Source: Clostridia bacterium (GTDB taxonomy: Bacteria > Bacillota > Peptococcia > DRI-13 > UBA5745). From it: 64,000 nt of DNA. The stretch covers positions 1 to 64,000 of the forward strand of contig JAHDMJ010000004.1 of assembly GCA_018436095.1 (NCBI GenBank), written 5' to 3'. Numbering within the stretch: position 1 is the stretch's first letter; every line of letters begins with the position of its first letter. This document shows, piece by piece, positions 1 through 64,000 of the stretch. The notes under the pieces were generated by a model. The model was not told the DNA's origin. It did no database searches and was given only the letters and a program-made list of their open reading frames with translations. The translations under genes and the position numbers were made by a program.

Positions 1-1
1 C

Positions 2-562
2 ATGCGGCGTCTGTCCGGCCTTAAACTGGGCCTGCTGGGCTTTGGCTGCATCCCTCAAATGGTAGCCCAAAGGGCCAAGGGTTTTGAGATGGAGGTAATG
101 GCCTACGATCCCTATCTGCCGGCGGAGGTGGCCGCAAAATTTGGCGTACCCCTGGTGTCAATGGAGGAAATCCTGGAGAAATGCGACATTATTTCCTGTC
201 ACATGCCCCTGACCCCTGGGACAGCAGGCATGATCAATAAGAAACTCTTTGACCAAATGAAGCAAAAGCCTTTGTTTGTCAATACCTCCCGGGGCGGCGT
301 CATTGCAGAGCAGGATATGGTGGAGGCCTTGAAAGCAGGGCAAATCCGGGGTGCGGCTTTGGATGTGCTGAAAGACGAACCTCCTCATTTCAGTGACGGG
401 ATCTTCCAGCTTCCCAACGTCATCATCACGCCCCATGCGGCTTTCTTTTCCGAAGAGGCCTTAAAGGAAGTGCGCAGCCGCTCCGCCAACAACGTGGCAA
501 ACTTTTTGAAAAAAGATTATGAGAAGATAAACTTCATCGTCAAGCCTGAACAAAGTAATTAA
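2..562 (+). CDS. D-2-hydroxyacid dehydrogenase, C-terminal part (5' end outside window)
   Basis: This is the NAD-binding and C-terminal half of a D-isomer-specific 2-hydroxyacid dehydrogenase (SerA/CtBP superfamily), which reduces a 2-oxoacid with NADH. Visible are a Rossmann glycine motif (GLLGFGCIP, in place of the usual GxGxxG), the segment HMPLTPGTAGMI, the NTSRGGVI block with the catalytic Arg, the DVLKDEPP block with the Glu, and TPHAAF with the catalytic His. The substrate-binding N-terminus of about 100 residues is missing because the gene begins before the window, so the first ATG is not the true start. It lies 19 bp before a PLP lyase gene and is probably its operon partner. Substrate unknown; the family assignment is safe. 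Confidence 0.85.
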   Translation: MRRLSGLKLGLLGFGCIPQMVAQRAKGFEMEVMAYDPYLPAEVAAKFGVPLVSMEEILEKCDIISCHMPLTPGTAGMINKKLFDQMKQKPLFVNTSRGGVIAEQDMVEALKAGQIRGAALDVLKDEPPHFSDGIFQLPNVIITPHAAFFSEEALKEVRSRSANNVANFLKKDYEKINFIVKPEQSN

Positions 563-581
563 ATGAACGAGGAGGGTATTT

Positions 582-1781
582 ATGTTTGATAGTTTTGATG
601 AAAAATTGGATTTTGAGACAAACATTCTTAATGCCGGGGCTTATTTCCGCCAATCGGCCTCCCACCCGGAAGCGTTGCCTATCCATATGTCTACGGCTCA
701 TAATGTGGAAGATCTGGACGGTTTGCAAAAACGCTATGATGAAAGAGGCTTCTGCTATAACCGCAACAGAAATCCCAACAGAAGCGCTTTAATTGAACTG
801 ATGAATTACGTTGAAGGGGGCGAGGATTCCCTGGGCTGCTCCAGCGGTATGGCGGCTATTGCCTCTGCGCTGATTACCAACAGCAAAGCGGGGGACCATA
901 TCCTCTCCGATCAGACCCTCTATGGCGAGACTATTGAAATATTCACGGATATTCTTGCCAAGTACGGCGTAGAAACCACTTTCATCGATTTTACGGATAT
1001 TGCTGCGGTGAAGGCCAATATTAAGCCCAATACCAGCGTTTTGTATACGGAGACCGTGTCCAATCCTTTGATCTCCGTTCCCAATCTGCAGGCCATAGCC
1101 GATATCGCCCATGGCAACGGCGCCATTTTGATTGTGGACAATACCTTCATGACCGGCGCTCTGGTTAAGCCTTTGCAATTAGGGGCCGATCTGGTGGTCA
1201 ACAGCTTGACGAAATTTGCCAACGGCCATAGCGACGCCGTCTGTGGCGCCGTCACCGGCAAAGCGGATTTGATCAAAAAGATCTACCATACTCAGATTCT
1301 TGTGGGCACTCAGGCCGATCCCTTCAGCGCCTGGCTGACCATGCGGGGCATGAGAACTCTGGAGCTGCGCATCAAAAAACAGAGCGAAAATGCAGCGGCC
1401 CTGGCAGCAGCCCTGGACCAGTCCCCTTACGTGGCGAAGGTTTATCATCCTTCCCTTAAAGACCATCCCCAGCATGAGCTGGCCGCCAAGCAATTTGGCC
1501 AATATTTTGGCGGTATGCTGAGCATTGAATTGCCCGAAGACAGGGAAAAGATGAATAAGTTCATGCGGGGCCTTAAGCTTTGCCATTACGCCATGACTTT
1601 GGGCGGCTACAGGACCACCATGTCTTATCCGGTCATGAGCTCCCACAGCGATATGACCAGGGAAGAAAGGCTGGCCATCGGAATTTCCGACGGTTTGTTA
1701 AGAATTTCTGTGGGCATTGAAGGCACCAATGACCTGATCAAGGATTTCACTGATGCTTTGGAAGCTGCCTACGGAAAATAA
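582..1781 (+). CDS. Cys/Met-metabolism PLP enzyme (cystathionine gamma-lyase/synthase family), paralogue 1
   Basis: A 399-residue fold-type I PLP enzyme of the family that includes cystathionine gamma-synthase, cystathionine gamma-lyase, methionine gamma-lyase and O-acetylhomoserine sulfhydrylase. The Schiff-base lysine is K211 in NSLTKFANGHSD, the pyridine-binding Asp is D186 in VDNTF, and the phosphate/Tyr region is YNRNRNPNRS. At the substrate position it has LYGET, not the YGCT of typical methionine gamma-lyases or the YGGT of many others, so the reaction cannot be named. The ATG follows GAGGAGG at good spacing. It sits between a 2-hydroxyacid dehydrogenase gene and a second paralogue with the same YGET motif, which suggests breakdown of a sulfur or other gamma-substituted amino acid. 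Confidence 0.88.
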   Translation: MFDSFDEKLDFETNILNAGAYFRQSASHPEALPIHMSTAHNVEDLDGLQKRYDERGFCYNRNRNPNRSALIELMNYVEGGEDSLGCSSGMAAIASALITNSKAGDHILSDQTLYGETIEIFTDILAKYGVETTFIDFTDIAAVKANIKPNTSVLYTETVSNPLISVPNLQAIADIAHGNGAILIVDNTFMTGALVKPLQLGADLVVNSLTKFANGHSDAVCGAVTGKADLIKKIYHTQILVGTQADPFSAWLTMRGMRTLELRIKKQSENAAALAAALDQSPYVAKVYHPSLKDHPQHELAAKQFGQYFGGMLSIELPEDREKMNKFMRGLKLCHYAMTLGGYRTTMSYPVMSSHSDMTREERLAIGISDGLLRISVGIEGTNDLIKDFTDALEAAYGK

Positions 1782-1805
1782 CTGAAAATAGCTAAAGAAA
1801 AGGCC

Positions 1806-1836
1806 TTGACTCTATTGCAGCTATACACCTTAGAAT
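1806..1836 (+). promoter_or_regulatory. MerR-type promoter with 19-bp spacer (TTGACT-N19-TAGAAT)
   Basis: A -35 TTGACT and a -10 TAGAAT are separated by exactly 19 bp, the overlong spacer typical of MerR-activated promoters. The -35 hexamer is identical to that of the promoter at 4734-4764, and 15 of 19 spacer bases match, including CTATTG and CTATACAC. It lies upstream of the PLP gene at 1912. The inferred activator is the MerR protein encoded at 3871-4680. Confidence 0.75.
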
Positions 1837-1911
1837 GAACGCATCAGCAAGCGGCGCCTCCAAAAGCCCGCTGCCATATAGATGACGAAATTGGTCAAGG
1901 AGGAGATTATT

Positions 1912-3105
1912 ATGGAAGAAAGAAAATTTTCAGAAGCAAGTGAGCTTCTCTACAAGGGCAGAAAAGTAAGAGGCATGGATTTCAATAAGCCGGAAAACTT
2001 CCCCTTATTCACCACATCGGCTTTTACCATGAACAGCTTAACCGAGGTTAAAGAGGCCTACAGATCGAAATTCACCTACATCAGAACCAGCAATCCCAAC
2101 CGGGATGCCCTGGGTGAAATGGTCACCTTCCTGGAAGGCGGCGAAAAATCACTGATTTTCTCCTCCGGCATGGGGGCTATTTCTACTACAATCTTTGCTC
2201 TCTTAAAGCCCGGGGACCACATCGTCTGCAACAGAAATATCTACGGCGAGACCTTTGACGTCATGAATATACTGTTGAAGAAATTCGGTGTGGAAAGCGA
2301 CCTGGTCAATTTTGATGATAATGAAAACATCAAAAAAGCCATTAAGCCCAACACAAAGATGATTTATTCGGAAGTTTGCGCCAATCCCACTATGAATCTA
2401 GTGGACATCCCTGCCGTAGCGGAAATGGCTCATAAGATCGGGGCATATTTGATGATCGACAATACCTTTACCACACCGATTTCCATCAAACCCATCAAAC
2501 TGGGCGCCGATATTGTGATCAACAGCTTGACCAAATTCATGAACGGCCACAGCGACGCCATTGCCGGCTCCATTACTTCCACAGCGGCCATTATCGATGC
2601 CATTCATCCCATCAGAATGCTGACAGGCACCCCCGGCGACCCCCATGCCGCCTATGCCATGATGAAAAGCTTCGGCACCATGGATCTCCGGGTCAAAAGG
2701 CAAATGTCCAATGCCGCCAAGCTGGCCAAAGCCCTTGAGCAGAATAAATACGTCTCCAAAGTCAATCATCCCTCTTTGGACAGCTTCCCCCAGCATGAGC
2801 TGGCTCTTAAGCTGTTCCGGTCCAATGAAGAGATGAGCGGCATGATGAGCTTCATTGTTCCCGAGGATGAAAAGAAGATTGACGAGTTTATGTTAAAGCT
2901 GCATTTTGCCCATTATGCCATGACTCTGGGCGGCCTGCGCACCACCCTTGTCCATCCCGTCACCTCCTCCCATAGCCATATGCCCGATCCGGACAGAAGG
3001 GCCATGGGTATTACTCCCGGCCTCTTCAGGATGTCCGTGGGTATCGAAGACGTTGATGATTTGATCTACGACTTCAACCAGGCTCTCGAAGTATTCGGCA
3101 GTTAA
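1912..3105 (+). CDS. Cys/Met-metabolism PLP enzyme, paralogue 2
   Basis: A 397-residue paralogue of the preceding enzyme. K208 in NSLTKFMNGHSD is the predicted PLP lysine, with D183 in IDNTF and the substrate-site motif IYGET. The start is the ATG at 1912, because AAGGAGGAG lies just upstream; an in-frame upstream ATG at 1882 has no ribosome site. Unlike paralogue 1 it has its own MerR-type promoter in the 130-bp gap, so the two copies may be expressed under different conditions. A hairpin terminator follows. The exact reaction (lyase, gamma-synthase or sulfhydrylase) cannot be read from the sequence. Confidence 0.88.
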   Translation: MEERKFSEASELLYKGRKVRGMDFNKPENFPLFTTSAFTMNSLTEVKEAYRSKFTYIRTSNPNRDALGEMVTFLEGGEKSLIFSSGMGAISTTIFALLKPGDHIVCNRNIYGETFDVMNILLKKFGVESDLVNFDDNENIKKAIKPNTKMIYSEVCANPTMNLVDIPAVAEMAHKIGAYLMIDNTFTTPISIKPIKLGADIVINSLTKFMNGHSDAIAGSITSTAAIIDAIHPIRMLTGTPGDPHAAYAMMKSFGTMDLRVKRQMSNAAKLAKALEQNKYVSKVNHPSLDSFPQHELALKLFRSNEEMSGMMSFIVPEDEKKIDEFMLKLHFAHYAMTLGGLRTTLVHPVTSSHSHMPDPDRRAMGITPGLFRMSVGIEDVDDLIYDFNQALEVFGS

Positions 3106-3146
3106 CCCTCTTACAACACCATAAACCCTCCCTCCCAAAGTGCCGA

Positions 3147-3180
3147 AAAGCCGGCTGCAGGATAGCTCAGCCGGCTTTTT
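3147..3180 (+). terminator. Rho-independent terminator after PLP gene 2
   Basis: AAAAGCCGGCTG pairs with CAGCCGGCTTTTT around an 11-nt loop, ending in a T run. Confidence 0.85.
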
Positions 3181-3238
3181 GGCAACATTAATAAGAAACC
3201 CATATCCCCAAGATACCCTAGTGCCAATGAGGTGAACA

Positions 3239-3898
3239 ATGAAAATAAGCATCAATCCCGATTTAAAGGCAAACTATCCCCATGTACAACTGGGCTGCAT
3301 TTTCTATTCTGTGGAAGTCAAAGAAAGAAATGAAGAGCTTTGGCAAAAAATCGAAGGGGAAACCTGTCCCCAGCTTATGGCTTTAATGGAAACCGCCAAC
3401 GTAACGGAAATAGAGAATATCGCCTTTTCGAGACAAGCCTATAAGGCTTTTGGCAAAGACCCTGGCAGGTATAGAGTTTCCTCCGAGGCCTTATACCGGC
3501 GAATAAAGCAGGGTAAGGGCCTGTATAAAATCAATACCGTGGTGGACGTCAATAATTTAATCTCTCTGGAAACGGGATTTTCTGTGGGTTCCTACGATCT
3601 GGGGCAGGTGGCGGAGCAGATAGAGCTGCGGATCGGCCGGGCCGGTGAAAGCTACCAGGGAATCGGCAAGGAAACCATCAATATTGAGAACCTGCCGGTG
3701 CTCTGCGATGCCAATGGACCCTTCGGCAGCCCCACCAGCGATTCCATCCAGGCCATGATCACCCTTGATTCTCAAAATATCGTAACCATTATTTACTGCT
3801 TTACGCCGGATGCCGATATGGCCGGGATACTGGAAAAAGCTGCAGAACAGATCAAAAAATACGCCGGCGCTTATGATTTATCGTCAATCAGTATCTGA
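3239..3898 (+). CDS. B3/B4 tRNA-binding-domain protein
   Basis: A 219-residue stand-alone B3/B4 domain, the fold found as the editing region of the phenylalanyl-tRNA synthetase beta chain. Supporting segments are FSRQAYKAFGKDPGRYRVS, SEALYRRIKQG, INTVVDVNNLISLETGFSVG and the C-terminal GSPTSDS region. Free-standing versions are common in Bacillota and are thought to act in tRNA editing or quality control, but their role is not established. The ATG follows GAGGTGAACA. Its 3' end overlaps the end of the convergent MerR gene by 28 bp. Confidence 0.8.
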   Translation: MKISINPDLKANYPHVQLGCIFYSVEVKERNEELWQKIEGETCPQLMALMETANVTEIENIAFSRQAYKAFGKDPGRYRVSSEALYRRIKQGKGLYKINTVVDVNNLISLETGFSVGSYDLGQVAEQIELRIGRAGESYQGIGKETINIENLPVLCDANGPFGSPTSDSIQAMITLDSQNIVTIIYCFTPDADMAGILEKAAEQIKKYAGAYDLSSISI

Positions 3899-4680
3899 AC
3901 CTCATAAACGCAACGGGAATATTCATAGAGGCTGTCTTCATATTCGTTGGCCAAAACGATAGCCGGTTTTGCTTTTCCCTGGAAAAACAGTTTGGCGAAA
4001 TAAGGATTCCAGCCGTCGGAAAGAATCCGGGCTTTGAAGCAGAGATAGTCCCCTTCCGGTATCTCGAGGAGGTTCTCCGAGGCAAATCCCGGGTCTTTTT
4101 TTAAGAACATACCCAAATAAAGAGGGTTAAGCCGGCCTTCCAATAAGTTGTCGTAATCAAGAATCAAGGAAAACTGCCGGTTATAGGACAAGTCCTTAAA
4201 TTGCTGGCTGTGCTTGATTTCATTAAGGCGGATATGGAAGTCTTGTTTCGGCTCATTTTCGATGCATTTGGCGGCCACGATATATCTTTTTTCGAGATGA
4301 AGGATGTAGCAGTTTGAATCAAGCTTGTCGGCGTCAACATAAGTAAAATAATTTTTGTACCATTCTATGCCGTCGATAATATCCTTGATTTTGCTAATCT
4401 CTTCAAGAAAGGCTTCTTTTCTTTTGTCAAGGAGCTTAAGCAGCAGTTTAATATCATTCCTGTCGAGAATGGATTTGATCTCTTCCAGATTGAGGCCGAA
4501 TTTCTGCAAGTATTTAATTCTATCAATAAAATGAAGCTGGTTGACAGAATAATAGCGGTAGCCTGTATCCGGATTAATATAGGCGGGATTCAGCAGGCCG
4601 ATACTGCTGTAATACCGTAAAGCCTGAACGGAAATGCCCATTATTTTGGCAACCTCGCCGATGGAGTACAAGTCCTTCAT
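3871..4680 (-). CDS. MerR-family transcriptional regulator 1
   Basis: A 269-residue MerR regulator. The N-terminal winged helix is YSIGEVAKIMGISVQALRYY followed by LLNPAYINPDTGYRYYSVNQ, then the dimerisation helix (LQKFGLNLEEIKSIL), then an effector-binding C-terminal domain of about 150 residues that resembles the ligand-binding region of multidrug-type MerR proteins. The start is the ATG at 4680 behind GGGAGG; longer readings run into the promoter region. It is divergent from the HAD gene, whose promoter has a 19-bp spacer, and the same promoter type recurs at 1806. The likely mode is effector-dependent untwisting of the long spacer. Ligand unknown. Confidence 0.88.
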   Translation of the reverse strand: MKDLYSIGEVAKIMGISVQALRYYSSIGLLNPAYINPDTGYRYYSVNQLHFIDRIKYLQKFGLNLEEIKSILDRNDIKLLLKLLDKRKEAFLEEISKIKDIIDGIEWYKNYFTYVDADKLDSNCYILHLEKRYIVAAKCIENEPKQDFHIRLNEIKHSQQFKDLSYNRQFSLILDYDNLLEGRLNPLYLGMFLKKDPGFASENLLEIPEGDYLCFKARILSDGWNPYFAKLFFQGKAKPAIVLANEYEDSLYEYSRCVYEVQILIDDKS

Positions 4681-4733
4681 TAATAAAGTCCTCCCTTGAA
4701 TAATCATATACAGTATAGCATAAAAAATTTTTG

Positions 4734-4764
4734 TTGACTCTATTGTAACTATACACAATATAAT
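4734..4764 (+). promoter_or_regulatory. MerR-type promoter with 19-bp spacer (TTGACT-N19-TATAAT)
   Basis: TTGACT and a perfect TATAAT stand 19 bp apart in the divergent MerR/HAD intergenic region. The spacer is nearly the same as at 1812-1830. The TATAAT is 30 bp from the HAD start codon. Confidence 0.82.
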
Positions 4765-4793
4765 TAATCTAATGAGAAGAAAGGAATGATTTC

Positions 4794-5510
4794 ATGGGAC
4801 AGGTACCAAAAGCTATTACATTCGACACCTTTGGCACAATCATTGACTGGGAAGGCGAGATTGCCAAGTTTTTTGAAGAGTTTATGCAGAAAAAGGGCAT
4901 TACGGGAGTTTCTCCCAAAGAAGTGCAGCAAACCTGGGAAGAAATACAGTTTGATTATATTATGGAAAAATATCGTCCCTACAAACAGGTTCTTCACGAT
5001 ACCCTGGGCATGACCTGCAAGCATTTCGGCTTCAATTTTGAGGAAGAAGACGCTGTAGCCTTCGCGGAAAGCATGGGCAAATGGAAAGCCTTTGAAGACT
5101 CCAGAGAGGCCATCAAGGAGATGAGGAAGTACACGAAAGTCGTCTTGCTCACCAATACGGATAATGACATTATTGCCGAAAGCATGAAAAATGCAGGCAT
5201 CGAGGTTGACGATATCGTTACTGCCGAAATGGCCGGCTGCTACAAGCCTTATACCGACGGCTTCGACCTTTCCAGGGAAAGACTGGGCCTCACCATAGAT
5301 GAAATGATGCATGCCGGCTTTGGCTTCAAATACGATGTGGTTCCCGGCAATAAACTGGGCTACCGAACCATTTGGGTAAACCGTCAAGGTATTCCCAGAC
5401 CGGTGGATGACAAAGAAGACATCATGTGCGGCGACCTCAGAACCCTGGCTTTAATCCTAAAGGGCATGTATCTGGAGGATATGGAAGCCGAGGGCAAGAC
5501 CATCAAGTAG
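4794..5510 (+). CDS. HAD-superfamily hydrolase, haloacid dehalogenase-like
   Basis: A 238-residue HAD hydrolase closest in plan to type II haloacid dehalogenases. The nucleophile motif is FDTFGTI with D11, motif II is VVLLTNTDND with Thr, and motif III is probably the Lys in CYKPYTDGFD. The cap region lies between residues 18 and 95. The last motif (HAGFGFKYDVVPGNKLGYRTIWVNR) follows the dehalogenase pattern but lacks the usual clear Asp pair, so substrate and even reaction class (C-halogen or phosphate) are uncertain. ATG follows AAAGGA. Control by the divergent MerR protein is likely. Confidence 0.8.
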   Translation: MGQVPKAITFDTFGTIIDWEGEIAKFFEEFMQKKGITGVSPKEVQQTWEEIQFDYIMEKYRPYKQVLHDTLGMTCKHFGFNFEEEDAVAFAESMGKWKAFEDSREAIKEMRKYTKVVLLTNTDNDIIAESMKNAGIEVDDIVTAEMAGCYKPYTDGFDLSRERLGLTIDEMMHAGFGFKYDVVPGNKLGYRTIWVNRQGIPRPVDDKEDIMCGDLRTLALILKGMYLEDMEAEGKTIK

Positions 5511-5530
5511 ACAAGTACAAAAATTTTTTC

Positions 5531-5560
5531 AAGGGCTGTCTCATTTGGGACAGCCTTTTT
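5531..5560 (+). terminator. Rho-independent terminator after HAD gene
   Basis: GGCTGTC and GACAGCC form the stem around TCATTTGG, followed by TTTTT. Confidence 0.88.
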
Positions 5561-5628
5561 GATAGAGGCGCATAGTAATTTTGCCTATTTAGCTGCCTCA
5601 TGCTTCAGAACGGCAAGGAGGAGATTAT

Positions 5629-7356
5629 ATGTTAAGCAGTCAGGTAAGCCGGAGTTTAAGCCCGGAGATAGATCCCTTGTGGCTGGGCAGCGGCTGGGCC
5701 ATGGAGGATTTGGCCAAGCCCCAGATTCTCCTGGAAAGCACCTTCGGCGACAGTCATCCGGGAAGCAGGCATCTGGCCCAATTGGTGGAGGAAGCCAAGA
5801 TAAGCATCTATAAGCATGGCGGCAAGCCTTCGGCTTATACGGTAACGGACATCTGTGACGGTGTGGCCACGGGCCATGACGGTATGAATTATTCGTTATT
5901 ATCCCGGGATATTATTTCAGCCATGACGGAAATCCACGCCCGTTCCCTGCCTTTTGACGCTGTGATTACTTTTTCCTCCTGCGACAAATCCCTGCCGGCC
6001 CATCTCATGGCCCTGGCCCGTTTAAAGGTTCCCGCTTTGCATTTTTGCGGCGGCTCCATGGCGCCGGGGCCTGATTTTATATCGGCGGAAAAATGCTATG
6101 AAGCGGCGGATTTGGTGGCCCAAAACAAGATGGCCGTAACTGAACAAATATATTACCAGCAAAATGCCTGCCCCACCTGCGGCGCCTGCCAGTATATGGG
6201 TACAGCCAGTACCATGCAGGTGCTGGCCGAAGGCCTGGGTATGGCTTTGCCAGGCAATGCCTTAATGCCGGCCAGCTTTACTATGATCAACCGGATGAGC
6301 CAAAAAGCGGGCCGTCAGGTAATGGAGCTTTTGAAAGCGGGAATTACACCCCAAAAGATCCTTACCCGGGAGGCTTTTGAGAATGCTATGATAATCCATT
6401 CCGCTGTGGCCGGATCCACCAATGCTCTGCTTCACCTGCCGGCCATTGCCAGGCAGGCGGGGATAGCCGTCACTCCCTGGGATTTTGACCGCATCCATCA
6501 GAAGATACCTGTGCTCACGGGGATCAAAACAGCCGGATACTGGCCCACCCAATTGTTTTGGTTTGCCGGCGGTGTTCCCGCCGTGATGAGGGAATTGAAA
6601 GAGGTTCTTCATCTGGAAGTCCTGACGGTAACCGGCAAAACCCTGGGGGAGAATCTGGAGGATTTAGAGAAGGAAGGGTATTTTGACCAGGCGGATTTGT
6701 TTCTGAAGAATTATCGGGTAAAGAAAGAGGAGGTCATTCAAACCCTGGATAAGCCTTATTATGATAAAGGCGGTTTAGCGGTGCTCACCGGCAATATTGC
6801 GCCGGAGGGATCGGTGGTCAAGCATTCGGCGGTGGCGCCGGAGATGCACGTTCATATTGGGCCGGCTAAGCCCTTCGATAGTGAAGAAGCGGCAATTCAG
6901 GCCATTGAGAACGGCGGTATTCAGCCCGGCGACGTAATGATTATCCGTTATGAAGGTCCAAAAGGGGCGGGCATGCCGGAGATGCTGAAGACCACGGAAG
7001 CCATATACAATAGGCCGGAACTGGTTTCTTCCACAGCTTTGATTACGGACGGCCGTTTTTCCGGCGCCACCAGGGGACCGGCCATCGGCCATGTCGCTCC
7101 GGAAGGGGCGGCGGGGGGACCCATTGCGGTGATACGGGAAGGGGATTTGATCCGCATCGATATTCCCCGCAGAAAACTGGATATTATCGGCTGGCAGGGC
7201 CAAAAGAAAACCCAGGCTGAGATTGAAGAGGAGATAGGGCAGCGTCTGGCCAAATGGCAGCTCCCCAAAACAAAGGCGGAGGAAGATGCCGGGGGGATCT
7301 TGGAGGTGTTCAAAAAGATGGCGGGAAAAACCCTGGAGGGAGCCTCGATATTTTAA
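5629..7356 (+). CDS. IlvD/Edd-family dehydratase, YjhG/YagF (D-xylonate dehydratase) type
   Basis: A 575-residue Fe-S dehydratase that should remove water from a sugar acid or dihydroxy acid to give a 2-keto-3-deoxy product. The segments GDSHPGSRHL, DICDGVATGHDGMNYSL, SSCDKSLPAHLM and CPTCGACQYMGTASTM are those of the YjhG/YagF branch rather than of IlvD. The cluster cysteines are present (C118 in CDK; C181, C184 and C187 in CPTCGAC). Residues near 455-500 (GPKGAGMPEM, TDGRFSGATRGPAIGHVAPE) complete the active site. ATG behind AGGAGG. It stands alone after a terminator and before a repeat cluster. It is the only one of three IlvD/Edd proteins in the window that keeps these ligands. Confidence 0.85.
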   Translation: MLSSQVSRSLSPEIDPLWLGSGWAMEDLAKPQILLESTFGDSHPGSRHLAQLVEEAKISIYKHGGKPSAYTVTDICDGVATGHDGMNYSLLSRDIISAMTEIHARSLPFDAVITFSSCDKSLPAHLMALARLKVPALHFCGGSMAPGPDFISAEKCYEAADLVAQNKMAVTEQIYYQQNACPTCGACQYMGTASTMQVLAEGLGMALPGNALMPASFTMINRMSQKAGRQVMELLKAGITPQKILTREAFENAMIIHSAVAGSTNALLHLPAIARQAGIAVTPWDFDRIHQKIPVLTGIKTAGYWPTQLFWFAGGVPAVMRELKEVLHLEVLTVTGKTLGENLEDLEKEGYFDQADLFLKNYRVKKEEVIQTLDKPYYDKGGLAVLTGNIAPEGSVVKHSAVAPEMHVHIGPAKPFDSEEAAIQAIENGGIQPGDVMIIRYEGPKGAGMPEMLKTTEAIYNRPELVSSTALITDGRFSGATRGPAIGHVAPEGAAGGPIAVIREGDLIRIDIPRRKLDIIGWQGQKKTQAEIEEEIGQRLAKWQLPKTKAEEDAGGILEVFKKMAGKTLEGASIF

Positions 7357-7377
7357 ATGTGTTTAAAAAAGAGGATA

Positions 7378-7703
7378 GCTAACTGCACAAATTCGCGGGG
7401 TCGTCGCCATTGGAAGAGGCTAACTGCACAAATTCGCGGGTTTGTCGCCATTTGAGGAGGCTAACTGCACAAATTTGCGGGGGTGTCGCCATTTGAGGAG
7501 GCTAACTGCACAAAAAACGAGGTTGTGCGGTCTTAATAGTAATTGTTACGGCTCTCAAGGCCTCTTTTTGAGTAATTATGTGCATAATTTGGTGTAATCT
7601 GCATATATGCACTGGCTTTTGCATAAGACTGTCACACAACCTCGTTTTTTGTGCAACTGGCCTTTGTGCAACTGAGCGCCTTGGCCTTTTTGTGCAGTTG
7701 GCT
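7378..7703 (+). repeat. Repeat cluster 1: 41-bp direct repeats plus inverted copies
   Basis: The block GCTAACTGCACAAA starts at 7378, 7419, 7460 and 7501, exactly 41 bp apart. Inverted copies carrying GTGCAACTGG or GTGCAGTTGGC lie at 7651-7703, with two of them again 41 bp apart. The centre is framed by the perfect 21-bp inverted repeat listed separately. The whole 498-bp gap between the dehydratase gene and purB is non-coding. The same architecture recurs at 15173, 44233 and 60705. Confidence 0.85.
7507..7655. repeat. Perfect 21-bp inverted repeat inside repeat cluster 1
   Basis: Positions 7507-7527 (beginning TGCACAAAAAACGAG) are the exact reverse complement of 7635-7655, with about 107 bp between. 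It could form a long stem or cruciform and may end transcription from either side. Similar CAAAAAACGAG arms occur at 60992. Confidence 0.85.
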
Positions 7704-7854
7704 TCATCTAACATCTGAAATCCCGGCAAGAACTCGCTGTCCGTTACCTTTTTTATGAACAGGCCCTGACTAACAACGACTAACAATATTTTTGTACTCG
7801 AAATTTTTCTCCTGATGCGTTATAATTAAGAAATCTGCAAAGGAGGAATGTCCA

Positions 7855-9288
7855 TTGTGCCAACGCTATGAAAGCCCATTATGCGCCCGCTACGCCAGCA
7901 AAGAAATGCAGGGGATTTTTTCACCTCAAAAGAAATTCAGTACCTGGCGGCGGCTCTGGATCGTTTTAGCGGAAGCCCAGCAAGAGCTGGGACTGCCGAT
8001 TACCGGCGAGCAAATTGAAGAAATGCGGCGGCATCAGGAGGACATCGACTTTGCCAGAGCCGGCTGGTGGGAAAGCCAGGTGCAGCACGACGTGATGGCC
8101 CATATCCATACCTATGGCGAACAATGTCCCAAGGCTCAAGGTATTATTCATTTGGGTGCTACTTCCGCTTATGTTGGGGATAATACGGATATCATCGTCA
8201 TGACGGAAGCCATGGAATTGGTCAGGCATAAGCTGAGAAGGGTAATGAGGGCCCTGGCGGATTTTGCCTGCCGGTATAAAGACCTGCCTACTTTAGGCTA
8301 TACACATTTTCAGTCGGCTCAGCCTACTACCGTAGGCAAAAGGGCCTCCTTGTGGCTGATGGAATTTCTCCTGGATTTGGAGCAGATCGAGTTTTTTCTT
8401 TCCCGGCGGCGGCTGCGGGGAGTAAAGGGTACCACCGGTACCCAAGCCAGCTTCCTGGCCTTGTTTGAAGGGGATCATGATAAAGTAAAGGCTTTGGATC
8501 AGAAGGTGGCGGCTAAACTGGGCTTTGCCGAAAGCTTCCCCGTTACCGGCCAGACCGTCAGCCGCAAGCTGGACAGCCTGGCTTTGAATGTGCTTTCCGG
8601 CATTGCCCAGAGCGCTGCCAAAACAGCGGGAGATATTCGCCTTTTGCAGCACTTAGGGGAGATTGAAGAGCCTTTTGATAAGAAGCAAGTGGGTTCTTCC
8701 GCCATGGCTTATAAACGCAATCCCATGCGCAGTGAGCGGATCTGCTCCCTGGCCCGCTATGTGATTGCCGACGCCCAAAATCCGGCCTTCACCTCGGCCA
8801 GTCAATGGCTGGAGCGGACCCTGGATGATTCTGCCAATAAAAGAATTAGTATACCGGAAGGCTTTTTGGCGGTGGACGGTATTCTGGATCTGCTGGAAAA
8901 GATCATATCCGGGCTGGTGGTTTATCCCAAAGTAATTGAAAAACATTTGGCAGCGGAACTGCCTTTTATGGCCACAGAGCAGATTCTGATGCTGGCAGTT
9001 AAAAAAGGCGGCAGCCGCCAGGAACTCCATGAAAAAATCAGAGTTTATTCTATGGAAGTAGTAAAGGCCATGCGGGAAGAGGGGGAAGAGAACCGGCTTT
9101 TGGCTAAGATTGCCGCCGATCCTGCCTTCCGCCTGACTTTTGAGGAATTACAGGCAATGCTTAAACCGGAGGAGTTTGTGGGCCGGGCGCCCCAGCAGAC
9201 GGCAGAGTTTCTGCGGGACTATATTGAGCCGGAGCTGGCTAAAGGAGGGAAAGAAAAAATTGACCCAGGAGAATCAAGGGAAAACTAG
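7855..9288 (+). CDS. purB: Adenylosuccinate lyase
   Basis: A 477-residue fumarase/aspartase-superfamily lyase that cleaves SAICAR and adenylosuccinate in purine synthesis. The signature loop is [14 protein letters not shown] (residues about 281-294); [32 protein letters not shown] and TGTQASF are the other active-site blocks. The start is TTG at 7855, 8 nt after AGGAGG (7841-7846); the nearby ATG at 7849 is out of frame and soon stops. Its 3' end overlaps the start chosen for potA by 29 nt, so purB and potABC may be co-transcribed. Confidence 0.93.
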
Positions 9289-10339
9289 CCAGGAAATGAT
9301 CCGCCTCGTCGATATCCATAAAGAGTTTGAAGGGGAGACGGTGTTAAACCGGATCAACCTGAGTATTGCCAAAAACGAGTTTGTTACGCTTTTGGGGCCT
9401 TCCGGCTGCGGCAAAACCACCACCCTCCGTATTATCGGCGGTTTTGAGCATCCCACCTCCGGCGATGTAATGTTTGACGGCCAGCGCATCAATGATATTC
9501 CCGCCTACCAGAGAAAGGTCAATACGGTTTTTCAGCGCTACGCCTTGTTCCCTCATTTGAATGTCTACGAAAATATTGCCTTTGGCCTGCATATTGCCAA
9601 AAAAGACAGCAAAGAAATCAAAGCCAAAGTCAAAGCCTCCTTAGACCTGGTGGACATGCCCGGCTTTGAAAAAAGACCCATCCGCTCCCTGTCCGGCGGG
9701 CAGCAGCAGCGGGTGGCTATTGCCCGGGCGGTGGTTAACGAGCCCAAGGTGCTGCTTTTGGACGAGCCTTTGGCGGCTCTGGATCTGAAAATGCGCAAGG
9801 AGATGCAGTTGGAGTTGAAAAACATGCAGAAACAGCTAGGCATCACCTTTGTTTTTGTCACCCATGACCAGGAGGAAGCCTTGACCATGAGCGATACCGT
9901 AGTGGTCATGAAAGGCGGCATCATTCAGCAGATCGGCAGCCCCATCAATATTTATAATGAGCCGGAAAATGTTTTCGTGGCGGATTTTATCGGCGAAAGC
10001 ATTATTTTGGAGGGCCGTTTTCTCGAAGACTGCTTAGTGGAGTTTGCCGGCAGAACCTTTCCCTGCGTGGACAAGGGTTTCATACCCGGTCAACCCGTGG
10101 ACGTGGTCATCCGGCCGGAGGATGTGGATATCTCGGCAGACCCGGCGGCAGCCATGCTTCAGGCTACGGTGACCTCCGTGGTTTTCAAAGGAGTTCATTA
10201 TGAGATGCTGGCGGAGACTGACCAGGGCCAGGAATGGATGATCCACAGCACCACTATGGCCCCGCCGGGGCAGATTATCGGCATGTCCCTTAAGCCGGAT
10301 AATATCCATCTGATGAAAAAGGAGGTGCAGGGGACTTGA
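9260..10339 (+). CDS. potA: Spermidine/putrescine ABC transporter ATPase
   Basis: The ATP-hydrolysing subunit of a polyamine importer. Walker A is [10 protein letters not shown], the Q-loop region [15 protein letters not shown] is typical of PotA, the signature is [14 protein letters not shown] and Walker B is [13 protein letters not shown]-terminal TOBE-type regulatory domain follows from about residue 245. The best start is TTG at 9260 behind AGGAGG (9243-9248), giving 359 residues; the ATG at 9296 is an alternative with poor spacing, and a longer in-frame reading back to 9140 only shadows purB. The gene overlaps potB by 4 nt. Confidence 0.93.
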
Positions 10340-11154
10340 AGCGGAATTGGTCACTTTATCCCTATATTCTTTGGATGGTGGTCTTCACTATTGTGCCGAT
10401 TCTCATGGTGCTGTATTACAGCCTCGTTGAGGCAGGCGGCGGCTTCAGCCTGACCTTAAGCCATTATGCCCGGGTTTTTGAGCCCCTTTATTTGTCGGTG
10501 ATCTGGCGCTCCATCCTCCTGGCTTTGGTCAGCACCGTAATCTGCCTGCTTTTGGGCTATCCCGTGGCCATGATTCTGGCCTCAAGCCCTGCCAAGCAGC
10601 AGTTCAGCCTGATCGTGCTTTTTGTGGTGCCCATGTGGATGAATTTTTTGGCCCGTACCTATGCCTGGATGTCTTTACTGGAAACCAACGGTATTATCAA
10701 TACTTTTTTAGGCTTTTTCGGAATAGAGCCTTTAAGCATGCTTTACACCTCCGGGGCCGTGGTCTTGGGTATGGTCTATAATTACCTGCCCTTTATGGTT
10801 TTTCCCATATTTACGGTGCTGCGGAAGCTGGACCCCTCTTTGCTGGAAGCGGCGGAGGACTTAGGCGCCAATCCTTTAAAAACCTTTATGAAGGTGATTT
10901 TCCCCTTGAGTCTGCCGGGGGTGCTCTCCGGCATTACTATGGTTTTTATGCCGGCGGTAACCACCTTCGTCATTTCCCAGCTCTTGGGCGGCGGCCAGTT
11001 TACCCTGATCGGCAACCTGATTCAGCAGCAGTATCTGCGGACCTATGACTGGGGCTTCGGTTCTTCCTTATCCATCATTTTGATGATCATCATTTTGCTG
11101 TCCATGGGCCTGATTTCCCGCAGCAATACCAATGAGGAAGGGGGGATTCTATGA
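10336..11154 (+). CDS. potB: Spermidine/putrescine ABC transporter permease
   Basis: A 272-residue inner-membrane permease with about six membrane spans. The EAA loop that docks on PotA is [20 protein letters not shown]. The start is TTG at 10336, overlapping the potA stop (TTGA), with GGAGGTG 8 nt upstream. Translational coupling with potA and potC is likely. Confidence 0.93.
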
Positions 11155-11927
11155 AGGCGGCCATGAAGAAGGCTTACCTCTGGCTGATTTTCATCTTCCT
11201 GTATGCCCCGATTCTAGTACTGGTGCTGTTTTCCTTCAATACCTCCAAATCCCGGGCCAGCTGGGAGGGCTTCAGCCTGAAATGGTATATTGAGCTTTTT
11301 CAGGACCGGGCCATTATGACGGCTTTGGGCAATACGGTGCTGATCGCCGTGGTATCGGCTTTGGCGGCGGCGGTGGTGGGAACAATTGCGGCCATCGGCA
11401 TTTATAATCTCAAGGGCTGGCGCAAAAACTTCATTATCAATGTAACCTACCTGCCTATCCTGAATCCCGATATCGTCACCGGCATTTCCATGATGATTCT
11501 GTTTATTGCTCTATCCTTCCCCCGGGGCCTGGCCAGCCTGATCATTGCCCATATCACCTTCGGCTTGCCTTATGTGGTTATTTCCGTTTTGCCGAAGCTG
11601 GCCCAGCTAGACCCGCAGATTTTTGATGCTGCCCTGGACTTGGGAGCCACACCCCGGGAGGCCTATACCAAAGTGATTTTGCCTCAGGTGCTGCCCGGCG
11701 TATTTACCGGCTTTCTTTTGGCTTTTACCATGTCCGTGGATGATTTTGTGGTGAGCTTTTTCGTGACGGGCAACGGCGTAGAGAATCTGGCCATATCCAT
11801 ATACTCCATGGCCCGCCGGGGCATTAATCCCAAAATCAATGCCGTTCTCACCCTGCTTTTTGCCGCCGTAGTGGCTATGATGTATCTGATTCAGCGGCGG
11901 CTGCGCAAAAGCACGGCGGATATTTAA
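11151..11927 (+). CDS. potC: Spermidine/putrescine ABC transporter permease
   Basis: A 258-residue permease partner of PotB with about six spans. The EAA loop is DAALDLGATPREAYTKVILP, and SVDDFVVSFF is a typical PotC block. The ATG overlaps the potB stop (ATGA). potD does not follow directly: 323 bp with a long hairpin lie between them. Confidence 0.93.
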   Translation: MKAAMKKAYLWLIFIFLYAPILVLVLFSFNTSKSRASWEGFSLKWYIELFQDRAIMTALGNTVLIAVVSALAAAVVGTIAAIGIYNLKGWRKNFIINVTYLPILNPDIVTGISMMILFIALSFPRGLASLIIAHITFGLPYVVISVLPKLAQLDPQIFDAALDLGATPREAYTKVILPQVLPGVFTGFLLAFTMSVDDFVVSFFVTGNGVENLAISIYSMARRGINPKINAVLTLLFAAVVAMMYLIQRRLRKSTADI

Positions 11928-11970
11928 ATGTAAGCAGTAGAGCATGTGAATGAGTGGACAACCGGTAAAA

Positions 11971-12117
11971 ATGAGGGAAGGCATTTAGGCAAGGACATGC
12001 CGGCTATAGCGAACATTCGCAGCCGGCTAAATTTCCTCAATCGATAATTTATTTTAATATTTAACCGGCGGAGAGTGAGCGTGGCTGGCATGTCCTTTGT
12101 GCAAAGCCTTTCCCCTT
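11971..12117. repeat. Long imperfect inverted repeat between potC and potD
   Basis: The left arm begins near GGGAAGGCATTTAGGCAAGG and continues GACATGCCGGCT; the right arm is its imperfect reverse complement ending at GGCATGTCCTTTG and GCAAAGCCTTTCCCC. Inner arms CAGCCGGCTAAAT and ATTTAACCGGCGG also pair. The arms total about 55-60 bp each around an AT-rich loop. It could be a transcript-processing or attenuation hairpin setting potD apart from potABC, or a remnant of a small mobile element. No protein is encoded here. A weak promoter (TTGCAC near 12162, TAAGAT near 12184) may serve potD. Confidence 0.75.
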
Positions 12118-12250
12118 GTTTACAAAATGTTTGCTCATGCTCTTAACGGTTAATACTGGAATTGCACTGGTCAAAATTAAATTAAGATGGTAAAATTAAA
12201 AAATGCCAAGGTAGATTCATTAAATTAGCAAAAGGGGAGTAGATAAAAAA

Positions 12251-13294
12251 GTGAAAAAGTTCTTCAGGATAATATTGAGTGCCGGCCTGGCAGGTATCAT
12301 GTTAGCAGCAGCGGGCTGCGGCGGCGGCGGCAAGGAAACTCTCAATGTGTATAACTGGGGTGATTATATTGATCCTCAGGTTTTGAAGGATTTTGAAAAG
12401 GAATATAATATAAAGGTAGTCTACGAGCAGTTCGATACCAACGAGGATATGTACGTTAAGGTAGCTAATGCTTCCGGACAGTATGATGTGGCCATTCCTT
12501 CCGATTATATGATCAGAAAGATGATCAACGAGGATATGCTGCTGCCTGTGGATATGGCCAAGATTACCAACTACGGCGAGATTGAGAACCGTTTTAAGGG
12601 GTTGGCCTATGATGCTGAAGATCAATATTCTGTACCTTATATGTGGGGTACTGTAGGTATTCTGTATAATAAAACCATGGTGGATGATGTGGTGGATAGC
12701 TGGGACATTCTCTGGAATCCCAAATATGAAAAGAAGATTTTTATGATTAATTCCTTGCGGGATTCCATCGGCATCACCTTAAAGCGCCTGGGCTACTCTC
12801 TCAATACCAGGGATCTCCAGGAGATCGAAGGGGCCAAGGCGGCTTTGATTGAGCAAAAGCCTTTGGTGCTGTCTTACGTGGGCGATGAGATGAAAGACAA
12901 AATGATCGGCGGTGAAGCGGCCCTGGCAGTATTTTGGTCCGGAGATGCAGCTTACTGCATGAGTTATAATGAAGATTTGGACTATGTTATCCCCAAGGAA
13001 GGCAGCAATATTTGGTTTGACGCCATGGTAATTCCCAAGACGGCGCAAAACGTGGAAGCTGCCCATTTGTTCATCGATTATATGTGCCGGCCGGAAGTAG
13101 GGCTTAAAAATGCGGAATACATCGGTTATTCCTCGCCCATCGGCAAGGTGCGGGAACAATTGCCCAAGGAAATCACCGAGGATGTGGCCTTTTATCCCGG
13201 TGTAGACGACTTGAAAAATTCTGAAGTATTCGAGGATCTGTCCGATGCCCTGGTCTTATATGACCGGATCTGGACGGAGGTTTTAGCGGAATAA
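12251..13294 (+). CDS. potD: Spermidine/putrescine-binding lipoprotein
   Basis: A 347-residue substrate-binding protein of the PotABCD importer. The N-terminus is a lipoprotein signal with lipobox LAAAGC (Cys23), followed by a glycine linker. NVYNWGDYIDPQVL is the classic PotD/PotF opening, and VPYMWGTVGILYNKTMV is the second family block. The start is GTG at 12251 after AAAGGGGAG. It is separated from potABC by a hairpin and probably has its own promoter, fitting a need for excess binding protein. Confidence 0.93.
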   Translation: MKKFFRIILSAGLAGIMLAAAGCGGGGKETLNVYNWGDYIDPQVLKDFEKEYNIKVVYEQFDTNEDMYVKVANASGQYDVAIPSDYMIRKMINEDMLLPVDMAKITNYGEIENRFKGLAYDAEDQYSVPYMWGTVGILYNKTMVDDVVDSWDILWNPKYEKKIFMINSLRDSIGITLKRLGYSLNTRDLQEIEGAKAALIEQKPLVLSYVGDEMKDKMIGGEAALAVFWSGDAAYCMSYNEDLDYVIPKEGSNIWFDAMVIPKTAQNVEAAHLFIDYMCRPEVGLKNAEYIGYSSPIGKVREQLPKEITEDVAFYPGVDDLKNSEVFEDLSDALVLYDRIWTEVLAE

Positions 13295-13310
13295 AAAAAT
13301 AGGAGGATTT

Positions 13311-13517
13311 ATGAGTGAGTCAGACAGGCGAAGACAGGAAGAAATAAAAGATCCGAAGACACTGCTGGATGTGGTGGAAGAGGAGTATCCTGAGAAGGTT
13401 GGCGGGTTATTCGGAGGGTTGAGCCAGATTGGCCAGCTTTTTACCTCCGAGGATTGGCTTAATATATTAACCCGGTCCCGTTCTTCTTTCGAAGGCGCCT
13501 GGAAAGAAAAAAAATAA
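13311..13517 (+). CDS. Small hypothetical protein
   Basis: A 68-residue acidic-then-basic protein not recognised as any family. It starts at an ATG with a perfect AGGAGG 6 nt upstream and lies 16 bp after potD, so it is probably translated. Charged ends (SESDRRRQEE, GAWKEKK) flank a central LFGGLSQIGQLFTSEDWLNI helix. No signal peptide or membrane span. It may be co-transcribed with potD. Confidence 0.6.
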   Translation: MSESDRRRQEEIKDPKTLLDVVEEEYPEKVGGLFGGLSQIGQLFTSEDWLNILTRSRSSFEGAWKEKK

Positions 13518-13524
13518 TAAACCC

Positions 13525-13577
13525 AATACCTTACCGGCCGGCAAAACCAGAGGGTGATGCGGCATCGGTAAGGTATT
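13525..13577. repeat. 12-bp perfect inverted repeat upstream of the LCP gene
   Basis: AATACCTTACCG (13525-13536) and CGGTAAGGTATT (13566-13577) flank a 29-nt loop; GGTATTGTC recurs just before the LCP start codon. It could be an attenuator, a weak terminator of the potD transcript, or an operator. There is no T run. Confidence 0.6.
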
Positions 13578-13598
13578 GTCAAAAACAGGGGTATTGTC

Positions 13599-14957
13599 AT
13601 GAAAGCTTTATTAAAAAGCAGAAAAAACAAGGTATTGGTTTTGCTGGCGGTCTTGGCTCTTTTGGCCTTGACCTTTTATGTCTGGCAAAATTGGTATTTT
13701 ACCTTGCCGGAAGGCGAGAAAAAGCCCGGTATCGACGGCGAGGAAGCTCCTGCCGTTTTAGCAGGCATCGATAAGTTTGATATCCTGCTTCTGGGCCTGG
13801 ATAGCAGGGAGGGAGAGCCTGGCTTAGGCCAGCGCTCCGACACAATTTTGCTGGTCACCTTGGATACGAAAGAAAACCTGGCCCGAATTCTTACTATACC
13901 CAGGGATACCAGGGTAAAGTACAAAGGCGGCTGGCATAAAATCAATGAAGTTTACAATTATGACGGCGCCGAAGGCAGTGTCCAGGCGGTTGAAGATTTG
14001 TTGGATACCAGCATAGACCGCTATGCCGTGGTGGATTTTACCGGCGTCATTCATTTGGTGGATTTGATGGACGGCGTGGACGTCAACGTACCCAAGGATA
14101 TGAGAAAGCCTTTGGAGGGCATTAACCTGAAAAAAGGGCCTCAGCACCTTAACGGCACCGACGCTTTGGCTTATATGCGCTATCGGGACGGTACCCTGTC
14201 GGATATGGACCGGTCAGAGCGCCAAAAAGAGGTGCTGATTCAGTTGGCGGAAAAAATCCTGCAGCCTTCCAATCTGCTGAAGCTCCCTTCGATCGCCAGT
14301 ACGGCTTTGAGCTACATGAAGACAGATATCAGTACCCAGGAAATTGTGGCTTTAGCCAAGCACGGCAAAGCCATCCTCGGCAACGGCATAGAAAACCAGG
14401 TGCTGCCGGGCAGCAATGAATACTACAATGGAGGCTGGTACTTTGTTCCCTATTTGGAGGAGCTGGGCCTGCCCATGGGCGAGGCCGAAAAGGAATTCCG
14501 CCGGATTATGAGCCAAAAAGCAGCCGAAGAAAAAGCCGCCGCGGAAAAAGCGGCTGAAGAAGAGGCGGCTGAAGGCGGGGCTGCCGAAGGAGAGGGAAAT
14601 CCGGAAAATCAAGAGCCAGGGAATCAAGGAAATCAGGGAGGCCCGGGAAATCAAGAGCCAGGGAATCAGGGCAACCAGGGCAATGAGCCCCCTACAGAAT
14701 CACCGGGAAATCCGCCAAATCCGCCGGGTATGGAGCAGCCCACGGATCCCGATGGGCCTACTGTGCCTGATGATGCGGCCGGGCCTGATGGCCTTGGCGA
14801 ACCAGGGGCGTCCGATGGCGGGGCTGCAGGAGAAGAGCAGCAAGAACCTGCAGTGCCGGAGCAAGATGCGGGGTCGGGGGCTGCCGCAGGCAGTCAAGAG
14901 CCGGCAGGCACCGGTGCTGATGGAACTGGCGGCACGCCGGAAGAGCCGGCGGCGTAG
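13599..14957 (+). CDS. LytR-CpsA-Psr (LCP) family cell-wall ligase with long disordered tail
   Basis: A 452-residue membrane-anchored LCP protein, the family that transfers teichoic-acid or other glycopolymers from lipid carriers to peptidoglycan. One membrane span (residues about 11-28) follows a short basic N-terminus. The LCP domain (about 55-220) shows LGLDSRE, QRSDTILLVTLD, TIPRDTRV and LAYMRYRDGTLSDMDRSERQ, with the conserved Asp and Arg residues. After about residue 300 comes a low-complexity tail rich in Ala/Glu, then Pro, Gly, Asn and Gln repeats (GNQGNQ, PGNQEPGN), probably a wall-spanning linker. The ribosome site is weak. A strong terminator follows at 15080. Confidence 0.9.
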   Translation: MKALLKSRKNKVLVLLAVLALLALTFYVWQNWYFTLPEGEKKPGIDGEEAPAVLAGIDKFDILLLGLDSREGEPGLGQRSDTILLVTLDTKENLARILTIPRDTRVKYKGGWHKINEVYNYDGAEGSVQAVEDLLDTSIDRYAVVDFTGVIHLVDLMDGVDVNVPKDMRKPLEGINLKKGPQHLNGTDALAYMRYRDGTLSDMDRSERQKEVLIQLAEKILQPSNLLKLPSIASTALSYMKTDISTQEIVALAKHGKAILGNGIENQVLPGSNEYYNGGWYFVPYLEELGLPMGEAEKEFRRIMSQKAAEEKAAAEKAAEEEAAEGGAAEGEGNPENQEPGNQGNQGGPGNQEPGNQGNQGNEPPTESPGNPPNPPGMEQPTDPDGPTVPDDAAGPDGLGEPGASDGGAAGEEQQEPAVPEQDAGSGAAAGSQEPAGTGADGTGGTPEEPAA

Positions 14958-15079
14958 GAGCCCCGGGGCGCCGCCTGGACCAGGCCAGCCAGCCCAGACA
15001 GGCCAAGCCTAGGCTTAGCATAGGCCTGGCCTGAGGATGCCGATATGGCTCCTGCAAATAGCTAATATTCAATAGGCAT

Positions 15080-15132
15080 AGGCGCTGTTTGAAGCGGTGG
15101 TGGCATACCACGGTTCAGACAGCGCTTTTTTT
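15080..15132 (+). terminator. Rho-independent terminator after the LCP gene
   Basis: GCGCTGTTTGAA and TTCAGACAGCGC form a 12-bp stem with one wobble pair, with an inner GTGGTGGCATACCAC hairpin, followed by seven T. Confidence 0.85.
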
Positions 15133-15172
15133 ACCGAATGGCCGGGGTTGGCAGTGGCTGTGGCGGGCTGTT

Positions 15173-15410
15173 CAAAATTGCAGGTTTGTTCCCGTTCGCT
15201 GAGACTAACTGAGCAAAATTGCAGGTTTGTCATCGTTCATTTGGGCTAACTGAGCAAAATTGCAGGTTTGTAACCCCTAAATCTTGCTTTCGGAATAAAT
15301 TTGACCCGAAAATAGGGTAAAAGCCCTATTTTCAGGTCAAATCACATACTACAAACTTGAAATTTTGCACATTCTCCTGCTCAATTAGGAACAAACTTGA
15401 AATTTTGAGC
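15173..15410. repeat. Repeat cluster 2: three forward and two inverted copies around a palindrome
   Basis: CAAAATTGCAGGTTTGT starts at 15173, 15214 and 15255, exactly 41 bp apart; the last two follow the block CTAACTGAG. A central palindrome (TTTGACC, GAAAATAGGG, CCCTATTTTC, GGTCAAA) lies at 15300-15341. Inverted copies starting ACAAACTTGAAATTTTG lie at 15351 and 15391, 40 bp apart. This fills much of the 730-bp non-coding gap before the CAP-domain gene. Confidence 0.88.
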
Positions 15411-15686
15411 AAAAGGCCATGGCTAGGTTGTAGGCAAGAGCGTGATCCTATGGCGTTCTCCCAAAAATCACGGTTTCCCTATAATTGAATATGCTGGAAA
15501 TTAAATCCTTGATATCAATTAGGAAATATAATCCAGCAGGTCCAAAGCTTTACCTTAACGGGCTGTTAACAATTTTGGGAATTTTTCCAGGGTTGTCAAC
15601 ATTTTTTAATTGGCAGTTTTGGAATATCTTGTGGATTGAGAGGATTTGTCCTATGTTGTAGTCTATGTCCGAAGGAGGTGTCCATT

Positions 15687-16601
15687 ATGCATAGACAAAA
15701 TGGCACGAAGCTAATGGCAGGCATTGTTACTGCGGCATTAATTAGTACGGTAGCTTTACCGGCCTTTGGCGATTGCGGTGGGTGGACATACGCCACAAAT
15801 AGAACCAACGCAAGCAAGACAGCAGAAAGCAGAATAGTAACCAATTATCAAAATTATTATGAGACACAGAAATTAAAAGGGGTAAAAACAGGAAACTGCA
15901 ATCAAGGCTCAACCTATTGCTTTAGCTCCTGCCCCACAGATTCCGGCTACTGCCCTACGGCAGACGGAGATTGCAGTAAAGGCGGCAGCACCTGCCCCGG
16001 CAGCTCCTGTGATAGCTGGGATAGTCAGGAAAAGATTGAAACCATTATTATTTCAGAAAAAGAAACCATTTGTTTTGATGGCGGCGGCCAAATCATCGAC
16101 TGCAAAAAGCCCTGGCAGGAAACTTGGCCCGACAAGCCTGCAAAGCCGGAGCAGCCTACCAAACCTACAGAACCCACAAAGCCCACAGAGCCATCGAAAC
16201 CTGTAGACCCGGTGAAGCCGGCCGACGATTTTAATGAATATCGTCAACAGATTCTGGATCTGGTCAATGCAGAGCGGGCCAAAGCCGGTTTATCGGAAGT
16301 CAAGCTCCTTGACGATGTAACGGCGGCTGCCAATGTCCGGGCTAAGGAGATCGAAACAGTATTTTCCCACACCCGTCCCGACGGCACTAGCTGCTTTACC
16401 GTATTGGATAAAGCCGGATACAGAACCATGGGTGAAAATATCGCCATGGGTCATAAGACTCCTGAGGAAGTAATGAAGGGCTGGATGAATTCGGAAGGTC
16501 ATAAGAAAAATATCCTGACCAAAGATTTTACCGGTCTGGGCCTGGGCGTTTATAAAACCTCTTCCGGCACCATGTGCTGGGTACAGCTTTTCGTAGGATA
16601 A
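15687..16601 (+). CDS. Secreted CAP/SCP-domain protein (YkwD-like)
   Basis: A 304-residue exported protein. A signal peptide (KLMAGIVTAALISTVALPAFG, cleavage near residue 28) precedes a cysteine-rich stretch (CNQGSTYCFSSCPTDSGYC and CSKGGSTCPGSSC), a Lys/Pro/Thr linker (KPTEPTKPTEPSKP), then a C-terminal CAP domain from about residue 190. The CAP signatures are LDLVNAERAKAGL, SHTRPDGTSC, GENIAMGHKTPEEVMKGWMN and SEGHKKNIL, with the conserved His and Glu. Such proteins in Bacillota are wall- or spore-associated with unclear activity. ATG at 15687 behind AAGGAGGTG; an upstream extension is not supported. Confidence 0.88.
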   Translation: MHRQNGTKLMAGIVTAALISTVALPAFGDCGGWTYATNRTNASKTAESRIVTNYQNYYETQKLKGVKTGNCNQGSTYCFSSCPTDSGYCPTADGDCSKGGSTCPGSSCDSWDSQEKIETIIISEKETICFDGGGQIIDCKKPWQETWPDKPAKPEQPTKPTEPTKPTEPSKPVDPVKPADDFNEYRQQILDLVNAERAKAGLSEVKLLDDVTAAANVRAKEIETVFSHTRPDGTSCFTVLDKAGYRTMGENIAMGHKTPEEVMKGWMNSEGHKKNILTKDFTGLGLGVYKTSSGTMCWVQLFVG

Positions 16602-16633
16602 AAGGCCATACAAAGTTAATAGCGAACGGCAAA

Positions 16634-16666
16634 GAAGCCCCCATGAATTTTGGTCATGGGGGCTTC
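16634..16666. terminator. Bidirectional hairpin between convergent operons
   Basis: GAAGCCCCCATGA and TCATGGGGGCTTC form a perfect 13-bp stem with a 7-nt loop, between the CAP gene (plus) and the sigma-54 activator gene (minus). The T run is poor, but the stem is very strong. Confidence 0.75.
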
Positions 16667-16766
16667 GCCGTGCTGTCTTTGCTGTGGCGTTATCGGCGCC
16701 GGGACATTAGGTGCTCTTGAGGCGGCTGAAGCTGCTGAACCTGGCGTCCTGCTGAACCTGGCGTCC

Positions 16767-18293
16767 TTAGAGCTCCTGGCGTTCCTGGGATTTTTGGGGC
16801 AGGCGGCAATATTTTTGCAGCTTGCGGTTAGCTTTTGTCTGGCTGATCTTTAATAGTTTGGCTATCTTATAAGAGCTGGAATACTTCTCATAGAGCTGAT
16901 TAAAAATCAGGCTTTCATATTGATCCATCAGATCGTCTAAAGCCAGGGCCGAACCGGCAGCCAAAGCCTCCAGGCCCGGCGTCAGCAGAGCCGGTATAGG
17001 ATTGATTTTTGCGTCTCCGCCCGGGAAATCCGGCGCCAAAGCCGTTGATAATGCTTCAGGCCGCCGTGGAAACTCCGGCCGTGCGATCTCCGGCGGAAAA
17101 TCCTCCAGGCTGATCATATCTCTTTCGCTTAAAATAACCAGTTGTTCGATGATGTTGCGGAGTTCCCGGATGTTGCCCGGCCAATGGTAATTCAATAAAT
17201 ATTGATAAGCTTCGTTGGACAGGGTTTTATACAAGCAGTACTTATTATTGAAATAAGTAAAATAATGCTTAATCAGAATCATTAAATCTTCCCGGCGCTC
17301 CCGCAGAGGAGGGATTTCCACTTTTAGAACATTGAGCCTGTAATAAAGGTCTTCCCGAAAAAGGCCTTTTTCGATGAGCTGGGGCAGGTTTTTGTTGGTG
17401 GCGCTGATCACCCGGGCATCAATATGAATGGGTTTTTTGCCGCTGATTTTGTAAATGAACTTTTCGTTGAGGAAATGAAGGATTTTTGCCTGCATAGCCA
17501 GAGGCAGTTCCGCCACTTCATCAAAAAACAGGGTACCTGACTGAGCTCTTTCAATAAGGCCCGTATGGCTGGCTGTAGCGCCGGTAAAAGCCCCTTTCTC
17601 GTAACCGAAGAGCTCCGATTCCAAAAGATTGGAGGGGATGGCTCCGCAATTAATATAAATGAAAGGTTTGTCTTTACGGTCGCTCAAACTGTGAATTAAA
17701 TTGGCGATAATATTCTTGCCGACGCCGGATTCGCCCAGCAGAATAACGGTGGCGTCGTATTGAGCGGTTTTTTCTACCTTTTGCATAACCTTGCGCATAG
17801 CGGAGCTGGCAAAGTTGAAATTCTCAATATCCGGTGAGCCTTGAACAGTTTTTTTGAAGGGATGGCTATCTTCCCAGCTTAATTGGCTGCTGCCGTCGAT
17901 GCCGGGGTATTGGCCGGCTTCGGCACAAAAGCATAGAACATATTGGATCTTGCCGCCGGGGTCTAAGACGGGAGAAGCGGTGACCAGATAATAAATGTCT
18001 TCCGGTCCTTTTTCCAGCAGGGAGACTTTGCGTTTGCTGGATAAGGCTCTGCTGAGGGCGGGATAAAACAAGCCGCCGCCGAGATTGCCGCCGTGATTGC
18101 CGCCGTGATTGCCGTCGTGGCTGCCGTCGTGATTAATGCCGGAGAGGGCCGGGCCGGGTAAAGGGCCTTGGCCGGCGCTGCCGGCAAAAGGGAAAGCCGC
18201 GGGATTCAAGTAGAAAATCCGGCCTTTATGATCGGCAACCAATACGCCGTTTTTTTCTTGTTCATATTGATTCCGTAAAGACTTTAAATCCAT
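16767..18293 (-). CDS. Sigma-54-dependent PAS-AAA+-Fis transcriptional activator
   Basis: A 508-residue enhancer-binding protein. An N-terminal PAS-like sensor (residues 1-130) opens with VADHKGRIFYLNPAA; inside it is a His/Gly/Asn repeat stretch (about 54-73). The AAA+ domain has Walker A GESGVGKN (187-194), the sigma-54 contact loop GAFTGA (234-239), Walker B LFFDE and the arginine-finger region LFREDLYYRLN. A Fis-type helix-turn-helix ends the protein (KIAKLLKISQTKANRKLQKY). ATG behind AAGGGAGG. It is the last gene of the LarA-like/IlvD-like operon, 11 bp after the preceding stop. A -24/-12 promoter lies upstream of that operon, so it probably activates its own operon in response to a ligand sensed by the PAS domain. 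Confidence 0.92.
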   Translation of the reverse strand: MDLKSLRNQYEQEKNGVLVADHKGRIFYLNPAAFPFAGSAGQGPLPGPALSGINHDGSHDGNHGGNHGGNLGGGLFYPALSRALSSKRKVSLLEKGPEDIYYLVTASPVLDPGGKIQYVLCFCAEAGQYPGIDGSSQLSWEDSHPFKKTVQGSPDIENFNFASSAMRKVMQKVEKTAQYDATVILLGESGVGKNIIANLIHSLSDRKDKPFIYINCGAIPSNLLESELFGYEKGAFTGATASHTGLIERAQSGTLFFDEVAELPLAMQAKILHFLNEKFIYKISGKKPIHIDARVISATNKNLPQLIEKGLFREDLYYRLNVLKVEIPPLRERREDLMILIKHYFTYFNNKYCLYKTLSNEAYQYLLNYHWPGNIRELRNIIEQLVILSERDMISLEDFPPEIARPEFPRRPEALSTALAPDFPGGDAKINPIPALLTPGLEALAAGSALALDDLMDQYESLIFNQLYEKYSSSYKIAKLLKISQTKANRKLQKYCRLPQKSQERQEL

Positions 18294-18304
18294 AGCCGCC
18301 TCCC

Positions 18305-19909
18305 TTATCGCAAAAAGGGACGCATAGTAGCCCCCTCGCAGGCAGGACCTACCTGCTGCACGTATCGTTTTAAATAACCTTTACCGCCTTTGGGAATGAA
18401 AGGAGGCAGTGCTTGCAGACGTTTTGCCATCTCTTCCGGGGAGGCCAGCAGGTCGATAGAACGGTTGGGAATATCTACGGCTATAGTATCGCCGTCTTTG
18501 ACGATAGCCAAAGGGCCCTGGTCTGCCGCTTCGGGGCAAATATGGCCGATACAGGCGCAAAAATAAGCGCCGCTAAAGCGTCCGTCGGTAAGCAAAATAG
18601 TGCTGTTGCGCAAGCCTACTCTTGTAATGGCCGAGGTGATACCGTAGACCTCCTGCATGCCGGGCCCGCCTTTTGGTCCCTGGTAGCTGAGAACAATAAT
18701 ATTGCCCCGTTCTATTTTGCCATTATAGATAGCTTCAATAGCTTCTTTTTCTTCGCTGAAAACCCGGGCGGTGCCCTGGTGCTTCCACAGGTGGGGAGCT
18801 ATGTTGAGGGGCCGGGTAACGGCTCCCTGAGGGGCCAGGTTGCCGTAAATGATACGGATGCTGCCGTGGGGATGAACCGGCAGGCTTAAAGGCCGGATAA
18901 CCGTCTCATCATAGACTTCTGCTGTGCTGATGCTGTCGCCCAGGGTTTCGCCGCTTACCGTCATTTCCTGGAGGTGAAGCTGATCTTTGATCCGCTTCAT
19001 CACGGCGGGAATACCGCCGGCCAAATGGAGGTCGTGGAGGGTATAAGGGCCGCTGGGGGTAATGGGGCACAAAAGAGGACATTCGGTACCGGGCACATGA
19101 AAGTCGGCCAGCGTTAAAGGTATAAGGGCTTCCGCAGCAATAGCCAAAAGATGAAGAACGGAGTTTGTGGAAATCCCGATGGTCATACCTACCCGGATAG
19201 CGTTTTCCATAGCTCGAGGCGTTACAATTTTGCGGGGAGAAAGCCCTTGCTTAACCAGGCGGCAGATTTGCTCGCCGGCTTGATAAGAGGATTGCAGTTT
19301 CTTGAAAGAGGAGGCGGAAAAAGTAGACATATAAGGCAGAGCAAGGCCTAAGGCTTCTGCCAGGCAAGCCATGCTGTTTGGCGTATACATGCCGGAGCCG
19401 TCGCCGGCGCCGGTGAGAGCCGCTTCCTCGGTTTCCCTGATGTAATCCTCCATCATTATGCTGGTGCGGTAATCCTCGATTCCCCTTAGCAGATCCATGG
19501 TGCTGAAGCCGCCGGCGCCCCGTTTTTCCGGTTGACTGTAACCGCCGTTGATCATGATGCCGGGCAAGTCAAGGCGCAGCATAGCCATCATGGCGGCAGG
19601 AATGGGCTTGTCGCCGCCGGCTATAAACACCAAGCCATCAAAGTCGTAAGCCCTGGCAGCCATCTCTATGGAGTCGGCAATGAGCTCCCGGCTGGCCAGC
19701 ACATATTTCATGCCTTCATGATTAAAGGTATAGCCATCGCTGACGGCAATGGTCTGAAATTCAAAAGGGACCCCGCCGCCGGCTAAAATACCTTCTTTGA
19801 CGGCCTGGGCTATATCTTTTAAATGACAGTTGGAAAGAGAAATCTCGTTCCAGGTGTTGGCGATACCGATAAAAGGTTTTCTTTTGTCTTTAGCAATAGC
19901 TTTAACCAT
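18305..19909 (-). CDS. IlvD/Edd-family protein lacking Fe-S cysteines, copy 2
   Basis: A 534-residue member of the dihydroxyacid/6-phosphogluconate dehydratase family. The start is the ATG at 19909, with GAGAGG upstream and 13 bp after the preceding stop; longer readings overlap that gene. The fold signatures are intact (SDGYTFNHEGMKYVLASRE, RLDLPGIMINGG, MYTPNSMACLAEALGLAL, GPKGGPGMQEV, TDGRFSGAYFCACIGHICPE). The cysteine of the CDK motif is glycine (GGDKPIP, G99, keeping D100 and K101), and the CxxC before MYTANTM is AGDGSG, so the usual cluster ligands are gone. SLSN replaces the PCN motif of other members, although a Cys follows (SNCHL). Activity as a normal dehydratase is doubtful. Confidence 0.85.
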   Translation of the reverse strand: MVKAIAKDKRKPFIGIANTWNEISLSNCHLKDIAQAVKEGILAGGGVPFEFQTIAVSDGYTFNHEGMKYVLASRELIADSIEMAARAYDFDGLVFIAGGDKPIPAAMMAMLRLDLPGIMINGGYSQPEKRGAGGFSTMDLLRGIEDYRTSIMMEDYIRETEEAALTGAGDGSGMYTPNSMACLAEALGLALPYMSTFSASSFKKLQSSYQAGEQICRLVKQGLSPRKIVTPRAMENAIRVGMTIGISTNSVLHLLAIAAEALIPLTLADFHVPGTECPLLCPITPSGPYTLHDLHLAGGIPAVMKRIKDQLHLQEMTVSGETLGDSISTAEVYDETVIRPLSLPVHPHGSIRIIYGNLAPQGAVTRPLNIAPHLWKHQGTARVFSEEKEAIEAIYNGKIERGNIIVLSYQGPKGGPGMQEVYGITSAITRVGLRNSTILLTDGRFSGAYFCACIGHICPEAADQGPLAIVKDGDTIAVDIPNRSIDLLASPEEMAKRLQALPPFIPKGGKGYLKRYVQQVGPACEGATMRPFLR

Positions 19910-19922
19910 ATCCAATTGCCTC

Positions 19923-21506
19923 TCAAACCAGCACAGCGCCGTTTTCGGCGCCGGACACGTGATCGTAGTAACGCTCCAGATAGCCTCTGGGCAGCGGCGG
20001 CCGCTTAAGCGCTGCCTGCCGGTCTTGCTGTTTCTGCCGGCGGCGGGCCAGTTCCTCATCAGCCGCCAGCAGGGAAAGCTGCTGCCGGGGAAGATCGATC
20101 AAGATATTATCGCCGTCTTCCACCAAGGCCAAAGGCCCTCCCAGAACCGCTTCCGGACTTATGCAGCCGATATAAGGGCTGTTGGTAAAGGCGGCAAACC
20201 TGCCGTCGGAGAGAATAGGCAGCTTGTCAGCCAAGCCTTGGCTATGCAGGGCATAGATAAAGCGGGAGACCGGCGGCATACCGGGGCCGGCAGCGGCGCC
20301 GCCCTTAGGGCCCAAGCAGCGGAGAACCACGATATCACCGGGGCTAATCCGGTTGTCGGCCAGCCCCGCCAGGGCCTCGTCTTCGCTGTCAAAGCATTTG
20401 GCAGCACCTTTATACAAACTGTTGGCAATGGCAGGAGCTTGCTTGACCAATGCGCCGCCGGGACAAAGGTTGCCTTCCATGACCAAAAGGCTTGCCAGAG
20501 GCGAAAAAGCTGTAGCCGGGCTGCGGATTAATTGGCTGTTTAAAATCTCTGCACCATTGATATTTTCTCTGACGGTTTTGCCGGTAACGGTGGCGGCGGA
20601 GGTGATAATCCGCTGATCCAGGCTGAGCATCAGGGCCGGAATGCCGCCGGCGCCGTCAATATTGTCCGGAGGGGCAAAAGAATCAGGCTGGAGAGTGCAC
20701 AGGGTAGGAATGTCCCTTATGCTCCGGAAGTCGCCGAAGGAAAGAGTCAGACCCGCTTCCCGGGCAATAGCGATCAGGTGCATGGCAAAATCCGGCGAGC
20801 CGCCCAAAGCCGCTCCCACAGCCATGGCATTGTGAAAAGAACTTTCGGTGATCATGCCGCTGGGCCGGGCGGAGTTTTTGATCATTTTACAGACTAATTG
20901 GCCGGCGGTCCGGGCTTGCCGCAGCTTTTTGGCGGAAGTGGACAGAACCAGTGCGGAACCGGGCAGGGATAAGCCTAAAGCCTCGGCAATACAAGCCATA
21001 GTGTTTTGGCTATCCAAGCTCTCCAGGGAGTAAGGGCCGCAGTTCAGCAGCAGGGCCGGCAGATCCAGACGGAAAAGGGCCATCAGGCCGGCAGCTACGG
21101 CCGTATCGCCGGTGGCCAGGATAACCATTCCATCCAGGCGGTGGCCTTCAATCATCGTTTCAATGGAGTCGGCAATCAGCTCCCGGTAGCATAAAAGATC
21201 CTGATGGCTGTGCCGGAACTCCGGTATACTGTCGCCATGGCCCCTTTGCTCCGCTTTTTTGCCGTTTTGAAAAGCGCCGATGGTATTGATTTCAAAAGGA
21301 ATGCCGCCGCTGGCTAATATACCGGCTTTGACGGCTTCTAGGATCCTTGCGGTATGGGCAGGGGGATAGAAAGCTTCGTTGCCTTCATTGACTACTGCTA
21401 CAAAAGGCTTTTGAAAATCTTGCTTGGAAAGTCCCAGGGCATTGAGATAAGCCCGCTGGGGAGCCCGGTTTATGTCGATAAGAATGTCGTTGCTGCGAAT
21501 GACCAA
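19923..21506 (-). CDS. IlvD/Edd-family protein lacking Fe-S cysteines and a central segment, copy 1
   Basis: A 527-residue IlvD/Edd homologue more degenerate than its neighbour. CDK has become GDT (G133, D134, T135), losing both the cluster Cys and the metal-associated Lys. The segment that normally holds the second and third cluster cysteines is shortened by roughly 50 residues, going from LLLNCGPYSLESL straight to DSQNTMACIAEALG. The C-terminal half is well kept (LGPKGGAAAGPGMPPV, SDGRFAAFTNSPYIGCISPE). The start is taken as TTG at 21506, 10 nt after AGGAGG; a TTG at 21539 lacks a ribosome site. It lies between the LarA-like gene and IlvD-like copy 2; the pair may form a heteromer. Confidence 0.82.
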   Translation of the reverse strand: MVIRSNDILIDINRAPQRAYLNALGLSKQDFQKPFVAVVNEGNEAFYPPAHTARILEAVKAGILASGGIPFEINTIGAFQNGKKAEQRGHGDSIPEFRHSHQDLLCYRELIADSIETMIEGHRLDGMVILATGDTAVAAGLMALFRLDLPALLLNCGPYSLESLDSQNTMACIAEALGLSLPGSALVLSTSAKKLRQARTAGQLVCKMIKNSARPSGMITESSFHNAMAVGAALGGSPDFAMHLIAIAREAGLTLSFGDFRSIRDIPTLCTLQPDSFAPPDNIDGAGGIPALMLSLDQRIITSAATVTGKTVRENINGAEILNSQLIRSPATAFSPLASLLVMEGNLCPGGALVKQAPAIANSLYKGAAKCFDSEDEALAGLADNRISPGDIVVLRCLGPKGGAAAGPGMPPVSRFIYALHSQGLADKLPILSDGRFAAFTNSPYIGCISPEAVLGGPLALVEDGDNILIDLPRQQLSLLAADEELARRRQKQQDRQAALKRPPLPRGYLERYYDHVSGAENGAVLV

Positions 21507-21551
21507 AGGAATACATCCTCCTTTTATACCTGATGGCAAGGGGCGTAGAGC

Positions 21552-22841
21552 TTATGCCCCATAAAGGTCTGTCAGATTGCCTTGCCTGTCAAAGGGCCAA
21601 GGCTGGGCCTCTCCCTCTATGTCCATTTGAGGGTGCTGACCGGCTTCGGCAGCCAAGGCCCCGGAGATCCGAATATGCTCCAAATTTAAAGTATTGCTGA
21701 TGCGAATGATCCGGGGCTGCCGGCGGTCTGTGCCTACACAGGATTGAACAGCCAGACGGATAAGGTCCGCATCGTTTTCGGCAATGACCGGAATATAGCC
21801 GCCCCTGAAAGAAAGGGCGGTGACGCAGTTGGCATAGACTTTTTCCAGATCCAGCTTGTTAAACAGGCGGCGGGTGATAAAATCGGCCATGCCCACACCT
21901 TCGCCATTGCCGTGAGAGACGGCGGTAAGATCCAGAACTCCCAGGCGCTGGGGGTTTAATCCCGGCATAGGAAAGCCGCTGCCGGCCCGTCCGGTGATGT
22001 TGGGATCCATGCCGAAGCCGCTGTAGTTTTTACCCATAGAATCCACGATCAGCACGTCGGCTTGCTCAATATAGATCCTGGGCATTTGTTTGCGGGCTTC
22101 TTCCTGCAGCAGAGGCTCCCGGCCGGCGATTTCTTCATTGAGAAGAGGCGCCAGCCGCCAGGTTTCATCATAAGGATTTTCGATGATGCCCAGAGCAAAG
22201 AGCAGGGGGGTATTATCCAGAATGACCTGGCCATAGGCAGGAACCAGGCGGGCCAGCTCCTCAAAACCCCAGGCATGACAGGCTTCCGCCCCTGTCTGCT
22301 TACCCAGGCCGATGGTCAGCATTTTCATGAGGCCGCTGCCGTAAGGACCGGCATAAGCCGTATGAGGCTTGATGCGGTTGACGGCGATGATACCGTCGGC
22401 GGCGGCGGCAATCTCGTCCAAATAGACGGCATGACCTTCTGCGGTCCGGCCGATTTCCTTTACGGCCATGGAAGACCGCAGGGGGCAGCCCATAGATTCT
22501 TCCGTAATGCCAAGGGCTGCCAGCATCTCCAATTGGCCCTGGGCCGTAGCTCCCCCATGGCTGCCCATGGCGGGTACAATGAAAGGCACAGTACCCATAC
22601 CGGACAGATAATCCACCAGAGTCCGCATAATCAATGGCATATTGCTGATCCCCCTGCTGCCGGCGGTGAGGGCTATCGTCATGCCGGGCCTTAACCTGGA
22701 GCGGAATTTCTCCTGGTCCAATTGAGCTCTCAGATGGTCCGGAATATCCTGAACTTCCAGTCTTTCCCGGGAAAAATGCTGGCGGCAAAGAAACATGGGA
22801 GGCAGAGCCGTCTTTTTTGTAAGCTCATGGATGATGCTCAT
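21552..22841 (-). CDS. LarA-like (DUF2088) nickel-pincer racemase family protein
   Basis: A 429-residue lactate-racemase-domain protein. The order H95 (GSHGG), H160 (RIKPHT), K173 (GLMKMLTIGLGK), H189 (ACHAWG) matches the catalytic and Ni-pincer residues of LarA, with the same 16-residue gap between the Lys that carries the cofactor and the next His. The pattern IKPHT...GSGLMKMLTIGLGK marks a branch distinct from true lactate racemases, so the substrate is probably another 2-hydroxy or sugar acid. Start ATG at 22841 behind AAGAGG; an upstream extension crosses the promoter region. First gene of the sigma-54 operon. No larB, larC or larE is in the window. Confidence 0.82.
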   Translation of the reverse strand: MSIIHELTKKTALPPMFLCRQHFSRERLEVQDIPDHLRAQLDQEKFRSRLRPGMTIALTAGSRGISNMPLIMRTLVDYLSGMGTVPFIVPAMGSHGGATAQGQLEMLAALGITEESMGCPLRSSMAVKEIGRTAEGHAVYLDEIAAAADGIIAVNRIKPHTAYAGPYGSGLMKMLTIGLGKQTGAEACHAWGFEELARLVPAYGQVILDNTPLLFALGIIENPYDETWRLAPLLNEEIAGREPLLQEEARKQMPRIYIEQADVLIVDSMGKNYSGFGMDPNITGRAGSGFPMPGLNPQRLGVLDLTAVSHGNGEGVGMADFITRRLFNKLDLEKVYANCVTALSFRGGYIPVIAENDADLIRLAVQSCVGTDRRQPRIIRISNTLNLEHIRISGALAAEAGQHPQMDIEGEAQPWPFDRQGNLTDLYGA

Positions 22842-22932
22842 ATAAATAGCCTCTTTTCTACAGTATATCATAGCCGTCTTGGGGAAAATAGGATATTTAC
22901 TGGACATTATAACGGTTAATGATCTTATATAG

Positions 22933-22948
22933 TGCAATTATCATGCCA
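22933..22948 (-). promoter_or_regulatory. Sigma-54 promoter (-24/-12) of the LarA-like operon
   Basis: On the minus strand the sequence reads TGGCATG-ATAA-TTGCA, one mismatch from TGGCACG-N4-TTGCA, with GG and GC correctly spaced, about 92 bp before the LarA-like start codon. The operon it would drive ends with a sigma-54 activator gene. The 394-bp gap up to the chemoreceptor gene holds no gene; TTTTACT-N5-AGTAAAA at 23182-23200 is a small hairpin before the chemoreceptor. Confidence 0.82.
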
Positions 22949-23235
22949 GAAGGGTAAGCCTTGTTTTAACGTGAACTGTATTAGGGAGGCAATGCAATTA
23001 AGCTAAATTAAACTTGGCTTGAGTTAAATATGACTTATATGGGCAAAGCCGCATTTTTATAAAGAACAAAATAGAGGGAAAAGACAAAAGAATACAAAAA
23101 GAGACAAAGAAGGAACCTCGACAGAACAGATTAAGCCATCTAAGATAGAGAAAGCCAGTAAGGCCTTTTGTCCTGGCTTGCTTTTACTGTTTTAGTAAAA
23201 TAGAATAAGTTAATATAAAATAGGGGGAAAATTTA

Positions 23236-25311
23236 ATGAAGCGAACACGTCCCAGGGCAAAAAGTATTAAAACGGCAATACTGGCGCCTACAAGCGCAGT
23301 ATTGGCGGCAGGCATCCTTTTTTTGGTGGCAGTTGTAGGTATTTTGTCCTTCAATACGACAAATAGCATTACAGACAATCTGGTACAGGCTCACGTCAAT
23401 GAATACGTCAATGAGTTCCGGGCCATCAGCGAGAATGTTTACGGCGTAGCTTCCTCCATCGCCCCCACGGTACAGGTGACGGCAAAGAGCTCCGAGGACC
23501 CCCGGGAAAGAATTATTACGATTTTTGAAGGCATTCTTGCCAGTAATCCCAATATCATCGACGTCTGGACCGCCTGGGAGCCCAATGCCCTGGACGGCAA
23601 AGATTTTGAATATAGAAACAAGCCTTATCATGACGCCACAGGGCGTTTTTCCATCTTTGTCCAGCGGGAGGGCAACGGATACGCCACCTACTTCTTGAAC
23701 AGCGGCCAGGCGGAATATTACTTAGAACCCAGAGATAGCGGCAGGCCCTACATTTCCGATCCCTATAATCCTACCCAGATGGCGGATGTGGACATGATTT
23801 ATAGCCTGGCCTTTCCGGTTTTTGAAGGGGGCCGGGTGGTAGGCGTTGTGGGCGCCGATATTGATATGCAGTTACTCACTGCTGCCATGAATGCCGGCAG
23901 AATTTTAGAAACAGGCTTTATCAGTACCCTTACACCGGGAGGCCTGATTGCCACCTCTCAGGAGTCGGATATGGTGCTCACGGATTACCGGGATTCATGG
24001 CTAGGCAATTACCGGGAGGCCATCGATGAGATTTTGGTAAAGGGCGGCAGCTTTTCTGCTGTGGAGCCTAAGGGTATGAATGGCCAAAGCACGAAATTGC
24101 TGGTGCAGGGCGCCATGATTGGAGATACAGGCAAATATTGGGCAATCTGCGGGCTGGTGCCCAGCTCCACGGTAAATGGTCCTTCCATTATGCTGCTGGC
24201 CGTTGCCATCGGCTTGGGATTAGCCGTTATCGCTCTTGTGGGAATTATTGTCTACCGGCTGGTCAGCAAATCCTTAGCCATGCTTCCTGTTTTGGCTAAA
24301 GAAACGGAAGCCCTGGCCGTCGGCGACGTCTCCGTAGTGAGGAATGACGGGGATACGGACTCCTCCGCCGAAGATGAAGTTGCTTTAATGATTCGGGCTA
24401 TGGCCAAAATGGGCGGGGCTATACAGGAGCAAGTCCGCACCATCGAAGAGCTTTCCGGCGGCAACTATGCTATTGATTCCATTGCGGTCCGCTCGGAAAA
24501 GGATATAATGAATAAATCCATTAACCGGATGATCGACACCACTAATGAAGCCATGAGCAACATCAGCACTGTGGCGGAGCAGGTCAGTCTGGGGGCGGAC
24601 CAGGTGGCTGCCGGCGCCCAGGTATTATCCTCCGGCGCTACGGAGCAGGCAGCCGCTATGGAAGAATTGAATGCCTCCGCCACTGAGATTGCCGACCAAG
24701 CTGAGGCTAATTTAAAAAGCATTGAAGAGGCAGCCAGGGCAGTGCGGCAGACGGCTTTGGACGTCAGCGAAGGCAATGCTCAAATGGTGCAGTTGACGGA
24801 AGCAATGACGGATATCGGCACAGCCTCCTCCCAAATTGCCAATATCACAAAGGTTATCGAGGATATCGCTTTTCAAACCAATATTCTGGCCCTTAACGCC
24901 GCTATCGAAGCAGCCCGGGCCGGCGCTGCCGGCAAGGGTTTTGCCGTGGTAGCCGATGAGGTGCGCAATCTGGCGGCCAAATCCGCCGAGGCTGCCCGGC
25001 AGACCGCCGGACTTATTGAAACTGCTGTTAGCAGAATAGCCAAAGGCACGGAAATCTCAGCTCAAACGGCGGAGATTTTAGAAAAGGTTGGCCAGAGCGC
25101 CCAGGCTGTCACCGATAGTATTGCCCTGGTGGAAGAAATATCTGTCCGGCAGACCACTGCTATTGAGCAGATTAAAGAAGGTCTGAACCAGGTTTCCTCC
25201 GTAGTGCAGACCAACGCCGCCACCGCTGAGGAAAACTCCGCTACCAGCGAGGAAATGTCGGCTCAGGCCACTACCTTGCATAGTGAGGTTGGCAAATTCA
25301 AACTTCGGTGA
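23236..25311 (+). CDS. Methyl-accepting chemotaxis protein
   Basis: A 691-residue transmembrane chemoreceptor. Membrane span 1 is at about residues 15-36 and span 2 at about 315-340; between them is an extracytoplasmic double-Cache-type sensor ([20 protein letters not shown] and [14 protein letters not shown] are typical). A HAMP region follows, then the signalling domain with the hairpin tip ending [19 protein letters not shown] and [15 protein letters not shown]. The ATG follows AGGGGG. It stands alone, with no che genes in the window. Cache sensors often bind amino or carboxylic acids, but the ligand is unknown. Confidence 0.92.
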
Positions 25312-25320
25312 AAAACCTTC

Positions 25321-25349
25321 TTGACAGAATAGTCCGGGACATTTAGAAT
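25321..25349 (+). promoter_or_regulatory. Sigma-A promoter of the T-box leader
   Basis: TTGACA, a 17-bp spacer and TAGAAT. It starts 10 bp after the chemoreceptor stop codon and predicts a transcript beginning near 25356. Confidence 0.85.
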
Positions 25350-25355
25350 TATGGG

Positions 25356-25676
25356 TAATTTACAATGGCAAAGATGGGGAAAAAGTCATATTCCAGGCGC
25401 TACAGAGAGCTGCCGGGTGGTGCAAGGCAGCGGCCTTTTATGACGGGACTCGCCCCTGAGCTTCCGACTGAAATGACAGTACGGATCCGGTTTGTTGCCG
25501 GACAGCGGTCAGAGTAGGAAGGACGGCAGCCCTGCCGTTATCAAAGGGCAGCAAGTAAGGGGGCGGCTGATGATCCAGCCGCCAATGAGAGTGGTACCGC
25601 GGAAGCAAAGCTTTCGTCTCTCGCCTCTATGTTTAAGCATGGGGCGATGAGGCGAAAGCTTTTTCTTTTCCATAAG
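25356..25676 (+). ncRNA. T-box riboswitch, specifier CUC (tRNA-Leu)
   Basis: A complete T-box leader. The T-box itself is GAGAGTGGTACCGCGG (25587-25602). The distal stem I block CAGAGAGCTGCCGGGTGG is at 25403-25420. Stem I closes with GTCATA (25385-25390) and TATGAC (25439-25444) above the specifier loop, and GGGG (25376-25379) and CCCC (25453-25456) below it. The loop's 3' side is GGGACTCG, so the codon in the specifier position is CUC (25449-25451) followed by a purine, read as leucine. A terminator stem (AAAGCTTTCG with CGAAAGCTTTTT, 25607-25672) competes with the antiterminator. Uncharged tRNA-Leu should allow read-through into the acyl-CoA synthetase operon. Confidence 0.92.
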
Positions 25677-25704
25677 GATATGATGAAAAGAGGTGTATAA
25701 TCAA

Positions 25705-27366
25705 ATGGAGAAGCTTTGGGAAATCACCTTGGGAGACTTGCTGGACTATCAGGCGGAAAGGCATCCGGATCAGGACTGCGTTATTTATAATGACAGGCCT
25801 TTTCGCACTACCTACCGGGAATTTCGGGACCTGGTAAATTTAACGGCTAAAGGCTTTCTAAAACTGGGCATCAAAAAGGGCGATCATGTTTCCATGTGGG
25901 GCGCCAACGTGCCGGAATGGCAACTGGCTTTATGGGCGGCGGCTAAGATCGGCGCTGTGTTGGTGACGGTAAACACAGCTTATAAGGTTTTTGAAACGGA
26001 ATATTTGCTGCGGCAGTCCGATACCCATACCCTGGTAATGACCGAAGGCTTTAAAGACAGCAATTATGTAAGCATCATGCAGGAATTGGTGCCGGAGCTG
26101 GCCGGGTCCCGGCCGGGCGGGTGGGAAAGCGAAGCCTTGCCCTATTTGAAAAACATCATTATCTGCGGCGGCAAAAAGCATGAGGGTATGCTGAACTGGG
26201 AAGCCCTATATGAACTGGGCAAGGAGGTGGGCGACGAAGAATTGGTTTTGGCCCAAAAAGCCTGCCATTTTGATGATGTGGTTAATATGCAGTATACTTC
26301 CGGCACTACCGGCTTTCCTAAAGGAGTTATGCTGACCCACCTCAATATCTTAAATAACGGCCTGTCCATCGGCGATTGCATGAAATTTTCCACCGCCGAC
26401 CGGCTGTGCCTTACGGTGCCTTTGTTTCATTGCTTTGGGCTGGTATTGGCCACCATGGCTTCCGTTACCCATGCCAGCACCATGTGCATTGTTGAGGCCT
26501 TCAGCCCTGCCGTTGTGCTTAAAACCATTCATGAAGAAAAATGCACCGCCGTTCACGGCGTGCCCACTATGTTTATTGCCATGCTGGAGCATGCCGATTT
26601 TGCCAGGACGGATTTTTCTCCTATGCGGACCGGCATCATGGCCGGTTCCCCTTGCCCCGTCAAGGTAATGCGTCAAGTAGTGGACCGGATGAATATGTCG
26701 GAGATTACTATTGTCTACGGTCTGACGGAAGCTTCCCCGGGTTGTACCCAAACCACCACCGACGATCCGTTGGAGCTGCGGGTATCCACCGTAGGCCGCA
26801 ACTTGCCTTTCATCGAGACGAAGGTAGTGGATCCGGAAACCGGCCTGGAATGTGCTCCCGGAGTGCCCGGGGAATTCATGGCCAGGGGATACAATATTAT
26901 GAAGGGCTATTATAAAATGCCGGAAGCCACCGCCGCCGCCGTTACCGCCGACGGCTGGCTCCATTCCGGGGACCTGGCCACAGTGGACGAAAATGGTTAT
27001 TATAAAATTACCGGCCGCATCAAAGACATGATTATCCGGGGCGGGGAGAACATATATCCCAAGGAAATCGAGGAATGCCTCTATACCCATTGCGGCGTAC
27101 AAGATGTGCAGGTGGTAGGCGTCCCCAGCGAGACTTACGGCGAGGAAGTCATGGCCTACGTTATTTTGAAACCGGAAATCAGCCTGACGGAAGAAGAAGT
27201 CAAAGCTTTTTTAAAAGAACGGATGGCCCGGCATAAAGTGCCGAAATACGTGGCCTTTATTAAGGAGTTTCCCATGACTGCCAGCGGCAAGATACAGAAG
27301 TTCAAGCTGCGGGATATGGCCCCGGGCTTGCTGAAGCTGCAGGACGCCAACATTGAGACGGTTTAA
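25705..27366 (+). CDS. AMP-forming acyl-CoA synthetase
   Basis: A 553-residue adenylate-forming enzyme that activates a carboxylic acid with ATP and CoA. The P-loop is YTSGTTGFPKGVMLTH, the A5 motif VYGLTEASPG, the A7/A8 region HSGDLATVDENGYYKITGR and IIRGGENIYPKEIEE, and the catalytic lysine is in TASGKIQKFKLR. The closest style is medium/short-chain FadD-like ligases. The start is the ATG at 25705 behind AGAGGTG; a GTG at 25693 is possible. Being first behind a leucine T-box and upstream of an oxoacid:ferredoxin oxidoreductase, it probably makes the acyl-CoA substrate (for example isovaleryl-CoA) for reductive carboxylation. Confidence 0.88.
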   Translation: MEKLWEITLGDLLDYQAERHPDQDCVIYNDRPFRTTYREFRDLVNLTAKGFLKLGIKKGDHVSMWGANVPEWQLALWAAAKIGAVLVTVNTAYKVFETEYLLRQSDTHTLVMTEGFKDSNYVSIMQELVPELAGSRPGGWESEALPYLKNIIICGGKKHEGMLNWEALYELGKEVGDEELVLAQKACHFDDVVNMQYTSGTTGFPKGVMLTHLNILNNGLSIGDCMKFSTADRLCLTVPLFHCFGLVLATMASVTHASTMCIVEAFSPAVVLKTIHEEKCTAVHGVPTMFIAMLEHADFARTDFSPMRTGIMAGSPCPVKVMRQVVDRMNMSEITIVYGLTEASPGCTQTTTDDPLELRVSTVGRNLPFIETKVVDPETGLECAPGVPGEFMARGYNIMKGYYKMPEATAAAVTADGWLHSGDLATVDENGYYKITGRIKDMIIRGGENIYPKEIEECLYTHCGVQDVQVVGVPSETYGEEVMAYVILKPEISLTEEEVKAFLKERMARHKVPKYVAFIKEFPMTASGKIQKFKLRDMAPGLLKLQDANIETV

Positions 27367-27387
27367 CGGGAGAAAGGAGAGATAGCG

Positions 27388-28206
27388 ATGAAATATGGTT
27401 TTTCGACCATCGGCTGCCCCGGCTGGCTATGGAAGGAAGTAATAGCCACAGCCAAGGATCTGGGCTATGACGGCATAGAATTGCGAGGCTTAGCCAATAA
27501 GATTTATCTTCCTTCTACCCGCAGCTTTTCTTTGGAAAACTGCCATCAAATCAGGCTGCAGCTGGAAGAACTGGGCCTTGAGATACCTTGTCTGAGCACC
27601 GCAGCCCTTATTTATGATCAAGGGCAGCAGGCGGCAGCCCAGACGGAAATGCGGGACTATATCAATCTGGCGGCTTTATTGGGAACCCCTTATATCCGGG
27701 TATTGGCAGACAAGGAAGCCGCTCCCGGCCAGGCCGTGGATGAGGCTGTGGTTATAGAAAACCTGCAGGCTTTATCCCCTTTGGCAGAGGATAAGGAGGT
27801 AATGATCCTGGTTGAAACGAACGGCCTCTACGCCGACTCCCGCAAAATGGCCGCCCTTATGGAAAAATTGGCTGATCCCAACATCGGCGTTCTCTGGGAT
27901 ATCCATCATCCCTTCCGGTTTTTTGGCGAAGCTCCGGCGGAGACCTATGGACGGCTGCAAAGCTGGATTTGCCATGCTCACGTCAAGGATTCCTTGAGGG
28001 AGGGGGACAGGGTTGTTTATAAAATGATGGGCTACGGCGATGTGCCCGTGAAAGAGGCATTATGGCTATTACAAGATAATGGCTATAAAGGCTTCGTGGT
28101 CTTGGAATGGTTAAAACGCTGGGTTGCGGATCTGGAGGATCCGGGGATTGTGTTCGCCCATTTTCCCTATGCCGTCAAAAGAATGATGAAACGGAAGGAA
28201 GGTTAA
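27388..28206 (+). CDS. Sugar-phosphate isomerase/epimerase-like TIM-barrel protein
   Basis: A 272-residue protein of the xylose-isomerase-like TIM-barrel superfamily (AP endonuclease family 2 fold). Metal-site segments are YDGIELRG (Glu), ILVETNG (Glu), VLWDIHHPFR (Asp, His), CHAHVKDS (His) and FVVLEW (Glu), so a divalent-metal isomerase or epimerase site is complete. The sugar or acid substrate is unknown. It lies 21 bp after the acyl-CoA synthetase gene and 3 bp before the oxidoreductase gamma gene, clearly within the operon, which is unexpected for leucine metabolism. Confidence 0.82.
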   Translation: MKYGFSTIGCPGWLWKEVIATAKDLGYDGIELRGLANKIYLPSTRSFSLENCHQIRLQLEELGLEIPCLSTAALIYDQGQQAAAQTEMRDYINLAALLGTPYIRVLADKEAAPGQAVDEAVVIENLQALSPLAEDKEVMILVETNGLYADSRKMAALMEKLADPNIGVLWDIHHPFRFFGEAPAETYGRLQSWICHAHVKDSLREGDRVVYKMMGYGDVPVKEALWLLQDNGYKGFVVLEWLKRWVADLEDPGIVFAHFPYAVKRMMKRKEG

Positions 28207-28209
28207 TCC

Positions 28210-28803
28210 ATGTTGGAATTACGGATTCATGGCCGGGGCGGCCAAGGGGTGGTGACTTTGGCAGAGCTTTTAGCTAAAGGAGCTTTGAAAGCCGGCAAAG
28301 AAGCCCAAACCCTGCCTTTTTTCGGTGTGGAGCGCCGGGGGGCGGCGGTGAAAGCCTGCGTAAGAATTGCCGAAGAGCCCATCCTTTTGCGGTCCATGTC
28401 TTATCAGCCGGGCTATATTGCGCTGATGCATGGTAATATGCTGCCCTACGCCAAGCTGGAAGGTTTTAGGCAAGGGAAGGAAGCGGCGCCTGTTTTTATT
28501 ATTAACGGCAAGGAGCCGCTGGAGGTGGAGGCCGAACAGTGGTTGGTGGATGGAGAGGGGATCGCTGAGGAGCAGGGCTTGGTCTTTGGCGGCGAAGCCT
28601 ATATCAATGTACCGATGCTGGGGGCCGTAGCCCGGGTGATGGGCCTGCCTTTGGAAGATATAGAAGCTGCCATCAGGGAGCAGTGGCCGGGCCAAAAAGC
28701 CCAGCCCAACCTGGCGGCGGCCCGGAAAGCCTACGGGCAAGTAAAGCGAGTGGAAAACATAAAGAACCCAGGGGAAACGGAGAAAGGGAGGAGCCGGCAA
28801 TGA
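28210..28803 (+). CDS. 2-oxoacid:ferredoxin oxidoreductase, gamma subunit
   Basis: A 197-residue gamma subunit of a four-subunit pyruvate/2-ketoisovalerate-type ferredoxin oxidoreductase. The opening IHGRGGQGVVTLAELLA is the family signature, with FFGVERRGAAVKAC following. It begins 3 bp after the isomerase-like gene, and its stop overlaps the delta start (ATGA). Together the subunits interconvert acyl-CoA plus CO2 plus reduced ferredoxin and a 2-oxoacid. Confidence 0.9.
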   Translation: MLELRIHGRGGQGVVTLAELLAKGALKAGKEAQTLPFFGVERRGAAVKACVRIAEEPILLRSMSYQPGYIALMHGNMLPYAKLEGFRQGKEAAPVFIINGKEPLEVEAEQWLVDGEGIAEEQGLVFGGEAYINVPMLGAVARVMGLPLEDIEAAIREQWPGQKAQPNLAAARKAYGQVKRVENIKNPGETEKGRSRQ

Positions 28804-29063
28804 CGAAAGAAGTTTTACAACCTCTGGCCAGGCCGGTGGCCGGCGCCGGCGGCTCTACCGGTACCTGGCGCAGCCAGCGGCCCCTGCTGAATAAAGATAA
28901 ATGTACGGGTTGCCTGCTATGCTGGATTTATTGTCCGGAAGCGGTAATTACCCGGGAGGACCGGAGCATTGATTACGAATATTGCAAAGGCTGCGGTCTT
29001 TGTGCCAGAGAGTGCCCGGCGGGGGCCATCACCATGATTAGAGAGGAGAGCGGTCATGAGTAG
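28800..29063 (+). CDS. 2-oxoacid:ferredoxin oxidoreductase, delta (ferredoxin) subunit
   Basis: An 87-residue subunit with two [4Fe-4S] motifs, CTGCLLCWIYCP and CKGCGLCARECP, which pass electrons to free ferredoxin. ATG at 28800 overlaps the gamma stop; the downstream alpha gene overlaps by 8 nt. A longer upstream reading in this frame is a shadow of gamma. Confidence 0.92.
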   Translation: MTKEVLQPLARPVAGAGGSTGTWRSQRPLLNKDKCTGCLLCWIYCPEAVITREDRSIDYEYCKGCGLCARECPAGAITMIREESGHE

Positions 29064-30330
29064 ACAAATTGCTACAGGCAATGCGGCCTGCGCTTTGGCG
29101 GTAAAGGCGGCTAATGTGGATTTTATTGCCGCTTATCCCATCACGCCTCAAACTACCATATCGGAAAAACTGGCGGATTACGCCGCCGCCGGAGAATTGA
29201 CAGGCAAATACCTGACGGTGGAGTCGGAGCATAGCGTCATGAGCGCCGTTGCCGCCGCTGCGGCTACCGGCGCCCGCACCTTTACGGCCACTTCCTCCCA
29301 AGGGCTTTTATACATGAACGAAATTCTGCATTATGCTGCCGGCGGCAGGCTGCCGGTGGTAATGGTTAACGTCAACCGGGCGGTCTGTGCCCCCTGGTGC
29401 CTGTATGCGGATCATCAGGATAGCGTATCCCAGAGGGATACGGGCTGGCTGCAGTTTTACTGTGCTTCTCATCAGGAGATTTATGACAGTATCTTTTTGG
29501 CTTATAAAGTGGCGGAGCAAGTGGAAATCCCCGTAATGATCAATTATGACGGCTTCCTGCTGTCCCACTCCATGCTGCCTTTTGAAACCCTGGAGCAGGA
29601 GGTTATCGACAATTATCTGCCGGTCCGGCAGCCGGCCTGGCGCCTGCATCCCCTGTGGGGCGGCACCTTTTCCAATGTGGCCGCCGCCGCCGAATACGCC
29701 GCCTACCGCCATAAGCTGGCCCGGGATACCCGGGAGGCCTTGCCGGTGATCAAGGCTGCCATCAGCGAGTATGAAAAGCTTACGGGCCGGCCCCAGCCGG
29801 GGCTGATTCAGTCCAGCCGCAGGGGCCAGACAGGTACTGAGGGCCAGACAGGCGCTGAAGGCCAGACAGGCGCTGAAGGCCAGGCAGGCGCTGAAGGCCA
29901 GGCAGGCGCTGAAGGCCAGGCAGGCGCTGAAGGCCAGACAGGTACTGAGAGACAGACCGGTGCTGAAGGACAGGCTCAGGTTTACCTGCTGTCCATGGGT
30001 TCCATGGCGGCGGAAATGGAGCTGGCGGCAGAGGAATTAACGAGACAGGGCATCAGTACCGCGGCCTTGAAGCTCAGAGTTTACCGGCCTTTTCCGGCAG
30101 AAGAATTGGCGGCCTTGCTGCCTGACGGCAGTGCCCTGATCGTTTTGGACCGGAACCTGGCCTACGGTCATGAAGGCGGCGTGCTATTAATGGAAGCCCG
30201 CTCCGCTTTATACGGCTGCGCTAAAAACATCAAGATAGCCGGTTCTGCCATAGGCATCGGCGGCCAGGATCTGCCCGTATCCCTGCTTGTTGAAGAAGTA
30301 AGGCGGTTGTTGGAGGTGGCAAAAGCATGA
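29056..30330 (+). CDS. 2-oxoacid:ferredoxin oxidoreductase, alpha subunit with repeat insertion
   Basis: A 424-residue alpha subunit (PorA/VorB type). AAYPITPQTTISEKLADY and TVESEHSVMSAVAAAAATGAR are the domain I signatures. Residues about 256-310 are an unusual hydrophilic insertion made of near-perfect six-residue units (GQAGAE, GQTGAE), placed just before the C-terminal domain that starts AQVYLLSMGSMA. Without it the length would match the family, so the insertion is probably a surface loop that grew by slippage. It lies between delta and beta with overlapping ends, and beta starts at the ATGA of the stop. Confidence 0.9.
   Translation: MSRQIATGNAACALAVKAANVDFIAAYPITPQTTISEKLADYAAAGELTGKYLTVESEHSVMSAVAAAAATGARTFTATSSQGLLYMNEILHYAAGGRLPVVMVNVNRAVCAPWCLYADHQDSVSQRDTGWLQFYCASHQEIYDSIFLAYKVAEQVEIPVMINYDGFLLSHSMLPFETLEQEVIDNYLPVRQPAWRLHPLWGGTFSNVAAAAEYAAYRHKLARDTREALPVIKAAISEYEKLTGRPQPGLIQSSRRGQTGTEGQTGAEGQTGAEGQAGAEGQAGAEGQAGAEGQTGTERQTGAEGQAQVYLLSMGSMAAEMELAAEELTRQGISTAALKLRVYRPFPAEELAALLPDGSALIVLDRNLAYGHEGGVLLMEARSALYGCAKNIKIAGSAIGIGGQDLPVSLLVEEVRRLLEVAKA
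29820..29975 (+). repeat. 18-bp tandem repeat inside the oxidoreductase alpha gene
   Basis: Units of the form GGCCAGGCAGGCGCTGAA repeat about eight times in frame, encoding GQAGAE/GQTGAE. Units differ by single bases (CAGACA or CAGGCA; GGTACT or GGCGCT). The unit length is a multiple of three, so copy-number change keeps the frame. Confidence 0.9.
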
Positions 30331-31268
30331 ACAGTATTTCCGCAAAATTAACGGATCTGCCGGATTATGAGTTGATTCAAAAAGGTACCGGCGCTTGCGC
30401 CGGCTGCCCTTCTCCTATGGGGCTGAGAATCGTTGGCAAAGCCTTGGGCACCAATGCCATCATGGTGATGACGCCTTCCTGCGCGGTAGCCAGCATCGGC
30501 ATGATGCCTAAAAGCTGCTATGATGTGCCCACACTTAACGTCTGCTTTGCCTCCGCCGGCGCTTCCGCCGCCGGCATCAGCGGCGCATTGGACGTCCAGA
30601 TCGCCAAGGGCCTTATCCCCGGCCCCAAGCCGGTGGTTTTCAACTGGGTCGGCGACGGCGGCACTTACGATATCGGTTTTCAGGGCATATCGGCGGCAGC
30701 CGAGCGCAACGACGACTTCATTCATTTCTGTTACAACAACGAAGCCTACTCGAATACCGGCGTTCAGCGCAGCGGCGCCACGCCTCTTCATGCCGCTACC
30801 ACCACCACGCCCTCAGGCAAAAACGAAGGCAAAAAAAACATGCCCCTGCTGATGCTGGATCATGCTCCCGCTTATGTGGCCACAGCTTCTATTGCCTATC
30901 CCCAGGACTTTTACAAAAAAGTAGCGAAAGCCAAAGAAATCAAAGGCTTCCGCTATATTGAGCTTCACGCTCCCTGTGGCCCCGGCTGGAAATTTCCCGC
31001 CAGCGAAACGGTGGAAATCGGCAGGCTGGCGGTGAAGACGGGGGCCTGGGCTTTATGGGAGGCGGAGGAGGGCCGGCTGACCATCAGTAGACCTACCCTG
31101 CAATTGGCCGAAGGCAAGACGAAACCGTCGCCTCTGGCAGATTATCTGAAGGTCCAGGGCCGCTTTGCCGCCTTAATGAAAGGCGCCGGTAAAGAGCAGG
31201 CCATTGCAGCGATGGCCCAATCCATTGAAAAAGAGCTGGCGGAGCTGCTGGCCAGAAGCAAACGCTAG
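30327..31268 (+). CDS. 2-oxoacid:ferredoxin oxidoreductase, beta (TPP-binding) subunit
   Basis: A 313-residue beta subunit. The thiamine diphosphate motif is GDGGTYDIGFQGISAAAERN running into NNEAYSNTGVQ, with Cys residues for a [4Fe-4S] cluster near GACAGCPSPMG and HAPCGPGW. The ATG overlaps the alpha stop. Last gene of the T-box operon, followed by a hairpin at 31348. Sequence alone does not separate pyruvate from branched-chain specificity; the leucine T-box favours a branched-chain 2-oxoacid. Confidence 0.9.
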   Translation: MNSISAKLTDLPDYELIQKGTGACAGCPSPMGLRIVGKALGTNAIMVMTPSCAVASIGMMPKSCYDVPTLNVCFASAGASAAGISGALDVQIAKGLIPGPKPVVFNWVGDGGTYDIGFQGISAAAERNDDFIHFCYNNEAYSNTGVQRSGATPLHAATTTTPSGKNEGKKNMPLLMLDHAPAYVATASIAYPQDFYKKVAKAKEIKGFRYIELHAPCGPGWKFPASETVEIGRLAVKTGAWALWEAEEGRLTISRPTLQLAEGKTKPSPLADYLKVQGRFAALMKGAGKEQAIAAMAQSIEKELAELLARSKR

Positions 31269-31347
31269 AGCCGGCGGCTTGAGCCGGGACCGGGCCCGTA
31301 GGCCGGAGCCGGTCAATGCTTGGATGCAATAGGATGTAATTTAACGA

Positions 31348-31382
31348 AGCCGTCCTGTCACGAAAGTGGGGGACGGCTCTTT
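31348..31382 (+). terminator. Terminator hairpin after the oxidoreductase operon
   Basis: AGCCGTCC and GGACGGCT form an 8-bp stem around a 15-nt loop, followed by a weak T-containing stretch. Confidence 0.65.
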
Positions 31383-31385
31383 GGT

Positions 31386-31894
31386 TTCTCTGGCAATTAA
31401 ATTCAGGCTGTGGGGAGGAACTGGTATTGGTTAGTTAACGAATGACAAGCACATTTAATAGGGGGGCAGAGTAACTGCCTGCTCCACCGGCTGCTTTGGC
31501 CAAAAATCTTACTTGTGGCCAATTGAAGGTCGAGAGCTGGACAAGCGTTGCGGTAATGCCTAAATTGCAAGAGGCAATGGGGCTGGGCACCCGGGCACAG
31601 CCGCTGGAAATCCCTCCAATTTGGCCTAAATCGGGCCGGCCGTCTCTGAGTGCGGACTACAATTTACGCATTACTGAAAAACTGTCCGGGCGGCGCTGGT
31701 AATTTGCGCACAAGGAAGAAATTGTCCAGGCAAGAGCCGGGAAGATGGGCACAGATAAAAATTGAGCAGCTGCCGCCGGAAAGCCATTGTAACAGAATAG
31801 CAAAAATCTCCCAGAAGGCTATACCGGCGAACCGGGCTATGTGCTATAATAAAGCAAGCAAGTTTTTAGCTGATATTGGAGGGAGGGCGCAGGT
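31386..31894. other. Non-coding gap before the sce7726/RES cassette
   Basis: About 500 bp with no supportable gene. It is a patchwork of short inverted segments (GCCTAAATTGC and CCAATTTGGCC near 31560-31630). A TATAAT with extended TGC (31842-31850) 45 bp before the first cassette gene is a likely promoter, but no clear -35 accompanies it. The composition changes to AT-rich from about 31890. Confidence 0.5.
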
Positions 31895-32749
31895 TTGGTT
31901 GAAAATAATAAGATCCTGAATCGGCTCTTTACCCAAAATGTCTTTTTTGATTTAGTGCGTAACCATAGTAATGCCGCCTATGCGGGGGTTATCCGACGAT
32001 ATGTAAATGCTCCGGAAGATAAGGATAATGGGACGCTTATAAGCGAAGTATATAAGTTCATGTCAGACTCATATCGAAATGAGTATTTTTATCAAAATAC
32101 CCTGCTTAATAAGCTTTTGCTAAAAAAACACAGCATTAGTACGACGACGGCATTGACGCAAATTCCCATAGGTAAATCAAAAGCAGATTTTATACTTATT
32201 AACGGTAAGGCTGTTGTGTATGAAATAAAGACAGAACTCGATACATTTGAGCGCCTTGACACTCAGCTAAAGGATTATTATAAAGCCTTTGACCATGTAT
32301 GTCTGGTTACTTCGGAGAAGCATTACAAACGTGCCGTCAGTCTCCTGGAGAATACTTCTGTAGGAATTTATGTGCTTACCCGCAGAAACACCATAAGCTC
32401 AAAGCTAAAAAAAGAGCCGGCGGCTGATAATTCAAATTTGGATCATACCGCTATTTTTAAAGTGCTGCATAAACGGGAATACGAAAATATCCTGTTGAAA
32501 TATTACGGCAAACTACCGGTTGCATCGCCGGCTTTTTATTATGGCGCGTGTTTAGATCAGTTTTTGCAGATCCCTGTTCTTGATGCTTATAATATGGCAT
32601 TGAAGCAGTTGAAAATGCGTAATAGGATTTTAATAAGCGAGTTTGAAAAAGTTCCCTACGAATTAAAGTCATTGATCTATTTTTCCAGGCCTTCTAAATC
32701 GGAGTGGAAAGATATCAATAGATTTTTAAGTGAAAGATACGGAGGGTGA
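31895..32749 (+). CDS. sce7726-family protein with PD-(D/E)XK nuclease motif
   Basis: A 284-residue protein of the poorly known sce7726 family. The nuclease core is visible as KADFILINGKAVVYEIKTEL: D98, E110 and K112 have the D-Xn-ExK spacing of PD-(D/E)XK enzymes. A helical N-terminus (1-80) and a C-terminal half with YYGKLPVASPAFYYGACLD follow. The start is TTG at 31895, 7 nt after a GGAGGGAGGG ribosome site. First of three tightly packed genes, 4 bp before the sce7725-type gene. AT-rich codon use unlike both neighbours suggests transfer. Role inferred: DNA- or RNA-cutting component of a defence or toxin module. Confidence 0.8.
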   Translation: MVENNKILNRLFTQNVFFDLVRNHSNAAYAGVIRRYVNAPEDKDNGTLISEVYKFMSDSYRNEYFYQNTLLNKLLLKKHSISTTTALTQIPIGKSKADFILINGKAVVYEIKTELDTFERLDTQLKDYYKAFDHVCLVTSEKHYKRAVSLLENTSVGIYVLTRRNTISSKLKKEPAADNSNLDHTAIFKVLHKREYENILLKYYGKLPVASPAFYYGACLDQFLQIPVLDAYNMALKQLKMRNRILISEFEKVPYELKSLIYFSRPSKSEWKDINRFLSERYGG

Positions 32750-32753
32750 AGCC

Positions 32754-33710
32754 ATGTATTTCCCCTATGTTCGAGGACGTCAATATGAATTGCTTGCCCT
32801 GCGCGAATTAGCCGGTCACGATCTATTGGGCGATCATATTATCCCTATTATCGAGCCGGTAAAGTTGTCGCCTACTTTAGTTAATTTGATGGACGAGTTT
32901 ATTAGGGTGCGGCATTCTGTGGCAATCATTCGCAATCCGGTTGTGGGAACCTTTATGGCAGATTTTCAAGGCGTTCGGAAGAATTCTAAAGAAGCTGGGT
33001 ATAGGCAGCGATTCATAGAACAGTATGAAAATGAGTCAATAGTCAAAGCCCTTATAATGCAGCGCAATGCGGAAGCGTTACTTGAATTTTGGGATAGGCA
33101 AGGCGTTGATAAGTCTGAATTATTGGTAGTTAATACTGAACGGGAATTCCTGGATTTGTACGAAAAAACCTTTGGTACTATTATTCCAAAATACGTACTG
33201 ATGCCTGATGAGAGCGTGTTCAGGCGTAAAGTTCGGCATCATAAAGTTTTATTAGACGATAAATTTGAAAAACAACAGAGAAATGCCGATTATCAAGAGG
33301 CGGAAGACGAGTTTTTCTCCGACGATCATTTGTATTATAAAGATGACGGATTTATTGGTTTTTCAGATTATTCTGTTGTAGGAAATGAGTATATAGAGGC
33401 TGGGTTTGCGCCATACGCCGTTGCAATACATATCGTATATTTTGATGCGGACAAAAATCTCCGTATAAAGCACTTCGTTTCCGATTCCAATGAAGATATA
33501 ACTAATCCGGCTCTAAAATATTATGAGGCCGTATCTAAATTAGCGAAATGGTATAATACATCTCCTCGTCCTGTTGAAAGTACCTTGGGACTGCAGACCT
33601 TTTTGCAGCATTATGAGCAGCAATCTTATCCAGGCTTGGGAACGGTCAAGAAGCTGTCACTAATGCACCACCTTGAATTAATGGGTAAATACCTCGATGA
33701 GGTGGAGTAA
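32754..33710 (+). CDS. sce7725-family (beta-protein-like) protein
   Basis: A 318-residue protein that opens MYFPYVRGRQYELLALREL, the hallmark of the sce7725 family, and continues with HIIPIIEPVKLSP, as in the phage-type beta-protein domain. The central DEFFSDDHLYYKDDGFIGFSDYSVVG is also characteristic. The start is ATG at 32754 with GGAGGGTGA overlapping the upstream stop. The family has no established function that I know of; it often neighbours sce7726 genes, as here. Confidence 0.8.
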   Translation: MYFPYVRGRQYELLALRELAGHDLLGDHIIPIIEPVKLSPTLVNLMDEFIRVRHSVAIIRNPVVGTFMADFQGVRKNSKEAGYRQRFIEQYENESIVKALIMQRNAEALLEFWDRQGVDKSELLVVNTEREFLDLYEKTFGTIIPKYVLMPDESVFRRKVRHHKVLLDDKFEKQQRNADYQEAEDEFFSDDHLYYKDDGFIGFSDYSVVGNEYIEAGFAPYAVAIHIVYFDADKNLRIKHFVSDSNEDITNPALKYYEAVSKLAKWYNTSPRPVESTLGLQTFLQHYEQQSYPGLGTVKKLSLMHHLELMGKYLDEVE

Positions 33711-33711
33711 T

Positions 33712-34812
33712 ATGTTTTGCTGCAGCAATTGTTTTACTGATGCTGAAATCAAGGCAATTATTGAAGGTAATAAAGTGCGAGGGGATTGTGATTTTTGCGG
33801 TAGCAAGAATACCCTTATCTATGAAATCGGAAAAGACCAAATTTTAGCGGAGCTTTTTGAAGGTTTGCTGGATATATATACGCCTTCAGTGAATTTGCCG
33901 GACACTTTTCCTAAAGAACGTACAGATCTGTTAAAAAATATTTTGTATACCAACTGGCATATCTTTACGATAAAACCGGAATCTATTTATCGTCTGATTA
34001 CTAACCTTTGTGCGGAGCGGTATAAAGAGCAGCCGGAGCTGTTTGACGGCCCTGTCGGAATTTTGCAAAGTCAGGATTGTGATTACTTAGAGAAAAACTC
34101 TATCCTGAAAAACCATTGCTGGGGTGACTTTGTTGAGGGAATAAAAAGAAAAAACAGGTTTCACAGCGATTATATTAATACGGAAATATTGCGGATTTTT
34201 TTACGGTGTGCAAAAAAATCTTATAAAGTCGGTAGTATGTTTTATAGAGCGAGAGTGTGCCCGACAACAAAAGGTTACCTCTGCAAAGAGATGGGTGCGC
34301 CGCCGGAGATAAAAGCAAAAGCAGGGCGTGTTAATCCAGAGGGGATTAGCATCTTATATCTTGCCGATACACGGGATACGACCCTTTATGAAATCAGAGC
34401 CGGAGTTTATGATTATGTTGTGGTTGGCAAGTTCAGGCTTCAAAAGAGTATCGAGGTTGTTAATCTAGCTGAGATTGATAAGATCAGCCCTTTCATCGGT
34501 ATTAATTATGGGTTCGATTTTACCCAGTATGCCACAAATATTGAGCATTTGAAAATGCTTGGTCAAGAGATCGCCAAACCTTTACGCAACGATAACATTC
34601 TGGATTACCTGCCGACACAATACATAAGCGATTATATTAAAAGCAAGGGCCTTGATGGCAGAAATAAAGGCTATGACGGTATTGAGTACATTAGCACCAT
34701 GTGCAAAAATGGAGTGAATCTGGCAGTATTCGAACAAGAGCTATTTAAGTGTATTAGAACCAGTGTATACGATGTAAAATCAATCTCCTACTCTTACGAT
34801 CAAATTAAATAG
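33712..34812 (+). CDS. Zinc-ribbon/HEPN-RES N-terminal plus RES-domain protein
   Basis: A 366-residue protein. The N-terminus has a zinc ribbon (C4-x2-C7 and C26-x2-C29), then a helical region like the HEPN/RES N-terminal domain (40-165), then a RES domain from about 175: FYRARV (R179, R181), AGRVNPEGISILYLAD (R206, Y216) and TTLYEIR (E228). RES domains in toxin-antitoxin systems degrade NAD+. The start is ATG at 33712, one base after the preceding stop, behind GAGGTGGAG. No small antitoxin gene is adjacent; the two upstream proteins may serve as sensor or restraint. A strong terminator follows. Confidence 0.83.
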   Translation: MFCCSNCFTDAEIKAIIEGNKVRGDCDFCGSKNTLIYEIGKDQILAELFEGLLDIYTPSVNLPDTFPKERTDLLKNILYTNWHIFTIKPESIYRLITNLCAERYKEQPELFDGPVGILQSQDCDYLEKNSILKNHCWGDFVEGIKRKNRFHSDYINTEILRIFLRCAKKSYKVGSMFYRARVCPTTKGYLCKEMGAPPEIKAKAGRVNPEGISILYLADTRDTTLYEIRAGVYDYVVVGKFRLQKSIEVVNLAEIDKISPFIGINYGFDFTQYATNIEHLKMLGQEIAKPLRNDNILDYLPTQYISDYIKSKGLDGRNKGYDGIEYISTMCKNGVNLAVFEQELFKCIRTSVYDVKSISYSYDQIK

Positions 34813-34824
34813 ATTATCACCCCA

Positions 34825-34866
34825 AAAAGCTTCTTGAGAATCAGCCTCAAGAAGCTTTTGTCTTAT
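34825..34866 (+). terminator. Rho-independent terminator after the RES cassette
   Basis: AAAAGCTTCTTGAG and CTCAAGAAGCTTTT form a perfect 14-bp stem with a 7-nt loop, followed by TGTCTTATTATTT. Confidence 0.9.
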
Positions 34867-34932
34867 TATTTAGTTTAAAAGGGAGTCGTAGAATCAGAAC
34901 CATCTAGGCTTTAATTTTGCGATAAGTCCCAA

Positions 34933-35919
34933 TCAATTCAAAAGCTGCTTTAATGTTTCATAGCTGATATTACCACCGGAGAGGATGAAGCAGATTTTTT
35001 TGCCCCGCTCCAGAGGAACTTTGCCATTTAAAGCAGCGGCAAAGGTCATGGCGGAACTGGTCTCCATGATTAGTTTTGCTTCAAAGGTCATCAGCCGCAA
35101 AGCGTCCTTGATCATGTCTTCTTCTACGTTTACCAAATGATCCACATAGGTTTTGATCATACGGTAATTTAGCTCCTTAGCGGTCATGGTGCGGGTGCCG
35201 TCGGCAATGGAAAGCTTGTCGGGATAAAGGGTCAGGGGCTTTCCGGCCTCAAAGCTTGCGGCAAACCGGGGTACCAAAGCAGGTTCCACACCATAAACAG
35301 CGGTTTGGGGATTGAGTGATTTCACGGCCAGGGCGATGCCAGATATCAAACCGCCGCCGCCGATGGGACAGACGATGGCTGCCATATCCGGCGCTTCCTC
35401 CATAATTTCCAGGCCGATGGTGCCCTGGCCGGCTATGACTAAGGGATCATTGTAGGCATGGACGAAGCTGTAGCCCTCCCGCTTCATGATCTCAAGAGCC
35501 CTGACCTCCGCTTCATTATTGTTTTGACCGCTGATGATTACTTCAGCTCCGTAGGACCTGGCCTTGTCTGCTTTGAGCTGGGAAGCGATTTCCGGCATCA
35601 GTACCGTAGCTCTGAGGCCGGCTTTTTTGGCGGCATAGGCTACGCCTTGCCCATGGTTGCCGGAAGAAACGGTAATTACTCCCCGGGTGCAGCCGGCAGC
35701 GGTCAAATCCAGGATTTTGTTGGTTGCTCCCCGTATCTTAAAAGAGCCGATGGGTTGAAAGCTTTCCGGCTTAACGTAAACTTCAGCACCTTTGAAAAAT
35801 TTATCCAAATGCGGCAGTCTTAAAAGAGGTGTGGGGCTTACCTGGTCTTTGATTCTTGCCGCCGCCTCTTTGATGCGGTCAAAGGTTACCAGATTCAACA
35901 TATCCGCCATATTGATCAT
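34933..35919 (-). CDS. Threonine dehydratase-like PLP enzyme
   Basis: A 328-residue fold-type II PLP enzyme of the TdcB/serine racemase group, without the regulatory ACT region of biosynthetic IlvA. The PLP lysine is in SFKIRGATNKI, the Asn loop is SSGNHGQGVAYAA, and the glycine phosphate loop is PIGGGGLISGIA. The likely reaction is deamination of L-threonine or serine to the 2-oxoacid; serine racemase or hydroxyaspartate lyase activity cannot be excluded. ATG at 35919 follows AGGAAATGAG. It lies 74 bp after the MerR gene on the same strand and probably shares its transcript, linking it to the divergent transporter operon. Confidence 0.85.
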   Translation of the reverse strand: MINMADMLNLVTFDRIKEAAARIKDQVSPTPLLRLPHLDKFFKGAEVYVKPESFQPIGSFKIRGATNKILDLTAAGCTRGVITVSSGNHGQGVAYAAKKAGLRATVLMPEIASQLKADKARSYGAEVIISGQNNNEAEVRALEIMKREGYSFVHAYNDPLVIAGQGTIGLEIMEEAPDMAAIVCPIGGGGLISGIALAVKSLNPQTAVYGVEPALVPRFAASFEAGKPLTLYPDKLSIADGTRTMTAKELNYRMIKTYVDHLVNVEEDMIKDALRLMTFEAKLIMETSSAMTFAAALNGKVPLERGKKICFILSGGNISYETLKQLLN

Positions 35920-35993
35920 CTCATTTCCTGTAGTTTTAAGTACTTCCCCAAGAATAATGGGAGTCTGTTTTTATTGTATGGCTGGTAATTACC

Positions 35994-36806
35994 TTATAGC
36001 AAAATCTGAACTTCAAACTGAGACTCGATAAAAGCTTCACTGCTGGTATCCAGATCATCTTCACATTCCAGAGCCAAAGCATATTTAGGAAACATATCTC
36101 CAGTCAGGAGCTGTTGAGGAATATTGATTTGGTGGTTTTCTGCCAGGATTTTGCCCCGAATGCAGATAAAGCTGCCGGCAGGCACCTCAAAAATATCCGG
36201 ATGCTCAATAGAAGGGTTGCCTTTAATTAGAATGAAGTAATGAGTAGGTTGAAATTTGCCTTGACGGAGGCTGTCGTAATCCAGTAAAAAACCGATTTGC
36301 CGTAAAAATGTGATGCTTGCGAATTCAGATTTAGCCTTTTTAATCAAAAGTCTGGGTCCGGCAGTACCAATCAGAGCCTCATCAGGCCGATATTTTTCCG
36401 TTAAAATATAACGCTTGCCCCAGGAAGTCCGATAAGGAAAATCCAGCAAATCTAGTTGCTTATTATAATGATAATAATTTATATAGTCTTTAATGCATGT
36501 CCGGATACTCTCCAGGCGGTTGATTTCCAATACTGTTTCTTTATATTTTGTTTCCAACATTTGCACAAAACCGGAAATATCATCAGAATTAATAGCCGTC
36601 TTGATTTCATCCAGATTAAGCCCCAGAGTTTGCAAATAGCGAATACGCTCCAGCGGCCAAATTTGCACTAAGCTGTACATACGGTAATTGTTTTCGTTAT
36701 TGATTTCCGCAGGTTTTAGAAGACCAAGCTTATCATAATAGCGAAGAGTTTCCGTTGAGATATTAAGCATGGAGGCAAATTCTTTCACATAATATTTTTC
36801 CTTCAC
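35994..36806 (-). CDS. MerR-family transcriptional regulator 2
   Basis: A 270-residue MerR protein of the same build as regulator 1: helix-turn-helix YYVKEFASMLNISTETLRYY, wing KLGLLKPAEINNENNYRMYS, long helix LQTLGLNLDEIKTAI, then a ligand-binding domain of about 150 residues. The start is GTG at 36806 with GAGGAGG 5 nt upstream. It is divergent from the YfcC transporter operon, whose promoter has a 19-bp spacer, so it probably activates that operon when an effector binds. The effector may be the transported compound. Confidence 0.85.
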   Translation of the reverse strand: MKEKYYVKEFASMLNISTETLRYYDKLGLLKPAEINNENNYRMYSLVQIWPLERIRYLQTLGLNLDEIKTAINSDDISGFVQMLETKYKETVLEINRLESIRTCIKDYINYYHYNKQLDLLDFPYRTSWGKRYILTEKYRPDEALIGTAGPRLLIKKAKSEFASITFLRQIGFLLDYDSLRQGKFQPTHYFILIKGNPSIEHPDIFEVPAGSFICIRGKILAENHQINIPQQLLTGDMFPKYALALECEDDLDTSSEAFIESQFEVQILL

Positions 36807-37018
36807 ATTAACCTCCTCATTAAGATGTTAGCCATAAATAACTAACCTGCGTCTTAACACAAACCTTTTGGAAATATGTCTGCAAAAACTGAAGGGTTTT
36901 GCAGGAGGAACCGGCTTGATTTTATCAAATAATGATATAAAAGTATATATAAATAAAAAAGAATGAAAAAAATATTGAAAAAATGCTAAAAAAACACTCC
37001 TCTTGCAGAAAAGCCATC

Positions 37019-37049
37019 TTGACCTTCGTTTTTAGGCCAATGATATCAT
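37019..37049 (+). promoter_or_regulatory. MerR-type promoter with 19-bp spacer (TTGACC-N19-TATCAT)
   Basis: TTGACC and TATCAT are exactly 19 bp apart, 35 bp before the YfcC start codon. The spacer contains a partial dyad (ACCTT and TAGGCC). It faces away from the MerR gene at 35994. Confidence 0.72.
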
Positions 37050-37083
37050 TTAGCCATACTAAATTTGAGGAGGAGAGCATTTT

Positions 37084-38505
37084 ATGGAAAACACAGGCGA
37101 CAAGAAGCTAAAGAGTTCCACCGCAAAAAAACCGGCAGAAGCGCCAAACGTACTTTTATTTATATTTTGCATGCTAGTCGTTGCAGCCGTTCTTACCTAT
37201 ATCATCCCGGCAGGAGCTTATGACAGGTATTTCAATGAAGCGCTTAACCGTACCCTGGTGGATCCCACATCCTATCATGCGGTAGAGCAGAGCCCCGTTT
37301 CCATCATGGGTATCTTTGCCGCCATTCCTAATGGTATTGTTGCGAATATCTCGGTTATTTCCATTATCTTTGCTTACGGCGGCGCTTTCGGTATTATCAC
37401 AAGCACCAGGCTGATTGAAGACGGTATCACCAGATCCTTAAACAGTGTACGAAAAATGTCTTTTCTGATCATAGCATTGGTTAGTATGCTGTTTTCTGCA
37501 GGCGGAGCCTTCGTGGGCATTCAACAGAGCTTTTGGTCCTTTACTCCCTTGTGCGCCGTGCTGGCGGCGGCTATGGGTTATGACGTAGTAGTTGCTTTTG
37601 TCATGGTGGCCGTAGCCAACAATATCGGCTATATGTGCGGACCTACAAACATGTGGAATGTGGGTGTGGCTCAGCAAATCAGCGAGGTGCCGGTGTTTTC
37701 CGGTTTAGGTCTCAGAATGTTCTGCTGGCTGCTGTTCATGGCAATGCTGATGGTTTACACCTTTTATTATTGCCAGAAGATAAAAAAAGACCCTGCCAAG
37801 AGCCTTGTATATGATCCCAATGCGCCGCTCTCCACCTTTGATAATGTCGATGTCAGAGGTGCGGATTTAACTGCGCGGAGAAAAGCAGCGCTAGCTTGTC
37901 TGATCGCAGGATTTTTAATTCTGATTTATCTCATTGGCGTTAAGGGCTGGACCAGCGGTACTCAGATAGGGTCTTTCCTCATTGCCATGAGCATCGTAGT
38001 GGCGGCAATCAACGGTGACGGCGCTAACTCTATGGCTGATGGCTTTGTCAAAGGGGTACAAGCCATTCTCGTTCCTTCTCTGGTGGTAGGAATGGCCGGC
38101 GGCGTATTGCTGATTCTGCAAAATGGCAATACCCTTGACCCCATCCTTCATGCAGCTACGACGGCTTTGGAGGGGACTTCCAGCATATTTGCTCTTCTGA
38201 TGATCTATGTATTTCAGTTTCTCTTTAATTTCCTGGTTCCCTCCGGTACTGCCCAGGCAGCGACTACCATGCCTATTATTGCTCCTTTGTCCGACATGGT
38301 CAATGTAAGCCGCCAAGCTGCCATACTGGCCTTTCAGTTTGGCGATGGATTCAGCAATATGCTCTGGCCTACTGCGTTGCTGGCGCCTCTTTCTTTTACA
38401 AACATTCCATTTCGGAAGTGGATCAAATGGTTTATGCCATTTACCATCATATTCATTATAGCCTCAAGTCTGATCCTGGCTTATGCCGTGGTATCCGGAT
38501 ATTAA
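37084..38505 (+). CDS. YfcC-family (DcuC/ArcD-like) transporter
   Basis: A 473-residue inner-membrane carrier with about 12 hydrophobic segments. The opening VLLFIFCMLVVAAVLTYIIPAGAY is typical of YfcC proteins, a family related to C4-dicarboxylate (DcuC) and basic amino-acid carriers. Further blocks are NNIGYMCGPTNMWNVG and FLVPSGTAQAATTMPIIAPL. ATG behind GAGGAGGAG. First gene of a seven-gene operon with a LarA homologue, so the cargo is probably a chiral hydroxy or amino acid. Confidence 0.85.
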   Translation: MENTGDKKLKSSTAKKPAEAPNVLLFIFCMLVVAAVLTYIIPAGAYDRYFNEALNRTLVDPTSYHAVEQSPVSIMGIFAAIPNGIVANISVISIIFAYGGAFGIITSTRLIEDGITRSLNSVRKMSFLIIALVSMLFSAGGAFVGIQQSFWSFTPLCAVLAAAMGYDVVVAFVMVAVANNIGYMCGPTNMWNVGVAQQISEVPVFSGLGLRMFCWLLFMAMLMVYTFYYCQKIKKDPAKSLVYDPNAPLSTFDNVDVRGADLTARRKAALACLIAGFLILIYLIGVKGWTSGTQIGSFLIAMSIVVAAINGDGANSMADGFVKGVQAILVPSLVVGMAGGVLLILQNGNTLDPILHAATTALEGTSSIFALLMIYVFQFLFNFLVPSGTAQAATTMPIIAPLSDMVNVSRQAAILAFQFGDGFSNMLWPTALLAPLSFTNIPFRKWIKWFMPFTIIFIIASSLILAYAVVSGY

Positions 38506-38539
38506 AAGCATTTCCAGGCAGTAGAGAAAGGATAATCTT

Positions 38540-38968
38540 ATGAAACTCATGCACACCAAACTAACAGAATTTGTACAGCGGATGGTTGATGCAGCCAGGC
38601 TGTCGGCTCCGGAAAAAAAGCTAAATATCAGCGGTATGGAAAATGTTCGGACGGCAAAGCTGCAATCTTTGCGAACGGGGCGGATTGCCAATGCGGTAAA
38701 GGAAATAGCTGAAGACGATGACGTTGAGAGCATTGAATTTATTATCTGTCCCCGCTGTCCGGAAACCATGCACACTGTAATTGTTAAGGGTATCGGAAAA
38801 GAAGGCAAGGGCAATAAAGCAATTGTGGAAACCGTGGATATGTTGGTTCCCACTGAAGATATTTACCTGGTAGACTGTGAGCAAGTAGTTGACCGCAGGC
38901 CAATGATGTCAGTTTATACAGATGTGGAGGTGAAAGATGGTGAAACTCAAGTACAAGCTGGTGCCTAA
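38540..38968 (+). CDS. Unrecognised conserved-looking protein (142 aa)
   Basis: Not recognised. A 142-residue soluble protein with no signal peptide. It has a CPRCPE motif (Cys near 72 and 75) and a further Cys in VDCEQVVD, which might hold a metal or a redox disulfide. The ATG follows GAAAGGATAATC. Its 3' end overlaps the next gene by 32 nt, pointing to translational coupling and a joint function with the 341-residue protein. Confidence 0.7.
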   Translation: MKLMHTKLTEFVQRMVDAARLSAPEKKLNISGMENVRTAKLQSLRTGRIANAVKEIAEDDDVESIEFIICPRCPETMHTVIVKGIGKEGKGNKAIVETVDMLVPTEDIYLVDCEQVVDRRPMMSVYTDVEVKDGETQVQAGA

Positions 38969-39962
38969 TGGCAGTGCCGAAGGCAAAATGCCTTTAAATG
39001 TTGCGTTAGTGAACCTAAAGGATGTGAAGGTTTGCGGCCTTACGCCGGAAAAAGCCTGTGCGGCAATAGCCAAGTCTTTGGATGGCCCCACAGCTATCAA
39101 TATATTTGATATGGAGGCAGTCACTACTACCAGTGACGGTATCATGGTGGATAGCGCCATTGTAGCCATGGCAGCTTCCGACCGGGGCAAGATTCACCGG
39201 GAATACGGCTTTGTCCCTATGGCGGAAATAGAATATGATGATGAGCTCATCGCCATCGAGCCCCACCTTAAGCAATGGGATACTAATTATAAAGGCCGTC
39301 GTCTTTATCGGGGGCCGGATGTGGCTGATAAAAAGATTCCCGTGCATAATGTAGCCATCAGCGGCCGGGCCTGCAACAACAATTCCGGCACGGAAATGAT
39401 GGACTTAGTAACTATGGGAGAAGTATTGATGCCCTATATCGGCCAGAAAGAGATTATGGCTGACGGCGAAGTGGCTATAGGCCTTACCGGGGAAATCATT
39501 TCTGTGGCTATTGGAATGACAGTGAAAGAAAAGTTTGGCCGGGTTTTTTCCACCAGACGCTATCGGGCTGGGGATACGGCTCACGGTTCCAAGGAAATGG
39601 CCAAAACTCTAAAAGCGGAGATACCTTGTATTGCTGCCAGCAAGAGAGTTCATGCCGGTTATATTATTAAAGCTTTGCAGGCCGGGATGGTGCCCGGGCG
39701 AGATATTGGCTGTGCTCCGGCGGTTTTGGCAATCGCCAAAATTATGGGCTTTCCCATTAATGTGGAAAATATCACCGAAATGGCCCAGGCGGAATTGGAC
39801 AGCATAGGATTTACTGCAGATTGGATGAGAGAAAAGGCAGAAAAGCATCTGACGGCAGAAGAAGTCCTGGCCCGGGCTGACGAAATTGTTCCGGGTATTG
39901 TGGGCATGGAGGTATGCAAAGCCTCGGAGCTGGCGGAAATCAGATATGCAGAAATTCCCTAA
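38937..39962 (+). CDS. Unrecognised protein (341 aa), probable catabolic enzyme subunit
   Basis: Not recognised as a named family. A 341-residue soluble protein with strongly structured, glycine-rich blocks (TAINIFDMEAVTTTSDGIM, AISGRACNNNSGTEMMDL, GYIIKALQAGMVPGRDIGC) that look like an enzyme. ATG at 38937 behind GGAGGTG, inside the end of the preceding gene. It is followed at 17 bp by a 118-residue protein. The block order unknown142-unknown341-unknown118-MoaB-like-LarA suggests one multi-component pathway. Confidence 0.72.
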   Translation: MVKLKYKLVPNGSAEGKMPLNVALVNLKDVKVCGLTPEKACAAIAKSLDGPTAINIFDMEAVTTTSDGIMVDSAIVAMAASDRGKIHREYGFVPMAEIEYDDELIAIEPHLKQWDTNYKGRRLYRGPDVADKKIPVHNVAISGRACNNNSGTEMMDLVTMGEVLMPYIGQKEIMADGEVAIGLTGEIISVAIGMTVKEKFGRVFSTRRYRAGDTAHGSKEMAKTLKAEIPCIAASKRVHAGYIIKALQAGMVPGRDIGCAPAVLAIAKIMGFPINVENITEMAQAELDSIGFTADWMREKAEKHLTAEEVLARADEIVPGIVGMEVCKASELAEIRYAEIP

Positions 39963-39979
39963 GGGAGGAGGCCGGAGAT

Positions 39980-40336
39980 ATGGAGCGTCAATATATCATT
40001 GCCCATGCGGATAAAGCGGTTCTTAAGATTTCCGGTTTGCAGGTGAAGGGGCTGGACGCCGGGCAGTTGGAAACAACTTTGGCGGAAAAGCTGAATACTA
40101 CAGTGAGGGTGATCGGGGTAACCGGAGATAACATTGAGATGGACGTTTACGGTCTGGAACCGGATCAGATTCGTTATAATGAAAGCTCCATTATTGAAGC
40201 TTTGTCCTTGTCAGAAGGGATAACCGCTACAGACCTGATTATGATGAGCTGCAGCGAAAAAATCGTGAGGGTGGATTGGGACAATATTCCGCCCCATACG
40301 CCCTGCGCTGCGGAAAGATGGGGACCGGTGCGATGA
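39980..40336 (+). CDS. Unrecognised small protein (118 aa)
   Basis: Not recognised. The start is ATG at 39980 after GGGAGGAGGCCGGAG. The protein is soluble, ends PPHTPCAAERWGPVR, and has one Cys in MMSCSEKIVRVDW. The stop overlaps the MoaB-like start (ATGA), so the two are probably made in equal amounts. Confidence 0.68.
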   Translation: MERQYIIAHADKAVLKISGLQVKGLDAGQLETTLAEKLNTTVRVIGVTGDNIEMDVYGLEPDQIRYNESSIIEALSLSEGITATDLIMMSCSEKIVRVDWDNIPPHTPCAAERWGPVR

Positions 40337-40851
40337 AATCTGCCGTTATTATACCCACCGGGGATGAAGTGAAAAACGGCATAGTGCTGGACACTGACTC
40401 TCCGGAAATCCTGGCTCAGCTGATCCGGCAATTTCCTGAAATGAAAGTGGTGCGTCTTGGGCCGCTAACAGATGATGAAGAGGCTATTCTAACCCTTTTG
40501 CAGGAAACGGTGCTGGAATCACCTGACTTAATTGTGCTTGTGGGGGGAAGCGGCGGTGGTCACCGCTTTTCCCCCTCTTTAGGCAAGGACTATACCCAAT
40601 CGGCTCTGGAAAAATTTTTGATAGAAAAAGCCGCCAGCGAGATATATGGAAAGAATGGCCATCTTTGGTGCAAGCTGATTTGCGGTAAAAAGGATAAAAC
40701 CGTAATTATTAATGTGCCGGGACCTTTTTATGAAGCCAAGGCAGCTATGAGTGCTTTCTTGAATAGTTATGCTGCCGGAATGGATTTAAGTCAGATTAAT
40801 AAGGAAATGGCCCAGGCAGTTTATGATCAATACCCACGAGGGGAGGAATAA
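40333..40851 (+). CDS. MoaB/MoeA-fold molybdopterin-binding-like protein
   Basis: A 172-residue protein that resembles the MoCF-biosynthesis fold: the opening VIIPTGDEVKNGIVLDTDSP matches the MoeA/CinA strand-loop TGDEL...G, and DLIVLVGGSGGGHR resembles the GG.S.G..D loop that binds molybdopterin. The usual catalytic Asp after GGSG is not obvious (HRFSPSLGKDY). No molybdoenzyme is nearby, so it may bind another nucleotide-like cofactor or act as an accessory factor. It overlaps the gene before by 4 nt and lies 2 bp before the LarA homologue. Confidence 0.68.
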   Translation: MKSAVIIPTGDEVKNGIVLDTDSPEILAQLIRQFPEMKVVRLGPLTDDEEAILTLLQETVLESPDLIVLVGGSGGGHRFSPSLGKDYTQSALEKFLIEKAASEIYGKNGHLWCKLICGKKDKTVIINVPGPFYEAKAAMSAFLNSYAAGMDLSQINKEMAQAVYDQYPRGEE

Positions 40852-40853
40852 CC

Positions 40854-42068
40854 ATGCGTATAGATATGCCGGCTCACAGCCTGTTTGGCAACGAATCTGT
40901 ACCCTTAGAATTTCCGGACAATTGGGATGTGCAGATCAGCAATTTTAAAGGAGCCGCAGCACCCGCCCTTGCCCAAGAGCAGATTGCTGAAAAGATTAAA
41001 CACCCCGAGCATTTGCTTCCTATAGCCGAAGGAGCAAAAGGCTGCAAGGACGCGGTAATTATTTTTGACGACTTCACCCGGGCTACTCCTATTGAGCCTA
41101 TTGCCAAGGTGGTCATTGCTGAGTTGGAAAAGGCCGGTGTAGACCGTGATAAGATTCGTTTTATCGCTTCCACAGGAGCCCACCGGGCCATGTGTCGGGA
41201 GGATTTTGAACGAAAGCTAGGACGGGAAATCACCCAGGAATTTAGGATTTATTCACATAATCCCTTTTTTAACAATGTATATTTGGGGAAAACAACCTAT
41301 GGTGTTCCTATTGAGCTGAATGCCGAGTGTGTTTATGCCGATTATAAAGTGGCTATCGGCGCCTTTTTTCCTCATTCCTCCACTGGTGTTGGGGGCGGCG
41401 GAAAAATTGTTTTACCGGGCATTGCCTCCTTTGAAACCATCCGCCAATGGCATCTAAAGGACTCAGGTATGTGGAAAACCGACAGTCAAGCCCGGGACAG
41501 CGTGGTTCAAGCTGCTGACTTCCTGAAGCTTGATATGAAAATTGATGTCTTGATGAACGGCAAAGGAGAAATTTCTCAGCTTTACGCAGGACATTATGAT
41601 AAGATTTTCATGGAACACATTGATGAAATTCAGGAGTTTTTCTGCACGAAATATATTGATAATCCGGATATCGTCATTGCTAATAACTACTTTAAACCTA
41701 CAGAGCCCAATGTGGCCATTGTGCAGATGGGAATCGTGGAGTCAGTTAAGCCTGGCGGCGATATTGTTCTGATGTACAATACGCCATATGGATGTGCCTG
41801 CCATTATATGTGGGGAAAATGGGGAGATACAGGTCTTGGGGGTCCTATGTATCGTAAACAATTTAGAGTGCCGCCTACCATTAACCGTTTCTTTGTTCTC
41901 TCAAAATACTGGGATAAAGGGACAGCCTCTTCTTACCATTTTAACGAAGAGGGCAATATCTACATTGAAACCTGGCAGGATCTGATGAGTCATTTAGGAC
42001 CGCAGCCCCGGCGAGTAGCGGTTTACCCATATGCCGATGCATCCTGCTTTGAGCCGGGAAAACGCTAA
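40854..42068 (+). CDS. LarA-family nickel-pincer racemase (DUF2088), full residue set
   Basis: A 404-residue LarA homologue. LarA isomerises lactate with a Ni-pincer nucleotide bound to a lysine. Here DDFTRATP, STGAHRAM (H110), AFFPHSSTGVGGGGK (H174, K184) and PGIASFETIRQWH (H200) fall at almost the same numbers as in Lactiplantibacillus LarA (H108, H174, K184, H200), so the cofactor site looks complete. Substrate is probably a 2-hydroxy acid, not necessarily lactate. RBS GAGGGGAGG. The cofactor genes larB, larC and larE are not in the window. Confidence 0.85.
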   Translation: MRIDMPAHSLFGNESVPLEFPDNWDVQISNFKGAAAPALAQEQIAEKIKHPEHLLPIAEGAKGCKDAVIIFDDFTRATPIEPIAKVVIAELEKAGVDRDKIRFIASTGAHRAMCREDFERKLGREITQEFRIYSHNPFFNNVYLGKTTYGVPIELNAECVYADYKVAIGAFFPHSSTGVGGGGKIVLPGIASFETIRQWHLKDSGMWKTDSQARDSVVQAADFLKLDMKIDVLMNGKGEISQLYAGHYDKIFMEHIDEIQEFFCTKYIDNPDIVIANNYFKPTEPNVAIVQMGIVESVKPGGDIVLMYNTPYGCACHYMWGKWGDTGLGGPMYRKQFRVPPTINRFFVLSKYWDKGTASSYHFNEEGNIYIETWQDLMSHLGPQPRRVAVYPYADASCFEPGKR

Positions 42069-42095
42069 GAAAAAAGTTGGGGCGGAGATATAAAG

Positions 42096-42680
42096 ATGAG
42101 AAGCTATGACATTTTTGCGCTTAAACTAATTACCAGTCAAGGGTATCCTTTAGCGATAGGCGGAATTTGTCGGGGGACACCGGGAGAGCTTTGGGAGAAA
42201 CGCTTTAAAAAAATCACTTCGCTGCATCTGCCGTATAAAGATATATATGGGGTAGACCTTGCCATTGCCAAGGCAATTCAAGAAATCGGCAGTTGCCAGT
42301 CTCTGTTAATAGCTGGATGCAGCCTGGATGTAGGTGCAAGTATCGCAAAGGGAAACAGTACAGGAGGAGTAATTGGCTGCCCGTGGCAGCCGATTGCTTC
42401 GTCCCAAGGGGACTGTGAGATTTTACCCTGTGGCTTTTCTCTTTATACTGAACCGGGAGGGCCAGGTTTCGCGGCCCTGGCCGATCCAGCCAAAACCAAG
42501 GATACTGTAATAGCTATAAAAAATCTCGGCTGTTTTGCATCGAATGAGGAGATTATTAATTGTATCAACTTTAAGGGCATTAATACATATCTTTTGGTTT
42601 TTGACGGCAGCGGGTCAGATACACAGGGACGTTTAATTGCGGCAAACTTCGAAAAGACCAAGGTCATATCATTAATTTAA
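42096..42680 (+). CDS. Unrecognised protein (194 aa), last gene of the LarA operon
   Basis: Not recognised. A soluble 194-residue protein with GCSLDVGASIAKGNSTGG and CPWQPIASSQGDCEILPC, several cysteines and a glycine-rich loop that could bind a nucleotide or cofactor. No signal peptide. The ATG follows GGGGCGGAG. It is 27 bp after the LarA homologue and just before a terminator, so it belongs to the operon. Confidence 0.65.
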   Translation: MRSYDIFALKLITSQGYPLAIGGICRGTPGELWEKRFKKITSLHLPYKDIYGVDLAIAKAIQEIGSCQSLLIAGCSLDVGASIAKGNSTGGVIGCPWQPIASSQGDCEILPCGFSLYTEPGGPGFAALADPAKTKDTVIAIKNLGCFASNEEIINCINFKGINTYLLVFDGSGSDTQGRLIAANFEKTKVISLI

Positions 42681-42696
42681 TAGAAGAAAGAACTGA

Positions 42697-42732
42697 AAAA
42701 AGAAAATCCCACTAAACTGAGATTTTCTTTTC
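42697..42732 (+). terminator. Rho-independent terminator after the LarA operon
   Basis: AAAAAGAAAATC and GATTTTCTTTT form the stem around CCACTAAACTGA, ending in T-rich sequence. Confidence 0.78.
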
Positions 42733-42766
42733 ATTCAGGAGGCAAATGAAGCAAATAATAATAGAA

Positions 42767-42795
42767 TTGCACTTGATTTTTGGCCATGGTATAAT
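42767..42795 (+). promoter_or_regulatory. Promoter of mscL
   Basis: TTGCAC, a 17-bp spacer and a perfect TATAAT, 41 bp before the mscL start codon. Confidence 0.72.
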
Positions 42796-42836
42796 TTCTC
42801 AAATAGCTTATCCGAAATTATATCTGGAGGTGTCCC

Positions 42837-43256
42837 ATGAAAGGGATTATCAATGAGTTTAAAACATTTATTGCCAGGGGCAATGTGGTCGATCTGGCTG
42901 TTGGTATTATTATCGGTACCGCTTTTACGGCCATTGTTAATGCTTTGGTTCAAGGCATATTCATGCCGGTTATCGGTATTTTGGTGGGCGGTGTGAATTT
43001 TACCGATCTGAAGATAGTCCTGAAGCCTGCCGCCGGGGATGTGGCGGAAGTAGCCATTGCTTATGGTGATTTTATTCAACAGGTAATCAATTTTTTAATC
43101 ATTGCCTTTGTAGTTTTCATGATGGTCAAATTTATCAACCGGTTTAAGAAAAAGCAAGAAGAGTGCCCAGCCCCCGCTCCTGTCCTACCGGCTCCCTCCG
43201 ATGAAGCTCTTCTGCTTACGGAAATCCGGGACCTGCTGAAAGAAAACAAGAATTAG
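42837..43256 (+). CDS. mscL: Large-conductance mechanosensitive channel
   Basis: A 139-residue MscL, the pentameric membrane channel that opens under osmotic downshock. The N-terminal helix and first span are MKGIINEFKTFIARGNVVDLAVGIIIGTAF in outline (residues 1-30), with the second span FLIIAFVVFMMVKFIN and a charged C-terminal helix. A proline-alanine linker (CPAPAPVLPAPS) precedes the last helix. ATG after CTGGAGGTG. Single-gene unit with its own promoter. Confidence 0.95.
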   Translation: MKGIINEFKTFIARGNVVDLAVGIIIGTAFTAIVNALVQGIFMPVIGILVGGVNFTDLKIVLKPAAGDVAEVAIAYGDFIQQVINFLIIAFVVFMMVKFINRFKKKQEECPAPAPVLPAPSDEALLLTEIRDLLKENKN

Positions 43257-43597
43257 TTAGCCGCAGTATAGATTTCATAATAGCCTGAGTTGATAAATAG
43301 GTTAAAAAGCAGCAATAAAGAATTATTAATAGAAAATCAGAATAAGAAAAAGAGCATGATCTCCTTTTTACCTCGATTGCAGGCCAGTTGTCGGCTGCCG
43401 GCAGGGTATCAGGGGATATGCTCTATTTTTTGTTCGCTTTATTTCAGATCATGGTTTTCAGGCGATTTTGACCAGTGTGCCTATATCGGATGGAAGCGAT
43501 TTTATGATTTTACGCAGGTTTCAAGTTTAAAGTGTGTTGACTCCTTGAAAAGCGGTTATAGACTGCCTGGTCACTACTTGAAAGGTTCTTGAGAAAA
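43257..43597. other. Non-coding gap between mscL and the cupin gene
   Basis: About 340 bp with no supportable gene. It contains an imperfect inverted repeat (AAAAAGAGCATGATCTCC near 43347, GGGGATATGCTCTATTTTT near 43413) that could form a long hairpin and serve as the mscL terminator. Confidence 0.5.
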
Positions 43598-43948
43598 TTA
43601 GTTTTCACGGTTTTCCGGAAAGAGAACGATTAAAAGCATTTTAAAGCGCTCCTGAGCGTAGACGGCGTGAGGAATCGTAGCCGGCATGACGATGGCTTCT
43701 TTTTCCCGCAGGATATGATCCACACCGTCTATGGTGATGCGGCCTTCGCCTTCCAATACCAAAACCATTGCGTCACCTTTGGAATCGTGGCTGCTGATCT
43801 CTTCACCTTTATCGAAAGCGAAAAGGGTCAGGCTGTGATGTTTGCTTTGAGCCAAAGTCCTGCTGACGATTTGGCCGTCAAGATAAGATACCTGACCGGC
43901 AAAGTCCAATACCTGACTGTGCTCTATATTGCGGATAAACTTTTCCAT
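43598..43948 (-). CDS. Small cupin-domain protein
   Basis: A 116-residue single-domain cupin. The barrel shows GEEISSHDSKGDAMVLVLEGEG (cupin motif 1 with one His) and IVMPATIPHAVYA (motif 2 with one His), so a metal site may be partial. Such proteins bind small ligands or sense oxidants; function unknown. ATG at 43948 behind AGGAGGAG. It stands alone; a palindrome 147 bp upstream may be its operator. Confidence 0.83.
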   Translation of the reverse strand: MEKFIRNIEHSQVLDFAGQVSYLDGQIVSRTLAQSKHHSLTLFAFDKGEEISSHDSKGDAMVLVLEGEGRITIDGVDHILREKEAIVMPATIPHAVYAQERFKMLLIVLFPENREN

Positions 43949-44094
43949 GGTTTCTCCTCCTGTCATTCAGTAAAATTCTGGCGAATACTACTGTGATTTA
44001 CTCTGGCAAGTTTTGCTTGGCTCTGTTTTACGCTGCTTTGCTCAGTATGTCCTGGACTTTCTATAATAATCATACCGGAAAAAGATTGGAAAAT

Positions 44095-44112
44095 ATGTTG
44101 CATATACAACAT
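44095..44112. promoter_or_regulatory. Palindrome ATGTTG-N6-CAACAT upstream of the cupin gene
   Basis: Sixteen of 18 bases are symmetric around ATAT. It lies 147 bp before the cupin start, and could be an operator for a homodimeric regulator, possibly of FNR/Crp-like size. No regulator gene is adjacent. Confidence 0.4.
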
Positions 44113-44232
44113 GAATTAAATTTTTAGTGGAAGAATGACGGCGGCCGGGCTGATACTGGAAACAGGTTATTGTCGAACACCAGCCTCTACTAAACCAGGC
44201 CGCTTCAAGCGGCTTCCGCACCCCCGTTTGAG

Positions 44233-44311
44233 CAAAATTGCAAGTTTGTTCACATAGTCATGGCATTTTGCACAGTTAGCCTAAGCTAACGATGACAAAC
44301 CTGCAATTTTG
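44233..44311. repeat. Repeat cluster 3: one forward and one inverted copy
   Basis: CAAAATTGCAAGTTTGT (44233-44249) and the inverted ACAAACCTGCAATTTTG (44295-44311) frame a short centre with GCACAGTTAGCCTAAGCTAAC. It is the shortest version of the repeat family of clusters 2 and 4, immediately followed by a GC-rich tandem repeat. Confidence 0.8.
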
Positions 44312-44319
44312 GGAGCAGC

Positions 44320-44555
44320 TCCGTGCCGTGCTGCCGCCGCTGCCGTGCCGTCGCTGCTGCCGTGCCGCCGCTGCTGCCGTGCTGCCACCGCCACTGCCGT
44401 GCCGCCACTGCCGTGCCGCCGCTGCCGTGCCGCTGCTGCCGTGCCGCCACTGCCGTGCTGCCACCGCCACTGCCGTGCCGCCACTGCCGTGCCGCCGCTG
44501 CCGTGCCGCTGCTGCCGTGCCGCCACTGCCGTGCCACTGCCGTGCCGTCGCCAAG
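44320..44555. repeat. GC-rich tandem repeat (GCCGTGCCGCCACT-like units)
   Basis: About 235 bp built from GCCGTGCCGCCACT, GCCGTGCCGCTGCT and related units; a longer period of about 80 bp also repeats (44368 onward versus 44446 onward). All six frames read as alanine/arginine/proline-rich strings, so the ORFs here are artefacts. It ends 52 bp before the pheB start codon. Confidence 0.88.
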
Positions 44556-44607
44556 TTGCCTTCTGGCGCCATTAAAACAATTGTACTCCCAAAGGAAAAG
44601 TGATAAA

Positions 44608-45108
44608 ATGTCTTTTACAGGCGGACGCTATTTTTTTGTGGATGGAAAGGCGGAAGGGGCTTTGAAAGCGAAAAAAGTGAGTAAATCCTATATCGTAAGG
44701 GAAGATATCCTGCCCGAGGCCATTTTAAAAACTGCCCAGGCCAAGGAAATGCTGATGAGAGGGGACGCTTTGACTGTCAATGAAGCAGTGGAGCGGGCCG
44801 GCCTCAGCCGCAGCGCTTTTTATAAATACCGGGATGGGGTTTTGCCTTACACCCGGGAGGATAAAGAAAAAGTGACGGCAATGACCTTGATTCTGGAGCA
44901 CCGCTCCGGCGTACTGTCCAATGTGCTTAATACGGTAGCCGCCATGAAAGGAAATATTGTTTCCATCAATCAAAGTATGCCTGTTCAGGGAGTGGCGGTA
45001 GCCACTATGAATGTAAATACCACCTTAATCAGGGATATAGGGGGTTTAGTGGAAAACTTACAAGCTCAAGAAGGCGTAAAAAAAGTAGAAGTTGTAACCC
45101 AGTTATAG
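44608..45108 (+). CDS. pheB: ACT-domain protein PheB
   Basis: A 166-residue PheB/UPF0735 protein: an N-terminal helix-turn-helix-like part (ALTVNEAVERAGLSRSAFYKY) and a C-terminal ACT domain (TLILEHRSGVLSNVLNTVAA and NIVSINQSMP), a typical amino-acid sensor. The start is ATG at 44608 after AAAGGAAAA; longer readings run into the tandem repeat. It precedes two homoserine dehydrogenase genes and thrB, as in other Bacillota, and may sense an aspartate-family or aromatic amino acid. Confidence 0.88.
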   Translation: MSFTGGRYFFVDGKAEGALKAKKVSKSYIVREDILPEAILKTAQAKEMLMRGDALTVNEAVERAGLSRSAFYKYRDGVLPYTREDKEKVTAMTLILEHRSGVLSNVLNTVAAMKGNIVSINQSMPVQGVAVATMNVNTTLIRDIGGLVENLQAQEGVKKVEVVTQL

Positions 45109-45304
45109 TGTACTATCCCGCTGAACATTCGGTTTGCTGCTTGCCTGTTTTCCCGGTTGCGGCGCTGGTTCCTCGCCATAGCTCCGGCTAGGCCTCGTCC
45201 CTCCGCCCTGCATTGGAAAACGTATTCGGCTCGGCGCGGCAATTCCAAATATCGCGGGTCAATGCATTAAAGGATTGAGCCCAAACAAGAAATGGGGGAA
45301 AACC

Positions 45305-46594
45305 ATGGAGAAAATAAAAATTGCGGTGCTGGGCCTGGGCACCTTGGGGCAAGGCATAATCACCATGCTCAATACGCAGAGAGAGCAGTTGGCCAAAAAT
45401 GCCGGCTGTCCGATTGAGCTGGGCCGGGTACTGGAAAAATATTTAACAAAAAAGCGGGGTATCCCTCTGCCTGAGGGTATGTGCACCAACCGCTGGGAAG
45501 ATATCTTGAACGATGATTCCATTCAGATTATTGTGGAAACCATCGGCGGCATTGAGCCGGCCCGCACCTATATTTTGCAGGCTTTGCAAGGGGGCAAAAG
45601 CGTAGTTACCGCCAATAAAGACCTTTTGGCCGCTTATGGCCAGGAGCTTTTCCGGGCGGCCCGGGAGGCAAAGCGGGATCTTTATTTTGAAGCCAGCGTA
45701 GGCGGCGCCATCCCCATCATAGGCCCTCTGCGCCAAAGCCTTATTGCCGACAGGCTTTCCCAGGTCATGGGCATTATTAACGGCACCACCAACTACGTTT
45801 TAACCAAAATGGAAGAGGAAAACAGCAGTTTTGAAAAGGCTCTCCAGGAAGCCCAGGATTCAGGCTTTGCCGAAGCTGATCCCACTGCCGATATAGAGGG
45901 CCACGACGCTGCCCGCAAGGCTGCTATTTTGGCCACCCTGGCCTTTCACAGCCAAGTTAATTTTAACGACGTCTACGCCGAAGGCATCAGCAAAATCACC
46001 AAGGAAGATATGGCCCTGGCCCGCAATCTGGGATACCGGATCAAGCTGCTGGCCATTTGCCGCAATGACGGCGAAGTCATCGAGGCCCGGGTTCACCCCG
46101 CTTTAATTCCGCTGGATCATCCTTTAAGCGGCGTCCGTGATATCTACAATGCTATTTTTGTAAAGGGGCCGGAGCTGGGTGAGACTATGTTTTACGGCGT
46201 GGGTACCGGCCAGCTGCCCAGCGCCAGCGCAGTGCTGGGGGATGTGGTGGCCGTGGCCCGCAATATCCGTTACGACTGTCAGGGCCGGCTAAACATGGTG
46301 GAAAACAGGATCCTGCCCATATTGCCCATAGAAAAAGTCAAAACCCGGTTTTTCCTGCGGCTTTTGCTGAAGGATGAAGCCGGCGCTTTAGCCCAGGTTA
46401 CCGATATTCTCGGCCAATGGGGGGTCAGCATTGCCAGATTGGTCCAGATTGTGCTGGACAGCGGCGATGCGGAACTGGTTTTTGTGACTCATGAGGTGGC
46501 CAACGGCCAAATGCAGCAAGCTGTGGCCAAAATCCGCCAGTTGGCGGTGACCAAAAAAGTTTTGACTTTGCTGCGGGTTGAAGATAGCAATTAA
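45305..46594 (+). CDS. hom: Homoserine dehydrogenase, copy 1
   Basis: A 429-residue enzyme that reduces aspartate semialdehyde to homoserine. The NAD(P) motif is VLGLGTLGQGIITML; VVTANKDLLA holds a catalytic Lys; EADPTADIEGHDAARKAAIL holds the substrate Asp and Lys; the C-terminal ACT domain starts near FFLRLLLKDEAGALAQVTDI. The start is ATG at 45305 with GGGGGAA upstream; a TTG at 45275 has no spaced ribosome site. It is followed at 45 bp by a second copy of nearly the same length. Confidence 0.92.
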   Translation: MEKIKIAVLGLGTLGQGIITMLNTQREQLAKNAGCPIELGRVLEKYLTKKRGIPLPEGMCTNRWEDILNDDSIQIIVETIGGIEPARTYILQALQGGKSVVTANKDLLAAYGQELFRAAREAKRDLYFEASVGGAIPIIGPLRQSLIADRLSQVMGIINGTTNYVLTKMEEENSSFEKALQEAQDSGFAEADPTADIEGHDAARKAAILATLAFHSQVNFNDVYAEGISKITKEDMALARNLGYRIKLLAICRNDGEVIEARVHPALIPLDHPLSGVRDIYNAIFVKGPELGETMFYGVGTGQLPSASAVLGDVVAVARNIRYDCQGRLNMVENRILPILPIEKVKTRFFLRLLLKDEAGALAQVTDILGQWGVSIARLVQIVLDSGDAELVFVTHEVANGQMQQAVAKIRQLAVTKKVLTLLRVEDSN

Positions 46595-46639
46595 ATCTTA
46601 ATAAAGATTATGAGGAATAAAGCGTAAGGAGAGAATAAA

Positions 46640-47929
46640 ATGGAAACAGTTAATGTAGCGGTTTTGGGGATGGGAACCGTAGGCCAAGGGGTAGCCATCA
46701 TGCTGATCAAACAGCAGGAATTTTGGAAAAAACAACTGGGCTGCCAACTGGTATTAAAGCGCATCTTAGAGAAATACCAGGATAAGCAATTGGATTTTGA
46801 CCGGGGGGCAATCGATATATCCGGCAATTGGCAGGACATAGTGGAGGATCCGGAAATCCACATTGTTATCGAAACGATGGGCGGTATTGAACCGGCCAAA
46901 ACCTTTATCAGCGAAGCCTTAAAAAGCGGCAAGCATGTGGTTACCGCCAATAAAGACTTATTGGCCCTGCACGGCCAGGAGCTTTTTGCTATTGCCAAAG
47001 AAAAAGGTGTTGACCTTTATTTTGAAGCCAGTGTAGGCGGGGCTATACCTATTCTCAGCGCTTTAAGGCAGAACCTGACGGCTGATCCGCCGAAAGAGGT
47101 TATGGGTATCGTCAACGGCACCACCAATTATATTTTGACCAGAATGGCCAAAGAAGGCGGAGATTTTGCCGCTATCTTAGCCGATGCCCAAAAACTGGGC
47201 TATGCTGAAGCTAATCCCGCTTCCGACGTGGAAGGCATCGATTCCGGGCGGAAGGCTGCTGTTTTATCCACCCTGGCTTTTCACAGCCAAGTGACCTTAG
47301 ACGACGTCTATATTCAGGGTATCACCGAAATCACCAGGGAAGACATAACCTTTGCCGATCAGATGGGCTACGCCATCAAGCTTTTGGCCCTATGCAAAGA
47401 GGTGGAGGGCAAAATCGAAGCCAGGGTTCATCCTACCCTGCTGCCGAAGAGCCATCCCCTGGCTTCCGTTCAGGATACCTTTAACGCCATTTTTGTGAAA
47501 GGCGATAATCTGGGAGAGGTTATGCTTTATGGCCGGGGAGCGGGCCGTTTTCCCACAGCCAGCGCTATCTTGGGTGACGTGACGGAAATCGTCAGGAATA
47601 TGCGTTTCGGCTGCTCCGGCAGGCTTAATGAAGTCTGCCAGCGGGAAAAAGCTATCCTGCCCATCGAAGAAGTAAAAACCCGGTTTTTCCTGCGGTTGTT
47701 GCTGGCGGATAAGCCCGGCGTATTGGCTTTAATCACTAAAGCCCTGAGCAAATATCAGGTCAGCCTGGATACAGTCAATCAGATCGATTTAAAAGGCGGC
47801 GACGCCGAGCTGGTTTTCGTTACCCACGTGGTAAGAGAAGGGGATATGCAAAAAGCCCTGGAGGAAATTCGCAGCCTGGATGTGACGAAAGAAATCATTA
47901 CCATATTACGGGTGGAAGGTGTAGCTTAA
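46640..47929 (+). CDS. hom: Homoserine dehydrogenase, copy 2
   Basis: A 429-residue tandem paralogue of the preceding enzyme with the same domains (VLGMGTVGQGVAIML; VVTANKDLLALHGQ; EANPASDVEGIDSGRKAAVL; C-terminal ACT domain). The catalytic residues are kept in both, while the NAD-binding regions and ACT domains differ, so they may differ in cofactor use or feedback control. RBS AAGGAGAG. It ends 3 bp before thrB. Confidence 0.92.
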   Translation: METVNVAVLGMGTVGQGVAIMLIKQQEFWKKQLGCQLVLKRILEKYQDKQLDFDRGAIDISGNWQDIVEDPEIHIVIETMGGIEPAKTFISEALKSGKHVVTANKDLLALHGQELFAIAKEKGVDLYFEASVGGAIPILSALRQNLTADPPKEVMGIVNGTTNYILTRMAKEGGDFAAILADAQKLGYAEANPASDVEGIDSGRKAAVLSTLAFHSQVTLDDVYIQGITEITREDITFADQMGYAIKLLALCKEVEGKIEARVHPTLLPKSHPLASVQDTFNAIFVKGDNLGEVMLYGRGAGRFPTASAILGDVTEIVRNMRFGCSGRLNEVCQREKAILPIEEVKTRFFLRLLLADKPGVLALITKALSKYQVSLDTVNQIDLKGGDAELVFVTHVVREGDMQKALEEIRSLDVTKEIITILRVEGVA

Positions 47930-47932
47930 TCC

Positions 47933-48859
47933 ATGTTATTGATCAAAGTGCCGGCTACGGCGGCCAATCTGGGGCCGGGTATCGATTCCTTCGGCATTGC
48001 CTTGAATCTATACAATGAAATTATTGTCAGAGAAAAATCAGACAGCCCTTTCCCCAAAGGTTACTACAGCCTCAGCGGCCCCCATCTGGCCATGACGGCG
48101 GCGGCGAAGCTGGCAGAGGAAGCAGGCCGGCGCTTGCCGGAGCTGGAATTTGCCATCAGAGCCAGAGTGCCCCGTTCCCGGGGCTTAGGCAGCAGCGCTA
48201 CGCTGACGGTAGCGGGCTTGAAGGCGGCCAACTACTTCCTCAATGCCGGTTTAGATAATGACCAGTTGCTGTCTTTGGCCTCAGCCTTGGAAGGCCATCC
48301 GGATAATGCGGCGCCGGCATTACTGGGCGGTTTCGTCATTACGATCCAGGAAGGCGGGGCTATCCGCTATTTGCGGACCATGCCGGCTAAATCTTTGCAG
48401 GTGCTGGCGGCAGTACCGGATTTTGAATTGAAGACGTCCAACTCCCGGAAGGTTTTGCCTGCGGAAGTAGCTTATAGCGACGCTGTGTTTAATGTGGGCC
48501 GGGCTTCCCTTTTAGCCGGGGCGTTGATTAGCGGCCGCCATGATTTGCTGCGGCAGGCCATGGCCGACCGGCTTCATCAGCCCTACCGCCAGCCTTTGGT
48601 GACAGGGTTGGATCAAGTGATGGGAGTTGCCTTGGCTGCCGGCGCCTATGGGGTGTGCCTTTCCGGTTCCGGTCCTTCCGTATTGGTGTTTTGCGGCCGC
48701 AATAAAGAGGCTATCGGCTCAGTCATCACCAAAGCCTGGCAAGACGGGGAGATTAGCTGCCGGGTCTACCATCTGCGCATTTGCGGCAAGGGGGCGGAGG
48801 TTAGCTGGCATGAGGATGAACGGAGCTTGCTGAAACAGGTAGGACACCGCCGCCGCTAA
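47933..48859 (+). CDS. thrB: Homoserine kinase
   Basis: A 308-residue GHMP kinase that phosphorylates homoserine on the way to threonine. The ATP motif is PRSRGLGSSATLTVAGL, preceded by VPATAANLGPGIDSFGIALN, with SGSGPSVLVF as the third motif. ATG at 47933, 3 bp after the homoserine dehydrogenase stop, with GGAAGGTG inside the upstream gene. Threonine synthase and aspartate kinase genes are not in the window. Confidence 0.94.
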   Translation: MLLIKVPATAANLGPGIDSFGIALNLYNEIIVREKSDSPFPKGYYSLSGPHLAMTAAAKLAEEAGRRLPELEFAIRARVPRSRGLGSSATLTVAGLKAANYFLNAGLDNDQLLSLASALEGHPDNAAPALLGGFVITIQEGGAIRYLRTMPAKSLQVLAAVPDFELKTSNSRKVLPAEVAYSDAVFNVGRASLLAGALISGRHDLLRQAMADRLHQPYRQPLVTGLDQVMGVALAAGAYGVCLSGSGPSVLVFCGRNKEAIGSVITKAWQDGEISCRVYHLRICGKGAEVSWHEDERSLLKQVGHRRR

Positions 48860-48897
48860 GAAAGAGACAAGTAAATATGTTATATGTTATAAGTACA

Positions 48898-48931
48898 ATA
48901 AAAAACGGGCTCCGAGGGAGCTCGTTTTTTG
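48898..48931 (+). terminator. Rho-independent terminator after thrB
   Basis: AAAAAACGGGCTCC and GGAGCTCGTTTTTT form a stem with one wobble pair and a short loop, followed by T. Confidence 0.88.
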
Positions 48932-48974
48932 TTAATAATCCATTGTATATATTTAGATGTATAGTATACCTATT

Positions 48975-49025
48975 GACGGGATAAAAAGAGAGGGGGATGG
49001 CTGCCTGGCTCAAAGGCAGCCGTCC
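48975..49025 (-). terminator. Terminator of the methyl-transfer minus-strand operon
   Basis: Stem GGATGGCTGCCT with AGGCAGCCGTCC (one wobble pair); on the minus strand it is followed by a C- and T-rich run (CCCCCTCTCTTTTTATC). Confidence 0.72.
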
Positions 49026-49088
49026 ATGCCTTTCCCGCAATAGGATCGGCCACGTTAGAACTGAGTTAAGATGAATGAAGAGATTGTT

Positions 49089-50642
49089 TTAGGCAGCTTT
49101 CTTAATGGAGCTGTCTTGTACCTTGTAGAACCGGCGGCCGGCTTTAGCAAGCATGTTGAAGAATTCCTCGGAATCCGCAGCATCCTGCCTGGTAACCAGA
49201 CTGACTACATACATACAGATGGTAGAACCCAGCATACCGATGGCGCCGTACCAGGTGCCGCCAATGTTCCAGACGAAGTAGGTCATAAGCACCAGCACAG
49301 TGCCGACAATGGAGGAAACAATGGCCGCCTGCTTCGTTGCCTTCTTCCAGTAGATACCGAAAACCAGTACAGGGAAGAGGGGCATAACGATGGCGATGGA
49401 GAACATGATCAAAGTAAAGATCAGTTCCGGCGGATTGATGGCCAAAACGATAGAGCCTAAACCCAGTATAGCGATAATCACCCGGTTGATAGTGGTTTCT
49501 TTTTCCTTAGGGATATTGACCTTAAAGGTGCCTTTGATCAAGTCTGTGGAGACAATGGCAGAGGCTACGCTAAGGAAAGCATTGGCTGTAGACAGGCCCA
49601 CGGCGCAGGCGCCTACAAAGAAACCGATCATCAGGAAGACGGCTAAGTTGGGGCTGTAGGCCACAACGAAATTATGGATCATGTAAGGAATGATCAGTTC
49701 GCTGTCGGAACTAGCCAGGTTATTGACCAAAGCCAAGCCTACCAGACCGATAAACATGGTACCTGTCCAAACGATAGCCTGCAGGATAGGTGTGAAGTAG
49801 GACAAACGCCGCTGGGCTTTCAGGTTGTCGCCGAAATAGCCGGAACGGACAAAGACGTGGGGCAGCATGATGGTCCAGCCAATAGCACAGGAGAAAGGAT
49901 AGCCGAAGCGGCCGCTGTAAGGCACCCAGCCGCTGGGTCCGGGATAAGAGAAGAAGGTAGGAGTGTTAGCCTTCAGGGTGGCCAGAGCCGCACCCAGGGA
50001 ACCGCCGAAGCCTACGATGAGACAGGCGATAACGATGGCCCAGAGCAGACCGATGAAGATCAGACCTTGAATCGTATCGGCCATAGCGGCAGATTTAACG
50101 CCGCCGATGCAGACGAAGATGGTCATAATCAGGCCGACCACGATAACGGCAGTTTGGTAGTTGATGTTGCCGCCGGTAGCATATTGAGCTGCCTGGGCAA
50201 TAGCAACCAAAACAGAAGAGATATAAGGGAAGGAAGCTCCCAAAAAGATAAGGCCTAAAACTGTAGTTAAAGCGGGGCTTTTGAACCGTTCAAAATAGAA
50301 GTCGGCCGGCGTGGAAAAAGTACCGCCTTTAACCTGGTTGATTAACCAGACTTTATTCATGGTGAAATGAGCGATAATGGGGAATAAGGGAATATAGCTC
50401 ATTTCCGAAAGCCAGTAGCCCAGACCGCCCCGATAGTAGGCGCCGGGGCCGGCAAAGAAGACCCAGGTGCTCATCAAAGAGGCGATATACGTCATAACCA
50501 ATACAGGCCAGGCTACGGATGCGGTAAGCAGACTGCCCCCTTGGCTTTGCCGCCGTTCCTGCATGGTCACATAGGAGGCTACGCCGATGAGGAAACACAT
50601 ATAACAGGCAAAGGCAATCCATATAGTGGTTGAACTCAACAT
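49089..50642 (-). CDS. Sodium:solute symporter (SSS) family transporter
   Basis: A 517-residue carrier with about 13 membrane spans, of the PanF/PutP superfamily. FAGPGAYYRGGLGYWLSEMSY, QGLIFIGLLWAIVIACL and the helix-rich C-terminus are typical. ATG behind GGAGGAAT. It follows the gene of a small two-span partner with 3 bp between and lies downstream of an MttB-family methyltransferase, so it probably imports the methylated amine or betaine demethylated by the cluster. Exact substrate unknown. Confidence 0.88.
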   Translation of the reverse strand: MLSSTTIWIAFACYMCFLIGVASYVTMQERRQSQGGSLLTASVAWPVLVMTYIASLMSTWVFFAGPGAYYRGGLGYWLSEMSYIPLFPIIAHFTMNKVWLINQVKGGTFSTPADFYFERFKSPALTTVLGLIFLGASFPYISSVLVAIAQAAQYATGGNINYQTAVIVVGLIMTIFVCIGGVKSAAMADTIQGLIFIGLLWAIVIACLIVGFGGSLGAALATLKANTPTFFSYPGPSGWVPYSGRFGYPFSCAIGWTIMLPHVFVRSGYFGDNLKAQRRLSYFTPILQAIVWTGTMFIGLVGLALVNNLASSDSELIIPYMIHNFVVAYSPNLAVFLMIGFFVGACAVGLSTANAFLSVASAIVSTDLIKGTFKVNIPKEKETTINRVIIAILGLGSIVLAINPPELIFTLIMFSIAIVMPLFPVLVFGIYWKKATKQAAIVSSIVGTVLVLMTYFVWNIGGTWYGAIGMLGSTICMYVVSLVTRQDAADSEEFFNMLAKAGRRFYKVQDSSIKKAA

Positions 50643-50645
50643 GGG

Positions 50646-50861
50646 CTATTCCTCCTTCTCGTCTTGATCTCTCAGCTTATATTCGTTATAGACTTTCGTC
50701 ATGCCGACATAAGTGATGACCCATAAAGGTACTACGGTAAAGAGAGCGTGAATGCCCATGCCCCTGGCGTCCAAAAGAGCAGGGACGCCGGGCAGGTTGT
50801 AAAGCACATAAAACAGGGCTGTAGCAAGAAGCCAAATCAATTCTGTTTTTGTGACCTTCAT
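50646..50861 (-). CDS. Small two-span membrane partner of the SSS symporter
   Basis: A 71-residue membrane protein with two predicted helices (LIWLLATALFYVLYNLPG and FTVVPLWVITYVGMTKVY) and a charged tail. Its size and position resemble the YhdT/DUF-type small proteins paired with PanF-like symporters. It lies 1 bp after the methyltransferase gene on the minus strand. Function beyond carrier assembly is unknown. Confidence 0.75.
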   Translation of the reverse strand: MKVTKTELIWLLATALFYVLYNLPGVPALLDARGMGIHALFTVVPLWVITYVGMTKVYNEYKLRDQDEKEE

Positions 50862-50862
50862 A

Positions 50863-52314
50863 TTATTGCTGTCCTCCTTTAATTAAAGCTTTATGAGCTT
50901 CGGCGAGGGCTTGATCAATGGCTTTGACTTTGTCTTCGGGCAGATCAATTTTGACAGGTTTGGCCACCAGTTCACGATAACGGTCCAAAGCCTGATCCAG
51001 TAAGGTTTTCTTACCGGACTGTTCCCATTTGGCCATGCCGTCCCGGTTAAACATCAAAGGCCGGTGGGGTTCCGTGAAGTGCCGCATGGTATGTTCACTC
51101 AAAATAAAGCCGGCTTTGTCGTCACCGTTCATGATCTCATTGTAGCCCAAAGTCTCGTCGCTGATTTCCAAACCTCTGCGGAGGCGGCGGGCAATACCGA
51201 AAATCTCATTGTCGATGATCAACTGCAGGGGGCTGATGGTTTTAGCCGTTTCCAGCTGGCCGGCGCCGCCCAATACGCTGGCGTCGGACATAGCCATCAT
51301 GTGAATCAAGGAGGTGCGTTCAATCATGTTCTGCTCGTCGATGACCAGGCTGTCGGTGCCGGTGCCGTAGGAATGAGCGCGGATATTGTAGCCCTGCTCA
51401 AAGAGCTGCATGCAGATCAGGCGGCCCATGGTAATTTCCGTATTGGACTGCAGGGTGTAGGTGGTCATCATATCCATAGAAAAGAGCAAAGTTGTGGCGA
51501 TAACCGGGGTGCCGGGGCCGATGAGCTGAGCCATGATGATCATAGCCATAACCTCGGCGCAGGCTACCAAAGCGGTGCCCTGGGCAGTCACCGGTGTGTT
51601 GGCGCCGCCGGTAGGCAGGGAGCAAGGCTGAATCGGCAGGCCTGCTTTGGCGCAACGGTAAATAACCTCGGCGTCCATGTTCTTGAAGGTCAATACAGGT
51701 ACGCCGCAGGCGATGAAGCTGACGATAGGCCGTTTTTGGAGGTTTTCCAGGCCGCCCACTGCTGCTGCTGCGATGTTGATGAGATGCTGGACGTTTTCCG
51801 TCTCATAAGGCTGAATCCAGATGTGCTTTTTGCTGTGCTTCAGCACCTGGGCCAGGGTGGAAACGTCGATAGCCTCTACGGGTACTTCTTCGCCGGAGGT
51901 GGAGGGCAGAGTGCAGTAGTTGACGTTTTCCATAACGTTGATCAACTGGGTCCACTCAGCTACCTCATCTAAAGTGATATAATGGGAATCATTATTGACA
52001 TCCAGATAGTTCATGGCGCCGGTGTTGGTACGCACGTAGAAATCACCGGTGGGATGGGGGAATTTCAAATCGAATTCTCCGGAGGGTGAAGCCAAAGTGA
52101 ATTCTGCCGGAATGGTAGATAAAGCCTTTTTGATCAGATCTTTGCTGAATTTCACATTATGGCCGTTTACCTCTGCGCCTTTGGCTGCCAGTTCGGCTAC
52201 TAACTCAGCGTGATCTACTTCGATACCCCGGATGGAAAGGAGGTCCTCCAGACGGTTTTTCATCAGTTCCAATTCCTCGGGGGTCATTACGTTATATTTG
52301 ATTCTTCCTTGCAT
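50863..52314 (-). CDS. MttB-family methyltransferase without pyrrolysine
   Basis: A 483-residue trimethylamine-methyltransferase-family protein. The family transfers a methyl group from a quaternary or tertiary amine to a corrinoid protein. YLDVNNDSHYITLDEVAEWT, CSLPTGGANTPVTAQGTALV and SYGTGTDSLVIDEQ fit the non-pyrrolysine branch (MtgB for glycine betaine, MtpB for proline betaine, MtcB for carnitine, MtyB for butyrobetaine). The reading frame has no internal amber codon. The start codon lies behind GGAGCG. Neighbouring corrinoid proteins, activator and MtaA complete the pathway. The actual amine cannot be read from sequence. Confidence 0.9.
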   Translation of the reverse strand: MQGRIKYNVMTPEELELMKNRLEDLLSIRGIEVDHAELVAELAAKGAEVNGHNVKFSKDLIKKALSTIPAEFTLASPSGEFDLKFPHPTGDFYVRTNTGAMNYLDVNNDSHYITLDEVAEWTQLINVMENVNYCTLPSTSGEEVPVEAIDVSTLAQVLKHSKKHIWIQPYETENVQHLINIAAAAVGGLENLQKRPIVSFIACGVPVLTFKNMDAEVIYRCAKAGLPIQPCSLPTGGANTPVTAQGTALVACAEVMAMIIMAQLIGPGTPVIATTLLFSMDMMTTYTLQSNTEITMGRLICMQLFEQGYNIRAHSYGTGTDSLVIDEQNMIERTSLIHMMAMSDASVLGGAGQLETAKTISPLQLIIDNEIFGIARRLRRGLEISDETLGYNEIMNGDDKAGFILSEHTMRHFTEPHRPLMFNRDGMAKWEQSGKKTLLDQALDRYRELVAKPVKIDLPEDKVKAIDQALAEAHKALIKGGQQ

Positions 52315-52329
52315 GTGGAACGCTCCTTT

Positions 52330-52962
52330 CTAGGCTACGAAATCTTTTGCTAACCGGGCAGCTTCAGCAGCATCGGCAGCAAAGCAGTCGGCGCCAATCT
52401 TGTCTGCCCAAGCCTGATTGATGGGAGCGCCGCCCACCATGACTTTTACGGAATCGCGGATGCCGGCTTCTGCTAAAGCGGCAATGACGTTTTTCTGTTC
52501 GTACATGGTAGTGGTCAGGAGCGCAGACAGACCGATGACATCGGCATTATGCTCTTTGACAGCAGCTACGAATTTTTCTGAGGATACGTCGGTACCCAGA
52601 TCAACAACTTTGATGCCGGCGCTGCTCATCATCAAAGCTACCAGGTTTTTGCCGATATCGTGGAGGTCGCCTTTAACGGTACCCAGCACGGCGGTGCCCT
52701 TTGTGGTAATGCCGCCTTCCAGCATCAGAGGTTTAATGACGTCCACACCTGCGTTCATGGCTTTGGCTGCCATCAGCACATTCGGTACAAAAACCTCGTT
52801 TTTGGCGAAGCGCTCGCCAATAATATTGATGCCGCACATCAAACCGTTGTCCAGGATGTCCTGGGCGGAAAGGCCCTGATCCACTGCCTCTTGGGTCTTC
52901 TCCGTTATTTTCATGAAATTACCGGCGATCACCAGATCGCTAAGCTCCTGCAAAATGCTCAT
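52330..52962 (-). CDS. Corrinoid protein 1 (MtbC/MtqC-like)
   Basis: A 210-residue methyl carrier. An N-terminal helical cap (1-85) precedes the B12-binding Rossmann domain, whose cobalt ligand is H101 in GTVKGDLHDIGKNLV, with VVDLGTDVS and GLSALLTTTM following. It should take the methyl group from the MttB protein and give it to the MtaA-like enzyme. It lies 15 bp before the MttB gene; start ATG behind GGAAGG. Confidence 0.93.
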   Translation of the reverse strand: MSILQELSDLVIAGNFMKITEKTQEAVDQGLSAQDILDNGLMCGINIIGERFAKNEVFVPNVLMAAKAMNAGVDVIKPLMLEGGITTKGTAVLGTVKGDLHDIGKNLVALMMSSAGIKVVDLGTDVSSEKFVAAVKEHNADVIGLSALLTTTMYEQKNVIAALAEAGIRDSVKVMVGGAPINQAWADKIGADCFAADAAEAARLAKDFVA

Positions 52963-52965
52963 TGT

Positions 52966-53616
52966 TCAACCTTCCTCTCCCCTGTTGTTTTGGTAGATGC
53001 CCATCACAGTATCTTTGGCCTCCACGGCACTATCCACGAAGACGGCGTTAATTTCCCGGGCAAATTGGTTGGTTACGGGATTGCCGCCCACCAAAATGGT
53101 TACGGGACGATCAAAATCTGCCTGCCGGATAGCTTCCACCACTTCCTTCATATTGGACATGGTGGTGGTTAGCATGGCGGAAATCAAAACCACCGAGGCT
53201 TCCGCTTGGCGGATGCCTTTGATGAATTCCTCCTTGCTCACATCGGTGCCCAGATCAAGGACATCGAAGCCGGCGCTTTCCAGCATCATTTTGACTAATT
53301 GTTTGCCGATATCGTGGATATCGCCTTTGACCGTACCGATGACGACCTTATCCAGCCGGGTTAGTTCCCGGTCGCCCAGATACTGGGCGATCTTGTCCAT
53401 ACCTTTGTTGATGACCCTGGCGGACATCAAGATTTCCGGTATGTACTTTCTTCCCTGCCGGTAATCCAGTTCCACCATGTCCATGCCCGGTACATAACCC
53501 CGGCTGATGATTTCCACCGGATTATATCCGGCCTCCAACATGGATTGGCAAACTACGGATGCGGTTGCTTCGTCACCGTTTGCTACTGCTTGGGCGATTT
53601 CTTCGTATAGGCTCAT
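52966..53616 (-). CDS. Corrinoid protein 2 (MtbC/MtqC-like)
   Basis: A 216-residue paralogue of corrinoid protein 1, with H101 in GTVKGDIHDIGKQLV, LDLGTDVS and ISAMLTTTM. The start is ATG at 53616 behind GGAGGGG; a TTG at 53628 is an unlikely alternative. It is the first gene of the minus-strand operon, 3 bp before corrinoid protein 1. Two different carriers beside a single MttB suggest either a second methyltransferase elsewhere or a two-carrier relay. Confidence 0.93.
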   Translation of the reverse strand: MSLYEEIAQAVANGDEATASVVCQSMLEAGYNPVEIISRGYVPGMDMVELDYRQGRKYIPEILMSARVINKGMDKIAQYLGDRELTRLDKVVIGTVKGDIHDIGKQLVKMMLESAGFDVLDLGTDVSKEEFIKGIRQAEASVVLISAMLTTTMSNMKEVVEAIRQADFDRPVTILVGGNPVTNQFAREINAVFVDSAVEAKDTVMGIYQNNRGEEG

Positions 53617-53891
53617 GTTCCCCTCCAACTCTTTCAGCGCTATCGAGTGGCGTACAAAGCCTCTGAACCATTTGTTCCACTAGTGGTCCTGATGGCATTA
53701 TCGCTTATTGGCTGATAAAAAACTAAAATAAATTCCACAAATATTTGTAAATATTAGTACAACGTTTTTTTGATGTAAAACCATTTTTGTAAAAAATCAT
53801 GCTATTAATGGCTAGCAGTTTTACCGCATTTTTATTATAATACATAATAGCGTTTAAAACGGATAAAAAAAGGATAGGGGGGCGAATAAGT

Positions 53892-55166
53892 ATGCTGGCG
53901 AATTTTTTTTCGTTGAAACAGCTAGAAAATATGGCTAAATCCTATACCGACTGTACAGGCGTTCCGGTTACTGTTTTTGATGAAGAAATGGTGATCATAG
54001 CGGAGGCGGGCCGGGAAATGAAAGTTTGTAAATTTTCCGAGATATACAATAAGGCCGGTGCCTGTATAAAAGTTTTAAAATTCTCCGGCGAAATGGCTCT
54101 TAATTTGGGAGAACCGTATATTTATTCTTGCCCGGCAGGGTTTTTGCATATTTGCGTGGCCTTGATTAATGACAAGAAATTTCAGGGCTGCTTTATTGCC
54201 GGACCTATATCCATGAATACCATCAGCGAAAAAAACATCAGCACTATTATAGAATTAAATGAAGGCAACGCCAATATGCAGGAGTTTTTACCAAAGCTAA
54301 CATTATTCATCAAGGACATGCCCATATATACTCCCTCCAGGATATCCAGCTTGTCCCAATTATTGTTTAATACGGTGCTGAGCTTATATAGCAACAAAGA
54401 AGATTATTTATACATGAGCACGAAATATAATACATACAGTCAGATTTCTGAGGACATAAAAAATTATAAAGAAGCACAACGGCTTTCTACGGAAAAACTG
54501 GCCCAAAATGCAGCGGAGGATATGGTCAGGGAGCTGCAAAAGCGGATCCGCTCCAGAGACCGGGAGGGAGCTTACCATTTGGCTAACATGGTCTTAGAGG
54601 ATATCCGCCTGTCGGAAGCCGGTAATTTTGAAGTCATGAAACTACGCCTTTTTGAGCTTTATATAACCTTATCCCGGTCGGGCGTAGAAAGCGGCGCTTC
54701 TATTCAAAAGGTTTTCGGTATTAATTTTGACCTGGTGGCTTCCTTAAATAGTATCCTTACGGTACCCCAATTACAGGAATGGGCCCAAAAGGTGGTAGAC
54801 CATTTTATTGACAATGTATTTTCCAGTATTTATTCCGGCCGCTCTCTTATTATCGCCAATGCTATCCGCCATATCAATACCAACTATATGACGAAAATCA
54901 ATCTGAAGAATTTGGCGGAGCTTCTCCATGTCAATGAATCCTATCTTTCCAAGCTGTTCAAGCAGGAAATGGGTCAGAATTTTACGGATTATCTGAATGA
55001 AATCCGCATCAACAAGAGCCTGTCCCTGATCCGGGATACGGACAATAATTTACTGGATATCGCTCTGGCCGTGGGCTTCGAAGATCAAAGTTATTATACT
55101 AAAGTTTTCCGAAAAGTGATGAACCAAACACCTAAACAATACCGCAATGGAAGAATCAGTGCATAG
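53892..55166 (+). CDS. PocR-AraC transcriptional regulator
   Basis: A 424-residue regulator. The N-terminal PocR ligand-binding domain (about 1-165) has YTDCTGVPVTVFDEE, conserved cysteines and YSCPAGFLHICVALI with FIAGPISM; the C-terminal AraC double helix-turn-helix (about 325-424) has NLAELLHVNESYLSKLFKQE and DIALAVGFEDQSYYTKVF. PocR domains sense small organic compounds. It is divergent from the corrinoid/MttB operon and upstream of the activator genes, so it probably switches on both when substrate is present. ATG after AGGGGGGCG. The 275-bp divergent gap is AT-rich, with a TATAAT at 53836. Confidence 0.9.
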   Translation: MLANFFSLKQLENMAKSYTDCTGVPVTVFDEEMVIIAEAGREMKVCKFSEIYNKAGACIKVLKFSGEMALNLGEPYIYSCPAGFLHICVALINDKKFQGCFIAGPISMNTISEKNISTIIELNEGNANMQEFLPKLTLFIKDMPIYTPSRISSLSQLLFNTVLSLYSNKEDYLYMSTKYNTYSQISEDIKNYKEAQRLSTEKLAQNAAEDMVRELQKRIRSRDREGAYHLANMVLEDIRLSEAGNFEVMKLRLFELYITLSRSGVESGASIQKVFGINFDLVASLNSILTVPQLQEWAQKVVDHFIDNVFSSIYSGRSLIIANAIRHINTNYMTKINLKNLAELLHVNESYLSKLFKQEMGQNFTDYLNEIRINKSLSLIRDTDNNLLDIALAVGFEDQSYYTKVFRKVMNQTPKQYRNGRISA

Positions 55167-55249
55167 CGGAATATTACAAAAAGTCGCAAAAATTTTATAA
55201 AATTGAAATAAGATTACGCTATATAATGAAATAATGAGGAGGGAGAGGC

Positions 55250-55885
55250 ATGACCTTGATCAAATTGGAAACAAGTTGTCCGGTGGATCAGGAAGCTGTG
55301 TTTCGCCGGCTTAGCATTACCGGTGATTCTATTGCCTGCCAGTCTTCTCGCTCTGCCCTTATATCATTGCTTGAAAAAAGCGCCGGGTTGATAGAAAGCA
55401 GCTGTTATTACTGCCTGGTGCCCAACTTATACCAATTGCCGGAGCCGGAACTGGCCCAATGTGAAAAGCTGGTACTATGCTTTGCTACTTTGGGCCCCAA
55501 GATATCGGCGCAAATCGGACTTTACTTTGAGAGCAGAGATTATCTGGAAGGCTACTTGCTGGATCATTTGGGCAACGAAATGCTCTTTAGTGCCAGTGAG
55601 GAAATGAACCGGCTTATCGAAGCCAAAGTGAGGGAGCAGGGTTATAATCTGACCATTCCCTTTTCTCCAGGTGAAGGCTGCCTGGAATTAGAGTACCAAG
55701 CCCTATTTTTAGAGGAAATGAAAAGACAGGGGGAAATACCTGTCAGTATAAATAACCATTATATGCTGAATCCGGAAAAAAGTATCCTATATGTATTTGG
55801 GGCAGACCCCAATATCCCTCAATGCGATATTCAGCACGATTGCAGCCGCTGCACCAGGGAAAAATGCTATTTCCGGGGCAAGTAA
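55250..55885 (+). CDS. B12-dependent methionine-synthase activation-domain-like protein
   Basis: A 211-residue protein resembling the activation (AdoMet-binding) domain of B12-dependent methionine synthase, a stand-alone form common beside RACo activators. LVLCFATLGPKISAQIG, DHLGNEMLFSASEEMNRLI and PFSPGEGCLELEYQ support this. It ends in a cysteine cluster CDIQHDCSRCTREKC that may bind a metal or Fe-S cluster. ATG behind GAGGAGGGAG, 85 bp before the RACo-like gene. Likely role: help in reactivating Co(II) corrinoid protein. Confidence 0.82.
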   Translation: MTLIKLETSCPVDQEAVFRRLSITGDSIACQSSRSALISLLEKSAGLIESSCYYCLVPNLYQLPEPELAQCEKLVLCFATLGPKISAQIGLYFESRDYLEGYLLDHLGNEMLFSASEEMNRLIEAKVREQGYNLTIPFSPGEGCLELEYQALFLEEMKRQGEIPVSINNHYMLNPEKSILYVFGADPNIPQCDIQHDCSRCTREKCYFRGK

Positions 55886-55970
55886 TGGAGTATAATAAAT
55901 GAGGCGGGAGTTATCTCCCGCTTTGTTATATTGAGTCGTAGGACGTAGGACATCGGAAAGGAGTTCTGAG

Positions 55971-57746
55971 ATGGACAATAGCCGGGAATACACCGTACAA
56001 TTTCCCCTCCAGGGCAAGACCATACAGGCGCCTCAGGGCATTACCCTGGCCCAGGCTGCCGCTTTAGCCGGGTTCCCTCTGAATCTGGTTTGCGGCGGCA
56101 AAGGTACTTGCGGCAAATGCTGGATCAGCATAGAAAAAGCAGGGGTAAAAAGCCGGGTTATGGCCTGCCGGACTTTGCTGGAGGAGCCGGTAAGCCTGTT
56201 TTTGCAGAAAGAGGATTACGTTCATCAGGCCAATATCCTTACCGGCGGCTTTGCCGGCAGAAGGGCCGAGCTTCGTCCTGCCGTGACGAAGACCTACTTG
56301 CCGCCAAAGGAGATGACGCCCGATTATTGCGGCGGTTTCACCTCCTGGACAGATCCTTACCTTTTAAAGAAGCTGGGCGGGATATTCCGGCAAGGGGCGG
56401 AGGGTCAAGGGATAACCCTGGTGAAACGGCAAGAGCAGGTTATCGACATTCAGGCCGGAGATACCAGGGCTTTGCTCTATGGAGCGGCCTGCGATATCGG
56501 CACAACCAGTGTGGCGTTGTTTATTTATGATTTAAATAGCGGCGCTTTACTGCTGACACTTTCCGGCTTAAATGGACAGATCAGCCATGGCGCCGACGTC
56601 ATCAGCCGGATTGCTTTTGCTTGCGGTGAAGAAGCGGGTACAAAAATCTTGCAGGAGCTTATCGGCAAGACCATCAATGATCTGCTGGAGCAAGGGGCGG
56701 CCTCTCTGCCGGGTCTGAAAGAAAATCTCTTCTCCTTCGTGGCCGGCGGCAATACGGCTATGCAGCATTTCTTTTTCGGCTATTATCCTGAAAACTTAGG
56801 CCATAGCCCCTTTGCCAGCCTCTCCTTGGAAAGACAGGAAACCACAGGAGGCCATTCGGGCCTGGAGCTGCCCCGGCGCTGCCAGGTTGCTTTCCTGCCT
56901 TTAATCGGCGGTTTTGTGGGCGGCGACATTACGGCGGTACTGCTGACCATTCCGGAGGACCGGAAGCTTCGGCTGATTATTGATCTGGGCACCAACGGCG
57001 AAATCGTTTTAGGGACGAAGGACCGCTATCTGGCAGCTTCCACTGCCTGCGGCCCGGCCCTTGAGGGAGCCAGCCTCAACTGCGGTATGCGGGGGTCTAG
57101 AGGGGCCATAGAGAGAGTAACCGTTGATGCTGGCGGTGCGGAGGCTATCCTTTGCCAGGTGATCGGCGGCGGCCAGGCCGTAGGAATCTGCGGTTCCGGT
57201 ATTGTGGATGCGGTGGCCCTCATGCTGCGTTACGGGCTGATGGACAGAACAGGCCGGATATTAAGCCGTAAGGAATACGAAGAGCTCCATGGCGGCTCTG
57301 ATTTGGGGGCCCGTCTGGCCCCTTATCTGGCAGTCCATGGGGAGCTGCCGGCTTTTTATCTGACGCCTCAAGTTTTTATTGATCAGAAGGATATCCGGCA
57401 AATTCAATTGGCCAAGAGCGCCATCTGCGCCGGTTGCCTGGCCTTGGCTGCCAATTGGGGATTGAAGCTGGACGAGCTGGACGAGCTAATTCTGGCAGGA
57501 GCCTTCGGCAATTATATTGATAAGGATAGTGCTTTAGCCATCGGTCTGCTGCCTGCCGTAGCCGCCGATAAAATCATTCCCATCGGCAATGGAGCAGGCC
57601 TGGGTACGGCTATGTATTTGCTGGATCAAAACCTGGAGGCCAAGGCCCGGGAGTTGATTGCCAATACCTGCCACTGTGAGCTGGCCTGCGATGCTGTCTT
57701 TATGGAGCAATATATTTGCCAGATGGACTTTCCGGAGCTGACATAG
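55971..57746 (+). CDS. RACo-type reductive activator of corrinoid proteins (2Fe-2S plus ASKHA domain)
   Basis: A 591-residue protein. The N-terminal plant-type ferredoxin domain has C41, C47, C50 and C66 (CGGKGTCGKCW, MACRT). Then comes the DUF4445/ASKHA ATPase region with DIGTTSVALFIYDL, GGNTAMQHFFFG, IDLGTNGEIVL and AGAFGNYID. RACo proteins use ATP to drive reduction of inactive Co(II) corrinoid to Co(I). ATG after AAAGGAG. It sits between the activation-domain protein and the CobW GTPase, and the neighbourhood includes two corrinoid carriers that could be its clients. Confidence 0.9.
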   Translation: MDNSREYTVQFPLQGKTIQAPQGITLAQAAALAGFPLNLVCGGKGTCGKCWISIEKAGVKSRVMACRTLLEEPVSLFLQKEDYVHQANILTGGFAGRRAELRPAVTKTYLPPKEMTPDYCGGFTSWTDPYLLKKLGGIFRQGAEGQGITLVKRQEQVIDIQAGDTRALLYGAACDIGTTSVALFIYDLNSGALLLTLSGLNGQISHGADVISRIAFACGEEAGTKILQELIGKTINDLLEQGAASLPGLKENLFSFVAGGNTAMQHFFFGYYPENLGHSPFASLSLERQETTGGHSGLELPRRCQVAFLPLIGGFVGGDITAVLLTIPEDRKLRLIIDLGTNGEIVLGTKDRYLAASTACGPALEGASLNCGMRGSRGAIERVTVDAGGAEAILCQVIGGGQAVGICGSGIVDAVALMLRYGLMDRTGRILSRKEYEELHGGSDLGARLAPYLAVHGELPAFYLTPQVFIDQKDIRQIQLAKSAICAGCLALAANWGLKLDELDELILAGAFGNYIDKDSALAIGLLPAVAADKIIPIGNGAGLGTAMYLLDQNLEAKARELIANTCHCELACDAVFMEQYICQMDFPELT

Positions 57747-57763
57747 AAAAGGGGGAAATACCG

Positions 57764-58738
57764 TTGACCGATATTATTTTGCTCACCGGCTTTTTGGGGG
57801 CCGGCAAAACCACTTTATTAAACCGCTTATTAAGCGGCAATGAGAACCCGGGAAAAACCGTCGGCGTTATCGTCAATGAATTCAGCCAGACCGGTGTGGA
57901 CGGTCAAATTATCCAGGCGCCCTCAGGCACCAGCCTGGTGGAATTAAATAACGGTTCAATATTTTGCGCCTGTATTAAAGATCACTTTGTGGATGCGTTA
58001 ATTGATTTGGCTGGCCGCAGTCTGGACCTGCTGTTTATTGAGGCTTCCGGTTTGGCGGACCCTGCCAATTTTACGTCCATACTGGAAGGCATCAAAAAGC
58101 AGACGAAGGATGCCTACCGTTATCTGGGCGGAGTCTGCCTGGTGGATGCCCTCTATTTTCCGAAGTTTTTCTCTCTTTTACCGGCTTTAAAAAGACAATT
58201 GCTTTATAGCAAAGTAGTTTTAATTAATAAGGCCGACCTGGTGGAGCCGGCGCAAATAGCCCATTGCCTGGATTTGATCCGGGAGACTAACCCGGCGGCT
58301 GCGGTCTACGAAACCTCCTATTGCCGGATTGCCTTCGATCAGCTATATCAAGACCTGACGCCGTCCCGGGATGAGACTGAGGGGGGAGAGGGAGCGGCAG
58401 CAACGGGCCGGCCGGCTCTTGACAGCACCAATACGCCGGAAACCCGGCCTAAGACCTTGACCATTCATCCGGCAAAGGCCATAGAGATGGGCCAGCTAAA
58501 AGCCCTGCTGGCCGGCTTGACGCCCCATGCCTACCGGATAAAGGGTTTTATGATGACCACGGAGGGGCCCTGCTTTGTTAGCTGCGTGGGAGAGGAGATA
58601 AATATCCAGCCCGTTGACAAAATGGGAGGGGAGGCTTCTTTGGTGGTTATCGCCTCTGTGGGCATTAAAATTATTTCTCTGGCTACGGCGGAAGCCCGCA
58701 AATATTGGGGCGATGATGTGCAAATTAAAGTAGACTGA
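57764..58738 (+). CDS. CobW/COG0523-family GTPase
   Basis: A 324-residue G3E GTPase. The P-loop is LTGFLGAGKTTLLNRLL, VNEFSQTGVDGQII is switch I, EASGLADP the G3 region, and INKADLVEP the G4 motif. The usual CxCC metal motif is replaced by IFCACIKDHFV, a CxC variant. The C-terminal CobW domain starts near LKALLAGLTPHAYRIKG. The start is TTG at 57764, 8-9 nt after AGGGGG; an upstream ATG at 57716 lies inside the RACo gene. Likely role: metal or cofactor delivery to the methyl-transfer system, for example zinc or cobalt corrinoid. Confidence 0.85.
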   Translation: MTDIILLTGFLGAGKTTLLNRLLSGNENPGKTVGVIVNEFSQTGVDGQIIQAPSGTSLVELNNGSIFCACIKDHFVDALIDLAGRSLDLLFIEASGLADPANFTSILEGIKKQTKDAYRYLGGVCLVDALYFPKFFSLLPALKRQLLYSKVVLINKADLVEPAQIAHCLDLIRETNPAAAVYETSYCRIAFDQLYQDLTPSRDETEGGEGAAATGRPALDSTNTPETRPKTLTIHPAKAIEMGQLKALLAGLTPHAYRIKGFMMTTEGPCFVSCVGEEINIQPVDKMGGEASLVVIASVGIKIISLATAEARKYWGDDVQIKVD

Positions 58739-58808
58739 TGGAATTAGTAGGAAATAATCCGGATTTATAAAAAATCGTCGGAATTAGTAGTCAGGATTGT
58801 ACTAAATG

Positions 58809-58848
58809 TAGCGGTTTTTATCCTAGAATAAAGACCGCTATTTTTTTT
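58809..58848 (+). terminator. Terminator after the CobW gene
   Basis: TAGCGGT and ACCGCTA form a short stem (58809-58815 with 58834-58840), followed by eight T. The stem is modest, but the T run is long. Confidence 0.65.
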
Positions 58849-58884
58849 ATGATAAGAATAATCAAACGAATCGGAGGATGAATT

Positions 58885-60240
58885 ATGGGTAAAGAATTAA
58901 TTTTTGAGACCTTGCGCCATCAGAAAACCCCTTCCGTACCCTGGGTGCCTTTTGCAGGCGTTCATGCCGGCAAATTAAAGGGCTATACAGCCGAAGAAGT
59001 GCTCACCGATGGTGAAAAGCTTTTTGAATCCTTGATGGAAGTAAAGAAACTCTATGCACCGGATGGCTTGCCCATCGTATTTGATCTTCAGCTGGAGGCG
59101 GAGATTTTGGGCTGCGAACTGCTGTGGGCTAAGTCCAATCCTCCTTCGGTCAAAACCCATCCCCTGGCCGGCGGCGAATACAAGATTCCCTGCAAATGCG
59201 AGATTCCCAAGAAAGACTCCGGCCGCATCCCCATGATTTTGGACGTAACCAAGCGGATCAAGAAAGAAATCGGCGACACCACCGCATTGTACGGCTTGAT
59301 TTGCGGTCCCTTCACCTTGGCTTCCCATCTGCGGGGCAGCGATATCTTTATGGATATGATCATGAACGAGCAATACGTGAAAGATCTGGTGGAGTTCTGC
59401 GGTGAAGTCTGCATGGCCATGGCCGATTATTACGCCGAAGCCGGCGTGGATGTAGTTGCGCTGGTGGATCCGCTGGTCAGCCAGATTTCTCCTGATCACT
59501 TTGAAGCAATGCTCAATCCTACCTTTACTGCCTGCTTCGATTATATCCGCAGCAAGGGCCTGTTCTCTTCCTTCTTTGTCTGCGGCAACGCCAGCCTGCA
59601 GTTGGAAGTGATGTGCCATACGAAACCCGATTGCATTTCCGTAGACGAAAACGTCAGTCTGCCCACAGCCAAAGCCATCACCGACAAATACGGCATTACC
59701 CTGGCCGGCAACATTCCCCTGACCACGGTAATGCTTCACGGCAATCAGCAGGACAACATGAAATGCGTAGTAGATCTGCTGGACAGCATTGATCATCACA
59801 ACTTCATCCTCAGCCCCGGCTGCGATATGCCTTACGATGTTCCCATTGAGAATACAGTGGCAGCCATGCAGGCCGTGAAAAACACCGAGGTAGTCCGGGA
59901 AATGGTAGCCGGTTATGAAGCAGTTGACGACAGCATCGATGTGGAGCTGCCGGACTATGCCAATCTGGCCAAGCCTTTGATCGAAGTCTGCACTCTGGAC
60001 TCCGAAAGCTGTGCCGCTTGCACCTATATGTGGGCCAGTGTCAAGGATACCAAGGACCAGATCTTTGGCGACAAGATCGACATTGTGGAGTACAAATACA
60101 CCACAAAAGACGGTATTGCCCGCATCCGCAAAAAAGGCCTGACCAATCTGCCTACCTTGTGCATCAATGGCGAAGTTAAATGGGTATCCATTATTCCCAG
60201 CCGGGATGAGCTGGTGGCGGAAATCAATAAATTGCTGTAG
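58885..60240 (+). CDS. MtaA/UroD-family methyltransferase with C-terminal thioredoxin-like domain
   Basis: A 451-residue fusion. Residues 1-345 form a uroporphyrinogen decarboxylase-fold methyltransferase, the MtaA/MtbA type that moves a methyl group from a corrinoid protein to a thiol or another acceptor. The second zinc Cys is C313 (SPGCDMP), and C233 is kept in FFVCGNAS, but the His usually two residues before it is Phe231. Residues about 360-451 look like a thioredoxin-fold domain with CAAC (C376, C379), LPTLCINGEV and IIPSRDEL. RBS CGGAGG. The acceptor could be tetrahydrofolate in this non-methanogen. Separate terminator-bounded unit. Confidence 0.87.
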   Translation: MGKELIFETLRHQKTPSVPWVPFAGVHAGKLKGYTAEEVLTDGEKLFESLMEVKKLYAPDGLPIVFDLQLEAEILGCELLWAKSNPPSVKTHPLAGGEYKIPCKCEIPKKDSGRIPMILDVTKRIKKEIGDTTALYGLICGPFTLASHLRGSDIFMDMIMNEQYVKDLVEFCGEVCMAMADYYAEAGVDVVALVDPLVSQISPDHFEAMLNPTFTACFDYIRSKGLFSSFFVCGNASLQLEVMCHTKPDCISVDENVSLPTAKAITDKYGITLAGNIPLTTVMLHGNQQDNMKCVVDLLDSIDHHNFILSPGCDMPYDVPIENTVAAMQAVKNTEVVREMVAGYEAVDDSIDVELPDYANLAKPLIEVCTLDSESCAACTYMWASVKDTKDQIFGDKIDIVEYKYTTKDGIARIRKKGLTNLPTLCINGEVKWVSIIPSRDELVAEINKLL

Positions 60241-60317
60241 TTTTAAGATTCAAACAAAGCTTTCAAATTTTGTGTTAAATTTTACGTCAATTTAAGCGGT
60301 TTTTGAGTTTTTATGCC

Positions 60318-60346
60318 TTGACAGTTGGCAGAATACATTTTATAAT
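60318..60346 (+). promoter_or_regulatory. Consensus promoter of the tRNA gene
   Basis: TTGACA, a 17-bp spacer and TATAAT, both hexamers perfect, 12 bp before the tRNA. Confidence 0.92.
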
Positions 60347-60358
60347 AGTCGTTGTCGT

Positions 60359-60433
60359 CGGGGCGTAGCTCAGTTTGGCTAGAGCGCCATCTTGGGGTGG
60401 TGGAGGCCGCAAGTTCAAGTCTTGTCGCTCCGA
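60359..60433 (+). tRNA. tRNA-Pro (anticodon GGG)
   Basis: The acceptor stem CGGGGCG pairs with CGCTCCG (one G-U). The D arm is AGCTCAGTTTGGCTAGAGC, the anticodon stem CCATC/GGTGG carries the loop TTGGGGT with anticodon GGG, and the T arm is CAAGTTCAAGTCTTG. The discriminator is A; the CCA end is not encoded. 75 nt. Confidence 0.93.
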
Positions 60434-60452
60434 CTCTTTTTCAGACGATTAG

Positions 60453-60482
60453 CCGGTTGCCTTATGGGCAGCCGGTTTTTTC
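60453..60482 (+). terminator. Terminator after tRNA-Pro
   Basis: CCGGTTGCC and GGGCAGCCGG form a stem closed by a 4-nt loop, followed by six T. Confidence 0.88.
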
Positions 60483-60600
60483 TATTTGCCGGGAGGTTTG
60501 CAGAAAGAGTCTAACTTTCCGGGACACTACACAATACACGTGGCAGGTATAGTCACGGATAGGTGGGGATATAGTGGCTGGGAGCGCCGGACAGTGGAAC

Positions 60601-60639
60601 AGTGGGCAGTGGGCAGTGGGCAGTGGGCAGTGGGCAGTG
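60601..60639. repeat. 7-bp microsatellite (AGTGGGC)
   Basis: Five perfect tandem copies of AGTGGGC, with stray GGGCAGTGACC copies downstream to 60700. Non-coding, between the tRNA terminator and repeat cluster 4. Confidence 0.9.
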
Positions 60640-60704
60640 ACCTCATGGGCTGAGGGCGCCGGGGGCAGTGACCCGCGGGCTGGGCTCTGGGCAGTGACCT
60701 TACT

Positions 60705-60937
60705 CAAAATTGCAGGTTTGTCGCCGTTCGCTTAGGCTAACTGAGCAAAATTGCAGGTTTGTAACCCTTAAATCTCGGTTTCAGAACGAGTTTGACCCGA
60801 AAATAGGGCAAAATCCTATTTTAAGGCCAAAATCACCACTACAAACCTGCAATTTTGCTCAAAATGCTATAACAATGTAAACAAACTTGCAATTTTGCAC
60901 AAAACGCCATGATCATGTTAACAAACCTGCAATTTTG
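60705..60937. repeat. Repeat cluster 4: two forward and three inverted copies around a palindrome
   Basis: CAAAATTGCAGGTTTGT starts at 60705 and 60746, 41 bp apart. The centre has TTTGACCCGAAAATAGGG with AATCCTATTTTAAGG. Inverted copies ACAAACCTGCAATTTTG or ACAAACTTGCAATTTTG start at 60841, 60881 and 60921, each 40 bp apart. The centre and copies are closely similar to cluster 2, 45 kb away. Confidence 0.88.
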
Positions 60938-60991
60938 CCCCAAATGCTCTGAGCACGAGGGCACTGAAGAAGTCGCTTCCCATCCAGCCGT

Positions 60992-61154
60992 GTGTACAAA
61001 AAACGAGATATTATGTGTATTTGCCTCAGCTAACTGCCCGGAATTTCAAGTTTTACCGCACCGGGCACCGTCTTTTTCCTATATTTAGCGTCTTGGCAGA
61101 TTAAAATGCCTATTTTAACAGAGCGCACCACATAATACTTCAAATTTTGTACAC
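60992..61154. repeat. Imperfect inverted repeat, possibly related to cluster 1
   Basis: Positions 60992-61017 (GTGTACAAAAAACGAG, then ATATTATGTG) are the imperfect reverse complement of 61129-61154. GCTAACTGC, as in the family, stands at 61029. The CAAAAAACGAG core matches the arm at 7507. The remaining gap to 61394 holds no gene that I can support. Confidence 0.65.
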
Positions 61155-61394
61155 CCGGCTGAGACTGAGGCGACTTTTTCAGTGTCCTCCTGAGCACCAG
61201 GCAGATATAGTATAAACTGTAGAGGTGCATCGATAGTGTTGAGAAGGGCGTCCTAAAGACTTTTTGCAAATTCCAGGATGGCGGAAGCGACGCTGTCAGC
61301 CCATAGGATTAAATAACAACAAGTAAAATCAAGCGGCGGTTTTCCTATTTCTTTATAATAAATAGGGAGTGGTTGAAACGAGGTGAAATAACCA

Positions 61395-62393
61395 ATGTAT
61401 GTGTGGCAGAAACAAGTTCAAATAATTGTTGACGAGATTGACCGGTGTATTAAAAATCATATCGGCGAGGCCTTGACGCTGCGTTCCCTTTCCCGTAAGC
61501 TGGGTTACTCTGAATTTTATACGACAAGAAAATTCAAAGAAATATCGGGTATGCAGTTTAGAGAGTATTTGCGGCACAGAAAGTTAGCCTTTGCGCTAAA
61601 AGAGGTTCGGGATAGCGATAAAAGCTTTTTGGCTATTGCTTTTGATTATGGGTTTTCATCACATGAGGCTTTTACCAGAGCTTTTAAAGGAACATATGGT
61701 GTGACGCCCAGAGAATATCGAAAAAATCCTAGGCCCGTAGTTCTTCGTACAAAGATCAGCTCTTTTGACCGCTACTTTTTAGGATTAGGGGAAATTGGTA
61801 TGATTAAATCCGCAGATAAAGTAAAAGTTTATTTTGTAACCATACCCGCGCACAAATTTTTGCACATTAAAAACAATGAGAGTAACGGCTATTGGGATTT
61901 TTGGCAAAAGCAAAGTCTTATTCCCGGACAGGACAGCGAAACAATTTGCGGCTTACTCGATAGTATCAAGGGCAAATTGGATGATGATGGCGGCAGCGAA
62001 GTTAACTGCGCCAGCGGTCAGATTATGGCCTATATAAACGACCCGAAGGGCAGGCTTTGCGATTGGGGTATTCTGCGCACAGAGTGTTGGGGTGTACGGC
62101 TTCCTTTCGATTATAACGGGGAAGTACCGCCGCAAATGCTGATGATTGATGTTCCAGAAGCCGAGTATATTGTTTTTGAACATGGGGCCTTTGATTATGA
62201 ACAGGAAAATTGCAGTGTCGAAGAAAAAATTGAAAGGGCAATGGCAAGCTTTGATTATGCTGGCAACGGTTACTGTATTGATACTTCCCCCGGCAGGATA
62301 ATGTACTTTTTTTATAATCCCGAACAGTATTTTAAGTATATCAGACCCGTGAGAAAGTTAGATAAAATCGATGGTGTGCCTAACGATAAATAA
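61395..62393 (+). CDS. AraC-family regulator with GyrI-like effector domain
   Basis: A 332-residue regulator. The N-terminal double helix-turn-helix (about 10-110) shows LTLRSLSRKLGYSEFYTTRK and AIAFDYGFSSHEAFTRAFK with YGVTPREYR. The C-terminal 200 residues resemble the GyrI/effector-binding fold (VTIPAHKFLHIKN, then EYIVFEHGAFDY). Such proteins often sense drugs or peptides. ATG at 61395 behind GAGGTGAAA. It stands alone and its targets are unknown. Lower GC than neighbours. Confidence 0.85.
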   Translation: MYVWQKQVQIIVDEIDRCIKNHIGEALTLRSLSRKLGYSEFYTTRKFKEISGMQFREYLRHRKLAFALKEVRDSDKSFLAIAFDYGFSSHEAFTRAFKGTYGVTPREYRKNPRPVVLRTKISSFDRYFLGLGEIGMIKSADKVKVYFVTIPAHKFLHIKNNESNGYWDFWQKQSLIPGQDSETICGLLDSIKGKLDDDGGSEVNCASGQIMAYINDPKGRLCDWGILRTECWGVRLPFDYNGEVPPQMLMIDVPEAEYIVFEHGAFDYEQENCSVEEKIERAMASFDYAGNGYCIDTSPGRIMYFFYNPEQYFKYIRPVRKLDKIDGVPNDK

Positions 62394-62494
62394 AAACGAT
62401 TTATCATGCAGGTCAATGCCCGCATGGTTTGATTTTGCAGGAAGCTGGGAATGGAAGCATTAGCAAAGACTCCTCAATGAGCAAACTGTCCGGG

Positions 62495-62719
62495 CTATGC
62501 TTCCGGCCCTTTAAATAAGCGGAAGAATCTTTCTTCCAGGGCCTTGCGGCGGCGGGCCGTTTCTTCAGGCAGCAGCGTAATGGTATCTTCCTGCCACAGA
62601 AAAAGATCGCCTTCCTGAGCCGCCGGCGGAAAAAGGGTTTTGGCCAGCGTCAGGCTTTCACCCTCAGGTGTTTGGCAGATGGCCAGGTCCCCTTCGAAGC
62701 GGTCGATAATCAACTGCAT
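62495..62719 (-). CDS. DUF3006 protein
   Basis: A 74-residue DUF3006 protein: IDRFEGDLAICQTPEGE is the family opening, followed by a beta-rich core (LTLAKTLFPPAAQEGDLF). These proteins commonly follow a ComEC-like hydrolase gene, as here: it starts 1 bp after that gene's stop on the minus strand. Function unknown. Confidence 0.82.
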   Translation of the reverse strand: MQLIIDRFEGDLAICQTPEGESLTLAKTLFPPAAQEGDLFLWQEDTITLLPEETARRRKALEERFFRLFKGPEA

Positions 62720-62720
62720 C

Positions 62721-63737
62721 TTAGTCTCCTTTCTCGGTTTGCCAGGTAAGACGGCCGTCTTGGCTGGTGACCAGAATGGTACCCTGACGGTCGGTGCGGT
62801 AAAGCTGTATATGGCGGTCCTGCAAAGCTGTCAGAACCTCCTGGTGGGGATGGCCATAGCTGTTGCCGGCGCCGCAGGAGGCTACGGCAAAAGAGGGGCT
62901 GAGAGCCTCCAGAAAGGCCTCAGAAGAGGATGTGCTGCTGCCGTGATGGCTGAGCTTCAAAACATCGGTTTTCAGGCCGTAGGGATAAGCAGACAAGATA
63001 TCGGCCTCGGCGGCAGCCTCTATATCGCCGCCGAAGAAAAAGCTATGGATGCCATTGGATAAGATTAAGGCTATGCTCCAGTTGTTGAGATCCTCTTCAT
63101 AGTCTTTCAGGGGCCCCAGCAGGGTAAACTCTGCTGGGCCCAAAGTATAAGTTTTTCCCGGCTCCGGAAAGGTGATAGACAACTGCCGGGCCTCCAGGGC
63201 GTCGATAACATCTTCAAAGGATTTGGTGGTATGGGCTTTTGGCGGCATTAAAATGGTCTCGATAGCAAAGTTGTTGATGACGTCATCCAGGCCGCCGATA
63301 TGGTCTTCGTGAGGATGACTGCCGATGACATAATCCAGCCGCTCCACCTGCTGCTCCTGCAAATAGCGGACCAAGGCTTCTCCATCGTCGTTGTTGCCGG
63401 CATCGATTAGCATGCAATGATCACCGGATTGGATGAAGATGCTGTCGGCTTGGCCCACATCAATAAAATGGACGGTTAGGGCCTCCTGGCCGGCAGTGTT
63501 GCTTCCCAAGCCGGAGCCGCCGCCGCTCAGGCTGCTGCTGCCCTCCGGATTGCTCGGATTACTCAGACTGCTGCTGAATTTTTCTGCCCGGGAAATACCC
63601 TGGGCCAAAAAGTCCAAAGGACTGCCACCGCCGGCGGGATTGCTGAAAATTGTCAGCAGGGTAACGAAAACCACGGCTGCCGAAAGGATAAAAGTTGAGG
63701 AGGGTGTGGTCTTATTCTTGGATTTACGAGGGGGCAT
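62721..63737 (-). CDS. Secreted or membrane-anchored ComEC-like MBL-fold hydrolase
   Basis: A 338-residue metallo-beta-lactamase-fold protein similar to the C-terminal hydrolase domain of ComEC/Rec2. Metal ligands are in SHPHEDHIGG, FFFGGDIE and KLSHHGSSTSSS. An N-terminal membrane anchor or signal (STFILSAAVVFVTLLTIFS) and a Ser/Gly/Asn linker precede the domain, which starts LTVHFIDVGQADSIFI. The start is ATG at 63737 behind AAGGAG; a longer reading crosses the hairpin at 63769. Probable phosphodiesterase or nuclease outside the membrane. Confidence 0.87.
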   Translation of the reverse strand: MPPRKSKNKTTPSSTFILSAAVVFVTLLTIFSNPAGGGSPLDFLAQGISRAEKFSSSLSNPSNPEGSSSLSGGGSGLGSNTAGQEALTVHFIDVGQADSIFIQSGDHCMLIDAGNNDDGEALVRYLQEQQVERLDYVIGSHPHEDHIGGLDDVINNFAIETILMPPKAHTTKSFEDVIDALEARQLSITFPEPGKTYTLGPAEFTLLGPLKDYEEDLNNWSIALILSNGIHSFFFGGDIEAAAEADILSAYPYGLKTDVLKLSHHGSSTSSSEAFLEALSPSFAVASCGAGNSYGHPHQEVLTALQDRHIQLYRTDRQGTILVTSQDGRLTWQTEKGD

Positions 63738-63768
63738 GGTATTCTCCTTGCTGTGGAATAATATGAAA

Positions 63769-63805
63769 AAAGGTGGATTTCCTTTGACAGGTGAATCCAC
63801 CTTTT
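63769..63805. terminator. Hairpin upstream of the MBL gene
   Basis: AAAGGTGGATT and AATCCACCTTTT form an 11-bp stem around a 14-nt loop, with A and T runs on both sides; it probably ends minus-strand transcription arriving from beyond the window. Confidence 0.75.
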
Positions 63806-63871
63806 AAATATGGCGAAAGATTAGCCCTTAGAGCTTAGGGTTGTTCCGGCCACAGGTTACCGCCGTTCTCA

Positions 63872-63991
63872 TCATTTATGCCTTGAATAAGACGCTCCCA
63901 GCAGGCCGGCTAGCAAAGTCACGGCAAGGCTGGGGGTCCACTTGCCTTTCAAAACCTGACGGGCTGATAACCTGAATTCTGATGCGGCCAA
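63872..63991 (-). pseudogene. Fragment of a DUF975-like membrane protein gene
   Basis: On the minus strand, from a TTG at 63991, the frame reads about 39 residues with SARQVLKGKWTPSLAVTLLA and GLLGASYS, resembling the N-terminus of DUF975 membrane proteins, then stops. A shifted frame continues for about 20 residues to a stop at 63836. No ribosome site is visible. It looks like a broken or truncated copy. Confidence 0.35.
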
Positions 63992-64000
63992 TGAAGATCA

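Follow-up and report, generated by a model that had tools for sequence, protein, structure and literature searches.

A sigma-54-promoter operon joining a LarA-like protein to two IlvD/Edd-like proteins that lack the cysteine ligands of the Fe-S cluster

The window analysed here, a 64,000-nucleotide stretch of a Clostridia bacterium genome (contig JAHDMJ010000004.1), carries on its minus strand four tightly spaced genes in the order LarA-like, IlvD-like 1 (IlvD1), IlvD-like 2 (IlvD2), and sigma-54 activator (Table 1). Start codons were re-set by ribosome-binding sites and orthologues, as the program-made open reading frame starts at 22937, 21539, and 20059 were too long, and the gene order and spacing described in the initial annotation were borne out by the new coordinates. 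The gap between the LarA-like gene and IlvD1 is 45 nt, IlvD1 starts with a TTG behind AAAGGAGG, IlvD2 starts with an ATG at 19909 (13 nt past the IlvD1 stop), and 11 nt separate IlvD2 from the activator gene.

Table 1. Features of the operon and the evidence for each
Feature	Position	Strand	Evidence
Sigma-54 (-24/-12) promoter TGGCATGATAATTGCA	22933..22948	-	Counterpart TGGCATGGTAATTGCA 5' of first operon gene in G004
LarA-like, NPN isomerase group 22, 429 aa	21552..22841	-	NF052515 499 bits; Lar_N 33.4 bits
IlvD1, very probable IlvD/Edd-like pseudoenzyme, 527 aa	19923..21506	-	Pfam domains, motif losses, dN/dS 0.147
IlvD2, cluster-free IlvD/Edd-like, 534 aa	18305..19909	-	Pfam domains, kept motifs, dN/dS 0.073
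Sigma-54-dependent activator, PAS fold and AAA+ with GAFTGA	16767..18293	-	Sigma54_activat 220.7 bits; PAS 27.5 bits

Another species of the genus (MAG SM1-B15.1, hereafter G004) also has all four genes, each of them intact. The promoter, TGGCATG-N4-TTGCA, departs from TGGCACG-N4-TTGCA by the single mismatch already reported, and it is kept 5' of the operon in G004. RpoN is encoded in the window's genome, and the activator has a GAFTGA motif that can be read in its sequence in addition to its Sigma54_activat and PAS-fold matches in Pfam; its C-terminal HTH_50 match (22.5 bits) lies under the cut-off of 27. The operon would be switched by sigma-54 together with the activator encoded as its last gene. 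That this activator senses a ligand, as the initial annotation proposed, may be so, the PAS-fold match being the only feature of that kind found in it. An insert in the activator rich in His, Gly, and Asn was considered as a Ni site and rejected, as it is missing in G004.

The LarA-like protein scores above the cut-offs for NF052515 (NCBIfam group 22; cut-off 400) and Lar_N (cut-off 23.3), and its H95, H160, K173, and H189, to which the initial annotation had drawn attention, are invariant in eight group-22 homologues. LarC, for the NPN cofactor, is found in the same genome (220 bits). The Lar_N domain, the catalytic His/His/Lys/His, and the presence of LarC liken the protein to the Ni-pincer racemases and epimerases of the LarA superfamily (GntE, Mar2, and LarA), from which it differs in that it belongs to group 22 and in that Pfam matches its N-terminal domain only. 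We found no characterised member of group 22, which also goes unmentioned in the main text of the papers on LarA that were consulted. An orthologue of the operon's LarA, 88% identical, occurs in G004 only, and other relatives have paralogues of at most 48% identity; the orthologue group is present only alongside the IlvD pair, and a check for relatives that keep this LarA without the pair found none.

To our knowledge, every characterised member of the IlvD/Edd family uses an Fe-S cluster. IlvD1 and IlvD2 both match the two Pfam domains of the family, ILVD_EDD_N and ILV_EDD_C, and their AlphaFold2 models (mean pLDDT 85.7 for IlvD1, whose model includes the N-terminal helices, and 87.9 for IlvD2) match Synechocystis DHAD (6NTE) with Z scores of 46.6 and 51.7, respectively. 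The alignment agrees with the initial annotation that the CDK motif is replaced by GDT in IlvD1 and by GDK in IlvD2. When aligned to M. tuberculosis DHAD, the three cluster-cysteine positions read Pro, Gly, and deleted in IlvD1 and Ser, Gly, and Gly in IlvD2, the third site being GDGSG in IlvD2 and falling, in IlvD1, within a deletion of 44 residues (previously put at about 50) that also removes the active-site flap. The cysteines that CPxCGSC supplies in the common DHAD type, whose first position is Gly, are gone from both proteins as well; what the initial annotation called a CxxC site is indeed absent from both copies, although that name is not the usual term for the missing site. Of the 75 full-length sequences used for comparison, 73 keep the second and third cluster cysteines, and the two exceptions are the cluster-free proteins of G004 itself. 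A search for cysteines supplied from elsewhere in IlvD1 or IlvD2 found no plausible cluster set and none common to a stand-alone paralogue (described below), in line with the original claim that the Fe-S ligands have been lost. A published comparison reported full conservation in the family of the Mg2+ ligands, of the Ser, and of one of the cluster cysteines (PMC5770437), and no cluster-free member of the IlvD/Edd family was described in the papers searched. Judged by its cysteines, the pair is to be placed outside the Fe-S-dependent dehydratases, as a member of the superfamily by descent.

The initial annotation had treated the two IlvD-like proteins alike, but beyond the shared loss of cluster ligands they differ: Mg2+ ligands and the catalytic Ser are missing from IlvD1 alone, and the N-terminal recognition helix from IlvD2 alone. 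In IlvD2 all the Mg2+ ligands remain (D, D, K, and E, the Lys being the one that can be carbamylated), as does the catalytic Ser of the DGRFSG motif. In both species IlvD2 starts just past the position of the recognition helix, and the short stretch ahead of its conserved core does not match between the two. IlvD1 retains the recognition helix (segment RSNDI...NRAPQRAYLNALGL) and the dimer helix, but its Lys is replaced by Thr, its Mg2+ ligand Glu by Pro, and, in both species, its catalytic Ser by Ala. These complementary losses are fixed in the two species.

Divergence from G004 followed the same division. The dN/dS values were 0.117 for LarA, 0.147 for IlvD1, 0.073 for IlvD2 (93% identical between the two species), and 0.101 for the activator, so that all four genes are under purifying selection. 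With the two IlvD-like genes undamaged in G004 as well and strongly selected, the observation is not due to chance. Within IlvD1, residues 1-56 have a single amino-acid change against 18 codons with synonymous changes only, as compared to 94 replacements in the remaining 471 residues (Fisher p = 1.7e-4), so that the part with the recognition helix is the most constrained of the protein. None of 20 positions of its dimer helix (the RELIADSIE region, an interface in relatives) has changed, as opposed to 15 of 25 in the former Mg loop. By these counts, the features with which IlvD1 could lend a cap are conserved and its catalytic features have drifted. IlvD1 is very probably a pseudoenzyme rather than a second catalytic subunit.

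In solved IlvD/Edd dimers the N-terminal recognition helix completes the active site of the partner subunit, the enzymes must dimerise to be active, and the whole family shares the Mg2+ ligands and the Ser (PMC5770437, PMC9314677, PMC11316719). Because the helix caps the partner's site and the losses are complementary, pairing IlvD1 with IlvD2 would give a dimer in which precisely one site is complete, and cluster-free: the helix missing from IlvD2 would have served no site but the dead one of IlvD1, and the helix kept by IlvD1 would cap the live site of IlvD2. In a homodimer of IlvD2, by contrast, both sites would be uncapped, and this is our main argument for the heterodimer. Each protein thus probably functions only together with the other, which supports the heteromeric enzyme put forward in the initial annotation, and more strongly than could be seen there, except that one of its subunits would be catalytically dead.

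A third cluster-free IlvD, the stand-alone paralogue, is encoded on contig C22 of the window's genome and on C51 of G004. It keeps the helix, the Mg site, and the Ser, has Pro/Gly/Gly at the three cluster-cysteine sites, and, as in IlvD1 and IlvD2, all cluster cysteines are missing. In the window's genome its gene overlaps that of a different LarA homologue by 4 nt and faces a sigma-54 activator gene, and a -24/-12 site that lies 5' of it is kept in G004. The six cluster-free proteins are monophyletic (support 99/97), with the stand-alone form on the shortest branch of the clade; the branch of IlvD1 is long (1.83), so its exact position within the clade is uncertain. Among 398 genomes of the phylum, the clade was found only in these two, with scores of about 1081-1105 bits versus 641 for the next. 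When 84,980 species were scanned for the peptides PFEF[NQ]TIA and SDGYT[EF][AN]H, a scan that would pass over cluster-free IlvDs that do not have them, none of the best 80 loci was cluster-free beyond the two of G004. A sequence search for a solved structure matching protein P0004 found none.

The gene neighbourhoods point to sugar-acid metabolism. In G004 the operon begins with an MR/MLE (enolase superfamily) gene. Loss of this gene from the window's genome was considered and rejected, as an orthologue lies apart from the operon on contig C19, beside a DctM-type transporter; a second copy of the operon was looked for at the end of that contig and not found. Another family of the class has two genera in which LarA group 22 lies between a cluster-containing IlvD and galactonate dehydratase. 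Adjoining an IlvD is a minority arrangement for group 22 overall. Because LarA group 22 stands beside an ordinary IlvD in that family, the LarA-IlvD pairing is not itself new. Close by, on the plus strand of the window (28210-31268), is a set of genes for a 2-oxoacid:ferredoxin oxidoreductase, which, as a guess, could consume a 2-oxo product.

In the published mechanism, the cluster acts as Lewis acid for the 3-OH and the Ser acts as base (PMC5770437). Because this role of the cluster is the accepted one for the family, its loss may mean a different reaction. As the Mg2+ site and Ser are still there and the cluster is not, the simplest interpretation would be that an enolate forms on Mg2+ and that a protein group serves as the acid. 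We propose a sugar-acid or 2-hydroxyacid pathway in which the Ni-pincer LarA of group 22 would epimerise the acid at C2 and the IlvD1-IlvD2 heterodimer would act on one epimer, so that, as first suggested, the pair may act on the product of the racemase. IlvD2 would provide the live site, with Mg2+ on Asp58, Asp100, Lys101 (probably carbamylated), and Glu420 and with Ser446 as base, and its catalytically dead paralogue IlvD1 would cap that site in trans with its N-terminal helix; each dimer would have one live and one dead site and no Fe-S cluster. In the putative beta-elimination, the 3-OH would leave by way of a protein acid and a Mg2+-stabilised enediolate, as in the acid-sugar dehydratases of the enolase superfamily. 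The candidate acid is Asp170, which is invariant in the four cluster-free proteins that have a Mg site and lies in the former third-Cys loop, adjoining the former Cys position rather than on it. The pair is most likely a Mg2+-dependent sugar-acid lyase that would have converged on enolase-superfamily chemistry. As a whole, the explanation of C2 epimerisation by LarA followed by a cluster-free heterodimer has in our estimate an even chance of being right, and it is a tentative suggestion, favoured by somewhat less than half of our belief, that a cluster-free branch of the IlvD/Edd family dehydrates sugar acids by Mg2+ and protein groups and has become in this operon an obligate heterodimer with a lent cap.

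The pair could instead be Mg2+-dependent without being a dehydratase, the Ser-made enediolate being re-protonated, as in a racemase, an epimerase, or a tautomerase, or the group expelled being one that leaves more readily than hydroxide; in either case Lewis-acid iron would be unnecessary. Such a reaction would fit the retention of the Mg2+ ligands and Ser with loss of only the part that activates the 3-OH, and dehydration could be left to the separate MR/MLE-type protein of the G004 operon. However, the operon already has a C2 epimerase in LarA, and the related triples of ordinary IlvD, LarA group 22, and galactonate dehydratase indicate dehydration, so we consider this a less likely reading, but a serious rival. 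Still less probable is a pair with no catalytic function, serving as a hydroxyacid binder that regulates LarA or the sigma-54 activator or as an assembly partner: the clear loss of catalytic residues in IlvD1 and the presence of a regulator in the operon would be explained, but IlvD2 keeps all its Mg2+ ligands and Ser at a low dN/dS, which is not expected of a pure binder, and the stand-alone paralogue does likewise.

A metal centre might also persist by means of other ligands, namely Cys28, Cys451, or Asp170 of IlvD2, or residues of IlvD1. Cys28 is two residues from the first cluster-cysteine position, Cys451 is near the Ser loop, and both are present in G004; however, at 93% identity between the two IlvD2 proteins this conservation says little, and we regard such a centre as improbable because the stand-alone cluster-free paralogue has no Cys28 and only Pro/Gly/Gly at the three sites. 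That the two IlvD-like genes are decaying relics, as the many motif losses of IlvD1 might suggest, is very hard to reconcile with genes intact in two species, dN/dS of 0.147 and 0.073, and a conserved operon and promoter, and is given almost no credence.

The proposed heterodimer shares with the IlvD/EDD dehydratases (DHAD and the L-arabinonate, D-xylonate, and 6-phosphogluconate enzymes; PDB 6NTE, 6OVT, 5J84, and 5OYN) the full-length fold, the dimer helix, the Mg2+ ligands, Lys, and Ser in IlvD2, and the recognition helix in IlvD1. It differs from them in that neither protein has a cluster cysteine and in being made of two non-equivalent paralogues rather than a homo-oligomer, with a catalytic copy that has no recognition helix of its own. 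The acid-sugar dehydratases of the enolase (mandelate racemase) superfamily, e.g., galactonate dehydratase, resemble it in the proposed Mg2+-stabilised enolate, in the protein acid, and in having no Fe-S cluster, and a member of that fold is encoded in the G004 operon; their fold is unrelated, and the likeness is one of proposed mechanism only. A dead paralogue that completes its sister, as proposed here, recalls trypanosome AdoMetDC and its prozyme, which have another fold and mechanism and whose complex, unlike ours, has been demonstrated.

Because the IlvD/Edd family has been treated as Fe-S-dependent, a clade without cluster ligands that is maintained by selection allows the role of the cluster to be tested directly, and lets one ask if Mg2+ and a base are enough. 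With their complementary losses, the two copies would illustrate cleanly how a homodimer whose two active sites are shared can turn into a heterodimer in which one site is live and the other dead. Cluster-free sugar-acid dehydratases, if this is what these proteins are, would help in synthetic pathways in which Fe-S enzymes load poorly.

The MR/MLE gene that opens the operon in G004, the second species of the genus, has an orthologue in the window's own genome (contig C19) with 83% identity, and a DctM-type transporter adjoins that orthologue. Upstream of the sigma-54 promoter, a T-rich block, near-identical between the two species, is a candidate activator-binding site. The His/Gly/Asn-rich insert of the activator is missing from its G004 orthologue.

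On contig C22 of the window's genome, a stand-alone cluster-free IlvD gene overlaps that of an unassigned LarA homologue by 4 nt; a sigma-54 activator gene faces the pair, and DctM-like transporters lie nearby. The window itself encodes a second LarA-like protein, scoring below every NCBIfam equivalog cut-off, as well as two tandem homoserine dehydrogenases followed by homoserine kinase, and a trimethylamine methyltransferase-like protein (270 bits vs a cut-off of 525).

Coordinates of the features discussed
Feature	Location	Strand
Activator insert, residues 55-70	window 18084-18131	-
T-rich block, about 27 nt (minus-strand reading)	window 23083-23109	
Second LarA-like protein	window 40854-42068	+
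Homoserine dehydrogenases, kinase	window 45275-47929	+
Trimethylamine methyltransferase-like protein	window 50863-52314	-
MR/MLE gene, G004	L090:7134-8270	-
MR/MLE orthologue	G000 C19:498-1634 (L227)	
Stand-alone cluster-free IlvD	G000 C22, L091:7095-8777	
LarA homologue	G000 C22, L091:8774-10072	
IlvD, LarA group 22, galactonate dehydratase	L105:8909-13088	
Same triple, another genus	L106:2-4154	

Because LarA group 22 genes adjoin both IlvD (here retaining CDK) and galactonate dehydratase genes in two genera, a role as galactonate or talonate 2-epimerase is suggested for this group.
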